From Diphasiastrum complanatum (Eukaryota > Streptophyta > Lycopodiopsida > Lycopodiales > Lycopodiaceae), in the NCBI GenBank assembly GCA_029204225.1, contig CM055095.1, positions 71,589,617 through 71,653,616 of the forward strand: 64,000 nt of DNA. The letters are read 5' to 3'. The notes below the pieces were generated by a model, which saw nothing but the letters and a program-made list of their open reading frames with translations, was not told the origin of the DNA and searched no databases. Of this stretch, positions 1 through 64,000 are shown one piece after another. The first letter of the stretch is position 1, and every line of letters starts with the position of its first letter. A program made the translations under genes and the position numbers.

Positions 1-1500
1 GCCTGGTTCAACTTGACTGTACCATATGTGCGCCTGCTTTCTTAGCAGACCAGAGAAAATTCGAGTTTGTCTACGTTAGTTTCATCGTTATTCGCATTAG
101 CGATTGACTCGAATTGTGAGACATAGCTATCTGCATCATCGGAAGAGGTCTCTTTAAAATAATGTATTTAATTTTGGAGATAGAAGTGAAACGTGCAGCA
201 TGACCCTCCATACCGAAGCTAATTAGGAGTTCAAGTAACTGGGCAGTGATTTCATCTAGATTTCTTCGACTAGTGTTCTCACTTTGTCTTCGTAAAAATT
301 CCTCTCTAAGCTTACGGTATCGTTCTAATCTGGATTCTCTATCTGACATACACTAGAGATGGAAATGGATTTGTCAGATAAATATAACTTTCCTAAACTA
401 GCCCCGACAACGGCACCAAAAATTGGTATATGTCGTACTATACCAACAGGGTTAATATAGATTTTATTGTAAATAATGTCGTTCCCACAGAGGACAACGT
501 TAGAAAGTTATGTTTTTGGTACAATTATGACAAGTGGTTTCGAGTGTTATTCTGGTTGTCGACAGACATTAAAAAGTAACCTATATTACTTATGTTTGGG
601 ATGGGTAGTGTTAATATATTCAGAACAACAATCTGGCCTCTATTGAATTGGATGAAGCGCATTCTACAGATGAGATGTTATCAGAGTAGTACAGCGATAC
701 TACACTCTGGCTGATTAAGGTGCCAACATAGAATCGAGAATTGTTCGATGTATTCGCAACTGTGCAGACAATTAATTAATCGCGTTCGCGAACTATTCGT
801 TTCTAGACAGAAGTTCTCAACAACTAAAGTCCAACTTAATGGTTAAAGAACAGAAAGAGTTTTAGAATACGTTAGAAACTTATGTCAATGCCAATCAGGA
901 AGACAGATCAGAGACTTAATTCTTCAGATAGGGACTATCATCTCATATGTATACATACAAATTTATTCAATGATCGTGCCAGACTGTACCAAAGATAGTT
1001 GTTATTCGAGTGCCAAAAAGAAAGTATTCGCGACAGACGAATAAGATGGTTTAAAGACAGTTCTTTAGAGCATGCTTTACGGAAACACAACAAACGACTA
1101 TAGTGCACTAGAGCGTCTGTCTGATTAGAGAGAAATTCATGAAATGCGTTAGAGATTGTTTAGCAAACTCCAGATCACTCACACTCAGCAGTGCGGAGAA
1201 CAAAGATAAGAGAGAATAACTCACAGAACTCTATTCACTTCTTCAATCTCTTACATAAGCATAAACTCTTCTCTCTTGATGATCGAGACTGAAGTGTGAG
1301 ATCAATATATGTTCTACGGGACGAACAAACACACCTCTAAAACAACAGGTGCGTCGCTCTCGCGAAAGGGTCTAGCTAACGATTAGACTGAAAATACGTT
1401 CACCTATACCATAAGAGGTATACTTAACTATGAGTTAAAGTTACTCTAGTTTATCATGTCTTTTCATATCTAGTCATTTCGTATGGACAACCTAGTAAAG
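1..1500 (-). mobile_element. Ty3/gypsy (Tat/Athila-like) fossil I: gag start, primer-binding site, LTR
   Basis: The minus strand at 349-71 reads as the start of a gypsy gag (RLERYRKLREEFLRR), resembling the gag start of the second gypsy fragment at 14305. Upstream of it on the minus strand, 418-402 reads TGGTGCCGTTGTCGGGG. This is a near match to the tRNA-Asp primer-binding site used by Tat/Athila elements. The sequence above 419 aligns by eye with the end of the LTR before 14198 (shared GGGAACGACATT block), so it is an LTR end. I could not locate the outer LTR edge; 1500 is a guess. The element runs off the left side of the window and is broken. Confidence 0.7.
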
Positions 1501-1707
1501 GTTGTCCAAGACAATGTCTTTTCCTTTAAAAGGTCTTGCCCTTAATTACAAGGCAAGTACTTAGGAGATATATTCCTAAAAAATGACTAACCCTCTTCAT
1601 GATTTATACTAATCCAGCTCATATCTTCATTTTCGAGTATATCATGTCATATTTATGTTGATATTCAATATTTAGCATTTTCGTGGCATCACATTAATCA
1701 CATCCCG

Positions 1708-2046
1708 TTGCGCCAGTCTAATATAAATGAGGGAGCTTTAGAACTTTATCGTGGATGGTTTGAGTTGGCAAGTTTTTTACCTACCTATCAAAATATTGAT
1801 CATGAGACTATTATGGAACATGCCTTGATTTGCAAAGATGCTGTAACAAAGTTTTTGAAAAATACCAAGTGGTTGCATGGAAAAAGTATAATGAATAACA
1901 AACTTACAAATGCCATGGATGAGCGTAATTGGATTACTACCAATCTGTATGTGAATGGTGTGGATAAGGCTCAACATAGCCCGTGTTTTATGTGCATCTG
2001 CAGCTGGTTCACACGTGTGAAAAGTTCTCATGGTATCAGAGCTTGA
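1708..2046 (+). other. Uncharacterised 112-codon ORF, probably not a gene
   Basis: An open frame of 112 codons beginning MRQSNINEGALELYRGWF has no family that I recognise. Its last codons overlap a perfect copia-type primer-binding site (TGGTATCAGAGC, 2031-2042), so at least its 3' part lies in retroelement sequence. No splice sites, promoter or second exon can be tied to it. It may be an old host exon fragment or chance. Confidence 0.2.
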
Positions 2047-2573
2047 TAGGAGAATACACATCTAATCATTGCTTTGTCAAATGGAATGACTTCTCATCAT
2101 TGTTGGTGAAATTTTGCCTCTTACGATTTTGAGCTAACTAGATCCACTCTCATCATCACTTATTCATGTATATTTTTCTCTGATTTTAGAGCTGTACGGC
2201 CTACAGTAGCAGCACGTGTGAAAAATCCGAAGTTTTTAAGCATTCGCATAACCAGAACTTGACTTTCACTTTTTGAATGAGTATATGTTACGCTGATAAA
2301 GAACTTTTCTGTTGCTCTGGGTTGTTTGCTAACCAGTGAGAAAGAACTAATTCTTTGTATACATTGAGAGGGGTTAATTGCCTATTTGATTCTTCCTTGT
2401 GGAATCTGTATGCTTGTCTCTGACAAAAAAGTTGCTTACTGTTTATCCTGGTTGTCTAAAAGATAAAGTACCAACTTTATTTTGAGACCTTGACCAAATT
2501 GTTTCACATTGGTGTTACTGGATGCCAGTTTAAACCGATATCTTTGTATAACCAGCCTTTCCATTGTAATATT
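2047..2573. other. Unassigned sequence flanking copia A
   Basis: I see no gene here. A PBS-like motif sits just upstream (2031-2042), but I could not define an LTR pair for it. The last five bases, ATATT, are the left flank of copia A and match GTATT on its right side at four of five positions. Confidence 0.4.
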
Positions 2574-3227
2574 TGTGAAGGATTTCAGATCATTCAAGAT
2601 CCAATCCATGTCCCTGATCTTTGGTGACAATAAGGAGCAAACCAACAATCCTGCCAATGTAGAAAAATCAGCATCTACATACAAAATGAAATGCAAACTC
2701 TAAGAGATACTGATCAAACATGAACCAAAACATAAAATATGTTTGTTGTTCATACAATTATAGTACCCTACTGTATTTCACACGAGTGGAAACAAAAATA
2801 GCAAAATATGAGCATTCTACACACAAGATTGCAAGATATCATCATGAGAGTGCACCAATGAGTAGTAGAACCCAAAGAGAACCATGTATAATGATGAAAT
2901 GAGAGATAGAAGAGAGAATATGTGTCTCTCCACGAGTTACATCCTTTTATAGAGTGTCCAAACCCTATTTGGCCACTTGGCTTTCTCTCCAAAATGTAAA
3001 CCCTACTATTTTTGGGTCTAGATTCAATGTACCCAAAGTTCAAATTTGAATCTCTCTCAAACTCGACTACCAACTTTCCCACACTTTGAAAAAGTGTTTA
3101 TTGAATGTATTTTAAACTAATATAACTTCAAAAAGTTTATCTCTAAGTCTGAAATGAGTTTTGGCCTCTTATTGACAATTTACCAAAATATGACTAAACT
3201 AGACTAAACTAGTTGAAATCTCTCACA
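2574..3227 (-). repeat. Copia A downstream LTR
   Basis: This 654-bp direct repeat of 7113-7766 is the 3' LTR in the element's orientation. It follows the purine tract at about 3228-3237. Confidence 0.92.
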
Positions 3228-6200
3228 CTCCCTCTTCAACCAGTTTTGGCATAGTTTTGACAATAGAACTTTGATCCAAATTTAGAATGATCTCCATCCT
3301 AAGTATAGATCTCCTTTTTAAGGTTCTAAAGTATCTTTCATAATTGATATAGTGTCCAAATTGGATGCTTCTCTATTTCTTACATCAATTTTACACATCA
3401 AGATATAACTAGAACATGAAGAACCAAATAGAATGTGAATGAAATGATTCCTCCATGTTTCAAACTTTGAACTCTCTAAAAATTACAGCAACCAAACAAT
3501 AAATGTGAGTGATCACCATTTGCTTGCTTGTCTCCTCCAACTTTGTCCTTTCTTTATATGTCTCCACCATAAAACTCCATGAATGAGCCTCCATATCCAT
3601 CTTGCCGCAAGATATCATCAACACTTGATGAGTTGTCCATGAATGAGTGACATAATGAACCTCCAATAGCTTCATTTCCATCAACAAAACCAGTCAAGAA
3701 TGCTAGTACAACTCCAACAATAAGATATTGCAAGACAATGTAGCTAGTTTGTCCATATCTTAACAATTTGCACACATCGACATGAAATAGCTCAAACATG
3801 AGATAGAACAAGTAAAGTAAACTTGAACAACACTTCCTTGCTGGTCCTTTGACCTTACTTGAGTCTTCAATAAGCTGCAAAAACAGATCCATAACATCTT
3901 TGCCAAATAACCTTCTTTTGATGCTCTTGACTAGCTCCAAATTGCCACCTTTCCTTTTGTGTTGTTGAAGCCCTTTGAGACCAACCTCTTGATCTTCCTC
4001 TTGACCATCAAAGTCATTAAACAAACTTTGTTTTCTAGATCCATTACTTGCTTTTCCAGTATGAAAACCATGAGAACAAATATCCACTTGCATAGCATCA
4101 TCTACACAAGAAAATTCTCCAAAACATGTGAGTAAAGCAAAATGTGTCACTTCCATTTGCTTACCTTTCTCTTAATCATCAAAGATATGAATATATTCAG
4201 ACCTGAACCTCTGGAAATACTCCCTCTCAAACATATGATCTAGATCCAACAAGATCATATGAATGCTTGATCTTGAATTTCCACAAAGGTTAGTGTCACC
4301 ATCCTAAATCAAAAGATAGATTCCAAACTTTGAATCCAACATGAAGTAGAGTAGGTGAATATGAGTATCAAACCTAATAAATCCAGCCTTCTTGAGATCC
4401 ATACAAAACCTCAATAAGCTCACCAATGAGATCTCCCTTGTCTTGAAGAAATTGCCTCTCGATTTGCTCCATGTAGTCTTCTCCAACCAATCTTTTGCCA
4501 TCTCGATCATGAGTGATCAATTCACAATCATAGAATCCTTTGAGTTGATGAAGAGATGTGAGATCCATGCCTTGGATCTTCCCAAGAATCAATATTCCTT
4601 TGCTCTTTCCTTTATAAGAATCCATCTTAATGATTGCATCATAAGAAGTAGAAACCTCAAAAACATTAGAAGCCATGAAAAACATGATTAGTACCTTCAA
4701 CATAAGGATGATTGAAGTACTCTCTTTTTTAAAACAAGAACTTCTACTCAATGTTTTAGGTAATGAATCATATGATAATAATTCCTCCTCACTATCATTC
4801 ACAATGACATCATTCAAAGTACATCCTACTTTGATCTCTTCACATACTTCTCTTCTCCGTGACTTGTGACAATCTCCCTCACCAAGTCTCTTGATAGAAC
4901 CATTTAATCTACTCTCTTTATGAAGACATGTGACTCCACTTGCTGCAAAAATGACTTTCTTGGACTCATCACAAAAGAATGTAGAAGAACCATCTCCTTC
5001 ATGCATGCACCTAGCAACATCTTTTTCCATATGATCAAAGAAATCATTAGCAACAATCTTTTCCAAGGAAGAACCTTCACCTCCATTGATGAAGTTAGCT
5101 CTTTCCTTACCTTTTGCATGCTTGCACTTGCCATGAAGAACCATTGAAACACCATCATTATCCTCAAGCCTATCCAAGTTAGCACAAAGATGAACATCTC
5201 CAAGAAGCATATTAGATCTCAACCTAGATCTAGCATAAGGAAGCTTTTTAGACTTTGCATAAGATCCACCAATCTTATTGATGCTAAAAGGTAACTTTGG
5301 AAAGTTGAACCAATCTCCTTTTCCATTCCATCCTTTTTCTTAGCCATAACAAAAGCATCAAGCTCAAAAAGTCTACCTTGTCTATTGCCCCTAGCAACCA
5401 AGGTTTCTTCCTTTGTAATGAAACAAGCATCACCACCAAACTTTACCATGTATCCTTTCTCTATCATTTGACCAACACTTAACAAATTCTTTGAAAGTGA
5501 GAAAATGTAAAGAACACCATCAAGTCTTGTTTTCCTATTAGTAGAGAGACAAATAGGAATTGAACCAATACCTTCAATCACACACTCACCACCATTGGCC
5601 ATGTGAATTGCTTTCTTTGCTCCATCATAAGTGGCCAAAGAAGTAAAGAACTCCTTGTGACTAGTCATGTGTGAACTAGCTCCACTATTAATCCACCATG
5701 AATCTTTGTCACCTTCCCTTGATATTGGACTTGAAGAACACATCATTCATTTGCAAAATGCCCTTTGATTCCACAATAAAAGCATTTCAACTTAGACTTA
5801 TCTTTCTTTTTGCCAAAAGAAGAAGTCTCACCTTGATCTTGCCCTTTAGACCACTTGCCTTTGCCTTTGCCCTTGAACTTGCCTTTGATGAACATAGCAT
5901 CCTCTTCATAATGAGATGTCGATGTAGATCCACCTCCTCTTGATTGAAGCCTATACTCCTCATTCACCAAGATCTCTTGCAAATCCACAATACTTGGCAA
6001 AGTCTTTTGAATAGCAAAACTTTGAACAAGATTAGCATGATCATCCAACAAGCCATTAAGTATAACTTGAACAAATTCTCCTTAATGCTTTCATCAATAC
6101 ATGCAAACTCATCATTGAATACTTTAACCCTCAAAACAAAAGCATGAGTACTCTCTTCCTTCTTTTGCAAACTTTGAAAGATTTGCCTCCTAAGAGTAAG

Positions 6201-7100
6201 CACTCTTGATGTAGACTTGGATTCATAAAGCTTCTTCAAAGCTTCCCAAGACTCCAAAGATGATGTGCACTTACCAACTTCCTTGAGAAGTTCATTGGTA
6301 ACATTCATCTTAATCATGTGTAGAGCTTTATTTGCTCTCTTGTCATATCTCACTTGATCTTGTTGAGTTGCTGGTCTCTCCTCCAAACCTACAACAATAT
6401 CCATCAACTCATTCATCTCCAATAAGGACTCCATCCTCACCTTCCAAGTAGAATAGTTGATTGAGGTAAGCCCATCATTGCTCTCCAAAATAAATCCACC
6501 ACTTGTAGCCATGTTGCAATGACCTAATCTTCTCTTTCAACCTGTTCCAATGCACAAAGCACTCTCTTGAATGTCAAAAAATGAACTCAAGAAGAAATCA
6601 CAAAGATATGGAACCTCTCAAATCTCTTCTAGCACTTCTAACTAGAAAATCAACACATAGAATAGTGAAATCTTAATCAACCTATGATCTATCCTCAATC
6701 TAATGATTCTTGCCACTTACTAAGATTGAAACACACCAAAATGAAGTTCAGTAACCTCAAAAACTAGAGATCCAATAAAATCAGGATTTTGACAAAATCA
6801 CAAAAAATTGAATATCTCAAATTCTACATGCAATTTTTAGAAACTTGATATATCTTCTTGTAGCCTTCAACGAGACCTTCCTAATGCACCAAAAATCATC
6901 TAAATCCAATAATCCAAGTGTGAAATTGGAATTGATCAAGTATATAACCTTATATTGAGTTTTGACCTACAAAAGATCAATTCTACACATGCAAAAATGC
7001 TGATTTTTGAGTAGAGATCAATCTAGCATGCTCTAGCATTGGTAACTCCTCCAAATCCTTGATAAAGATGGCTGATCCTTTCATAACCTGAAACACAAAA

Positions 7101-7112
7101 GCTCTGATACCA
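7101..7112 (-). other. Copia A primer-binding site
   Basis: The minus strand reads TGGTATCAGAGC directly after the LTR end. This complements the 3' end of initiator methionine tRNA and is the usual copia primer site. Confidence 0.9.
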
Positions 7113-7766
7113 TGTGAAGGATTTCAGATCATTCAAGATCCAATCCATGTCCCCAATCTTTGGCTACAATAAGGAGCAAACCAACAATCCTGCCAATGTA
7201 GAAAAAACAGCATCTACATACAAAATGAGATGCAAACTCTAAGAGATACTGATCAAACATGAACCAAAAAATAAAATATGTTTTATGTCCGTACAATTAT
7301 AGTACCCTACTCTATTTCACACGTGTGGAACCAAAAATAGCAAAATATGAGCATTCTACACACAAGATTGCAAGATATCATCATGAGAGTGCACCAATGA
7401 GTAGTAAAACCCAAAGAGGACCATGTATAACGATGAAATGAGAGAGAGAAGAGAGAAGATGTGTCTCTTTACGAGTTACATCCTTTTATAGAGTGTCCAA
7501 ACCCTATTTGGCCACTTGGCTTTCCCTCCAAAATGTAAACCCTACTATTTTTGGGTCTAGATTCAATGTACCCAAAGTTCAAATTTGAATCTCTCTCAAA
7601 ATCGACTACCAACTTTTCCACACTTTGAAAAAGTGTTTATTGAATGTATTTTGAACTAATATAACTTCAAAAAGTTTATCTCTAAGTCTAAAATGAGTTT
7701 TGGCCTCTTATTGACAATTTACCAAAATATGACTAAAGTAGACTAAACTAGTTGAAATCTCTCACA
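7113..7766 (-). repeat. Copia A upstream LTR
   Basis: This 654-bp direct repeat of 2574-3227 is the 5' LTR in the element's orientation, with TG...CA ends. The flanking GTATT (7767-7771) is a four-of-five match to ATATT at 2569-2573, consistent with a decayed 5-bp target duplication. Confidence 0.92.
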
Positions 7767-7914
7767 GTATTCAGCTCTGAATATTAAACACCTTACCTCT
7801 TCCATTATCCATCACTTGGCATCCAAAAGAGGAGATTTAACTCTCTCTGGAGAAACGATATAACGTTTATACTAATTTTAACCATTTTAGTGGAAATCTA
7901 TAACGACTAGGCTA

Positions 7915-9765
7915 CCACATAGATCTATTATGCCTTTTCAAGTTGTGCATTCGGATATTCATGGTGTTAAGAAATGGAGGTACTAAGATGTATGTAACCT
8001 TTATTGATGATTTTACTAGATTTTTTTGGGTATATCTACTAAAGAGCAAGGATGAAGTGTATGATGTCTTTGTCAAGTTCAAGATTGCAAGGGAGTTCCA
8101 ATTCTCTACCAAAATCAAGTACTTGAGGAGTGACAATGGTGGTGAGTATATTTCTACCAAGTTTAAAGCGTTTTGTGATGAGCATGGGATCAAGAGAGAG
8201 TACACAAGCCCAAGGACACCACAACAAAATGGAGTGGCCAGGAGGAAGAAACCTTGTGTGAAGGTGCAAAAGCCATGAGGTTAGGTGAAAACCTTCCTAA
8301 ACCATTTTGGGATCAATATTTATTGTGTGCTAGCTTTCTATGCAATAGGTGGCTGAGTGCTATATTGTATGGAAAAACCCCTTTTGAGGTATTGTTTGGT
8401 AGAAGGCCGAGTGTCAAGTTCTTTAAAACTTTTGGATGTACTTGCTATATCAACATAACTCTTGATGATAGGACAAAGGAAGATCCATCTTCAAGGAAAG
8501 GTATATTTCTTGGATATAGTGAGGTGAGCAAAGCTTACAAGGTTTACATTCGTTCTACTAATAAAGTGGTCATTGGAAGAGATGTCATTTTTTATGAGAC
8601 AAATATTTCAAAGGTTTCTTCAAGTGGTGATGTTGTGGTTGGATCTAGCAATCTTGATGTTGATGACATGGATGATGGTACTTTGGATGTTGATGATGAA
8701 GGTCCTTCATCAAATCAAAAGCCACGGAGGACATCAAGGAAAAGGCAAAAACCTTCAAGGCTCGCTTATGATGAGAAGGGTCAGCAAGTCTAAGTGACTC
8801 ATTGTGCATTTCTCGCATATTTTGGTGAATCTTCTTGTGTAGAGAGGACACTATGCAAGTGGATGGTGGTTTCCATGGAATGGATGCAACTAATGGATCT
8901 GGAAAAGATGTATTAGTCAATCAATTTGATGGTCAAGTGGAAGATCAAGAGGCTGATATCAAAGGGCTTCAAGAACACAAAATAAAAGGTGGCAATTTGG
9001 AGCTAGACAAGAGCATCAAAGGGAAGTCAATTGGCAAAGATGTTTTGGATCTATTTTTGCAGGTGTTTGAAGACTCAAGTAAGGTCAAGGGAGCATCAAG
9101 GAAGTGTTTTTCAAGTTTACTTTACTTCTTCTATCTCATGTTTGAGCAATTTCATGTGAATGTGTGCAAATTGTCAAGATCTGGTGAAACAAGCTATATT
9201 GTTTTGCATCATTTTGATGTTGGAGTTGTACTAGCATTCTTGGATGGTTTTGCTGATGGAAATAAAGCTAATTAAGGTTCATTATGTCACTCATTCATGT
9301 TCAAGTCATCAAGTGTTGATGATATCTTGTGGAAAGATGGAGATGGAGGCTCATTCATGGAGTTTTATGATGGAGACATATCAAGAAAGGGCAAAGATGG
9401 AGGAGACATGCAAGCATTGGTTGATTACTCACATTTATTGTTTGATTGCTGTTATTTTCCAGAGAGTTCAAAGTTGGAAGCATGGAGGAATCATTGCGTT
9501 TACATTCTATTTGGTTGTTCATGTTCTAGTCACATCTTGAGATGTAAAATTGATGTAAGAAATAGTGAAGCATCCAATGTGGACATTATTCTTTATATCA
9601 ATTATGGAAGCTACTTTAAAAAATTATGAAGGAGGTATATACTTAGGATGGAGATCATTATAAAGTTGGATCAAAGTAGTATGGTTAAAACTATGCTAAA
9701 ATTAGTTGAAGAGGGAGTGTGAGAAATTATCACTATAAGAGGCAATTTTATTAAGAAGCAAGTAT
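7915..9765 (+). mobile_element. Ty1/copia fossil B, integrase and tail
   Basis: The plus strand from about 7915 reads as copia integrase: HSDIHG, FIDDFTRFFWVY, then LRSDNGGEY and PQQNGVA. The integrase C-terminal part and the acidic linker follow to about 8793 (FLGYSEVSKAYKVY, PSRLAYDE). From about 8790 to 9718 it carries the same tail as fossil A, in inverted orientation to it. A purine tract GAAGAGGGAG and about 40 bp of LTR (TGTGAGAAATT) end the fragment near 9765, where gypsy sequence begins. No gag, protease or recognisable reverse transcriptase remains. Broken. Confidence 0.85.
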
Positions 9766-12700
9766 AAATTTGATAACCAAAAACATGGTCAAAGAATTGG
9801 GATTAGGAGATCAGATCCACAGCCCACTGGCCATCATGACATACATTTAGCTGATGCATCTCACTGTACTCCAGTAGGGGAGTTGAGACATACTAGTGTA
9901 ATCATAGAAAAAGAAACCATTACGAATTTCTTTGTTATAAACACACAGTAGATACGCCACCGTATTCGATATTGTTTGTTAGGCCATGGTTATATTAGGT
10001 TGATGCCATTATAAATTCGGCTACAAAGGAAATATTTTTCCCAAGTATACAAAAGGTCAACCCATTAGGAGGTCATTTCATAAGATGGAATGAGGAAGTA
10101 GAGAAACCTATTGACTCTCAAGTAAATTTCATAGTATGTTATGAAGTGGATTAGGAAGATGAAAAAAGAGCCTTTGATATCAGAATCAAGGGAAGTCTTG
10201 GGTGAAACCAGAGCGATTCTGACATAAGGTATGATATATAAAGATGACTACGTAGCTATAGAAATTGGTAAAGATAGAACCTTGAATTTCTGCAAACATC
10301 AGTTTGACCAAGAACAGGAAGAGTATATATAACTTCTACAAAAGTCTCAAAATGTATTTGCATGCTCGATGAATGATCTGACTGGAATACATGTTGAATG
10401 GGGAGAGCATACGATAGATTTAATCATGGGTGCAAAGACAATATAGATTAAACCCAAAATACTCATTATTGGTAAAAAATGAATTAGATAGATGCCTCAA
10501 AGTAGGAATAATATATCCTATCTAAATGGATATCATTGATAGTCATAGTACCTAAGAAAAAGACATGAAAAATTAGAGTATGTCAAGATTTTAGAAAATT
10601 AAATGCAGCCATGTCAAGATTTTAGGAAATTAAATGCAGCCACTACAAAGGACTATCACCCATTGCCATATATGGATATCATCTTAGATCAAGTAGTAGG
10701 ACATGAGCGCTACAGTTTCCTAGATGGTTTCTCAGGTTACAACCAAGTTTTCATTAGAGAGGTCGATAGATCTAAACCCACTTTCACCACAGACTGGGGG
10801 ACATATGCTTATACACGTATGCCCTTTGGTCTATGTAATGCACCTGCTACGTTTCAACGTATGATGACCAATATATTTCAAAAAAATTTGAGAAAATTCT
10901 TAGAAATTTTCATAGATGACTTTTGTGTTTATTCATCTACTAAGGACCATTTAGAATTATTAAAGAAAACTCTAAGAAGATGCCAGGAGACATCACTTAA
11001 ATTGCATCCTTCCAAGTGTTATTTTGGAATGAGAGAAGGTATTCTAATAGGACATAAAATCTCAAAAGACGGTATACAAGCCGATATTGAGAAAATTAAA
11101 ATGATCTTAGAATAACTAGAACCAACCAATATAAGAGAGATTAGAGGATTCTTAGGTCACGTAGGATATTATAGAAGGATAATCAACGATTATGCTATTA
11201 TAGTTACACCACTTACAGGATTATTAAAAAATACTACAGAATTTCATTGGTCAAGTGATCATCAAGAAGTTTTTGAGAAATTAAAACAGTCTTTAGCTGA
11301 AGCAACTGGAGTAAGACGCCTAGAATGGACAAAGAAGTTCCATGTCTATGTAGATACTTCATCATTTGCAATAGGTGTAGTTCTTAGTCAGAAAGATAAG
11401 CAGAATAGAGATTATCCTATCTATTATGCTGGTAGACAATTAGCAGCTTCAGAAAAGAACTATTCCGCTACAGAGCGGGAGGTTTTAGAAATGATCTATT
11501 CTGTTTAGAAACTTAGGCATTATCTTTTAGGATATCCCTTCGTCTTTCACATAGATCATTATGCACTTAAGCACTTGGTAAACAAACCCCGATCTCTCCA
11601 AGAGAATGGCTCGTTGGGTTTTATTGTTAGACGAGTTTGATTATCAAGTAGGATTAAGGAGAGGAAAAGACTATCAGAACGTTGACTATATTTCATGCCT
11701 TCAAACCAAAGACCAATTAGAACCCATCTCAGACGAATTTTTGGATGAGCATATAATGCATATCCAGGCAGAATTATCTATTTATACAGATATTATAATT
11801 TTTTACAAGATCAGATATACTCGGATAACTTTAATAAACAACAAAAAACAATTTTCTTAGCAAAAGTTGGACCACATACCCTTATGGATAAGATTTTATA
11901 TATACTAGGACCAGACGATAGCCTTCGTCATTGCCTAGAGCCCACCATTATTGGAAATTAGATCTTGATGTGTTGATGTTTGGTAGCATAACCCCTAGTT
12001 TCTTTGCATCATAAGTTTCATGGTTAGAGATCCATTGGACCTCAACACTTAGTGAAGTACTTAGTGCATAAAACTCTTACATGGTATGAGAAATATTTTT
12101 ATTCATATTCCAAGCTAATTTCAAGTGATTCATTTTGTATTAGTGGAAGGTTGATGATTATTCCAAAATTGCGATTCAAAGGAGCTCAAAGCAATCCATT
12201 GTCCATAACTAAGTTGACCAACAAGATAGAAGTGATGGACTTGATGTTATTTTAAGTTTAGACCATAGTCTATGCAGAAGGTGGATGGGAGGAGACTTAG
12301 TAGCAATGCTCTTATGTGTTTAGGCTTGTAACTTGATATGTACTTTGAAGAGAAAACAATAAAGAGGATATTTGGTGTCTACTTTGGTGTGCTTTGGGTT
12401 TGATTCAGATAGCTTTGTGATAGATAGATAGATCGATAAGAAAAATTTAGGCTAGCAAAGTTCTTTAATATCACTACTGTGATCCGTGCATTACATGAAG
12501 AAGATTCAGGTGGACATTATGCACCCAAAATATTGCTAAGAAAATTTTAAACGCTAGATATTGGTAGCCCACTATTTAAAAAGATGTTCGATCTTTCATT
12601 CAAAAATGTGACGCATGTCAAAGGATGGGGAAACCCAGCTTTGCAACTCATTGGCCACTCACACCCATTACACCTCTAGCACCTTTCGAAAAATGGAAAA

Positions 12701-13492
12701 TCGACTTCGTCTGACCCATTAAACCCACAATTTGCAAAACTAGAAGACATTACATACTTGTTTCTACCGACTATGCCACCAAAATCGTAGAAGCCGAAGC
12801 CACTGCTAAAAATTATGCTAAAACGGTAGCAAAGTTTTTATTTCAAAATATTATTACTCGTTATGGTTGTCCCTTAGAACTAGTTAGTGATAGAGGAACT
12901 CATTTTCTTAATCAAACCATCGAAGCATTACTATCATATTTCTCCATCACCCATAGACAAACCACACCATATAACCCGAAAGCAAATGGACCTACGGAGA
13001 GTGCCAATAGAATATTGTGCAAAATTCTGAACAAAATTACAAAAACACATTCTTTCGATTGGGATAAAAAATTTCCATCAATTTTATGGGCATATCGAAC
13101 TGCTGAAAAAATCACTACGAAGCAAACACCATATTATCTTGTATATGGAATGCATCCCATATTACCAATTGAGTTTGAGGTGCAAACGTTCCAAATTATC
13201 AATGAGGAGCGGATGGACGAACTTAACTTTGATTGAAACCGAAAGAGTTCAGAGCAAAAGAAAAGAATATTTTGAACAATCTATTCGAAAGATCAAAATT
13301 AAACATAGAGATTATGTTCTGTTATATAATAACAGACATATGTTGTTTCTAGGGAAATTACATACTAGATGGATGGGACGCTATAAGGTGATTCAAGTTT
13401 TTAACAATGAATCTCTAAAGTTAGCCGATTTCCAAGGTAATTTGCTTGATACCAGAGTAAATGGATCAAGGGTGAAGCGATATTATGATTAA
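9766..13492 (+). mobile_element. Ty3/gypsy fossil II: pol
   Basis: Gypsy pol domains follow in the usual Ty3 order. A post-protease block (RPWLY, about 9990) comes first. Reverse transcriptase follows at about 10603-11115 (PLPYMDIILDQV, MPFGLCNAPATFQ, FIDDF). RNase H is at about 11250-11720, an H2C2 zinc finger at about 12500-12640 (CDACQRMGK), and the integrase core at about 12700-13240 (YATKIVEAE, SDRGTHFLN, ESANRIL). The C-terminal end (NGSRVKRYYD) stops at 13492 just before an LTR. The order RT-RNaseH-integrase identifies Ty3/gypsy. The copy is broken in several places and interrupted by unrelated sequence at about 11950-12450. Confidence 0.9.
11950..12450. other. About 0.5 kb of unidentified sequence inside gypsy II pol
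   Basis: Between the end of RNase H and the integrase zinc finger the pol similarity stops for roughly 500 bp and then resumes (ALHEEDSGGHYAPK region, about 12490). The interrupting sequence has no coding feature that I recognise. It contains a short TAGA-rich run near 12423-12436. It could be a small insertion or a diverged spacer; the edges are approximate. Confidence 0.4.
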
Positions 13493-14198
13493 TTCAATTT
13501 TTGAGCAAAATAAACAAGTTCACTTTGCGAGTTTTGCGAGGAATGCGAAGATTGAATCTTTTGACCTATAGGATCCACCAACACCAAAACATAAATGTTG
13601 CGACTACAGTAACCCGAAATGACTAAAAGCATTTTGCGAAGAGTGCGACATTGTGGGTATTTTCGGTTTCTGAAAAATGCGCCATGTCCTGAAATGTGTA
13701 TTTTTTCGGATAAAGCCAAAATATTTTAAATGTACTTGCCATTTTTTGCAAGCTTACCATTTTTCTTTGCGAAGAATTTGACACATGTGTCGATATGCGC
13801 TATTTTTCACAAGGCTGTTGTTTACGCGTGCGAGAAATGCGACACCACCGAAACTAGTGGCTACTGCTTTTCGTGCATTTCTGCCATTTTAATTTTCCAA
13901 GAAATACGACACTTTCCGAAATGTGCTATTCGTACACTTCTGACACTTTGTCTTTGCGAAGAAGCCGACAAATGCATGGGAGTTACCAAATACGACTGTT
14001 TCTCTAGAAAGTGTATATGGTGATACTGGTCGCCGATACTTCTAAATGTCCATTGACAACCAGCTTTTAATCCAAGAACAATAAATGAGTTAAAAACATC
14101 TAAAATCACAATATAAAGTAGTCTCTTTGGGGAACGACATTCTTTTATACTACATATCCTTACAATTAAGATAAGTATAACACAACATATGCTTATTT
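13493..14198 (+). repeat. Gypsy LTR between pol (left) and gag (right)
   Basis: This non-coding block lies between the pol stop and a tRNA-Asp-type primer-binding site (14200-14216, TGGCACCATTGTTGGGG). Its right end aligns with the LTR end of gypsy fossil I. It holds about six degenerate copies of a GCGAAGAATGCGACA-like motif (near 13535, 13634, 13766, 13828, 13899, 13954), perhaps enhancer-like repeats of the U3 part. The left edge is not precise. Confidence 0.65.
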
Positions 14199-14199
14199 T

Positions 14200-17040
14200 T
14201 GGCACCATTGTTGGGGATTGCTAATCTGTTAGATTTAGATGTTTGTCAGTTAAAGATGACTGTCAACTGCAAGAAGCAGTTCAAGCAGTTCTAGAACTGA
14301 TCGTTTGGAAAGATACAAAAGCCTTCGTGAGAATTTTTTCAAAAGACTTCAACAATCCTTTCTGCGCGGCTCACCTCCTTTTACCACTTATCAGGAAGCC
14401 AAAGTTTATTTCAATAACTTACTTGATAAACCCGAAACAGAACCTGAACCCGAACTTCTTGAGACTGTTGGTAATCTAGATCTTGATCCAGATCCAAATC
14501 CAAATTCAGATCCTGATCCTAAATCAAATCTTGATCCAGATCCAAATCCAAATCCTGATCCTGATCTCAATCCTGAACCGGAAATGGACCCTCAAACACG
14601 ATTTAGTTCCAATTCAAAAATCAAGTATGATTACTTCAAGGAAACTTCTTTAGATGATGTTGATAGTTATATCTCCCAATTTGAATCCATTGTTGTTTCC
14701 AATAATGAGAGAATGAATGTAGACAAATAATGCATATTCCCTGGTCTGCTACATAAACAAGCCCGAATTTGGTATAGTCAAATAGATTGTGCAGCCGTTA
14801 ACACTTGGGACCTGCTGAGAGAAGCCTTTCTCACCTAGTTCCATGAGATTGGTTACTCTACCCGAGTGCTTGCACGACTGAACTCTGTTCAAAAGAAAGA
14901 GAAGGAGTCACTGAGAAGGTACACCCGAAAGGTAAAAAACTTAATTGGAAAATTGGTGGGTGTTTATCCTGTTGCAATGCAGATAGAATGGTACCTTGCA
15001 AGGCTGCGAAGTAAGATTGATAGGTACTACCAACAAGGACCCATGAATACCATGGATGAAGTTATTGCAACAGCGGAGAATCACAAAACGTCCAAGATTG
15101 CTCAGAAGCGACGTTCCAACAAGAAGACAAAGAAGAAGTCATCAACTTTATCTGCTGATTCAAGCTCGGAAGAAGACTCATTCGATAGTTTGGAGTCATC
15201 AAGTTCCAGCGTTGATTCCGACATAGAGAGTTCAAATTCTTCCGAAGATGATAAGAATCACCGGAAGGAGAAAAAGACTAAAAAGAAGTCCAAGCCTTCC
15301 GAAAAACCATCTCCAAAGACCGACAAGGTTTGGAAGAATAATATTTCAGATCTATCAAAGCAAATGCAAGATTTAAAAGTACAGATATCCGAAGTATTGG
15401 ATAAGTGGCAGAAATCACCTTCTTCTGATCTGAATATCTGGTGTACCAGATGTGGAGGTCCAGGTCACTCTAACCATGAATGTAAAGTCAAACAAGTTTC
15501 ATATGTTGAGAGTGTAGATGGAGATGTTTTGTATGTCTATGAAACAGGTCAGAAGGAGCATTGCCATTATGTTCAAGGATCATCTGCACCAGCGTTGCAA
15601 CCCAAACCAAAATGGGGGGACCAAAGCACTTCATACCTGCTCAAACAATGAGTTCAAATCAGAAGACTGTTTATGCACCAGTCAATTTACCGCTGAAGAA
15701 GTTGGTGGGCAACTGTTATAATTGTGATGCGCAAGGTCATTATTCACCCGATTGCCTGGAGCCTCGCTGACTAATCGGCTATGTCCCGTTATGTTCAAAT
15801 TGCTCAGGAGAAGGACATCTAGCTACAGAATGCCCAAAGCCTCAAAAGCCGAAGGTGTTGTACGAATATGTCCAGTCTCCAGGTGCAAAACCAGAGATAA
15901 AGAAGAAGCAGGAAGATGCAGTCGTACAGAGAATTGAATGCTCCGACGAAGGCACTCTGTTGATCGCTAATACCAATTGGCCAAGTGATTTGGAAGATGT
16001 TTGTAAAGTTTCCACTCAAAGAACTTCAAAATCACCCAAACCAACGAAAGAGAGTTAGCTAAGACTCGGAAGAATAAGCGGAAGCATCCGACAAAGAAGT
16101 TGAAGAACAAGTCTATTACCCAAAAAGACTTGAAGGACGACTTTGATTATGACAGAAACACTGCCAAGCTGTTTAAGAAGGATGTTGTTGAGGAAGCGAA
16201 AACTCTAATCGAAGAAGAACTTAAATCCAACCCGCTTCAAAAGAAGGTCACTTTTAAAAAGGAGGAGGAAGTTCCACTAAGTTCAAAACTATCTAATGAT
16301 GTCGTAGACTTCAGGCTACAGACAAAGAAGCAATATGACATTGTTTCAGATATTGGCTCCTTGAGGCCGAATATCACATTAAAGCAGCTGCTATTTGACA
16401 ACATACATTATAGGAAGCACCAAAGAGTCTATCACAGACGAGGAAGAAGAAGGTTTCTCTACCTGAGATATCCCTTCTTGCAATTGACCTTGGAGACCTG
16501 GGAGCGCCAGAGATTGACGTCTCTATCTCAGGGTGTTTAATAGAAAAAGTACCAATTGACTCCGGGTCAAGCATCAATATTATGACGGAAGATACGGCGC
16601 ATGCACTTGGACTTACTGATATCAAGCCTCCTCAAAAAAAGATTAAACTGGCCGACTCGACAAGGTGGAAGCCTGTAGGCGAGCTGAAAGAAGTCACGGT
16701 GTATATCCAAGATATACCATTTATCATGAATTTTATTGTAATCTGACTAGTCGGAATGGGAAACTACTCCATCCTTATCAGAAGACCCTGGCTATATCAA
16801 GCAAATGCTAGTGTTCATTGGAAGAAAAAGGAGTTGCGGTTTTGAACTAGAGGACATGATGAACAAGGAAAGCTGCACGAGCAACGTGAGCAATATGATT
16901 GGGAAACTGCTCAATCAGATTACATTGTCAAGCTTTATGTCCGAGCAATCGTCTTACGCACTTCATATCTTTTCAGAAGAAGAAGACGTTTCCAAAAGAA
17001 GAGTTGAAGTGGCACATACTTATTGGCTCATTTCTAAAAC
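14200..17040 (+). mobile_element. Ty3/gypsy fossil III: PBS, gag and protease
   Basis: The primer-binding site is 14200-14216. Gag starts at about 14305 (MERYKSLRENFFKRL) and contains a low-complexity run of Asp-Pro-Asn repeats at about 14480-14590. A gag core and an acidic Ser/Lys-rich stretch (about 15120-15330) follow. CCHC-type knuckles lie at about 15440-15480 (CTRCGGPGHSNHEC), about 15715 and about 15797. A retropepsin-like protease with PIDSGSSINIM lies at about 16545-16580. The RPWLY block follows at about 16785, after which similarity fades by 17040. The RPWLY block is the same region with which fossil II begins, so the two fragments are in permuted order. Broken in several places. 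Confidence 0.85.
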
Positions 17041-17755
17041 CTAAGAGTCTAAATTAACTTGCTTTTATTTATTTTGCAAGTCACTTGACTTTACAATGCT
17101 TGCTTTTACAATTCCTACTTGAGTCGTGCCACATAAATTCCTATTGTGCTTCGAGACACACTTAATCAAAATTAGCTACTTATTACTTTATAACGCTTCA
17201 AGGCGTATTAAGCTATTGGCGCTTTGTATTTAGCTATTTACAAGTGCACCGTTATGCGATGTCTGACTTTTATATAATTACTTAACTTACAAAATTGAGG
17301 TTGTGTGAGCCCTCGATAGTTAACTACATGCTCTGTGCATTGGGCATTGCATGGCACTGGAAATTTCTTCTCACTTTTACTTGTATATTTACAATATATC
17401 TCATTATTTGCATACTTATCCATAGATATCGTCACTGCTTCTGAGGTTGGTTCATATCCAAGGAAGGGAACATGTGAGATCCCACATTCTCTATAGATTG
17501 TATTTTAGCACTTACTAGGTTCTCATTTGCTAGAGAGAAAATAAGACAATATGATAAAAAAAATAGATCAACTCCAGAACTTGTCTACTACATGATATTT
17601 ATATGAATGACTGCCGCATATTGTGGTATTTCTTCTTCTCAGAGTTGAAAATTGGATAGACCCCAAATGGTGCGTTAATAGATGTAGCCAATAGAGAAAG
17701 TGATATGCCAAGAGAAAAGTTGTGTTAAAAAAATTTTGACCTCCTAGTTTGACAC

Positions 17756-17757
<2 letters not shown>
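17041..17757. other. Non-coding stretch, nothing recognised
   Basis: I see no open frame or element ends here. The sequence lies between gypsy III and a GA microsatellite and may be decayed element sequence or the distal 3' flank of MORC. Confidence 0.4.

Positions 17758-17817
<60 letters not shown>
17758..17817. repeat. (GA)n microsatellite
   Basis: About 30 uninterrupted GA units. Confidence 0.97.
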
Positions 17818-17819
<2 letters not shown>

Positions 17820-18068
17820 TGCTACAAAAAATAATCGAGTTCAATTTTGAGAGGATTGTGACACAATTTTCGTAGATTTTCTTTTCCGCCAAAGAGTAGT
17901 TTCTCTTTTACACCCGAACGCCATGGGTTATGCTCATAAAGCCCATAGGCTTTTTGTGTCAAGCGTATTCTGCCCCCAATTCCCATAACCTTGAGGATTG
18001 GTTTTACATATCCAGAAGTGAAAAATGGCCAGCCAACCCTATCACCTTTGTGGCTGAACAAAAATTTA

Positions 18069-18230
18069 CGCATAATTATGTACTATGGAAGGGGCCAAGC
18101 ACAGGCCATTCTGCTTGGTAAGGATTTCCAAAAAAAATTAGGCAAGGCCTGAAGGGCCGAGCCTAAATTTTTTTGGAAAGCCGAACTGGGAAGAATGGCC
18201 TGTGCCCAACGCCTTCCATTGTGTAATGGA
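18069..18230. repeat. Long imperfect hairpin (foldback MITE or hairpin-RNA candidate)
   Basis: The arm at about 18084-18142 is an inverted copy of about 18161-18216. The perfectly paired cores are GCACAGGCCATTCT (left) with AGAATGGCCTGTGC (right), GGAAGG with CCTTCC at the outer edge, and TTTCCAAAAAAA/TTAGGC at the inner edge. The loop is only about 18 bases (18143-18160). Pairing continues weakly outward to about 18069 and 18230. It is non-coding and lies about 1.8 kb beyond the MORC stop codon. No clear target duplication was found. Confidence 0.75.
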
Positions 18231-19994
18231 TACTTTAACGTTTTCCACATGTACATTATGAAGCATAATGAACACTTTGACTTGTTTCGACCACACAAAA
18301 ACTGCCACATGGCAGCCTGACACTTGATGCCTGACGCGGAGGCTGGAACGCGCATCACAAAATCTCTGAAAAAAACAGATGCATATGCTGCTTTTTAATA
18401 TGTTCAAAAACCTGGCAGAATAGTCACAAAGTATCCACTACGGGGTTAAGAAGTCCTGCTGGAGTTGACTTCATGGGTTTTGGGACCCCTGCCCTCTGGC
18501 CTTGGGAAGCGGTCCTCAAATCCAATAAGTTCTTCAAGCAGGTCTTTAATCCTGCACGAAATCATTCACCAAAAAGTAATCCTCCCTGAAAGGATTCATG
18601 AACATGGGGAGTGCACTTTTGCTCTCGTCCATGTACTGTTACAGATTTAATACTAGTCTAGCCAAATTCAATTAACTTCCATTTTGTCAAAAAATACAGG
18701 GTAAAACCCTGCCCATGGGGGTGCTCATTCATGTAATTTTACAGATACAGTACTTGTTAAGTCAGATTGAATGAAGTTCCCATTTTGTGGAAAAGTATAG
18801 TGTAAAGTTCTCAGGCGGGGGGGGGGGGGGGGGAACTCTACAGCCATGAAGGCCCCTGTCCATTGCCAGGGGCTTCACCCAGTGCAAAACAGCAAGGGTT
18901 TTGATTTTCTTGCTCAGGACAATATGAGTGTAATGGCCTGCCCGGGCTTGCTCCAGCCATTATGCCCCATAATGCTCTGGATTTTTTAATGAGCACAAAA
19001 ATTTAAGGGCCTCACGTTGCACAAATTGATCATTTACACTCACCGTATGCAACTGTGGGGTTGTCTTAAGAAACTATTTTCAATTGCAATAGCACCATTG
19101 AGAACGGAGGGTTACAGAGAAACCTATCCCCTAGCTTAGAGAATGAGCCCTGTGACTGCACACAATTCACAAGTCGCCCTCTGAAGCAACACATCCTCTG
19201 ACATCTATCCAAAAGCATAGCAAAAAACTTGAAAGATTGATACAAAAGTCCAGACATAAATGTCACGAACTTATTGTACTTTTGAGATTAAACATAGCAT
19301 AGCTGATATAGCTTTTTCCTTTTTCAAACGAAAGTTCATGTATAAAGGGATGATGTACAAGTACATTGAGGTCAAAGCCGCACGAGACTTCTTTGCTTCT
19401 CCAGACTCCTAGCAACCACTGAAACATGGTTATTTCTAGATTTATGAATGGAAGCACCTAAAATGGTCCACTTTAAAATGGGACCAGAAACCCTTGAATT
19501 TGAGAGATCAATGGAAAAAGCTCCATTCTAGTCTTGAAAATGTTGCAACGCTGAACTATCAGTATTGATTCGATTTTTAAGAAAAAAATCAGTCGCACAG
19601 TATATACAGCTCAGACAAAATCAGCCGATACATGGGCCTCCAAAAAGAGGTTGATTGTCCTCCAATTTTGGATAATTCTTGCAGCAACAATATTTGAACT
19701 TAAGTTTTCATCTGGATTCTGGTAGCTGTTGGTGATACACAAGGTAACAGTTCCAGAGAAAAAGAGAATTTTTGACAAAATTTCCTTGCAATAATAAGCC
19801 TCCACAATGGATGCTTTTACAAGGTCTCTGCACATGTCGAACGAGTCATTGTTAGCATACAGGATAGTGATCAACCACTACGATTGAAATCCATAACTTG
19901 ATCTCAGCAAAGCATAAATGTGCAACAGATGAATGCTTTGAAGCACAACTTTGAAAATGGATATCAATCTTCAAGAAGTTTGAATTGTAGAGAA
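18231..19994. other. 3' flank of the MORC gene
   Basis: This includes the MORC 3' untranslated region on the minus strand, directly below 19995. I found no convincing AATAAA on the minus strand close to the stop, so the polyadenylation site is unknown. A run of 17 G (18817-18833) and a small palindrome (CATTATGCCCCATAATG, near 18957) are present. No second gene is supported. Confidence 0.5.
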
Positions 19995-20183
19995 CTAAAG
20001 CTTTAACTGACATTCTTCAAGCTTAAAAGATCTTTTACCTAACTTGAGATGATGGCACTCAGCAGTGTTAGTTCTTCCAGTACTAGCTTGATTTATCTGC
20101 ATCTCTCTTTGATCCTCCATCTCTTTAAGCAGCTTAATGTACTTGGTTTTAGATTCTAGTAACTCTCTTTCAAGTCTATCCAC
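19995..20183 (-). CDS. MORC: MORC last exon, coiled coil and stop
   Basis: It encodes 62 residues, [20 protein letters not shown] to EECQLKL, then TAG at 19997-19995. Acceptor GTGTAG. A GTAAAA within the exon (near 20029) could act as an alternative donor, but I saw no downstream exon to support it. Confidence 0.9.
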   Translation of the reverse strand: MDRLERELLESKTKYIKLLKEMEDQREMQINQASTGRTNTAECHHLKLGKRSFKLEECQLKL

Positions 20184-23100
20184 CTACACAAGCACAAATA
20201 GATTTCGTAAAACTTTTGTGAGTAGACACAAGCATGTTAGTAACCTAACTTCGAAAAAAGACATTGTCCATATGATTTCCAAGCTTGTACACCCAAATAC
20301 AAGAAACCAAGTTGGCCCAAGGGAGTTTACCATATGCTCCCATTCCCTCTCCCTCCTTTGATATTCTTCACACCTGAAAAGCCATAAACCACAGACTCGT
20401 CAAAAAACTTTGAAGGTACATACAGCAAAAAAAACTCTGATTATTCTCAAAAATTGAATCGTTTACAAAACATCTGCAAGCAAAATTAATAATTTAATAA
20501 TCTGTACTTGAAAAGTTTCTGAAACTGTTCAGGAGAGGTGAGTCAAAAGTATGACGTTGATATTCACTTAGATTAGCCATTGCTAAAGAATGACGCTAGA
20601 GAATCACTCAAAGTGCTCAACATTTTTGTGGTCCATTTTAATAAGGTAAGAATCCAATCAGGGCATCAGGTGAACATTGCTCATGATGGTATCTTGCTAC
20701 TGATGGTGGAATAAGACAAGATTGCACCTGCGTTGCAACTCCTTATTCTCCTCTACAATATCTGACACATGAACACCATTTGTGGTTGTTCTGCAGCACA
20801 CTGCAGTAGCTTCCTGAAATTGGCTTTCACAAAGTCGGCTTGTGTTGATTTGAAGATCCTCATCACTTGAGGCCTACAAAACCAAGATAAGCGATTAACA
20901 AATGTGTACATGAAGAAAGGTTCCTTAAGTATCATGCATAAACGATTTCATACTGCTGGTCAGATCGGTGTATTAATTGCAAATTTATCACTGTATGCTA
21001 ATGTGAAATCATCTCCAGAACTTTTCAATACAAATCAAACTGGAGAGCCAAATTTAGTACAAAATTAAAAGTAAAACATTAAGGAAAGCAGATCTATTCT
21101 CGTTCATGCACTTGCTGGAGATATCAAATTATTACAACCAAATGAAAGAGCTGGCTAAGCAGGAACCTGAACAAATGTAACAAATAGTAGACTCAAGAAG
21201 CACTACATACTACTGACAGCATTGAACAGAGAACTTCCAAAACGATCATTCAATATTTAGTAATATGTGCATTGATCTTGATTTGGTTATTGTGGTGATG
21301 CAATATCAACGTGCTATCTAATAGCATTTCCTAAGTGGTCACTAAGAACAAATAGAGATATGATCCAAAATACATCAAAAATCTGTCCATTCACTTTGAA
21401 GAACAGACAACATTCAATGACCAAGTTTGAAATCTACCTGAATCTTCATACAATGTTCATCTCTAAGTCTGTCTATGCCATCTCGCTGCTTTTTTATACT
21501 CTGTTCCTGCTTTTTTATACTCTGTTCCGGAGGAGAATAGAAACATGTTTGTTTACGCTTCAATGAATCTCCCTCAGAACCCACAATATCAGTTTCGAAT
21601 CCATTCCTTGGTGCTTGAGTATGCCCTGGCTCAATGGTGTCCCTTAACCTGCTGGCTTGAGCCCCGATTACCGTATTGGAAATTGAACCTGAACAGTCAT
21701 TCCTTGATTGACTCCTACTGGCTCCTGAGTCAATAAGAGCCGAAGGTTAGAACAGGCCATTGAGAGATTGTTAACTACATCATGACAAATTTTTCTAATT
21801 CTTTCTTAGAAGCACAATTGTTTCTTGTTGGATTTAGAATCTCAATAAAGGTTCCAGATTTAGGTGGGCTTGAAGGAGCTGAAGAAAAAGCAAAGTCATA
21901 GTCACTAGAAGATTTAAATCAATTTAGTGAATTAGAAAGTCTTTGAAAACAGCAGTATTTTCCAAAAACAAAGCTGCTAGATAGTATTTGGAAAAAATCA
22001 TATTTTTCAAGATTTTAGTAAAGTATGTTAAAACTTGAATGTTACTGATAACACTAAGAGATATGGAGATGGAGGATAGCAATAAGCATGTAAATATTTT
22101 AACCTTGAAGATTCGAATCAATCTTCCAACCTGTAAGTACACAGATTTTCAGTAACCCTCTTCACTGTGCTATCCACTTACATTTGCAAAAATTTCATTC
22201 GTCAATTCCAAGAGGTTCAAAATTCAACTCACTATTCGTTGTGACTAAGAAGCAAGTGCAGTTCCAGAGATACAGAGTACATACCATCAACATTTTCTGT
22301 GATCCTGTTCTGGCAATCCATCAAGGATTTGACACCATTAGTCCCGTAGGACAGCTCAGTTCCTTTCAAAGCAACAGCAGTTCTGGGATATTGCGTGATG
22401 CATGGCTTTATGTCGCAAGTGGTATCCAACGGAAGCAATGGAAATGAAGCTCTATAAGCAGCCTGTAAGATTTCATGAGTCATAGCACCACCTTCCATCG
22501 ATGATGTAAAAGAAGGATGTCCTTGCACTGAAGGGACACCTTGGGTAGAACATTGGAACTGATTACTGCTGCTGCTCATATTGGAAGGATTAGGCATAAC
22601 TTCCATCATTGCCCCAGTTGTTGGTACCATTCCAGAATAATGAGCAGCACTATGAAAATTTTGAGGAATAGTTGCAAGAGGTTGTACATTAGCTATGGCT
22701 ACTGAAGAACTTGCAATAACAGCACCTTCATCATTTTTTTGCTGGCTACGAGGCTTACTGCGTTGATAACCGATCAACTCACAATGCAAATTCCTGCAAA
22801 TGCCAATGCATAATGTAAGCCATAAAGCTTTGTATTGAATCCCCATTATCCTATTTTCAAACCTTTAACAATGTAAAGGATTTAGTGACGAGAAAATTAT
22901 TTTAAAGCAGCAAGGCTAGTCAAATACATGAGATTTGTGTATTGTTATCTAAGGCAACATTGATTACTGTTTGACGCCTCTAAGAAAATCATTTTAGAAT
23001 AGCCTCATTATTACATGTAACCAAACTACCACGGCACTTGGAACTTTGCATGTAACATTAAGTAAAAGCTATTATTTATGCGGAAAAAATCTCATGTATT

Positions 23101-23279
23101 TCACTAGCTGACTTAGTTCACTAGTCAATCATATTCACCACAAATTGCTAATAAGCAATCATCCCCACTCATTACAAAGGTGAGTTAGAGTAACTAACTT
23201 ACCTTTGGAAATTGGGTACCCAAAAGACATTAATTAAAATCTCTCTTAGGGTAACTAACCTTTTGGCACCAAAAAATAG

Positions 23280-23356
<77 letters not shown>

Positions 23357-26300
23357 AAGATGGATCTGTGTAGTAAAGGGGCTTCACTCCAAGCTGCCCA
23401 TCCCAAACCCTATGTATATAGGATCTGTATATAGACTGACAAATAAAGTGATGTGTGCCCTCCAGAAGTGATGATAAAGGAATACCACTGACAATCCCCA
23501 ATATGAACCTTAGAAGCACGTTCCGACCCTTTTGGGTCGGAACGTTCCATTCCGTCCGTTCCGTACGTTCCAAAACGTACTGGGTCGGAACGAGTTAATG
23601 TAATTTAAAAAAATTTGATATATGGGTGGTTTTTTTTTCCTTTGTAAAAAAAACGTATTTTTTTTTTTGAGGGTCCCGTTCCGGAACGGGCAACTAAGGT
23701 ATGAACAAAAGAGAATAATATGTCTAGATGTCTTTGTAGCCCCTTTCTAGAACGTGACATGAGTATAACATCATTAGCATAGAGCATAATCGAAATCAGA
23801 AGGTCACATAGAGTACATCCCTCACCTCCATCATGAATAATCATCCGCTCCAACTCGTCAAATCAAAGTCCAAACAGGGTAGGGGATAGTGAGCATCCAT
23901 GCTTCACTCCAATAGTGTTATAAACATGATGTGGTATGCCCTCCTCAGATCGAGAAAAACCTATCACTCTCTTTTTATAGACCCAAATTGCCAAGAGTGT
24001 GTCTAAATGAAAGCAAAGCTCTTGTAATCTCTGGATAAGTAAGTGTCTTGGAACAAAGTCAAAGGCCTTACGGAAATCCACAAAACAGCAGCATCCCCGC
24101 TCACATCTGGACCTAGCCTCCTCAATAATAGATCTCAAAGTGAATATATGATCCGAGGTGGAGTAATGAGATCAAAAACCTGCTTGGCCCAAAGCATGTA
24201 AGCGTCTGATCTTGGCTTCACTGCTGAATACCGTCTGAAGGATTGAGCCATATACTCTTGCCATAATATGGCCAATCGTTTCTTTGGTCCCAAGTTCGAG
24301 CCAACCAAGAAGCATAATATGGCCAATGATAATAGTACAATAGTTTTCTGGCCTCATAGGATCACCCCCCTTCAGAATGGGATGTATGACGTTGGTGCAC
24401 CAAGAAGTAGGGAAGTTCTAAATGATAGCTTCATTAAAAAGGTCAGAAAGGATGGGGAGCATGGATAAGAAGTCAGTTTCCAGGTCTTCTTTATCATGGG
24501 CACGTCGATTATTGAGGTGTTTAATGGATCCAGATATCATGTTAGGGGTGAAAAGATTGAAGAATGAAGGATAGGGTGAGATGATGATGGGAGAGGTGGT
24601 GTCAATAGTATAAAGAGTCTTTGCGTATTCTATCCAGGTATATAAGCAGTCAAAGTGGTAGAAGGAGCATGAGGGATGAGTTCATGCCAAAAGGCCCTTG
24701 AGGAAGAACTAAAGAGAAGGTTGATAAGCCATCTGCCTCATACCAGGTTCGACTAGGACGATTGGAGGTTTTTGTGTAAGGCATTGATGAGGAAGGCAGA
24801 TTATCTTGGAGCACGAGTGAGGGATGGATGGGAAGTACAGATGACAGTGGGCTTTGTTCCCAAATGGAAAGAGAGAAATGAATGATTGGAAAGAGTAGGA
24901 CATGTGACGGTGAAGGAGGTGATATGAGGAAGAAGTGAAGGTGATCCCATGAGGTAATCTACCACACTATGGCCACCAATGTGAGGGACAAGTGAAATCA
25001 CTCGAAGAAGGCCACCTGGAAATGCCATTGAAAATGGCAATCTCATGGGCTCTCCTAGCTGTGAAAAACCCTGTTCAATCCCCTGATACGTAGAGGGTCT
25101 TGGTCTACAACATGGAATGGTGTCTAACATGATCCAATCTAGCCCCTACCAATAGAATATGTCCTCTGTCAGAAAACCTAATAATATCATCAGACAAATC
25201 CATATATGGAGAACCACCCCTATCTGAGAAAGAAGATGTGTCTGGTGGAAAATAGCATACTGCAATATATATGTCTCAACAAAATACATGCTTTCTCTTG
25301 GCTCTAGCCTCCTCAATGATAGATCTTAGGGTAAAAATATGATCCGATGTTGTATATCCTCGTCTAAAACTGGCCTGGCCAATGGCATAAAGTGCTCTAG
25401 TATCGATCTCTGCGCTGATCTCTGACTGAAGAATAGATCCATAAACTTTGGCAAAGAGGTGGCCAATCATGATGGTACGATGGTTGTCGACTTTCATATG
25501 ATCACTGCCTTTATGGATAGGATGAATAAGGTTTGTGGACCACGAGGAGGGAAAACCAGATGTGATAGCGCTGTTAAATAAGAGGAAAGGCGAGAGGATG
25601 TTAGCAGCATACTTCAAAAGTTCAGCCTCTAATTCATCAATGTCTTTAGCAGCATGGGAGTGTAATTGTTTGATGGCCTCTTCTACCATGTATGGGGAGA
25701 ATATATTAAAAATGTTTGTGGATAAGGGCTTGGGAAGTGGAGGCACATCAAAGACAGTGTACAAGGATGTGGCATAAGTTACCCAAGTGCTAAGATTTGT
25801 CATCCGGGGTTGAGGTGCTCGAGGGAGAAATTTCTTCCAAAAGATGAACTAAAGAGAAGATTTATCATCTTCTTGCCTTGGCGAATCTCATATGCAACTC
25901 TCTTCTTTCGAGTGGTTCTACGGAATACACGAGATAAGTCCTTTACTAGATGTGGGAGGTGGCAGCGTGCGTAGATCAAATTCTAGTGAAGGAGGATGCA
26001 TTCGTGGTTCTACCATGGGTTATGTGTTCGATGATGTCGTGGATGTTTGGATCATGGAAAAGCAAGGGACGCAGTGGTATGGATGGTCTTGACAAGAAAA
26101 AAGTACGGAAAGTGAGTCAAAATTTCCGATAGGGCTTCCTTGTACAAAGCAGTGAGTTGGGGGTGGGGGGTATAGCAATATACAGTCTTCACAATGGGGG
26201 TTAATGGACGGGTGTGTGGGGTGCGAAGAAGGCCAATAGAGAGCGAGAGGTATGAATGGTCAGAGAGGGTAGTGCGGTGAACCAAAAAGGATGCAATGAA

Positions 26301-29300
26301 GGGCAGGAGAGACGGTGATCCTATGAAATAGTCAACAACACTATCTCCTCCACTGTGTGGGAAACAAGTATAGTCACCTGAACCTAGCCACTACAGTAGG
26401 CCATTATAAATGGCCAATCCATGAGCCTCACCCAACTGAAGCATCTGCTCTCCATATGCGGTAATTGGACGTCTATAGCATATATCCATTGTGGATCAAC
26501 CCCTGCTCTATGGAACTCCATTTGCCTAGACCCATTCCGAGCATTGAAGTCTCCGGCTAAAAAAATATAACCCCGCTCCTCATACCTGATAATATCTGAA
26601 GAAATATCCATGTAGGGTGACTCCTCAGCTGAGGTAAAAACTGATGTATCTGGTGGAAAATAACAAATGGCAATAAAGAGGTCTCGATCCAGGCTCATCA
26701 AACCATAATCCACCCTAATCCAGATATAGCGAGCCCGCACATCAATATGTACGAACTCAACCCATGGCTAACGAGAATTATCCTACATTGAACAAATCAA
26801 GCAAGAATCCAGCTCTCTACGGCAAGAAATGGGACAGCTCTAGGCAACTATTCACTCTATAAATGTTGAAAGGCGAGCGGGAGCCCTGCTCGCCCGTATT
26901 ACTTTCTTGGAAGAGGCAATGAATCGTCAAGAAGCACCGGCCATCTCTGCCACTACAAAAATTCAGGAGTTGGAGGACAAGATCGAGAAATGCAAAGTAG
27001 AAACAAAAACTTGGGCTTCCCTCTTCAAGGAGGATGGTAAAGCAGGTACACCCACTTTTAATAGTGTTATCTCAGCCACCATATCCGAGGAAAAAATGCA
27101 AAAATACAAATCTATGAATATTAGGGTTTGGGGGATTGAAGACACCAATGATCCAATGTCCAAAGCAACTAATTTTCTCTCAAGTGTGCTTTCCCACCAT
27201 TCTGAAGGTGTGGAGCGAGCATGTCTATTATCATAGCCAGTTCTCAAGGCTGTTTCTAGCATCAAAGATTGTCTCAGTTCCAGAGGACATTGATGAGTAT
27301 CGAAATTTGGTATTTCATCTTTGTTAGGACTACATTGGCGATTGAATCTGTCTCACATACAGCTACACATACAAACAATAATGTTGTAGACCAAAATGTT
27401 ACTAAAAGAAATTGTCACACGGTATATCTTTTAAGTCCATGTATGACAACTTCTAGAAGTACTTAGGAGTCCCTAGAGCTCAAAGACATCTTGATGATGA
27501 ACTGAATATAGATTCAAAATTCACTAGAAAAGCTCCATTCATGTCCAAGAACATACATGTAGTCCTTGGATTTCAAAGCACCTACCAAGCACAAATTTTC
27601 AGGTTACATGATTTGCAATCATGCTCACCAGAGACAAAGTAATTTCATCCATGATAGGCAGTAGGTCCTCAGCAGGATGCCATAAAGAGAAGAAAATGAA
27701 GTGACTGTAAAACATACCAATACTCGACAGTCATCTGCTTGAGCCTTGTCTCCAAACGAAGCATCAAAGTTGTCTTCTCAAAGTCTTGCTTGTCATGAGC
27801 TGGTTCAATAAAATTGGCTTCCAGAACACCTGCAAAAAATCGAGAGAGTGAATGCTTTATCTCATTGTCTTTCAAAGGAATTTTGATAGGAATATACAAA
27901 CGGGCTACAGTATGCTACTGACTTGATGTTCTGTACCAGTTGTGATTACTGCATTAAAAGGGAATACTGAAGTTGTTGACACATTTTGTGTAATACCTCA
28001 TCTAACAGGTCAGGAATATGGGCATAAAAAGATCATGACATCCAAAGTTTACATTCACATGCATCAAACACATGACACAAATAATAGCATATGCAGACAC
28101 TTGAAGACAACACTCTAAATAAGAATCTTTATAGTATTTGGCAACCTATCAATATAGGCTGCTGTCTTCAAAATCTAGAATTTAGCACAGGAGAACTTTA
28201 CAGCTTGTAGTCTAGTGTGAACCTTAATGAATAAGCTAGCCATAAAGGATGTAGATAGGATTCATAGACCTGAGTGCTTAACATGGAAACCTAGGGTTTT
28301 CCCCCATTCCTGACAGAAACTAGCTGCCTGTTACCTTTGTAAATGCACTTCAATCAAAGCCTTGGTGCCAGATTTCCAAATAAAATCCAACCATCTTAAG
28401 AACCAAGTTCATCGTTCAAAGGCATGGTTGACAAAAGATAACCATGCCAGGCACAAGACGAAGCATGTTGAAACGTTTAAGAATAGAATAACGTTTATTG
28501 TTTGCACGTTGACTCGACTTCGGCCATAATGAAATTTAACAGCTATATATAGATCACAGTCCACAGCCTTGGACTGAATTTTGTCAAAAGGAAAAGAATG
28601 TGAACAAAGTCCTCCGAATACATGGTTTTACACCTTCACATATAGGAAGATACAAGCTCATAGCTTTCTCAAAAAGTAAAAATTGAACAATATTCCCAGA
28701 AATTCCTTTCATATTGCAGTTCTCTGAATGTATTGTCAATCCCATTGATATGAACTGTCAAATGCACAGCAGTCATAATCATCTACAAGTTGAAAACCCT
28801 CTAGATGGTGTAGTATTCATGAACATAGATTGAACTTTGAATCACCATCATGTAATGCAACGTTTCCAACATATTGAGCAGAATGTTGCCCTGTTTGAAT
28901 GTCAAATCCACAGCATTTAAAATCATCTGCAAGCTGAAAAACTCTAAATGGTGTAGTATTCATGAACATAGATGGAATTAGTCCTACTTTGGAACATCGT
29001 CATGTAAACGCCACATTTCAAACATATCGAGCAAAATGTTCCCCTGTTTTATTCCAAATTAGGTCGCAGCAGAAACAGCAAAAGGAAGAAAGAAAGCACG
29101 AGGAGTGAACTCAAGTCAAATATTGGCATTATGTAGGCTGGGATTTGAAATTCCATCATGAACCAATTTTAAAGCAAATCAATCCCTAAATTAGACAAAA
29201 TATGTTAGTTGTGCCTGTTCCTAAATATGGACTATAGGTTCACATTTGGATTTATTATGAAATTCACAATCTTCAAGGACAAAAGCTCTGCATCAAAGTC

Positions 29301-32300
29301 AAGTAATCAGCATAACTACTAAACAAGAGGTCAATTATGACCCGCAATGAATGGGCATGATAATATATCTCCTGAAGAAGACTGATAACAATTAAGCACT
29401 TATCATCTACGCTCATCGCCCTAATTTCAAGGCTCCGTAAGTACCTAGAAACTCTGACCTGGTCAAAAATGACACAGCAATATCGCATACCAGTCATGCA
29501 CATCTTCACAGTTTCAAAAAAGAAATGTTAAATTTGTATAATATATATGTCCGAACCAGCATAACTGCTATAGTAATCCACTTAATTGACACAGAAAAAG
29601 AGAATCTAAGAATCTTGTGCATAAATATAGATAATTATTATGTAGCTGGAGCTTGATGAACTCACCAACCACACCTCTTCCTCTACTGCTGTTATCCTGC
29701 CAAACTTTCCAAAAAGGCTGCCATAAAATATATGTCAGAAAAAGTGAACCAAAACAAACTTTTGTATAAAAAGAGTCACCCTGACTAAGCATGTAGAATA
29801 AATTTTGTTCTCCATTGTTTCTTATATGACTGTATGCGTACTCATGGAGGAAAACAAAACAACCCTCACTAAGAAGAAAGACTATTCAAGAAACCAGATC
29901 GCATGTCACGGACAATTTGTGACTCTTAAACAAGAAAACCTTAAACATTCTAACAAATTGACAAGTTAAAAAGAGTATTTTCCTAAGTTACATTTATAGA
30001 AGCATGTTCCAAAACCGAACGCCTTTTGAAATGTGACCGAGAAAATTTTCAAAATGCCCTTTAATTCTAAATTTCTTTATCAAGAGTGGAAAATAGAGAA
30101 TCACACTCGGCTGCCTTAAATAGATTGATTAGACCAAAAAAAATCCATTTATACATAAAACAACACTTCTTTGCTCAGAATCCCGAACCTGTTAAAAAAA
30201 AAGTTCAAAAAATGCCTAGATTACTCAGTAGAAAATGCCCTAAAACATACCTAAGGCAGTACGTATTAAAAAAAAAAAAATGAGCCAACTTCTATGAGCA
30301 CTAATTGCATGGATGGAGGATGTACTTTTGGCCTATGGATCCAACAGCACTGATCTGAAATCTGAAACAATGAGCACTATCTTGATCAGCTATTGCTTTA
30401 TCCTGGTTTCTTGGAAGCATATGTTTGCACCAGTCTTCAACCCAACTGTTCGAATGGTGTTAACTTTACACTCCATGCATATGAAATTTAGATACAAACA
30501 AAATAGTTCGATTGATGTTAAAAAAAACTCTTTTTGTTGTGTTAGCAATAGGACCCATTTCGCAGGGGGCAAAGATGGTGACTGCAGTTTCTTAAATCTC
30601 CCAGTTCACTGCCCCAAACACCATTGCTGTTTCTATTTAATATGTAGAGCAAAGCATATACATGTCCAACAGCACAGTAGTGGTATGGACGGAGGATGTA
30701 CTTTTTGCCTCAAAATCTGATAGAAAAAATGCTTAACTTTTTCAAAAAATTATATAAGAATGTGTACTAATTTTTTTTTCCAAGGCTCGTTCTGGCATGG
30801 AATTAGTTCTGGAACGGCATTTTGGAATGCATTTCATTCCGAAACAGGCAACTATGCTGCTATGATCTTTAGTGTCTGTATCTAGGAGGTCAATTTTTGA
30901 CAGAGTTGACTGTCCCTATGTCACTATATAGTTCTTTGGAACTGTAACATAAGCCGTGTTTACTGAATGGACTTGAAACATTTTACACGTACAAAATCTT
31001 CTGCCTGATTTTCATTAGTTCAGTACGGCTTATAAAATGTGTTTTCGTGATAGCTGGCTGTGACAATCACCTCATTCAAAAGACTAGACTTTTTAGTCAT
31101 TATCCATCTATAGAATTCTATAGAATTCCCCCTCTTTCTGCTCACATTTATTTGTTTTGTTACTCTTTGTTAACTCTCTTGCTTCTTACAGTTTCTTCAG
31201 ATGAATGAAAAAACAAGTTTTATATCTATTTGTGAAATGAGAATATATCCAATTTCAAAAATTTAAATAGGCCATAGACGTATTCTAGCTTCCAGCATGG
31301 TCAGTTGCCCATTCCGAGACAACACATTGTTCCATTTTGGAAGACCTAAAAAAAAAATTTCGGAACACATTGTTTCCTGAAAAAAAACAGTAATTCTTTT
31401 TAAAATTAAAGAAAAAGAGGGAATGATACTGGGCAATGGATTATTTAAACATAAAAACACTAATGAATGCATAAAAAAATACTTCTTTCATTCATAGTTT
31501 CATACAAAATGCTACTTTTGGCTACTTTCAAGTTTCCAATAGCTTCAATTCTATTATTTACACCATTTTGTATGTTTTCCAATGTGATTACGGATTCAAT
31601 GTTCTGGTGCAAATACGTTATAACAGTAATTATGTATAACCGATTCAATGTTCATAGTAGGATGCGCGTCCGGGACGGACGCGGGCAATCCGCGTCCGCG
31701 TCAGCGTCCGGCGTCCGGACCCGGACGCGTCCACATTTTATTTTATTTTTTTTACAGGTTAAAATATCATGGTTCTACATTGTTAGCTGGCCATCCAACA
31801 TCCCGCGTAGAACAGCTAATCTAATAACAACCACCAGTTTTTTTAACTTTTGCTATATTTAGCTTTCTCAGAATAAAAAGACATAATAGAAACACTTTTG
31901 CATATAACAGGCAAGATGTTCATTGCGTAAGGACTTCAAAACCCTACAGGACCTGTGCCACTGCAGCGGTTTTGTTTGAACTACAAAGAATTTTATAGCT
32001 TACCATGATAAGCCGGTTTTTGTGGTAGACATTGAAACCATGAACATTCACCAATGGGGCCTCTTTGGTAAAACCAATGGTGGTAGTGACTGACGCCTGC
32101 ACAGCCCAAAGGCAAAAACAAAAGCTTCAAGTTCATCTAACAGGTACCCAAGTGGACAATGTAAATCTGAAGCTCAGGATCAAACCAAAACTTCAAAAAT
32201 GGATAACAGCGAAGAAATAAGACGTGCTTTCAATGAAAACACAGAAGCCACAGTAGGTTTGTGAGACTGAAAAGTCAAAGAATGGTTTGAAAAGATATTA

Positions 32301-35300
32301 CAAATAAAACAGCATTGAAAATGAGATGTTTATAGAGTTCTACCACCAAAATTTTTAAGGACAAAGGTGCAACATAACTGAGGCTACTATGGAAATGTTG
32401 CTAAGAAATTACACAAATAATATAGGAAACCAAAATGGGTCCAGGCTCAGAAACCCGTTCCAAGGTTTTGGGGTCGGAACGTACTGCCCCAAAACATCTC
32501 AAAAAAATTATGAAGACAATATTTAAAAAGCTTCCTATTTCCTCCCATTGTTTGTAAGCTCAATAGCAAAACATGAATTCCCCAACTGAGCAGTGAATCC
32601 ATCAGTGAAAATTGTTGTCTTATCTTTGCGATTACTCTGTAACACTGCATTTTCATCATAAATAAATCTGCAGTTTCGAATTTGTAGAGAATGAGCATTT
32701 CTTCTTATATTCCTGGCCACAAGCCATAGCTTTGATGTACAATGTGAAACTCCCGCAAGTTAAACTTTTAGCGTTATCTTCTATCTCTTTAGCCTTTTCG
32801 TGCTCACAATTCAGAACAATATCCTGTTCTCAGCTCTCACTTATCAACTTACCATTTTTCAACTCTCCATCGGTACATTCCCCAAAACAATAGCCATGAC
32901 TACAAACTATGCATATCCATGAGACTATTTGCATATGAACAACAGTTTGTGGTGCATTTGTACATGTTATGCTTGATTCTCCATCAGTAAATTTCCCGAG
33001 TGAGCGATGATTGTCTTTTTCATAGCGATTTATGCAGCCATCACCATTTTCACAAAAAACCAAAACTCACAAAGTAACGAAGAAAATCAGGGAAGATATA
33101 GAAGTGAATATGAGGAGTTTCATTATGTCTTCTTCATAGCGATTCATTGCAAATAAATCTACTGCATGCACAAATTTGTTTTGTTTGTGGACTCCTACTC
33201 GATCTGCAGTTTCATAAAAATAAAACTGCTGGTACATAGTACATACTAAAACAAAAAAGATCACGGTACAAAACAAGCAACTATGGATCCAGGTGACATT
33301 CTGTGATACTGAGGCACACACATAGAGCATAGTTGCCCGTTCCGGAACGGCGGAACATGTTCTGGAACACATTCTTGAACGCATTTCATTCCGGAACTTC
33401 ACCAACAAAAAAAAATTAAATACGTTTTTTTCTAGCAAAAGGAAAAAGCGATACTGAAATTGAAATTACAGGCTGTAACCAGTACCTAATGCCACATATG
33501 AAACACTTTTTTGACGAGTCGGGGAAAGCCACTATCTTCTCCAAAATTGATCTACAATGAGAATTTTAGTAAATATGTATTCATCTAAGTGATAAGTACA
33601 AACTTCACACCACATGGTGTCAACACGACTCATGTGTTATGCCTTTTGGAGTCACAGAAAAATTTCCCACCTCCAAATATGTCGTGAAGTGCTTAAACTT
33701 TTGCTCAGAATTTGTCTTGGTCTATTTAATGCATCCTTGTTTACAATATCACTCTCCATGCTCATGATTACCAAGTTTCGTCTATGCTGCAACTTCTATC
33801 AGTCAATCAGCTTCACACCAAATGCCTCAAGTGCTCCTTAAACATTTGCAACATTTGCCCCTTTCTGTAAGGGAACTTCCATTCGTCACTTGATTATATT
33901 ATTCTAATAGTTACCATTTCTCAAGTTTTGTGGTTCCCTGCCTTTGACATCGAATTCATTGTTAAGTTTGATGCTAATTTTGGTGGGTTAGTTGTTTTCC
34001 TTCACCAAAAGCACGGTGTTATAGCTTATGAGACAAATACTTGTGGGAAGAAATATAAGTCCCTGTGTACGTTCTCAAAAAATATTGCAAATATTTGTAA
34101 GGTGTACTGGAATTAGGTACTGGTTATTACAGCCTGTTTTGATTGTTTCTAGTGCACCAACACCTCTCGCTGACAATAGCTGGAATACATAGCCATAGCT
34201 CACATCTTATCATGGATCTCTTTACTAAATCACAAAAACTAAGGATATAAAAAGTCTAACCTCTTTAAATCCAAGATCTTTTGAAGACCCTCCAATTTGT
34301 GGTTTGTAAACTATATACTCTGGAAATTTGAGATCCGCAGCAATGCTTTTATGTTCCACAGCTTTCCCACGTAGAATTATCTGAAAATTGGGCGGCATCT
34401 GTAGGTACAGGACTGACGCATATGCCTACACATTGACAAAAACACTCAGTCAATACACTCTCTCTCTCTCTCTCTCAAGAAATTTCACAACTGAAAGAAA
34501 CAGTAGCCTCCTTGGTTAATGAAAAGAATTTGTTGTAGTCCAAAATTGTATCACTGAAGCAGTCAAGCTTGCAGCCTCGGAATCTACTACGACAATGATC
34601 CGTGGTTTGAAAAATAAGATCGAGAAGCAAAAAGAAGAGGCCCTCTCTTGGGCATCCGTCTTGAAGAAGGTACTGATCAAGTGCTCCTATATCCTTGGTC
34701 ATTTCAGCCACTATTTCGAAAGACAGATCCAAAGACCAAAAAGCCCACAACATTAGGCTTCAAGGGATCCTGAATACACAAGATGCCATTGCAGATGCCA
34801 AGCAGTTCCTTAACACTACATTAGGTCACAAGATAGATGGGTTGGGCTTGGAGAACTACCAGAGATGCAGCTACACTGATTATCCGTTTTACTTCCCTGG
34901 AGAGCCGCAAAGATGCTTTGCATTGCAGAAACAAGATCCAACAGGTTCAGACCATCATTTGATAGGTATTCATGCTCAAAAGTCCTCAAAAATACACTAC
35001 TTTTTGACTTTTTGAGACCCTTAATGATGTCCAATCCTAACCATAGTTGCACAGAATCGTGTTTCTGGGAGGAGACGTTTCGGAAACCATGTTTCTGAGA
35101 AACGCGTTTCTCCTCCCAGAATCGCAATGGCTAAAATTTTTTTAGGGGATCAATGGTCAAACGAGCATTTTGCCTCTCAGAAGTGCAGTAGATGGGGCAC
35201 AAATAGATCTTATTTTCAATAGCTATCTGGTTGTTATTTGCTCTGGTTTTCAATAAATGCTCAGGGGGTTCGGGGGGGCTACCGCCCCCCGGTGGGGGGT

Positions 35301-38300
35301 TTGGGGGGCAACGCCCCCCAACGGCAAAAGCACACTTACTAGGACCATCTGTGATCGTAACAGACAGGCTAGAGGTGAAACTCCCTGAGCGAAAACACAC
35401 TTACTGGGACCATTTGTGATCGTAACAGACAGGCTAGAGGTTAGTTTTGATTTTTTATCCTTGACAGAACCCAACATGGATTAATGCACCTGAACTGGAC
35501 CATCCTGCACCCGAAACAGTCGGCAAATTACACGGTAATTATGCTCTTAATAAGAGCTTCCATCTGATACCCATATTGCCCAAAAAAAAAACCCAATTTT
35601 TTTTAAAAAAAAACGTTTCTGAACGCGATTTTGAAACGCGTTTCAGAAACGCAGTGCAACTATGATCCTAACCAAACTTCATGACAGCCTTAGGACAGCT
35701 TCATTACACCTCTGAAAAAGTGCATGCACAATATTGGCCATGAATTATATGATGAACCCCAAAATTAGTCCAAAAACCATCAAAAAACCATGTTTTTTTG
35801 ACCAATTTTGACCAAAATTTGTCGATCAAATCCACAATTAAGTGCAATCAGACCCAAATTGCTTTAAATCAATTACATGCATGCACTACAAGTTCTGATT
35901 TCAGTCAATTATGGATTCTATAGCCCATTTCTAGCCCAAAAACCCCAATTTTTGGTCCAAAATCACTATCTAAGCATCCTTTTGACTTTTCAACCGACAT
36001 GCAATCATTAGATCCAATTAATAATGACTGTAAAACAGCAAGTACAATATGAAAAAACGTACTAGATCAATAGCAATGATAAATTCCAAGCCAAAATTTC
36101 AATTCTAAGTGAAAAATCACAAAAAACCGTCAAAAATCCATTAATTCCCATCAAAACCTATGGAGAAAATCCAGAACCATGATCAATAGGCTGAAAGTAC
36201 ACCAAATTCAGAGAAGCCACCTACTTGGAGTTCAATTCCACCACCTGGAAGTACAAAGCAAGGAGAAAATACTAAAAGGCTGGGACAAAGCACGAAGCAG
36301 CTCCACCTTCCAATTGATGCAAAGTCAAGCTCTAATACCACTGTAAGGATCGCCTAGTGAAGATCTGACTCCATGCCATGGTGAATGAATGCAAGAGAGG
36401 AGGGGCTCCTGGCTACAAGGATCAGAAAATCCAATAGGTAGATAGGCGAGTTTCCACTAGTATATATTCTCTCCCATGAGGAGAGAATGTTCCTCTTAGG
36501 ATCCCCATGCAACCTGGAATAGCAATTGATCTCCTATTCTTGCATTATAGCAGTCAAACACCATGCAAGTGCTCCTATGTCCAATTATAGCTCTGGGCCC
36601 TCATATGATTATTGATTACTTTATCGGCCAAGCCCGGAATGACGAGGCATAACTAATAACCACATACACTGGAGTGACCGGCTATCCATGTCAGGACTTA
36701 TTTCGAATCCCAGATACTGGACATAGACGCAACATATGTGGTCTTCTTTTACAGGAGGAGATGAGAAGGAAGAATCTTTCTGAAAGGGAAGGTAATCCAA
36801 AACATGCATTTGCTTCTAAGAAGAAGTAGAACTTTTAGAAGAAAGGGAAAGGCAAAGGGAAGAACTCAAAGCAAAGCTTGGAGCAGCAGGTGCCCAAGTT
36901 ATAGGTTGGAGAGGAGTCAAACACCAATTCCTCATCTACACCCAAGAGGAAGGGCAACTGCAACTATTGTGGGAAGTATGGTAAAGGTTTCCAAAGGGAA
37001 AAGCTACCAGGGCCAAGGGCATTCTTGAGCTTGTGCATTCAGATTTGTGTGGTCCCATGCAGACCAGATCAACAAGGGGGGCGTACTATCTCATGACCTT
37101 CATAGATGATTTCTCACGGAAGGTATGGGTCCATTTTCTGAGGCAAAAATCTGAAGTGTTCAAATACTTCAAAAAGTAAAACGCTTTGGTGGAAAACCAC
37201 ACAAGAAAGAGGTTAAGACTCTTTTCTGATGAGTTCAAAGACCTTTGTAAGGCATGTGGGATAAAGAGACAGTTTGCCACTCCACATACACAGCAGTAGA
37301 ACGGCGTGGCTAAGCGGAAAAACAAGTCTATAGTTGAGTGTGCGAGGAGCATGCTCAAGGAAAAGGGGTTGCCAAATTCCTTTTGGGCAGAAGCGGTAGC
37401 AACTGCTGTTTTTCTATTGAATAGAAGCCCAACCAAAGTGGTTGAAGGAATCATGCCTGAAGAAGCGTATAGTGGCAACAAGCCCAAAGTGGGCAGCTTA
37501 CGGCGTATGCACATATACCAAAGGACTTGCGGAAGAAACTTGATGCAAAATCCGTGAAGTGTATCTTCCTTGGGTATAGTGAAGGTGAGAAAGCCTATGT
37601 GCTATATGATCTCGAGAACATGAAGAAGCTAAGTCGAGATGTCATCTTTGACGAAGAGCATTCACCCAAGATACAGGAGCAGGAGAAAGATGGAAGTACT
37701 GAGTTCCTACCCTTGATTGATTCCATAGATGAGGAGCCTAGTCTAGAGTCTAGTGAGCCTCAAGAGCAAGTGCAACAATAGGTGCCTGAACATACTAGTT
37801 TGAGACCTCAATTTGGCCAAGTACCACAAGCTAAAATTGGGGACAAATGAAAGACTAAGACAGTACCATGGGATACGTGGTCACCATCCACATCGCCTAC
37901 CACTAGGAAGAGCTTCCTAGGTGGTATTGGGAAACAATCAAAGAGGGTCAAATGATGGAAGAAGGAGAGAGCAGTGAACAGGATGCTAGAAGATCTCTTA
38001 GGTCTCATGAGAGACAAGAGACTAACTTTGCCCTTATGTCCACAATTCTGGATGCAGATGAGCCGCGGTTCTTTCACGAAGCCGTGAAGGAAAAGACATG
38101 GCAACAAGCCATGCAAGAGGAGTATGACTCCATTGTCAGAACAACATATGGGAGCTCACTACATTACCAGAAGGGAAGCAACCAATAGGTTGCAAGTGGT
38201 TCTATAAGACCAAGTTTCATGCCAATGGAACAATGGACAAGTACAAGGCAAGGTTGGTGGTGAAAGGCTACGCCCAGCAGGAGGGGCTAGACTATGATGA

Positions 38301-41300
38301 GACATTTGCACCTGTTGCTAAGATGACATCTATCAAGACCGTTTGGCCTCAGCCTCATATTTTGATTGGGATGTCCATCAAATGGATGTCAAGAGTTTCA
38401 TAATGGGCACCTACAGGAGGAGGTTTACATGGAACAACCGCAGGGGTTTGATATAACAAGCAAGGAGCATCTGGCTTGTAGGCTTAGAAATGGGCTCAAA
38501 CAGCACCAAGGGCTTGATATAGCCGAATTGATGAGTACTTTGCAAGGCAAGGGTTTGAGAAGAGTAAGTCTGATTGCAATCTAAATGTCTTCAAGGAAGG
38601 AGAAGCCTTTGTTGTTGTTGTGCTCTATGTGGATGATTTACTCATCACAGGAAGCAATAAGAAGCTTATTGCTTGTGTTAAGAAAAATCTTTCTAGTGAG
38701 TTTGAGATGAAAGATTTGGGTTTGTTACACTATTGCCTAAGAGTTGAGGTTTGGAAAGGGAAGCATTTTCTTTTTATCTCTCAGGCAAAGTATGCACATA
38801 AATTATTGAAGAGGTTTAATATGCAAGAAAGCAAACCAATTAGCACACCCATGGATGCTAATTGGTTTAAGTGCTGGACCATCAAGAGATGATGGTCCAG
38901 CACTTGCAGATGAGACTCTCTATCACCAATTGGCGGGCAGCCTGATTTACTTTACTATGCGGTTGGGATTGCAAGTCAATTCATGAGTAAACCAACCAAA
39001 TTGCATTGGAAGGCAGCCAAGCGGATCCTACGATATGTGAGAGGGACGATGACCTATGAAATTGGATACACTAATGATAGTGACCTTCAGTTAGAGGGTT
39101 ATTCAAATTTTGCTTGGGCAAGTGATAGAGACGATCGAAGATCGACAACAGGCTATTGCTTTAGCTTAGGTTCAGGGGCTATATTTTGGTGCAGCAAGAA
39201 GCAGCCTACTATTGCCCTTTCATCTATCGAAGTTAAGTACAGTGCGACTACGAGGTCCACCTGTGAAGCCATTTGGTTACAACGTCTACTTGAGGATATG
39301 CAGATTGCTCAAGTAGGACCTACTACATTGTTACATGTGAGAATTCCAATCTATCATGCACGGACAAAACACATAGAGGTGGACCAGCACTTTATACGAG
39401 AGATGGTGCATAGTGGAGAGATCGAGCTAAGTTATTGCGACACCAACGACCAGATAGCTGATATCTTTACTAAACCACTTAGTAAAGATAAGTTTGAAAA
39501 GTTCAGAACTTTGTTGGGTGTTAGCTTGAATAAAATTGCCATTAAGGGGGGGTGTTGAAGAGTAATGCCTATTTTAACCCTTTGGCTAAGCACTAATTAT
39601 GTTGTAAGTTGTACATAACTCTTGGGGCATGTTATTGATTAAATACATGAATCCCCCCCTTTGTAAGTTAAGTAAATTAGTGCAAGTGGCCCACTTGGCC
39701 AAGTAGCTCACTCCTATGGTTGACACCTAGACTTTCCACGCATGTATTTGAGGTGCTTGCCTCACAAGGGATTTGGAAGACCCACGCCCTTCTCTCTCTC
39801 TCTAGCAATTCATTTTCTCTTCTAACTTTTGGTGTTGTGAGGTGCTTATGCAATTTTCCTTGTATGTGATATTTTCCATAGCTAAGTTTCTCAAGCTTTC
39901 TTGGTTGATCTAGTATTTAAGATACTGCATAGCTAGGTCTTGCAATTCATCAGTTGTCTCTAGCTTCCCATCCTCCTAGTGCACCAACATCATCCACCCT
40001 ATTGAAAACAATGGTGAACCCATTATCCCTAGCAATTATCGCACTATCATGATCAGGCATGTTCTTGCAAAACTATATGGTACCATCCTTCAGTCTGTAG
40101 TGAGCTCAAAGGGGATTGCATGCTTTGGGCAAAGCAAGGTTCCGAGCCCATTACTCTACCACCAACCATATCTTCACTCTTTGGGCTCTGATTGAGGAAG
40201 TGAAACACAGGAAAGAGAAGGTTTGTTGTTGTTTTGTGAACTTCAAGAAAGCCTTTGATTCTGTCCCACGGTCCTTGCTCATTCAGAGACTTGCATATTT
40301 GGAGCACCATTGGGGTGAAGCAAGGTTGCTCTCATTGACCAGTTCTATTTGAGTTATATATTAATAAGTTGGAGAGGGTCATCTCACAGTGTGGTGGATC
40401 TGGTTGTAGACTCGCGGTGACATTCTGATTGCCATTCTTCTTATGTCGATGATGTGGTACTAGTCTCTCCGACTAGAGACGGGTTACAACGACAATTGGT
40501 TGCTTACAGGCCTTTTGTACCCGGTGGGGCTTGGGGGTGAACATAGCAAAGACCAAGGTTATAGTCTTCAATACTTCTAGGTGTCTTTCTGTCAAGTTCC
40601 TATGGTCTAATGTCAAACTTAATGTTAAGCTTAGCCCTAACAATGTTGTATACCCATGGAGGGCTTTATTTTTTATGTTACTACACCTTGTAAGGTTATG
40701 GGGCCCATTCTAAAAATGGCCTTTAGAGTCCATACGAGTTTGACACTTCATATTCACTCCTATGAGGAGTTTCATTTGTTGGCTATTCGATTCCATGGGT
40801 TTTTGGTGTTTGGCTCTCCATTCTTGAGCCTTCACATCTACCATGTCCCATCTATTTGTATCTTTCCACATTAGGAGAATAGAGGGGGATTCATTTGTGC
40901 AATACAAACTTTGAATTTTCTCTCAATTTTAACTTCCTCTTTCTTGAAGATTGTTGATGTTCTTGATTTTTAGCGTCTTAGACTCAACCAATAGCATTTG
41001 AAATCACCTACATTTGGTATCAGAGTAACTAAGATCCAATCTCCTCCAAACTTGCCTTTTTCAGGATAGGAATCTCGGCGTCTTTGCTCATATCATATTT
41101 TTGGTGCAGATTTCTATCAAAAGTGTTAGGCAGAGCTCTTAGCTACTCAAAGGGGCAAAGTTTGATCTATAACTTGCATGCTGAAACTGAAATTTCAGCA
41201 AGTTATGGAGATTCTCTCTCTAGACGGCACAAAAAGAGCAGGAGGCAAATCTGGTTCTTTGATCACATTTTGCCTATAAGGTCTTCTCTAATCTTTGTTG

Positions 41301-44300
41301 TGTGGTTTCTAGGAAGATCTTTACATATACTTCATGGCTGAAAAGGGAGAATTTATTTCCTTGGTGAAAGTTCCAAATTAGATAGTAAAATTACATGGTT
41401 TGGAAATTTAAAATCAGGAATATTTTGGTTATGTTAGATCTATGGGATTTGACAATAGGAGAAGAAGAATCTCATCCTCCTCTTGAAAATGATATATCTG
41501 ATGAGGAGGAAAAAGGTTTTTGATAAAAGAGCTAATAGAGCACTAGCCCTAATCAATATGTCTATTAAGGACTCATTCCACATGTCACTGATGTCAAATC
41601 ACCTAATTGTACAAACTTAAAACAATACTTGATCAACACACTTTGTTCTCAAAAGTTGTTAATCAAAGTTTACTTTGGCATAGAAGATACGGTCACTTAC
41701 ATTATAAAAGCCTCAAGTATCTTCATGATCAAAATCTTGTACTTGGCTTAGCTCCAATCGAGATTAGCCAAGAGGTATGTGAACCTTGTGTCTATGGCAA
41801 GCACCATCGACAAAAGTTTCCGTTGGATGGTTCAACGGGAGCCAAATCAATCATGGAGCTCATTCATAGCGATATTTGGGGACCAGCCCAAACCCAAAGT
41901 ATCGGCGGCTCAACATACTTCTTAACCTTCATCGACGATTATTCAAGAAAGACTTGGGTATACTTCTTGAAGCATAAGTCTCAAGCATTCTCTTACTTTT
42001 TTCAATTCAAAGCTATGGTTGAACTACATTCTATTAGCAAAATCAAATGCTTTATAAGTGACAAGGGAGGAGAGTTTATTTCAACCGAGTTTAATGATTA
42101 TTGCAAAGCAAATGGCATTAAACGCCAACTAACCATGTCCTACACGCTGAAACAAAATGGTGTTGCCAAGTGTAAGAATAGGACTCTTGTGAAAGCGACT
42201 AGAACTATCCTCAAGGCAAGTGGTTTATCGAGGGCTAAAGCTATCCAAACATCGGCGTTTCTTCAAAATTGATCGCCTCACAAAGCTATTGAAGGAATGA
42301 CACCTAAAGAAAAGTATTATGGCAACAACCCCAGCATTACCCACATACGCATTTTTGGATACAAAGCCTATGCACACATTTCTATCGAATTGCAGCAGTT
42401 GATGATAAAGCAGAGAAATGTGTCTTTGTTGGGTATCCTATGTATGAGAAAGGATAAAAACTCTATAATCCTTCAACCAAGAAGATACAAATAAGTCGGG
42501 ACGTCTATTTCAATGAAAATAGGATGGCTGGTGCAGCTGGTGCAGATCTAAAACCTGCGGACAGCCAAATGGAGAGTGACCTGGATTTTCTTTCCCTTGA
42601 TCTAGGACAAGAGGAAGAAGGTGCTGCTGAAGATGCGGAGCAGATCCGATATCATGCTGAAAGGGAGAGAACATCATGTATGTCGTCTCATTAAGGCTTT
42701 GTATGGACTTAAGCAAGCTCCAAGAGCTTGGTACTTCCCGTTGTTTGGGTTGGTCCCAACCTTTATATCTTCAATAAGAAGGTGAAATCTTCTTATTAAC
42801 ACTCTATATTAATGATATGATAATCACAGGAAGTAATCCTAAGCAAATTGTCAAAGTTAAGAAGACTTTATTTCAAGAATTTGACATGAAGGACTTGGGA
42901 CAAGTCCATTACTATCTTGGTTTAGAGGTGTAGAGGCTCCCACACTCACTCTTCCTCACACATAGCAAATACATAGACAACATGCTTGAGAAATTCAATC
43001 TTATGGACTACAAATCTGTTGCAACTCCAACAGAGATTAGGCTGTCCACACTAGATACAAATGAAGAAAAAGAAGTTCACAAGACCTTGTATAGGCAGCT
43101 GGTTGGTAGCCTCATATATGCTACTATAACCAGGCCTGACATTGCATATAATGTCAACTTTGTTGGCCAACATATGGAGAATCCAAAGCAGGTCCAACCT
43201 CAAGGCAGCCAAGAGCATTCTTCGTTATCTACAACATACAATTGTTTATGGACTCGAATATGCCGAGAATGACATGTTCACATAATGTTGGGCTATTCTG
43301 ACACGGATTGGGCAAGTGATCCCACAAATCGGAGGTCAATTTCCAGATATGTTTTCTCACTTGGTTCAGTTGCGGTAATTTGGCTTTGTAAGAAGCAGTC
43401 TACAGTGGCATATCCTCTACCATAGAATCTGAGAACCGTGTACGGTTCACCACGGTTCTCAGAACTGTACGGTTCACAAAAAATTTAAGGGTGAACCGTA
43501 CTAATTAATTAATCTTTTTTTTGTTCCCACCCCCAAAAACAACCCAAAAATATGCAAAAAAAAGGCCAAAAAAAACCAGAATTGTTAGGGAGTTTAATTA
43601 TTGTTTTTGGAGAGGACCATAGCATTTGTGAAATGAGGACCAAAAATAGGAATCTGTGAAAGGAGGACCAAAAATGAGGACCAAATCTGTGAAATCTGTG
43701 AGATCATTTGTGAAATCTGAGGACCATTTGTGAAATCTGTGAAATGAGGACCAAAAATGCCTTGGGAGGGGTTTCGGGGGGAATTTGGTAATTAATTAAT
43801 TAATTAATTAAGTAGAGGAACCGTACTATGGTTCATGAACCGTGGTACGGTTCACCCCACAGTTCCCAGGACCTACGGTTCTGAGAATCGTGGGTTCTAT
43901 GTCCTCTACCGAAGCTGAGTATAGAACTACAGCAACAGCCGCTTGTGAATGTGTTTGGCTGCGCAGCTTGTTGTAAGATTGTGGCTTGCATCAATCAAAT
44001 CCAACACAGACTTTTTGTGACAATCAAAGCTACATCTAGCTTGCAAAAAATCATGTTTTCCATGCATGCACCAAACCACATTGAAATACGCTATCATTTC
44101 ATTCATGAGAAGGATCTAGCAGGAGAGTTGGAGCTTATTTATTGCTCCATTGATGACAAAGTTGCAAACATATTTACAAAATGCTTATCAAAGGACAGAT
44201 TTAAAAAATGGCTTGGGAAGAGTGTCAGAAATAGAAACACGCACCTTTATGTCAAGTTTAATGTTAACCCTACCAATGTTGTATACCCGTGGGGGGCTTT

Positions 44301-47300
44301 ATTTTTTATGTTAATACACCTTGTAAGGGCCTCTAGAGTCCATACGAGTTTGACACTTCATATTCACTCCTATGAGGAGTTACATTTGTTGGCTATTCAA
44401 ATCCATGAGTTGTTGGTGTTTGGCTATCCATTCTTGAGCCTTTACATCTACCATGTCCTATCTATTTTTATCTCTGCACATTAGGAGAATAGAGGGGGAA
44501 TCATTTGTGCAATACAAGCTTTGAGTTTTCTCTCTCAATTTTAGCTTCCTCTTTCTTGAAGATTGTTGTTTTATGGCTGTCCACTATTTTCCAGATTTGA
44601 AAGCGTTCAATGTTCTTGATTGTTAGCATCTTAGATTCAGCCCAATTTGCATTTGAAATCACCTACACTAGGAGCTTATTTTCGACGGACAACCCCTAGA
44701 TGTAGTTTCTTCATACACTCACTTGGGGATACTTTTCACTAGTCCTACATTCAGTATGTGACAGAGAGCTACCACTCGACTTGGGAAGAGACACTCTTCC
44801 CTTGTTCAATTAGAGAGGTTTTGTTTCAGGAAGTCCATTCAGGATGCTCCGAGTAAGTGTAGACTTTTTTATACCATTGTCATCCCACAGCCTTATATGC
44901 AACAGAGACATGGTGTACCGGCCTTTCCTCCTCACACTGGGCCAAAATCTCGAGATTACAAACTCTCATAATAGCTCGTATGATTTGAGCAACGCCCTTT
45001 GTTCCACACGAGAACATCCTTGCCGAGTTTGCTACTCCACCTATATAGACAGATGCAGTCTTCCAGCTTTACTTATCACATATGTTCAAAGAGGCCATGC
45101 ACCTCCAGATGCAGAGAGAAGATATACACAGAGAGGACTTGATTCCTCCCACTGTCTTCATGATCAAGGTACTGCCTATCATGGTTTTCTCAGGCATCCC
45201 ACCTCTTTGAGTCATTTGGTATCTCTATCACAAATCTTCCTTCAGACACTCATCAATATATCAAGAGCATACCTTGATCGCATTTGGTGACGTCAACTAG
45301 GGGTTAAGCTAATGGATCCATTTCTTGGAGCTAGACACACCAGGATTCCCAACTTTACCACAATATTTGGACTTAGGCTTGTCACATAGTCTCAGATTCA
45401 CATTGAGCCAGCTCCGTGTGTCATCACATTAGTTAGCTATTGAAACTGGGAGGTTCCATGGTATCCCGAGAGAGGAGCGCCAGTTATGCTTTGTGAGGGA
45501 GGTGGGGTCTAAAGGGCATTTTATCCTCAGATGTCCTATATACTATGAGATTAGAGGGAGATACCACTACCTATTTTGCAACATGCCCACCACACTCCGA
45601 TCACTCATAGCATATGAGGATTCCCGTTGTGTTCCACTTACGATACGACAGATGTTCCTGTTACGACGTGATATATGCTAGACAGTTCAACAAACTCATT
45701 CTAGTTCTCAGTCTCAGATTACTTTTTCTTCTCTAGGAGAAGACCACGCTGAGACCCAAAGTCCAATGATGATGAGGTGGATGATGATGCACCTATTCAC
45801 AGCGACCCAGCAACAGCGCACCATTCATGGGCATATCGCAACTCGAGCAGCGAGCTATCCGTCCTATCATGAGGAGACACACTTCTCATCCTCCTAGATG
45901 ACGTCAACAGCTACCAGAGTTACCTCATGTTGCAGATCGCATCACATCCTCCTTCGGCAGAAGGACATCATGATATTGATACAGTTATACCTCACTTTGT
46001 ATATCTAGCAGCATTTATATTCCTACATATCTCACTCATACTTGACATTTATTAGTATTAAATGCCTTTTGGCATGGAAAAGACATTAATAAAGCTTTCT
46101 TCTTTTTCTCTCTCACATGTGATTATTTTTCTTATGTACCTTTGTGGTACCCTAAAACCATTAATACAATTTCTTGCTTTCTTTCCCGTTCACATATTTC
46201 GTACCTTCTAGTCACATAATTTTATATTTTCAAAACGATTTAATGTTGACACTAGTTGACTTCATACTTGAGATGTACTCTATGTTGTCGTATTTAACAT
46301 TAATAAAGCATCTATTTCACATGAATTACATCCATAAAAAAGACAATTCATCAACTGGGTTCTGAAATGAGTGGAAAGATCCATTACCCTTAGTGAATAA
46401 CGCAATTGATTGGAAATGTGTTGTTCTACTAGTTGAGAGTGTAGCTTCTCCACTTTTTCCAACTTCTTGCCATCTCGCAATTTGATATCCTGAAGAAAAA
46501 TGAAATGAAAAATAAAACGCATTTTTATGTGCTTATGTATGATACAGCAATATCATTTGGCTCCCCAATAAGCAGCATGTTGGTGAAGGCTTCCTTCAAG
46601 GTCACAAGCTTGACTTCAATAAATCATATAAAGCAACATTCAAGAGACCAAAACAATAATAACTTTTCAAATTTCAAATTTAAAACTTTTCATGTCTAAT
46701 AGAAAAACGAAAACCTTGAAAAAGAAATTCATATGCACAATTGTCATCAAAGTAACCAGCACTTTCCTCGTGCATAACATTTCCATGGTGGTGTATACCC
46801 CAAGTTATTACTTATAAAGGAGGATTTCAATTTTGAAATTTTGGGAAAATAATCTTGCCAAATATAAGGCTACATTGAAGCATAATGTTGTCGTTGAAAA
46901 GTTCCAGCTTACATTTACATTACTCTCGAGTCTTTCCCTCTACAAAATCTCCAAAAGGCCTAAGTTTCACATAGTTGTATCTGAAGAGCAAACGTGCCCG
47001 TGGTATCGAGGACCTAGAATCCGAGCTCCCCATCCACACAACTGACATCGTCTCCCCGATATTTTCCACTCTCCTCAATAATGTTGTCCTGTCTAGGTTT
47101 CCATCATCTTGGTTCACCATCAACATACACCCGATACAAAAGAATGGTGACCCCCTGAAACTTGAAAACTAACTCACTATCATGATTGGGCACATCAAAG
47201 CAAAGCTTTATGGGAAAATCCTACAAACAATGGTGAGTAGTCACGATGAATGTGTGACATAGCTGCTCTGGATTCTCAAAAATTCCTCCTCATTGGGCAT

Positions 47301-48385
47301 ATTTGCCTCATATGCCCTGCTTTGGGACATGATTGACTGCAAGGCCTCAGTCCCTCAGATCAAGCACATTTCCAACATCATTCAAAGAGAAGTATGCGAC
47401 ACTATCCATGTGATATACTGACAAATCGAGAATAGTCTTGCTTTTGTCATTTTGATCCACGTCAGATAAGGAGGAAATTTGCCCTAAGGCAGGTAGGCTT
47501 TCGGGCACATCATTCCACATCAAACCATATTTTCAAATACTGATTTATCATTGAGGAGGTGAGATCCAAGGAGGAGGATTTCTTGCTACTTCATCGACTT
47601 CAGAAGGGCTTTTGACTTTGTACATATTGAGAGATCTTGGTTTCTCAACTGACATAGTGTTGGCTGTTATGGCACCCTATCTACCTATTACATTATTTGG
47701 CCACTACACAAACGAGCAAGGCTCATTGATTTCGATGGCAGTAAAGGATGCTGACAATTTGAAATTATTTATGATAACTATTCTACTATATGATGCAGAT
47801 AATGTAGTTCAGGTCTCCTCGAACAAGGAGGGGCTACAACAAAATTTGGACAACCTACACTCTTACACTGCATGGGGTCTAGAGGTCAAAATCAGGAAGA
47901 CCAAGATTATGGTCTTCAATACATCTAGAGCATATATGTGACGTCAGGAATTCACACTAGGTGATAGCCACTATAGATCATATTTGGGTATACTATTCAT
48001 GGAACATATCTTTAGCATGAGACATGCAATTACTAGTAGGCTGGAAAGGGTCAATCTTCGTAAGTCGACTTGAGAGGTTTTGTTTCAAGTGACACATAGC
48101 GATTAGCATCATCATGCACCACCATGGCCTTCTTCAGTCATGTCACATGTGACTTAGGGCACCATTTGATACATGTGCATATAGATAGTTTTTGTTGATT
48201 GTTCTATTGGAGCTCTCTATATGAGCCTCCTTTAATGGTTACATAGCTTAAAGAATCCACCTATTAGTTGTTCTTATGGTTGGTAGTAAAAAAAAATTAA
48301 CATTTAAGTTTTGTCTTGCTTAAGACACACTTGAGATGTACTATTGGTCTTATGTACCTTTTGGTATTTCAAGCACATTGATAAT

Positions 48386-48473
<88 letters not shown>

Positions 48474-51400
48474 CTATTCCTGCCCTTGTCTTCTTGCTAC
48501 CTATACTTGTCCCTGTCCCTGCCCTCCCTTTTGCCTCCTGAGCTCTCCCTTTTGCCTCCTAAGCTCCTGCTGCCCCCTCGCTATCCCTGCCCTTCCTTTT
48601 GTCTGTCCTTGCCTTTCCTCTACCTTTTCCCTCATTAAACCTGTATCTAGTTGTGGTACTATGGCTGACTGGCAATCTGTGAATCGGAAAGGGAAGAAAA
48701 CCCCTCCCCCTTCTCCCTTTGTCTTCTCAGCCATCCCTATTACAGCTCCCAATCCCTTTACCTTGCCCCCTCCCTCTCCTGCTTCCTCTCCCTCGCCCCT
48801 ACCCTCCACTCCCGCAAGCTACACCTCTTCTCCTACTGCCACTACCCCCTCTACTCTTTCTTCCTCCTCTCCCTCTTTCACCCCCTCATCTTCATCCCCC
48901 CCATTGTCTCCGTCTCTTTCAGCTGAATTTTTATCTGGTTTCCCCCGTATCATTGATTCTCTTCATGAGGACAATGCATCCTTGCTTGCGATCATCAAGA
49001 AACAAGCATCTTAAATCTCCACTCTGGAGAACACGGTCTTAGCCCTACAGGGTAAAGTTGGCATTCTTGAGGTTGATGTTACTTACCTCAAAAATGAAAT
49101 GGAATCAGATAAAGATGGAGAAGAAGGAAGCGGCAATGCAGATTCTGAAAACAAGGCAAAGCAGCTGCAAGAACGGGTTCACTCCTTGGAGTAGCAACTT
49201 CAGCGATCGAAGAGTTCTTGGGCCGACGTGCTCAAGAGTTCTAAGCAGGTTATTTTTGAATCTATTCAAGAACATCAAAAACAAAATCTCAAAGCCCTCA
49301 ATGTCAGGGTTAGGGGAACTTCTTTTGCGGGTAAGGACCTCATGGCTGAGGCAAATGCTTTTATTCATTCCACCTTTGGTCTCAAAGAGGATGTCACATC
49401 TGCTGCTTGGGTGGGTAAGCTCCAACCCACCACAGTGTTTCTGCGATTCAAGGATGCTTTGCTTTGTCAAAAGGTTTTGCATAAAAGAGGCTGCCTGAAG
49501 GGGTCTACTATTTTTATGGATGAAGACTCTTATACAGAGACACACTATACATGCTCCTGTTCACAGGCGACGTCAGCGGGCTCTTGCACTTCCTCATGCT
49601 ACAACTCTCATTACATCCTTCTACAACGCCAGTACAGACCTGGCATCTTGACGTGGACACATTTGACTACCATGCACAGACATTATCATTTATGTAGTTA
49701 TCTTAACTTGTACTAGATGTTTCCTATTTTTTCTAGATTACAGTTTTTGGAGGCGTTTATACGCTCCACGGTTACCACATACTTGACATGTATTTCCTTA
49801 GTCTTATATGCCTTTTGGCATGGAAAAGACATTAATAAAGCTTTCTTCTTTCTTCTTTCTTCTTCTCTCTCTGTCTCCGCCTCCCACCTCCCCAGCCATC
49901 CTCACACCCCCTGCTTACACCCAAGTATACATTCAATTCTCTCTATACACCAGTCTACTAGGAGTTCCTAACCCCCTTGCTCCATTCCTTCCCTCACGAT
50001 AGTACAGTCGAGACTCAAGCTGCCTTTCTTAGCACTTCTCTTCATACCGCTGCTTCCCTTGCTTTCTAAACCCCATAAAAGCATAGGCACCCGCTCCTCA
50101 TCGATACGACCCACACACCCCCTGTGGTATGATGCTGAATGTCGCTCTCTTCATCAGCTTGTCACCCATGCCCGCACTCACGATCCTCATCTCCTCCACT
50201 CCGCCAGGCGCTCTGACCGTCGCACACTCCGCCGAAAAAAGCGTATCTATGATGACTCCGAAGGAACGCGTCTTGTTGATCTTCTCTTCGGTACCTCTTC
50301 AGGAGCCTTTTGGCGTGAGTTTATCCCTCGTGCTCCACCACCCCTCCTGGATGACCTTCGCATATGGACCGAATATGCTACCAAACTATATACCATACCC
50401 ACTGACGCAACCATCTCTATCTCCCCGCGCCCCTCTGAGTTCACCTTCTTCACATCTGACATGGTACTTACGGCCATCAAGAGAATGAAGTCCCATAAAG
50501 CAAGAGATATCGAAGACCTTGAATCTGAACTCCTAACCCATGCTTCCGACCTCCTTGCTCCCACACTAGCCACTCTCCTCAATTCCGCCGTTGTCTCTGG
50601 TTTCCCCTCATCCTGGTGCACCAACATCATCCACCCTATTCATAAAAATGGTGATCTCATGATTCCTGGTAATTACTGCACCATCATGATCGGACATGTT
50701 CTCACGAAGCTCTATGGTACCATACTCCAGTCTGCAGTGAGTTCAGAGGCGGAAGCTCGGAGATTACATGCATTGGGGCAGGCAGGTTTCCGATCTCATT
50801 ATTCTACCACTGACCATATTTTTACACTTCGAGCCTTGATTGAGGAAGCTAAGTACAGGAAAGAGAGGGTTTACTGCTGTTTTGTAGATTTCAGGAAAGC
50901 CTTCGATTCTGTACCACGCTTTCTACTCATTCAGAGACTTCGTGACCTTGGTTTCTCCACAGATATTGTTTTAGCAGTGATGGCTCTTTATGAGAAGGTC
51001 TTGGAATGTTTCCGATATAGCAGTGGCCTATCTGATCACATTTGGAGCACCATTGGGGTGAAACAGGGGTGCTCTCTTTCACCGGTTCTCTTTGGATTGT
51101 ATATTAATGAGTTAAAGCGAGTCATCTCACAGTGTGGCAGGGGTGGGGTGGCTGTAGACTTGGCACCATTCTGATTGCTATTCTCCTTTATGCGGATGAT
51201 GTAGTACTAGTATCCCCGACCAAAGAGGGTTTGCAGAGGCAGCTGGATTGTTTACAGGGATTTTGAACCAGATGGGGGTTGGGGTTGAACACTGCGAAGA
51301 CCAAGGTTATGGTCTTCAACACTTCTCGAGCCTTCATGCAGCGCCAGGAGCTCATCCTAGATGGACATGCCTTAGAGGTAGTTTCCTCTTATACCTATTT

Positions 51401-54400
51401 GGGGATACTCTTTTCTGGTCCTACCTTCAGCATGCGGCAGGCTGCCACCACCCGACTTGGGAAGGGGCATTCCTCTCTTGTTCAGCTTGAGCGGTTCTGT
51501 TTCAGGAAGCTCATCCGAGATGCTCGCAGTAAGTGTAGACTCTTTGATACTATTGTCACCCCCACAGCCTTATATGCAGCAGAGACATGGTGTACCGGCC
51601 TCCCTTCATCACATTGGGCCAGCATTTCACGATTGCAGACCACCATGTTAGCTCGTATGATTCGGGCGAAGCCCTCGGTTCCACATGAGATCCTTCTTGC
51701 AAAGTTTGTCGTTCCACCTACTCACACTTGTTTCTTCACACTTTCTTCATGACCAGGGTTATCGACTATCATGGTTCTCTCAGGCATCCCAGTTCCTCCT
51801 TGAGTCATTTGGTATCTCCATTACAGAGCTCCCCTCCGGTACTCATCAGTATATCAGGCACATCTTATATCGGGCATATCTCGACCGTACTTGGGGGCGA
51901 CAGCTTGGGGTTAAACCCGGCTACTACTGGACTCATATTATTGAGCTTGACATAGCAGGGTTCCCGGTCTTACCGCATTATTTGGACTCGAGACTATCAC
52001 ATTGCCTCAGATTTACATTGGGACAGCTCCGCGTATCATCACATCAGTTGACTACTGAGACTGGTAGATTCCAGGGTACCCCGAGAGAGGATCGGATTTG
52101 CCAGTTATGCTCTTTAGAGGAGGTGGAGTCAGAGGAGCACTTTATCTTTAGGTGCCCGGTATATTACGAGATTAGAGGGCGATACCACTGTTTGTTCCGA
52201 GACACACCTGTCACCTTATGATCGCTCATAGCTTATGAGGATTCCCGATGCGTGGCACTCATGATACGAGAGATGTTTATACTACGACAGGATTTGTATC
52301 AGACAGCCCAGCCGAGTCAGGTTTCTCAGCCTCAGATCACTTCTTTCTTCTCCAGGAGGAGAGGACGATTAAAAATTTGATTTAGCATTAGCTTTGGAGT
52401 TCAAAAGCGGCTTAAAAGAGTTTTAAGTTCATAAAAGTGAGAATTCAATATACCAAGATCTTGAAAAGACATGTTTTCTAAAGTATAGAGTAACCAAAAA
52501 AGGTTCTTAGAATTGTATCTATTAAACATGTCAAGGGAGAACTTAGCCAAAGACATCACAGCTTGTGGAATGTAGCAATTTCGAGGAGGGGGTAATTGAT
52601 GTGATGGATATTTCCGAACTTTCAAAGCATACACACGTATGGTGTACCGGTTTTAGGGTGGGCACCCCACAACACGATGGTGTTTTTGGTAAAATTTCTA
52701 CTCTTTCATAACTTGGGAATAACCTCTAGGAAAAAAGGAGTGACATCAAAAAATTCATGAAGCCACACCACCTTGAAGAATTCTCTAGAACTAGAAAAGT
52801 TGCCATCAATGTGCTCATTACATAAATAATGACAACAACACAAAAGATCAAAAGTTTCCTGCATCGCATTTAGTACTTCTAAAATTATCACTAAAACAAG
52901 AAGAAAATTGAAACGTTTTTAAGTACCTTTTCATCACTGTCAAAATCTAGTTCCAAAAGGCCATCGTCATTCAACCATAGATTGTACACCACAATTTTTG
53001 TCCCATGAGAATCCATATCATTGAGCTGAAAGGTTTGCAATCCAAATATGTTACAAATCTCTCTTCATGCCAAGGTGAAGAAACAACAATACAGGAAAAG
53101 CATAAGAATGAAAAATGATTGTTAGTTATGGAACACAAAGTCTTGCATGAATTTGTCAACACCTTTTCATACCAATTAGTGCCATGATAGAATATAACAC
53201 AACGCTAGGAAAATGAAGAATGCACCTTACTAAACATCATAAATTGCTTATATGATATATCACGATTGTCATTTGTTGGCTATTCTTTGTCGTTGTATTT
53301 AGTGAATACATTTGAAAGCAAAAGAGCTCAAATGAGTTAAAAGGGCTTAAAAGTGGCTAAGAGAGTCAAAGAGTAAAAGGCCACAAAGTGCCTTTATATA
53401 AGCTAATAGAAGTTAGCAACCAATTGAATTTTAATTAAGTTTCAAGAAAAGCTTGAGGCTAATTTAACTAGCTATACAAAGCCTAGGTCATGCTAAATGG
53501 AGGATAACATTCAATTGTCTATTTTAAGTTTTTTAAGTGTTTGGAGCTCCTCTCTAAGAGCCTTCAAGATGTTATTGGTATATGTGCCAATCTTTCCACT
53601 CGAGTGTTGTCATGATTTAGTTTCAAGGCTTCATTTACTACAAGGCATTAATTGTGCTTTGATTCAGATCCATTTCATGCTGATTTGATGCTTTTTTGAA
53701 TTATTATGAAGTGTTCTTGAGTATTCTTGAGTTTTCTATAACCATTGATTTCTTCACATTTGATGTTGATATTCATCTGAAGGAGACAATACTTGGCACA
53801 TGACCGTCATCTCGGTATCAAATGATTAGATCCATAGATAATCAGATTACAAGATATTTAGTTGAGGATTTGTTGATTTTGTAAGATTTCTACAAAGTAT
53901 CATGTTTTTCGATCTTACGAATTTATTGTTGGTTGATCCAATTTTTGGCGTATTTTTTATTTGATTTGATAATTCTGGCATGCCAAAACTGCATAGCTCA
54001 TTGATATAGTCTTTTTTCTATTTGGCCAAGTTTTGACCAAGCTATGATGAACACATTCATGCCACTCTTTCTTGTTTGTTGTTTTCATCAAGGAAGTTTT
54101 GCGATGTCTAATATTTGAAGGCCATTCAACTACAGATTGAAGTTGTGCAAATTAAAAAGAATTCTTAACATTCGTGTGCGGACCTTTTGCGCCACTATTA
54201 TCATCATCAGTTTGTCTCTAAACCTTCCCACTCAGCATACCTTCAACAGTAATAACACGCACTCATAAATTTGATGACTTTGAAAAAGGCAAGCATGTCA
54301 ATCATGCAAGTACCTTGCACACAGCTATTTGTAATTCACCCATTCACCTCTTAATGCGCCCATGTACCTAACATACTTTATCTTTCACTATATGTGCTCA

Positions 54401-54460
54401 CTCATTTGATGAGTTCAAAATTAAACTCATGTCAATCAAACCTCCATTTCTTGTTCACCT

Positions 54461-54538
<78 letters not shown>

Positions 54539-57500
54539 CCGAGATACTAAGTTTTGAATGATCAGTTTTTACTTTCAATATCAAAAGTGGATCGAGCATA
54601 ATCCTACCAAGTTAGCAATCAAGACCTTAGCATGTTGTGAAAGAAAGCTAGAGACGCACCTCAAGTTGGGGTGCCTAAATGTTCACTCTTCATCTCACCA
54701 TATAGTCTCATCAAGGATGGCATTATCAGAAATAAATCTCATAGATCACATTTGCGTATTGTGGTGAGCTCAAAGTTTGCAAAGAATCTCCAATCTATTT
54801 ATTGATTCACACCAAGCATGGCGGCTTTGCACATCGATGAACATTAAGACTCAAAAAGATGAGAGAAGAGCAATCAACAACAAAATTCTAGTTCAATGTC
54901 CAAAAATCCCTAAAAGAGCATTTCAAACATGATTAGTGAGCATTATTATAATGTGATAATTTTAGGTCTCAAATAATGCCAACGGTTCACATTTTAAGCA
55001 TGTCAAACATGGAACACTGCACAAGGCATTTTGTACATTTGAGAGGATTCTTAAAAACAAAATAGCTTTTTCAAAATGCAAAAAGGGATTGTTCCACCCG
55101 CATTTCAAAAGAGAGGCCTCTGCTAGTCAACTTTTAGAACCCTTAACAAATTGTATACTTAAGATTATATCAATCAACAATATTCTGATTTATGGCATAT
55201 TTACACATTGGAAAAAGAACTATGTAAATATTAATGTTAAAACTATGTAACTCTTGAAAGTGAATTAAATACTTGCCTGTAGGAAATATATGATACCTGA
55301 TTAAGTAATTCAGCTTCTGAAGAATATGGCGACCATTGCAAAATTGTAGATAAATTCTTGGTCCAATCATTTATTGTAGTACGTATCATCCTCCTAGGAT
55401 TCTTTAGGTCACCAAAAAGCTCATAGTCCACCTAAATATTAACAAAAAATAATAATGGAAGGTGATTGCTCAACATCTTGAAGCAATATTATAAATCGTG
55501 TATATTTCGACCAAGAAATAAAGAAAAGATCACAATCTCACCATTGGAACAATTGTATCCTCATGGCCAGTTTCACGTAGAAATGTGTAGGAAAGAAGAC
55601 CAATACTTTGAGTTGCAATTGCACTGAACCAAAATATCAATCAACTATTAGTTCATTAATCCAAATTGACATTCTAGCAATCATAAAGTATCGACTACTC
55701 CCTACATCCAAATTGCAAAAATGGCTGAAAAGATACATGTAAAAACCAGAAAAATTTATGTGATACATCATGCTCCAAAGTATGCCAATTACAAAATAGA
55801 AAGCAATCAAAATTGAAAACTACTCAACAACAATGTACTCTAATGACAAGTATAAAATTGACTTCAGCACATCTAGTTGAGATTTATCTCTTGCAATCCA
55901 ATTAATTAGGCACCATAAAAAGTCACATGGAATGTATAATGATTGACAATTTTTTCCCATAGAATGTATCTACCATGGATGTAGCGGATTGAGATCCAAT
56001 GCATCCACGATCCAAAATGCACCTTCCGGATTGTTAGCAATCCGGAAGCCGGATCACAAAAAAACAAAATTCAAGGGTAATTTGGTTCCACCTAAAGCAT
56101 GAAATTTACATCTCACATGATTTACTTTCACATGGACATACTAACAATCAATGACTCAGCATAGAAATTCTGAAAATTTCAGCAACAAATACTTTCCTAG
56201 AAGTTCCTCTTTCGATTTAAATTTGTACAATTGCTTTTTGTACAATCAGTACGACTAGATAGATAAAATAGATGACTTAGGATTGTTAAGATCTGAAGGT
56301 GCAAAAAGAATCCATATATCTTGTTGTTGGTTGGTCCCTACACTAGCTGGAAGTAGTCTTTACAGTGAGCTACTATGGGGTGGAAACTCAATCAAAGAAA
56401 TTGCAGATTTGTACAATACATGAGAAATCCAAGAAAAGATCATGCTTGCATGTAGACAAATTAATCTTGAATTGACCCTGCTACAAGGGGTAAGATAAAA
56501 AGAAAGCAAGCTGCAAACATGAAACAAGGGTAGCACAATGAATCTATTCTCTAATCACTTGCTTTCTCCACGTCCATTCTAGAGATATGTACAGGATGAT
56601 GGAAGAAAGCTCTCTCTTAACTGTTTTTGATAGAAAAAAAATTCCAAGGCAGAGCGAAAGAATTTCAAGGAAAAGTAAAAAATGATAATAATAATAATAA
56701 TTTGCGATCCACAAAACATTGATCCTAATGTCTGAATACCAATATGCCTTTTTCAAATCTTCACCCTTAGCTCACATACTCTAAAATATCTTGGTTGATA
56801 ACGTAAAGAAACTCTTTTGAGTTGAGATTCTTCTATTTTGATTTAGTTTCCTCAGTTAGAAAGGTAACCATGAACTCTACTCAAAACAATTCCGTACTTT
56901 GAAAAATGTCACAAGTGAAGTCGCAAACATCTGGAAGAAAAAAACTCTTAAGAGCTCAATAGTAATTATTGCTAAAGATTGAAACTGCTTTGTGGAAAAT
57001 AGAGTTCCTTGGAAGCAATCTAAATGCCTATACAAAAGTTGTCAATAATGTTGGTGCGTAAAACCAATGCAGCAATGAGATGATGTTTCTAAAAGTGACA
57101 ACTTCCATCGACATCTAACCCACAGTCAGGAAACAGAATTTATTTTGCAATTTGTGGCACACAAATACTGGATAGTAGAACAACATTGTAAGAACATATA
57201 ACCATAGAATAATGGCATAACCAAACTGAAGTAATTAGACGTGATGTTGCATACTGGATCTACTTGTTATATGTTGTTAAACGACCATTAAGATTCAGTT
57301 AGATTCACCGGACTAAGTAAATGACGACAAGAAACAACAAATTAACGACAAAAAAATAAAATCAACAATATTGAGCTTAAGTTGTAAACAAAAGTCAACA
57401 AGAAACATGAACTGGCTCTAGCAGCTGCCTTAAAAAAAAATTCCAAAGATTGAAGTTATGACCACTAATGAGTTCACATAAGGCTCTAGGATAGATCCTT

Positions 57501-60500
57501 CCACCAACAACATTGATATAAGTATAGAAAAATGTAATCATTGACTTTGACAACCTTTGTGAAACTTTTCTTTCGATCCACACCTTTGATTTTGTTTTCA
57601 AGCCAACAAAACTTAATGTGCAAAAGACCTTTTTCAACTTCCAAAGCTATACACTATTCCTTCAGGGATCAGCCTGTTCCGTAGCTGAAAACGTGCTCCC
57701 CTATGCTAGAAATCCAGCAAAAAAACCCTTTCTGAATTGGGCTAAACAACTTTCATTTGGATTGTTTTGAATGTACAAAATGCAGTATGGTCTGTATTAA
57801 AAGGTACCAAAAGGGATTCTGGTGTAGTGGTTCCAAATGACACTAATATATTTTTTTTTGGTTCTTATCCGGTCCCTCTTCCCTTGAACAGTATATGAGG
57901 CCACATGGTAAAATGGCCTTCTGAATAGGTTTGTTGAGAGAAAAAATCGATTTCTATTGCTCGAATTCGACAGTAGCTTGAATCGATCATTTGGAAAGTT
58001 GAGTTTAACTGTACCTTCACCTTTGATAGCATGTGTGCTATTGTCGCCAAGGTGAACATATTTCTTGGCAGTGTAAGGCATACAGGACTCAAAACAGGCG
58101 ATATGACTAGTCATGTGCTAAGTGGCTCTAGAATCGAGAAACCAGGAGCTATCATCTGATGCTTCTTGATAATTTGTCATGAATGCATCATGCTCCACTT
58201 CTTGATTGGGATGAGATACTTCTGCAGCTTCATTTGCCTATTGATTTGATTGCCATTTGTTGTTGCTCTTGGCCTTTAGTATCCGACAATCCTGAATCTC
58301 GTGGTTGGTTCGTTTGTAGTATCTGCAGAATAGCTTCTTCTTTGTCGGTCGATTCGACTGCTCTTGACTCTAGGTCGGCTTCTGATTCGAGTTCTGTTTC
58401 GGGCCTTTCTTCTTTTGCTTGTTTGAGCTCTTATTTGTGTAGAGGGCGTGAGAGTCAGCATTCAAGGAACTGAAGGACCCGTTCCTTCCATTTTCTTCCT
58501 GTAACAACATTGAAATGACTCTCAATAGAGTCAGATCTAGGTGTGTTGAAATGATCATCACCCAGTTCCCGTAAGCACTTGGCAAGCTTGAAAGCAGTGT
58601 CATTATTGTTAGGAATTAATGCATTATTTAATTCATTGTAGAGGCCAGCCTGCGTGCTAGAAGGTTTATTTCTATTTTTAGTATAAGTATCAATTTTGCT
58701 AGAATAATATAGAAATCTATTTTAACTAAGATAGCAAAGATTTCTATTGTTAAGACTTCATAATTAGCATTCCAATTGCTATTGTAGAAGGATAGCTTTT
58801 GCTTTTGTTTTTGGGCAGTCTCTATAAGAGGAGATGGGCGCCCACCTCCATTGTGATCTCAATTTCCAACTTATGAAGCATAGCTTCTTGCAGTCTCTCT
58901 TCTTCTTCAGCTTGTGGTTGATGATTTGTGTGAGTACTAATAAGGTTAGTCTACTCCGATTAGAGAATCTCTTCGATTCTAACATGGTATCAGAGCCATC
59001 TCGTTAAGATCGGGATCTATGGAAGGAAGGAGAAGATCAGCACTGCAGGTTTTACTGAAGGAGATCGCATCTAGTGGAGGTGCTATTTGGTGAAGGTTGC
59101 ATCTGGTGGAGGCGCCATCTTGTGCAGGTTTTTCTGGTGGAGGTCACATCTGGCGCAGGTAGCTTCTGGACAGGTGGATCTTGGTAAACGGAAGGAAAGG
59201 TCAAGAGTATTTGATACATATTCTCCTTCTACGTCACCTACAAAGAAGTTACCAAGATGGTATTGTGAGACTATACAGGATAGTCAGATTTTGGATGAGG
59301 GAGAATCAAGTCAACAAGGAGCTAAGAGATTGACAAGGTCAAGTGGACACTATCATGAAGATGGTGAACAAACGCATTATGCATTTATGGCTTCATTGTT
59401 GGATTCAAAGGATTTATTTTACAGAACCAAGTTTAAGCTTAATGGTTATATTGAGCCAGATTAGTAACCAAAGGACTTGGTTGTGATCGATAATTAATTA
59501 TCCATTAAGGGGGAGTGTTAGGAATTAATGGATTAATTAATTCATTGTAGAGGCCAGCTTGCGTGCTAGAAGGCCTATTTCTATTTTTAGTATAAGTACC
59601 AATTTTGCTAGAATAGTATAGAAATCTATTTTAACTAAGATAGCATAGATTTCTATTGTTAAGACTTCATAATTAGCATTCCAATTGCTATGGTAGAAGG
59701 ATAGCTTTTACTTTTGTTTTTGGGCAGTCTCTATAAGAGCAGATGGCCGCCCACCTCCATTGTTATCTCAATTTCCAGCTTATGAAGCATAGCTTCTTGT
59801 AGTCTCTCTTCTTCTTCAGCTTGTGGTTGATGATTTGTGTGAGTACTAATAAGATTAGTCTACTCCCATTAGAGAATCTCTTCGATTCTAACAATTATTG
59901 CGTCTTGATCGTCAACGATTGATCCGACAACGGCCATTTGTTGCAGCAGGTTCTTGAACTGGTTGATGTGATTTTGTAATAAATCACCATTGGCCATCCT
60001 GAGGGAGAAAAATTTCCTTCTGAGGTGTAGCTTAGAAGCTACGTTGCGCACATCGTACAGTGTGCTCAAAAATTCCAGACGTCTTTTGAGGTCTGAGCTT
60101 CAGACACATGGCCGATTTGTGTGTCTGAAATGTTGAGGATGATCAACGTGAAGGCCTTGTCATCCTTTAGCTTCCATCGGGAGATTGCAGCGTCGTCGAC
60201 TTCGGGTCTTGCCTCGATACCAGTGACAACCTCATACAAATCTTTTTCATCTTAAATTTCCATGGGTGATAGTTGGATCCATCGGCTTGTCTACAATGAG
60301 ACCAGCCTTGCTTTGGAAATCCATGTGGAAGTTAGTCTAGGTGACAGTAATAACTATCAGTGACTTAAGAAAGAAAATCAAACGCTATTTACAGAACAAG
60401 AAAGCAATTATCCTATCGACTGATAGGATCAAGTCCTGTGGGAAGCTTGTGAGCTATAGAAATAGCTCTAATGTCGTATCAGATTCTGATAACATCGCTC

Positions 60501-63500
60501 TGATACCATGCTTGGGAAAAACTGGATCGTGACGCCGGGATGAAGGTGCGGCAGAAGATGATTCCCTCGGTGCATACACTACGCCTATTCTAATCGAATC
60601 AGGATGGTGAGTTGAACGACTCGACTGATTCTACTGGATTCTAACTTCGAAGTCGTTAAAATCTATGGCATCGATTACGTAGGCAAACACAAGGAAAGTC
60701 TTGCAACTTATAATGCGAAAGCGAACAAGGAACAGACTATTCAAACAAAATATTAAGGGAAGTCAAACAAAATGATTAAGAAAGCATTGCATACATTTTG
60801 ACGACAATTTGAACACAATAAGGCAGTAATTTAATTCAGAAAGAGTATGAAAATACAAGTCAGTCGATGCTGGAGCTATTGGAATATCAATCCACACTCT
60901 AGAGAGAACTATCAAACAGGGCGGATAGCTCAATGGTAGAGCATCCCATCCGGTATGAGGGAGGTCTTGGGTTCGAATCCTAGTCTGTCCATCCATATTA
61001 TGATTTATGGATTTCTAACATGGTATCAGAGCCAAGTTAGACCTAACAGTTCATGGTGTCAAAGCCATGGTTAGGCGGCCCAAGTTGTGGGGCAGGTGAC
61101 AGCTAGGACCCCAACCAAGTGTGGCTTGAGGGGGGGTGTTGGAATATCAATCCACACTCTAGAGAGAACTATCAAACAGGGCGGATAGCTCAATGGTAGA
61201 GCATCCCATCCAATATGAGGGAGGTCCCGGGTTCGAATCCTAGTCTGTCCATCCATATTATGATTTATGGATTTCTAACAGGAGCACAAGACAATTGCGG
61301 GCGAAACCGCGTGCTCAAAAACTATCTTAGTTCTGTAATAGCTATGAGCTTATTCTGACTCTCAATCTGAAAATAAGAATCGATGTGTGAAAACATCTAG
61401 AGTGTCTATCTTGCAGGATTATCATCATCTCATGCGGCAGTTGTGGCTGTCGTTATCCAGACCAAGAGGTGAGGTAGCTGCAGTCATTGTCAAGGCAGTT
61501 GCACAATGGTAGGAATGGCTAGCATAGGTGTCTAGCTTCGTTTTGAGGGTGCCACGTCAGCAGTGATTTCGAAAATTAATCGAGTCGAGGTGGTGACTCT
61601 TTCGAGTTCGACTCCTTCGAGCCTCGACAATTCGACTACGACTGTCGCGTGGCTACCTATCTTCGAATTCCGTGTATTTTTGCAGATTGTGCGACAATGA
61701 GAGTAAATATGCAGCAACATGAATGGAACTAGATTAACATGGGATTTAGGAGAGTGGAGGACTAAATCCAACAAAATCCACATAACTTTCCTACATGATC
61801 AACTCCAATGATATTTATTGCATTCAACAAATATCTTAGAATGTAACCAGTTCAAATATCCATTATACTGAAAAAAAAAAAATTCAGTGCAAAAGTATAA
61901 ACTTTGTTAAAAAAACAACTGAAATCTTTAAAGTTCTTAAACAACACGGAAGATGGGTGTCTTTGATTGTAGTACAAGGAGCAGAACTTACAACCTTCGG
62001 TGGATAAATATGGCATAGATTGAGAAACATGAAAGGCAAATTAGTTATGTCATGAAGAATGACAAATCCTGTCTATTATGGGATAGTACTAAGAAACCCA
62101 TTCCTAAGGTTTTTCCTTAAAAACAGGTCCATTCCTTACTTAGGAATGGGCGTTCCATTCCTAAGGAACAGCTTTTTGAGACCTTGATTAGAAGATGTCT
62201 GCAGCTCATGATCTACAACTTCATGCATCATTTAATATTTGATCCTCGCTTTGAGCATGAGGATGAGGATGTACCCCCTTTTTGTGACGCTGAAGGGCTT
62301 GAATGAATATAACACTGATTTAAAATGTGAGTTGCCTTCGTCAGACAGGAATGATCAGACAGCAAGGGAGTACACACATGACATTGCACAATATAAGAAC
62401 AGAGACAGGAACGAATCACAATCAAACAAAAAAAATCTACCTAAGGAACCATTCCTTAGGTACTTTAAAAATGGTACGGAATGATTCCGTTACTATGAAT
62501 GGTAGAAGATTCCAACAATGGCCATATGTAGTTGAAAACCTGCTATTTGCAACACAGCTCAAATATAAGATGGTCAATTATTGAATGCATATAAAGAAAG
62601 CATTTGATACCTACAAGACTCCTGTGTTTAGGATAGAGCGGGACAGCAACAAAACATCAATGTTTCAAAAGGGAAACAACGATAACAATGAATGTCGCAC
62701 CCCAAACAACATGACAATTGCAATGTAAACTTTACAGCGAGCTATACAATAAACAAGCCTTATTATATTGAAACAATCCTTGAATCTTGATACTCTTCAA
62801 AGAAACTTTTGAAAACTCAACGTCTAAAACTAGAGAATATAGCCTACTTGTTGGATTCACATCGGCTAAAAACTATAACATCTGCTCCGAGCCGCATGGT
62901 ACTAGTCTTGAATCCATTCCCATCTGCAACAAGTTCAGAAGGTGAAATCATACTGCCGCAGGAAAACAGCACACTATGCTATGACGATCAAATAAGTAGC
63001 AGCGTATGTTGTAGAACATTAGCGGTTGTATTTAAGTTAAATAATACTTGATCTTGAACTACAGCGAATGTTCAAGAAGACATATCCAGAAGTTAAAAAA
63101 CGACAACACTATGCAAAACAAGATCACTGCATCATGCCATCCTAAAACAACGAAGTATGACAGCAGATATAATTATATAAGTGCAAGTCATAGTTCCAGC
63201 CCCTGTACTCACATTGGCCTATGGTTGCATTAGTATTCTTCCGAGAATACCCTAAACTCATACAGTGTCTGATGCATTCTGGATCCATTCCACCTCCATC
63301 ATCTAAAAAGCATCAAACGACAATCAAAAACTAAGACCAAGAGGAATACGTGCAGCAATATTTACCCAGTAGACCTCCTTAAGCACACTAAAGCTGGTAA
63401 GCTGAACATTCCAATCCGATTGCTTAAGCTATCAAGAGTGAAAACCATCAGCCAATGCTGATACTTCGCGTAAAAGGCTTACACAAAGTGTGAAAATTCT

Positions 63501-63729
63501 TGAGTTTTCCTTAAACCTTTCATGGCAAGAAAAAGTTGTAAGTTTAGCTGCACTAGATAGTACATTCTCAAAAGAGAGTTTCATTATCTAAAAATCGTTG
63601 TGATTAAAGTTAGACTACAATATGACAGATGGAAAGTTTTCACAGTATACCTTGTATAGCTAATGCAGAAGTTTTATTCCGAGGATCTAGAATCTTGTCG
63701 ACTTTCACATATGTTGCTCCATTTAAGAC
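19995..63729 (-). CDS. MORC: MORC-family GHKL ATPase, 16 exons, N-terminus outside window
   Basis: This is a plant Microrchidia ATPase (CRT1/MORC group), a nuclear protein that in Arabidopsis helps silence transposons alongside RNA-directed DNA methylation and acts in immunity. The visible 752 residues contain GHKL motif II (DDGGGMDP, residues 27-34), motif III (IGQYGNGFKTS, 54-64) and [12 protein letters not shown]. They continue with [78 protein letters not shown] and DKQDFEKT, each matching plant MORC proteins in order. The C-terminus has a KRK-rich basic stretch and a coiled coil (about 665-715). Exon lengths sum to 2259 nt including the stop, and every phase agrees. The start codon and the NAVDE motif I must lie beyond 64000. 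Introns reach 12 kb and are full of mobile elements. No stop interrupts the exons, so the gene looks functional. Confidence 0.96.
20331..20373 (-). CDS. MORC: MORC exon o, coiled coil microexon
   Basis: This 43-nt exon encodes [15 protein letters not shown] and restores phase 0. Acceptor TTTCAG, donor GTAAAC. Confidence 0.88.
20728..20873 (-). CDS. MORC: MORC exon n, start of coiled coil
   Basis: It encodes [18 protein letters not shown]...[11 protein letters not shown]. The EENKELQ segment matches the coiled-coil start of plant MORCs (MEENKKLRAK). Acceptor TTGTAG, donor GTGCAA. Confidence 0.92.
20874..22284 (-). other. MORC introns around exon m
   Basis: Two introns (20874-21437 and 21725-22284) flank exon m. 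They are AT-rich, and I see no element or RNA gene in them. The 357-bp intron at 20374-20727 is also featureless. Confidence 0.6.
21438..21724 (-). CDS. MORC: MORC exon m, basic region with tandem heptad
   Basis: It encodes 95 residues plus a split Gly. It contains LKRKQ and a perfect tandem duplication [14 protein letters not shown] from two identical 21-bp units (21486-21506 and 21507-21527). This is probably part of a nuclear localisation region. Acceptor GACTCAG, donor GTAGAT. Confidence 0.88.
22285..22793 (-). CDS. MORC: MORC exon l, Ser/Thr/Pro/Gln-rich linker
   Basis: It encodes about 170 residues beginning [19 protein letters not shown], which matches the NxHC.LIGYQ end of the conserved core. 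A low-conservation region rich in Ser, Pro, Met and Gln follows. Acceptor TTTGCAG, donor GTATGT. Confidence 0.93.
22794..23283 (-). other. MORC intron, exon-l proximal part
   Basis: AT-rich unique-looking intron sequence with no recognised feature before the microsatellite at 23284. Confidence 0.5.
23284..23354. repeat. (TC)n-(CA)n compound microsatellite
   Basis: About 17 TC units are followed by about 18 CA units, next to the LINE C-terminal fragment. Confidence 0.97.
23360..25275 (-). mobile_element. LINE copy 1, endonuclease to C-terminal fragment
   Basis: The minus strand carries an ORF2 remnant of a plant LINE. Parts in order are the endonuclease C-terminal part (about 25270-24800, [11 protein letters not shown] and [14 protein letters not shown]), reverse transcriptase (about 24360-23720) and a C-terminal piece. 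The reverse transcriptase reads LHALGQAGF, then [16 protein letters not shown], then [16 protein letters not shown], then [10 protein letters not shown] where [10 protein letters not shown] is expected. The C-terminal piece at about 23500-23380 reads [19 protein letters not shown]. It has frameshifts and lacks the segment between the palm and the C-terminal piece, where the short element 23509-23698 sits. Inactive. Confidence 0.85.
23509..23698. mobile_element. Short hAT-like element, GTTCC word (E7)
   Basis: This 190-bp non-coding element has inverted ends CTTAGAAGCACGTTCC and (reverse complement of the right end) CTTAGTTGCCCGTTCC. The flanking 8-mers ATATGAAC (23501-23508) and GTATGAAC (23699-23706) match at seven of eight bases, as expected for a hAT target duplication. 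The subterminal parts are filled with GTTCC/GGAAC words, including GTTCCGGAAC. It lies within LINE copy 1. Confidence 0.8.
25276..26760 (-). mobile_element. LINE copy 2, endonuclease and partial RT
   Basis: The minus strand encodes an endonuclease (about 26740-26052; [33 protein letters not shown]) and a reverse transcriptase N-terminal half (25803-25276; [53 protein letters not shown]). It stops abruptly at [12 protein letters not shown], where LINE copy 1 begins. GDFNAR and SDH are the apurinic-type endonuclease catalytic motifs. It is frameshifted and truncated. Confidence 0.85.
26761..27330 (+). mobile_element. LINE ORF1 fragment, inverted relative to copy 2
   Basis: The plus strand encodes an ORF1-type protein piece. 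It has a coiled-coil-like stretch ([25 protein letters not shown]), then WASLFK and [13 protein letters not shown]. The last part matches [10 protein letters not shown] in the ORF1 at 49228. It abuts the endonuclease end of LINE copy 2 head to head, so the 5' part of one element may be inverted. Confidence 0.75.
27718..27829 (-). CDS. MORC: MORC exon k
   Basis: It encodes [20 protein letters not shown] and ends MTVEYW with the Trp codon split TG|G. Acceptor TTGCAG, donor GTATGT. Confidence 0.97.
27830..29665 (-). other. MORC intron with a tandem duplication
   Basis: AT-rich intron without coding features. It contains an imperfect tandem duplication with a 144-bp period (28756-28899 and 28900 to about 29056; shared GGTGTAGTATTCATGAACAT). 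Confidence 0.65.
28756..29056. repeat. Imperfect 144-bp tandem duplication
   Basis: Two adjacent copies share TGTCAAAT.CACAGCA, then GGTGTAGTATTCATGAACAT, then AAAATGTT-type blocks. The identity is visibly below 90%, so the duplication is not recent. Confidence 0.75.
29666..29717 (-). CDS. MORC: MORC exon j
   Basis: It encodes [17 protein letters not shown] with the following Gly codon split. Acceptor GGCAG, donor GTGAGT. Confidence 0.96.
30780..30856. mobile_element. Short hAT-like element end, GTTCC word (E4)
   Basis: The right end GGCAACTATG is the reverse complement of CATAGTTGCC, the end type of E2 and E3. It is preceded by clustered GTTC/GGAAC words and CATTTCATTCCGAAAC. I found no matching left end, so it is treated as a relic. 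Confidence 0.55.
31653..31740. mobile_element. Short hAT-like element end, CGTCC word (E5)
   Basis: It starts CATAGTAGGATGCGCGTCC and is followed by about 70 bp dense in CGTCC/GGACG words (GCGTCCGGGACGGACGCG and similar). This is a GC-rich island in AT-rich intron. I could not find the opposite end. Confidence 0.5.
32004..32096 (-). CDS. MORC: MORC exon i, S5-like domain
   Basis: It encodes 31 residues including [10 protein letters not shown] and [13 protein letters not shown], the most recognisable S5-like motif of MORCs. Acceptor TGCAG, donor GTAAGC. Confidence 0.97.
33328..33440. mobile_element. Short hAT-like element end, GTTCC word (E3)
   Basis: It begins CATAGTTGCCCGTTCCGGAA and continues with GTTCTGGAACACATTCTTGA and CATTTCATTCCGGAAC. 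These blocks recur in the same order in E4, so both belong to one family. The opposite end was not found. Confidence 0.6.
33500..34120 (+). mobile_element. Ty3/gypsy fossil: RT and RNase H relic
   Basis: Plus-strand similarity to gypsy reverse transcriptase ([11 protein letters not shown] near 33525, [12 protein letters not shown] near 33640) is followed by RNase H-like sequence ([26 protein letters not shown], about 33930-34080). No LTRs are seen around it. It is old and heavily broken. Confidence 0.65.
34261..34425 (-). CDS. MORC: MORC exon h, S5-like domain
   Basis: It encodes 55 residues, [20 protein letters not shown] to DLGFKE, which matches the plant MORC block SILYLRIPETFKIILRGK. Acceptor TGTAG, donor GTTAGA. 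A LINE ORF1 fragment begins about 30 bp upstream of its acceptor. Confidence 0.96.
34457..35010 (+). mobile_element. LINE ORF1 fragment (copy 3)
   Basis: A short (CT)n run (34457-34476) is followed by plus-strand ORF1 similarity ([12 protein letters not shown], then [20 protein letters not shown]). This matches [17 protein letters not shown] in the 26.9-kb ORF1 piece. It is frameshifted and starts about 30 bp from the acceptor of MORC exon h. Confidence 0.7.
35042..35664. mobile_element. Short hAT-like element, GTTTC word (E2)
   Basis: This 623-bp non-coding element has perfect 11-bp inverted ends CATAGTTGCAC/GTGCAACTATG and a perfect 8-bp target duplication ATCCTAAC (35034-35041 and 35665-35672). 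Both ends are packed with GTTTC/GAAAC words. The interior has runs of G and C (35263-35320) able to form hairpins or a G-quadruplex, and a 65-bp-spaced direct repeat (35331 and 35396, GTGATCGTAACAGACAGGCT). Frames through the G-rich part are not genes. No transposase is present. Confidence 0.9.
35665..36734 (-). mobile_element. Copia-type remnant H: LTR and leader
   Basis: The minus strand has a primer-binding site at 36340-36329 (TGGTATTAGAGC, one mismatch to the initiator-Met site). Next to it is a candidate LTR at 36342-36734 with TG...CA ends (TGTTGCG to CCTTACA). The AT-rich leader extends down to the site where E2 inserted. No coding part is left and the second LTR was not found. Confidence 0.5.
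36740..39970 (+). mobile_element. Ty1/copia fossil D
   Basis: Plus-strand parts are a gag knuckle (about 36955, [11 protein letters not shown]), integrase (about 37020-37600; [32 protein letters not shown]), a linker (37600-38080), reverse transcriptase (about 38180-38900; [25 protein letters not shown]) and RNase H (about 38983-39558; [29 protein letters not shown]). A purine tract AAGGGGGGG leads into a 3' LTR beginning TGTTGAAGAG at 39553. No 5' LTR is visible. Truncated and broken in several places. Confidence 0.88.
40582..44667 (+). mobile_element. Ty1/copia fossil C, inserted in LINE copy 4
   Basis: The LTRs are 40582-41012 and 44223-44667, with TGTC...CTACA ends and a perfect 5-bp target duplication CTAGG (40577-40581 and 44668-44672). 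The primer site TGGTATCAGAG is at 41015-41025. Most of gag is missing. Integrase is at about 41607-42270 ([35 protein letters not shown]). RT pieces lie at about 42690-43260 and RNase H at about 43270-44215, where the short element E1 is inserted. The LTRs differ by several indels and roughly 7% substitutions by eye, so it is older than copia A. Broken in several places. Confidence 0.88.
43421..43901. mobile_element. Short hAT-like element, GGTTC word (E1), inside copia C
   Basis: This 481-bp non-coding element has ends CATAGAA/TTCTATG and a perfect 8-bp target duplication TCCTCTAC (43413-43420 and 43902-43909). Both ends are dense in AACCGT/ACGGTT words. The centre has T/A runs and tandem GTGAAAT/GAGGACCAAAAAT repeats (about 43616-43760). 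The insertion falls in the copia RNase H region. Confidence 0.92.
46388..46489 (-). CDS. MORC: MORC exon g, start of S5-like domain
   Basis: It encodes 34 residues, [20 protein letters not shown] to SNQLRYSLR, the MORC linker into the S5-like domain. Acceptor CTTCAG, donor GTAATG. It lies between a 6.4-kb and a 12-kb intron. Confidence 0.95.
46490..46974 (-). other. MORC intron, exon-g proximal part
   Basis: Unique-looking AT-rich intron between exon g and LINE copy 5. Nothing recognised. Confidence 0.5.
46975..48387 (+). mobile_element. LINE copy 5, degraded RT
   Basis: Plus-strand RT similarity starts at [15 protein letters not shown] (46995) and runs through [36 protein letters not shown] and [20 protein letters not shown] (a corrupted LYADD) to about 47940. 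Its 3' end (CCTTTTGGTATTTC, 48358) is a variant of the LINE 3' motif and runs straight into the (CT)n array. It has many frameshifts. Confidence 0.8.
48388..48471. repeat. (CT)n microsatellite at a LINE 3' end
   Basis: About 42 CT units directly follow the 3' end of LINE copy 5. Frames reading Ser-Leu repeats through it are not genes. Confidence 0.97.
48640..49870 (+). mobile_element. LINE copy 6: ORF1 joined directly to the LINE 3' end
   Basis: ORF1 begins at 48661 ([20 protein letters not shown]). It has a Pro/Ser-rich N-terminus, a heptad-rich stretch (about 48960-49190; [17 protein letters not shown], then [14 protein letters not shown]) and an RRM-like part (49228 to about 49530; [26 protein letters not shown]). 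In-frame stops occur near 49012 and 49192. At about 49560 it passes into sequence matching the 3' UTR of LINE copy 4 and ends TGCCTTTTGGCATGGAAAAG, AATAAAG and a TTC-rich tail. ORF2 is absent, so this is an internally deleted, non-autonomous copy. Confidence 0.78.
49871..52365 (+). mobile_element. LINE copy 7: best-preserved ORF2
   Basis: A long open stretch at 50059-51174 encodes the end of the endonuclease linker and most of [77 protein letters not shown] frameshift near 51160 precedes the catalytic [10 protein letters not shown] (YADD codons 51189-51200). RT thumb and connection follow to 51752 ([21 protein letters not shown]). The C-terminal part at about 51770-52220 carries a CCHC-type finger ([19 protein letters not shown]). 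The endonuclease core and its own 3' end are missing. It is 5'-truncated, but is the reference for the other LINE copies here. Confidence 0.88.
52927..53025 (-). CDS. MORC: MORC exon f
   Basis: It encodes 33 residues, [20 protein letters not shown] to [13 protein letters not shown] is the invariant motif near the end of the GHKL fold. Acceptor TTTCAG, donor GTACTT. Confidence 0.96.
53026..55296 (-). other. MORC intron between exons e and f
   Basis: AT-rich intron of 2.27 kb without recognised coding or element ends. It contains a (GA)n array at 54465-54537. Confidence 0.6.
54465..54537. repeat. (GA)n microsatellite
   Basis: About 35 GA units in the intron between MORC exons e and f. Confidence 0.97.
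55297..55431 (-). CDS. MORC: MORC exon e
   Basis: It encodes 45 residues from [12 protein letters not shown] to [16 protein letters not shown], which matches the MORC block LLEWSPFSTEAELL. Acceptor TTTAG, donor GTATCA. Confidence 0.96.
55542..55623 (-). CDS. MORC: MORC exon d
   Basis: It encodes [20 protein letters not shown] and ends VPM. Acceptor TTCAG, donor GTGAGA. The preceding intron is 7.2 kb and holds the G/F/TRIM nest. Confidence 0.95.
55624..57845 (-). other. MORC intron, mostly featureless
   Basis: AT-rich sequence. The only structure I see is a GGATT/AATCC word cluster at about 55978-56056 that includes TTCCGGATT-GTTAGC-AATCCGGAA, a perfect inverted repeat. It may be another short-element relic. 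Confidence 0.5.
58607..58984 (+). repeat. Element F left LTR
   Basis: 378 bp, direct repeat of 59516-59893; the primer-binding site follows directly. Confidence 0.92.
59516..59893 (+). repeat. Element F right LTR
   Basis: 378 bp, direct repeat of 58607-58984; preceded by a purine tract. Confidence 0.92.
60919..60991 (+). tRNA. tRNA-like sequence in TRIM T left LTR
   Basis: A 7-bp acceptor stem GGGCGGA/TCTGTCC forms with two G-U pairs. A D arm GCTC-AATGGTA-GAGC and a T arm around GGTTCGAATCC also form. TAGCTCAATGG resembles box A, and GGTTCGAATCC (60970-60980) is a perfect box B. The anticodon arm pairs poorly and has one extra base, so the identity is not assignable and decoding is doubtful. 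It is more likely a pol III promoter or tRNA-mimic than a working tRNA. Confidence 0.6.
61179..61251 (+). tRNA. tRNA-like sequence in TRIM T right LTR
   Basis: Same unit as at 60919-60991, with four base differences that fall in the anticodon-loop region and the T stem. Box B at 61230-61240 is perfect. It is co-linear with the LTR, so it moves with the element. Confidence 0.6.
61281..62081 (-). other. LTR remainder of G and intron sequence
   Basis: The left part continues the G LTR after the TRIM insertion. At about 61560-61650 lies a cluster of CGAGT/GACTC and TCGAC words that resembles the word clusters of the short hAT-like elements, but I could not define its ends. The rest is featureless intron. 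Confidence 0.45.
62082..62497. mobile_element. Possible short hAT-like element, ATTCC word (E6)
   Basis: The right end GTTACTATG (reverse complement CATAGTAAC) and the left start GATAGTAC resemble the family ends. Both sides carry CATTCCTAAGG/CCTTAGGAATG words (62100-62170 and 62440-62490). I did not find a matching 8-bp duplication, so the limits are tentative. Confidence 0.5.
62848..62923 (-). CDS. MORC: MORC exon c, ATPase motif III
   Basis: It encodes [20 protein letters not shown] followed by RCESN. The donor is GTAGGC at 62847. An upstream GT (62860) would break the frame with the next exon, so the downstream donor was chosen. Confidence 0.93.
63213..63302 (-). CDS. MORC: MORC exon b, ATPase motif II
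   Basis: It encodes [20 protein letters not shown], the Asp-x-Gly-x-Gly nucleotide-binding motif of GHKL ATPases, and ends at TIGQ with the Tyr codon split. Acceptor TTTTAG, donor GTGAGT. Confidence 0.96.
63651..63729 (-). CDS. MORC: MORC exon a (first visible)
   Basis: It encodes [12 protein letters not shown]...SALAIQ, which matches the segment after motif I of plant MORCs (DEIQNGATFV). Acceptor ATGCAG, donor GTATAC. It enters in phase 0 and leaves one base into the next Asp codon. Confidence 0.93.
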
Positions 63730-64000
63730 CTGCATTATTTCTTCAGGTGTAAGCATACTTACACTGAATATTGATTCAGGAAAATTAGTCACAATAAAAA
63801 TAAACGTCAAGCCCGTCTCTTTTTTGAATTGGTGAGGACTGATTCACAAAACATCAGTCACTATCCGACATAAAATCAAGGCCGTCACTTTTTAGGAAAA
63901 GTTATAAGGTTAACAGGTGTTAACTTCCGCTGCATTGCAAAATTTACCATACCGATAATGTTCATCTGAAAGCATAGGTCATGGAAGAACAAAGAGTAGT
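63730..64000 (-). other. MORC intron, right edge of window
   Basis: I looked for the exon with the NAVDE motif I on the minus strand here and did not find it. The preceding MORC exons must lie beyond the window. Confidence 0.6.

Follow-up and report, generated by a model that had tools for sequence, protein, structure and literature searches.

A complete TRIM whose LTRs each contain a tRNA-like unit

The window, by which we mean the whole 64-kb stretch of Diphasiastrum complanatum DNA that was analysed, contains a complete miniature LTR element (TRIM) of 404 bp at positions 60877-61280. Its two 144-bp LTRs enclose a 116-bp interior, and both are included in a direct repeat (60872-61020 and 61132-61280) whose copies are 95% identical at a start-to-start spacing of 260. 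The 5' LTR (60877-61020) starts with TA instead of TG and ends with CA, the 3' LTR (61137-61280) reads TG...CA, and the target site duplication GGAGC stands at 60872-60876 and again at 61281-61285. The interior (61021-61136), which is too short for retrotransposition proteins, opens with the primer binding site (PBS) TGGTATCAGAGC at 61021-61032, presumably the complement of the 3' end of the initiator Met-tRNA, and closes with the G-rich polypurine tract (PPT) GAGGGGGGG at 61128-61136, directly 5' of the 3' LTR. The duplications aside, all of these features are on the plus strand, and the anatomy of the original prediction (144-116-144 bp, GGAGC duplication, PBS and purine tract) holds together with its coordinates. 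The PBS 12-mer has five occurrences in the window, one of which, at 58985, lies directly 3' of the LTR of another short element.

Each LTR also carries a 73-nt tRNA-like unit on the plus strand, at 60919-60991 and 61179-61251, so that the first 42 bp of the 5' LTR (60877-60918), judged by their position, form the putative U3. These are the only two tRNAs that ARAGORN calls in the window, the first as Thr (GGT) and the second as Ile (AAT), and in a whole-window search the Rfam tRNA model RF00005, with a cut-off of 29 bits, scores them at 46.6 bits (E 8.7e-07) and 43.7 bits (E 5.4e-06), respectively. The unit of the 5' LTR has the box A core TAGCTCAATGG at 60926-60936 and box B GGTTCGAATCC at 60970-60980, both on the plus strand, and no encoded CCA tail. 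In the printed form of the Infernal alignment, which abbreviates the anticodon arm, the 5' copy has no mark of a non-standard pair and the 3' copy has two marked positions that by their spacing are one T-stem pair; the anticodon arm has 11 nt, against 9 in the model. The tRNA-like unit that had been proposed for each LTR is seen alike by ARAGORN and the Rfam covariance model. Comparison with shuffled sequence, suggested originally as a check on the fold, goes against function: the folding energies are no better than those of shuffles (z -0.88 and -0.69; 34 and 47 of 200 shuffled sequences equal or surpass them). The covariance scores, well over the cut-off, answer this result, so that the case for a tRNA relies on the covariance model and not on energy.

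Among Rfam models only tRNA exceeds its threshold in the element; no 5S rRNA was found there, and the sole weak extra match is to a plastid UTR model (19.5 bits, cut-off 65.7). The LTR units score far below most tRNA-model matches of the whole genome, of which 59 of 63 scored reach 63-75 bits. When 30 high-scoring loci among these 63 were compared with the unit, the best was a Thr tRNA at 0.74 identity, and we claim none of them as the parent. TTTT, the pol III terminator, is absent from the window element and from inside 57 of 62 single copies, which is not significant given that 245 of 500 shuffles have one and about half do not.

Copies in the genome and membership in Helenus

The assembly from which the window comes comprises 1.74 Gb in 5,176 contigs, which we number by size (C1, C2 and so on); the 23 largest, part of which were checked, run from 101.6 to 42.5 Mb, followed by C24 with 10.9 Mb and C25 with 0.39 Mb. 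Counting 32-mers with up to 3 mismatches over this genome gave 1786 matches for U3, 1797 for U5, 1631 for the 5' half of the tRNA-like unit and 963 for the interior, and 0 for a reversed control. The genome thus carries about 960 interiors and about 1,790 LTRs of this TRIM, counts that are inflated to some degree because nine pairs of loci have both flanks in common and represent uncollapsed haplotypes or recent duplications. Several of these pairs (L009/window, L010/L011, L013/L026, L014/L017, L016/L019, L020/L021, L023/L032, L024/L039 and L069/L083) have one partner on a small contig, and L009, the twin of the window copy by its flanks, sits on the small contig C783.

Loci were retrieved as 39 of the best-match regions, as 40 loci on C1 chosen by an intact U3 32-mer alone and as 20 loci on C2 chosen by an intact U5 32-mer alone, and together with the window they yielded 64 single LTR-interior-LTR elements. 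Of their ends, 63 start with TG, the window copy with its TA being the sole exception, and 61 end with CA. A 5-bp target site duplication is exact in 49 of the 64 and agrees at 4 or more of 5 bases in 60, compared with 4.3% under random pairing; counted over the 55 distinct insertions that these elements represent, it is exact in 41 and agrees at 4 or more bases in 52. Seven longer or split structures were printed as well, six of them with one exact duplication at the outer ends. L043 has four interiors and TAATA on either side, and in L073, the seventh structure, the outer ends read ATGAA and AGGAA. Beside a tandem copy, L041:1046-1641 (C3:4650015-4650610) holds pieces in both orientations that are 71-83% like the TRIM LTR, two of which ARAGORN calls as tRNA; they perhaps belong to an older related subfamily.

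TRIMs with tRNA-derived sequence in their LTRs have been described as Helenus from fungi, animals and one plant, Selaginella moellendorffii, and are grouped with Ajax and Cassandra as TRIMp3 (Kojima 2024, PMC10886601). The suggestion that the element might be of an unnamed kind gives way to this publication of 2024. Set beside the features given in the text of that paper, the window element is a further member of Helenus. Its tRNA-derived LTR sequence has a box A of the form TAGCT...TGG, in agreement with the published TRGCY ... YGG, and the published box B GGTTC; it is well under 1 kb, has two LTRs and no proteins for its own movement, and bears a PBS at 61021 and a PPT before 61137 at the ends of its interior. 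It is multicopy, as the interior matches attest, and it makes the 5-bp duplications described for plant and fungal members. The comparison with Helenus-1_SMo is one by description: that element has 5-bp duplications too, with an LTR of 120 and an interior of 85 against 144 and 116 here. Tandem arrays occur both in a zebrafish Helenus family (PMC10886601) and in the present one, and tandem LTR arrays are known from plants (PMC11899658). Among the matches listed in a literature search, titles and the opening lines of abstracts named no tRNA-bearing plant TRIM beyond those of PMC10886601.

The analogy with Cassandra, drawn from the start, is apt in that a pol III unit likewise lies in each LTR of a plant TRIM and long tandem arrays are formed (PMC7215508), although the LTR sequence of Cassandra derives from 5S rRNA and that of the present element from tRNA. 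Ajax TRIMs of nemerteans also have a small-RNA promoter in their LTRs, but it is a partial 5S rRNA and the host is an animal (PMC10886601). With tRNA-derived SINEs the element has the tRNA-like pol III promoter in common; it differs from that class in having LTRs with TG...CA ends, a PBS, a PPT and a target site duplication fixed at 5 bp. A separate pool of SINEs with the same tRNA was not seen at up to 3 mismatches, as the tRNA half does not outnumber either LTR end.

Fusions with Copia elements at the primer binding site

According to the text of PMC10886601, Copia has been proposed as the partner of Helenus in fungi, pol III use by Helenus is inferred and unproven, and the autonomous partner of Cassandra is stated to be unknown. 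In the present genome, many TRIM pieces are joined to foreign elements at the PBS, which those elements have in common with the TRIM. A pattern search listed 55 TRIM interiors without an exact TRIM LTR end before them, the 11 bases in front lacking the first G of the TRIM. Compared with the TRIM LTR end, these 11-base strings have one differing base at 16 sites, two at 4 and three or more at 35 (24 distinct strings). The 16 sites that are one base off are probably merely mutated TRIM LTR ends, and some of the foreign-end sites, for a few of which the flanks were inspected, are on small contigs and may be duplicates.

There are also 85 exact sites at which the TRIM LTR end and PBS are followed by a non-TRIM base. 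We inspected 15 of them, taken in rough steps of six with three more added; six other sites had been picked by eye earlier. Thirteen of the 15 run into a foreign interior, and the remaining two, L160 and L165, into the TRIM's own diverged interior. By eye, eight of the 13 foreign interiors belong to a single family, Copia B, whose leader resembles TACCGGATCTG; L157 and L163, both among these eight, have common flanks and are one event. Several fusion sites are in this way copies of one event, and a TRIM LTR followed by the Copia B leader was found in six separate flanks (L098, L054, L157/L139, L158, L161 and L167), with the last LTR bases of L054 reading like a Copia LTR end.

Copia B is itself abundant, its own LTR-PBS-leader junction having 810 matches genome-wide with up to 3 mismatches and a reversed control 0. 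Reverse transcriptase and integrase domains of the Copia type are encoded in its interior, as seen at C2:31008200-31011700, where pieces match Pfam RVT_2, rve, gag_pre-integrs and Pol_BBD in reading frames that are broken there. At C2:31.007-31.013 Mb, a composite of TRIM LTR, Copia interior, Copia LTR, TRIM interior and TRIM LTR has GATAC on both sides and lies inside a further Copia element, in the RNase H region as judged by eye. Either the composite was inserted as a unit or a resident TRIM later took up Copia cDNA; on both accounts the PBS is where TRIM DNA and Copia DNA came together, as is expected from joint reverse transcription, and we infer that the ends were exchanged through the PBS in plus-strand transfer. 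Recombination of genomic or circular DNA could instead have produced the TRIM-Copia fusions, in place of strand transfer in Copia particles. The fusions at the PBS and the composite with its target site duplication point to Copia as the mobilising partner but do not prove mobilisation. For the chimeras of TRIM LTR and Copia on C5 and C1, the 4.2 and 4.6 kb fetched toward the 3' end held no second TRIM LTR.

Three further loci, L056, L079 and L080 (on C1 near 12.4, 59.5 and 60.8 Mb), hold an identical truncated TRIM whose 3' LTR stops at position 98, with the same flanks. Since this flank looks by eye like coding sequence of Copia B, the chimera or the segment has itself been multiplied.

One chimera bears on the start of the TRIM RNA. 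In L138 (C10:31627500-31630900), the TRIM piece starts at LTR position 42/43, that is, exactly where the tRNA-like unit begins, and stops with the PBS. The chimera lies in a tandem array with a spacing of 971-997 bp, in which each unit runs from a foreign LTR and leader through the TRIM piece to a Copia RNase H end (by eye), a purine tract and the foreign LTR. The host is a short element of another Copia-type family, as judged by eye, and the same junction is present in L164 on C1072. If the L138 junction marks the point where reverse transcriptase reached the 5' end of its template and ran off, the TRIM RNA of this single event began at the first tRNA base.

A search for such junctions as a general pattern, in effect a natural 5' RACE, gave 7 pattern matches against 0 at two control positions and was then dropped, because all 7 were ordinary TRIM LTRs with small changes at or beside positions 41-42. 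As the search needed non-native bases at -1 and -2, it would pass over some of any true junctions, L138 itself among them. No further junction was found, and the argument about the RNA start consequently depends on one amplified event (L138/L164).

The family of the L138 host has a member in the window as well, at 58607-59893. It is a short non-autonomous LTR element with 378-bp LTRs, ATTAT on either side and its PBS at 58985, and it has no tRNA call.

Proposed transcription and mobilisation of the element

How might an element of 404 bp be transcribed and moved? We favour, at a probability of roughly 0.7, the reading that this non-autonomous TRIM of the Helenus type (TRIMp3) is transcribed by pol III, primed by a cellular tRNA, and copied and integrated by Copia proteins. 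In such a cycle, boxes A and B in the unit of the 5' LTR would recruit RNA polymerase III, and the transcript, begun at or near the first tRNA base, would cross the interior and extend into the 3' LTR and beyond it. A cellular tRNA, probably the initiator Met-tRNA, would then prime at TGGTATCAGAGC, after which the Copia reverse transcriptase would copy the RNA and the Copia integrase would insert the product with a 5-bp duplication. The part assigned to Copia is suggested by the fusions at the shared PBS, and the 5-bp duplication is itself observed. If transcription starts at the tRNA-like unit, this unit would be the start of R and would be rebuilt in both LTRs in each round, so that the promoter would travel with the element.

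The chimeras allow a more far-reaching proposal, which we regard as possible yet put forward tentatively. TRIM and Copia cDNAs may swap ends via the common PBS, by which the tRNA-bearing LTR would be passed to protein-coding Copia interiors, giving them a 5' LTR with a pol III unit, and some of the products would be inserted as units; capture at the first tRNA base, as in L138, would then mark where the TRIM RNA truly begins. If this proposal is right, genomic chimeras could serve as a natural 5' RACE on LTR elements driven by pol III.

Alternatively, the tRNA-like unit may be a passenger, left from an old capture of a tRNA or SINE, in an ordinary TRIM that moves in the usual way, with pol II transcribing it from U3 or from promoters nearby. 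We consider this unlikely, as just 42 bp precede the unit in the LTR, with no TATA box by eye, as the L138 chimera begins exactly at the first base of the unit, and as the unit is widely retained. In loci picked by an intact U3 or U5 32-mer alone, and so chosen blind to the unit, at least one ARAGORN tRNA is present in 54 of 60, and the anticodon called is GGT in most, varying between copies. Counted over distinct full LTRs, ARAGORN finds a tRNA in 51 of 58 chosen by U3, 23 of 27 chosen by U5 and 48 of 50 best matches, and the box A core and an exact box B are both present in 31 of 58, 16 of 27 and 38 of 50, respectively.

What speaks for a passenger is the divergence of the unit. Between the paired LTRs of an element, the tRNA part is the region that differs most (5.6%, against 2.8% in U5 and 1.4% in U3), although this comparison is biased to low U3 and U5 rates because some of the rows had been selected beforehand for an intact U3 or U5. 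The G+C content explains a further part of the faster change: at C/G sites outside CpG, rates of 0.070 were obtained for the tRNA part, 0.027 for U3 and 0.051 for U5, and at A/T sites 0.022, 0.006 and 0.021. Slower decay of the tRNA part than of its flanks was accordingly not found between paired LTRs, and selection on the tRNA part is not demonstrated. The check for faster decay that accompanied the original prediction thus goes against function in its raw form and is softened by base composition and preselection; the result does not favour a functional reading and refutes none.

Inherited variation, from which constraint might be read, is likewise nearly absent. Variants common to both LTRs of an element occupy 8 of 2671 cells in the tRNA part, 4 of 1544 in U3 and 0 of 1057 in U5. 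They were tabulated from 37 elements retained of 67, the other 30 having been dropped at 98.5% or higher identity to a retained one; some of those dropped are duplicates of one insertion and others may be separate young insertions, so the retained set leans older. The near-absence of shared variants implies that the family spread from near-identical sources, and for this reason neither selection on boxes A and B nor compensatory change in the stems can be shown. A passenger would fit this lack of visible constraint, as it would the ordinary folding energy.

A role of the unit as RNA rather than mainly as a promoter, for instance to let Copia Gag or reverse transcriptase package or recognise the transcript or to set the RNA 5' end through RNase P cleavage, seems to us very unlikely. 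The single breakpoint does fall at the mature 5' end of the tRNA and not a few bases before it, as cleavage by RNase P would give, but that breakpoint stands for one event. Least credible of all is a function of the unit as an active tRNA gene, or as the primer from which the element's reverse transcription starts. Both Rfam and ARAGORN do recognise a tRNA in it, yet its anticodon arm is irregular, its anticodon changes between copies, its score falls far below 59 of the 63 genome tRNA matches and its 3' end, TCCTAGTCTGTCCA, is not complementary to the PBS, whose complement is GCTCTGATACCA. Of the three roles originally offered for the unit, that of promoter is the most likely; priming by the LTR tRNA finds no support in these 3' ends, and tRNA mimicry is improbable given the anticodon arm and the varying anticodon.

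The present family adds to the account in PMC10886601 what appears to be a second plant carrying Helenus, at about a thousand copies. Fusions with Copia at the PBS, and the chimera whose TRIM part begins with the tRNA, appear to go beyond that account: such fusions were not seen in the text consulted, and the word stem 'chimer' is absent from its main text. The Copia family that is fused to the TRIM at the PBS, with about 800 junctions of its own, provides a concrete candidate partner, and the genome from which the window comes allows this partnership, as well as the start point of a Helenus RNA, to be put to the test. In genome annotation, elements of the Helenus type would inflate tRNA gene counts.

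Elsewhere in the window, reading frames at 50059-51174 (plus strand) and 25276-25803 (minus strand) resemble non-LTR reverse transcriptase by eye.
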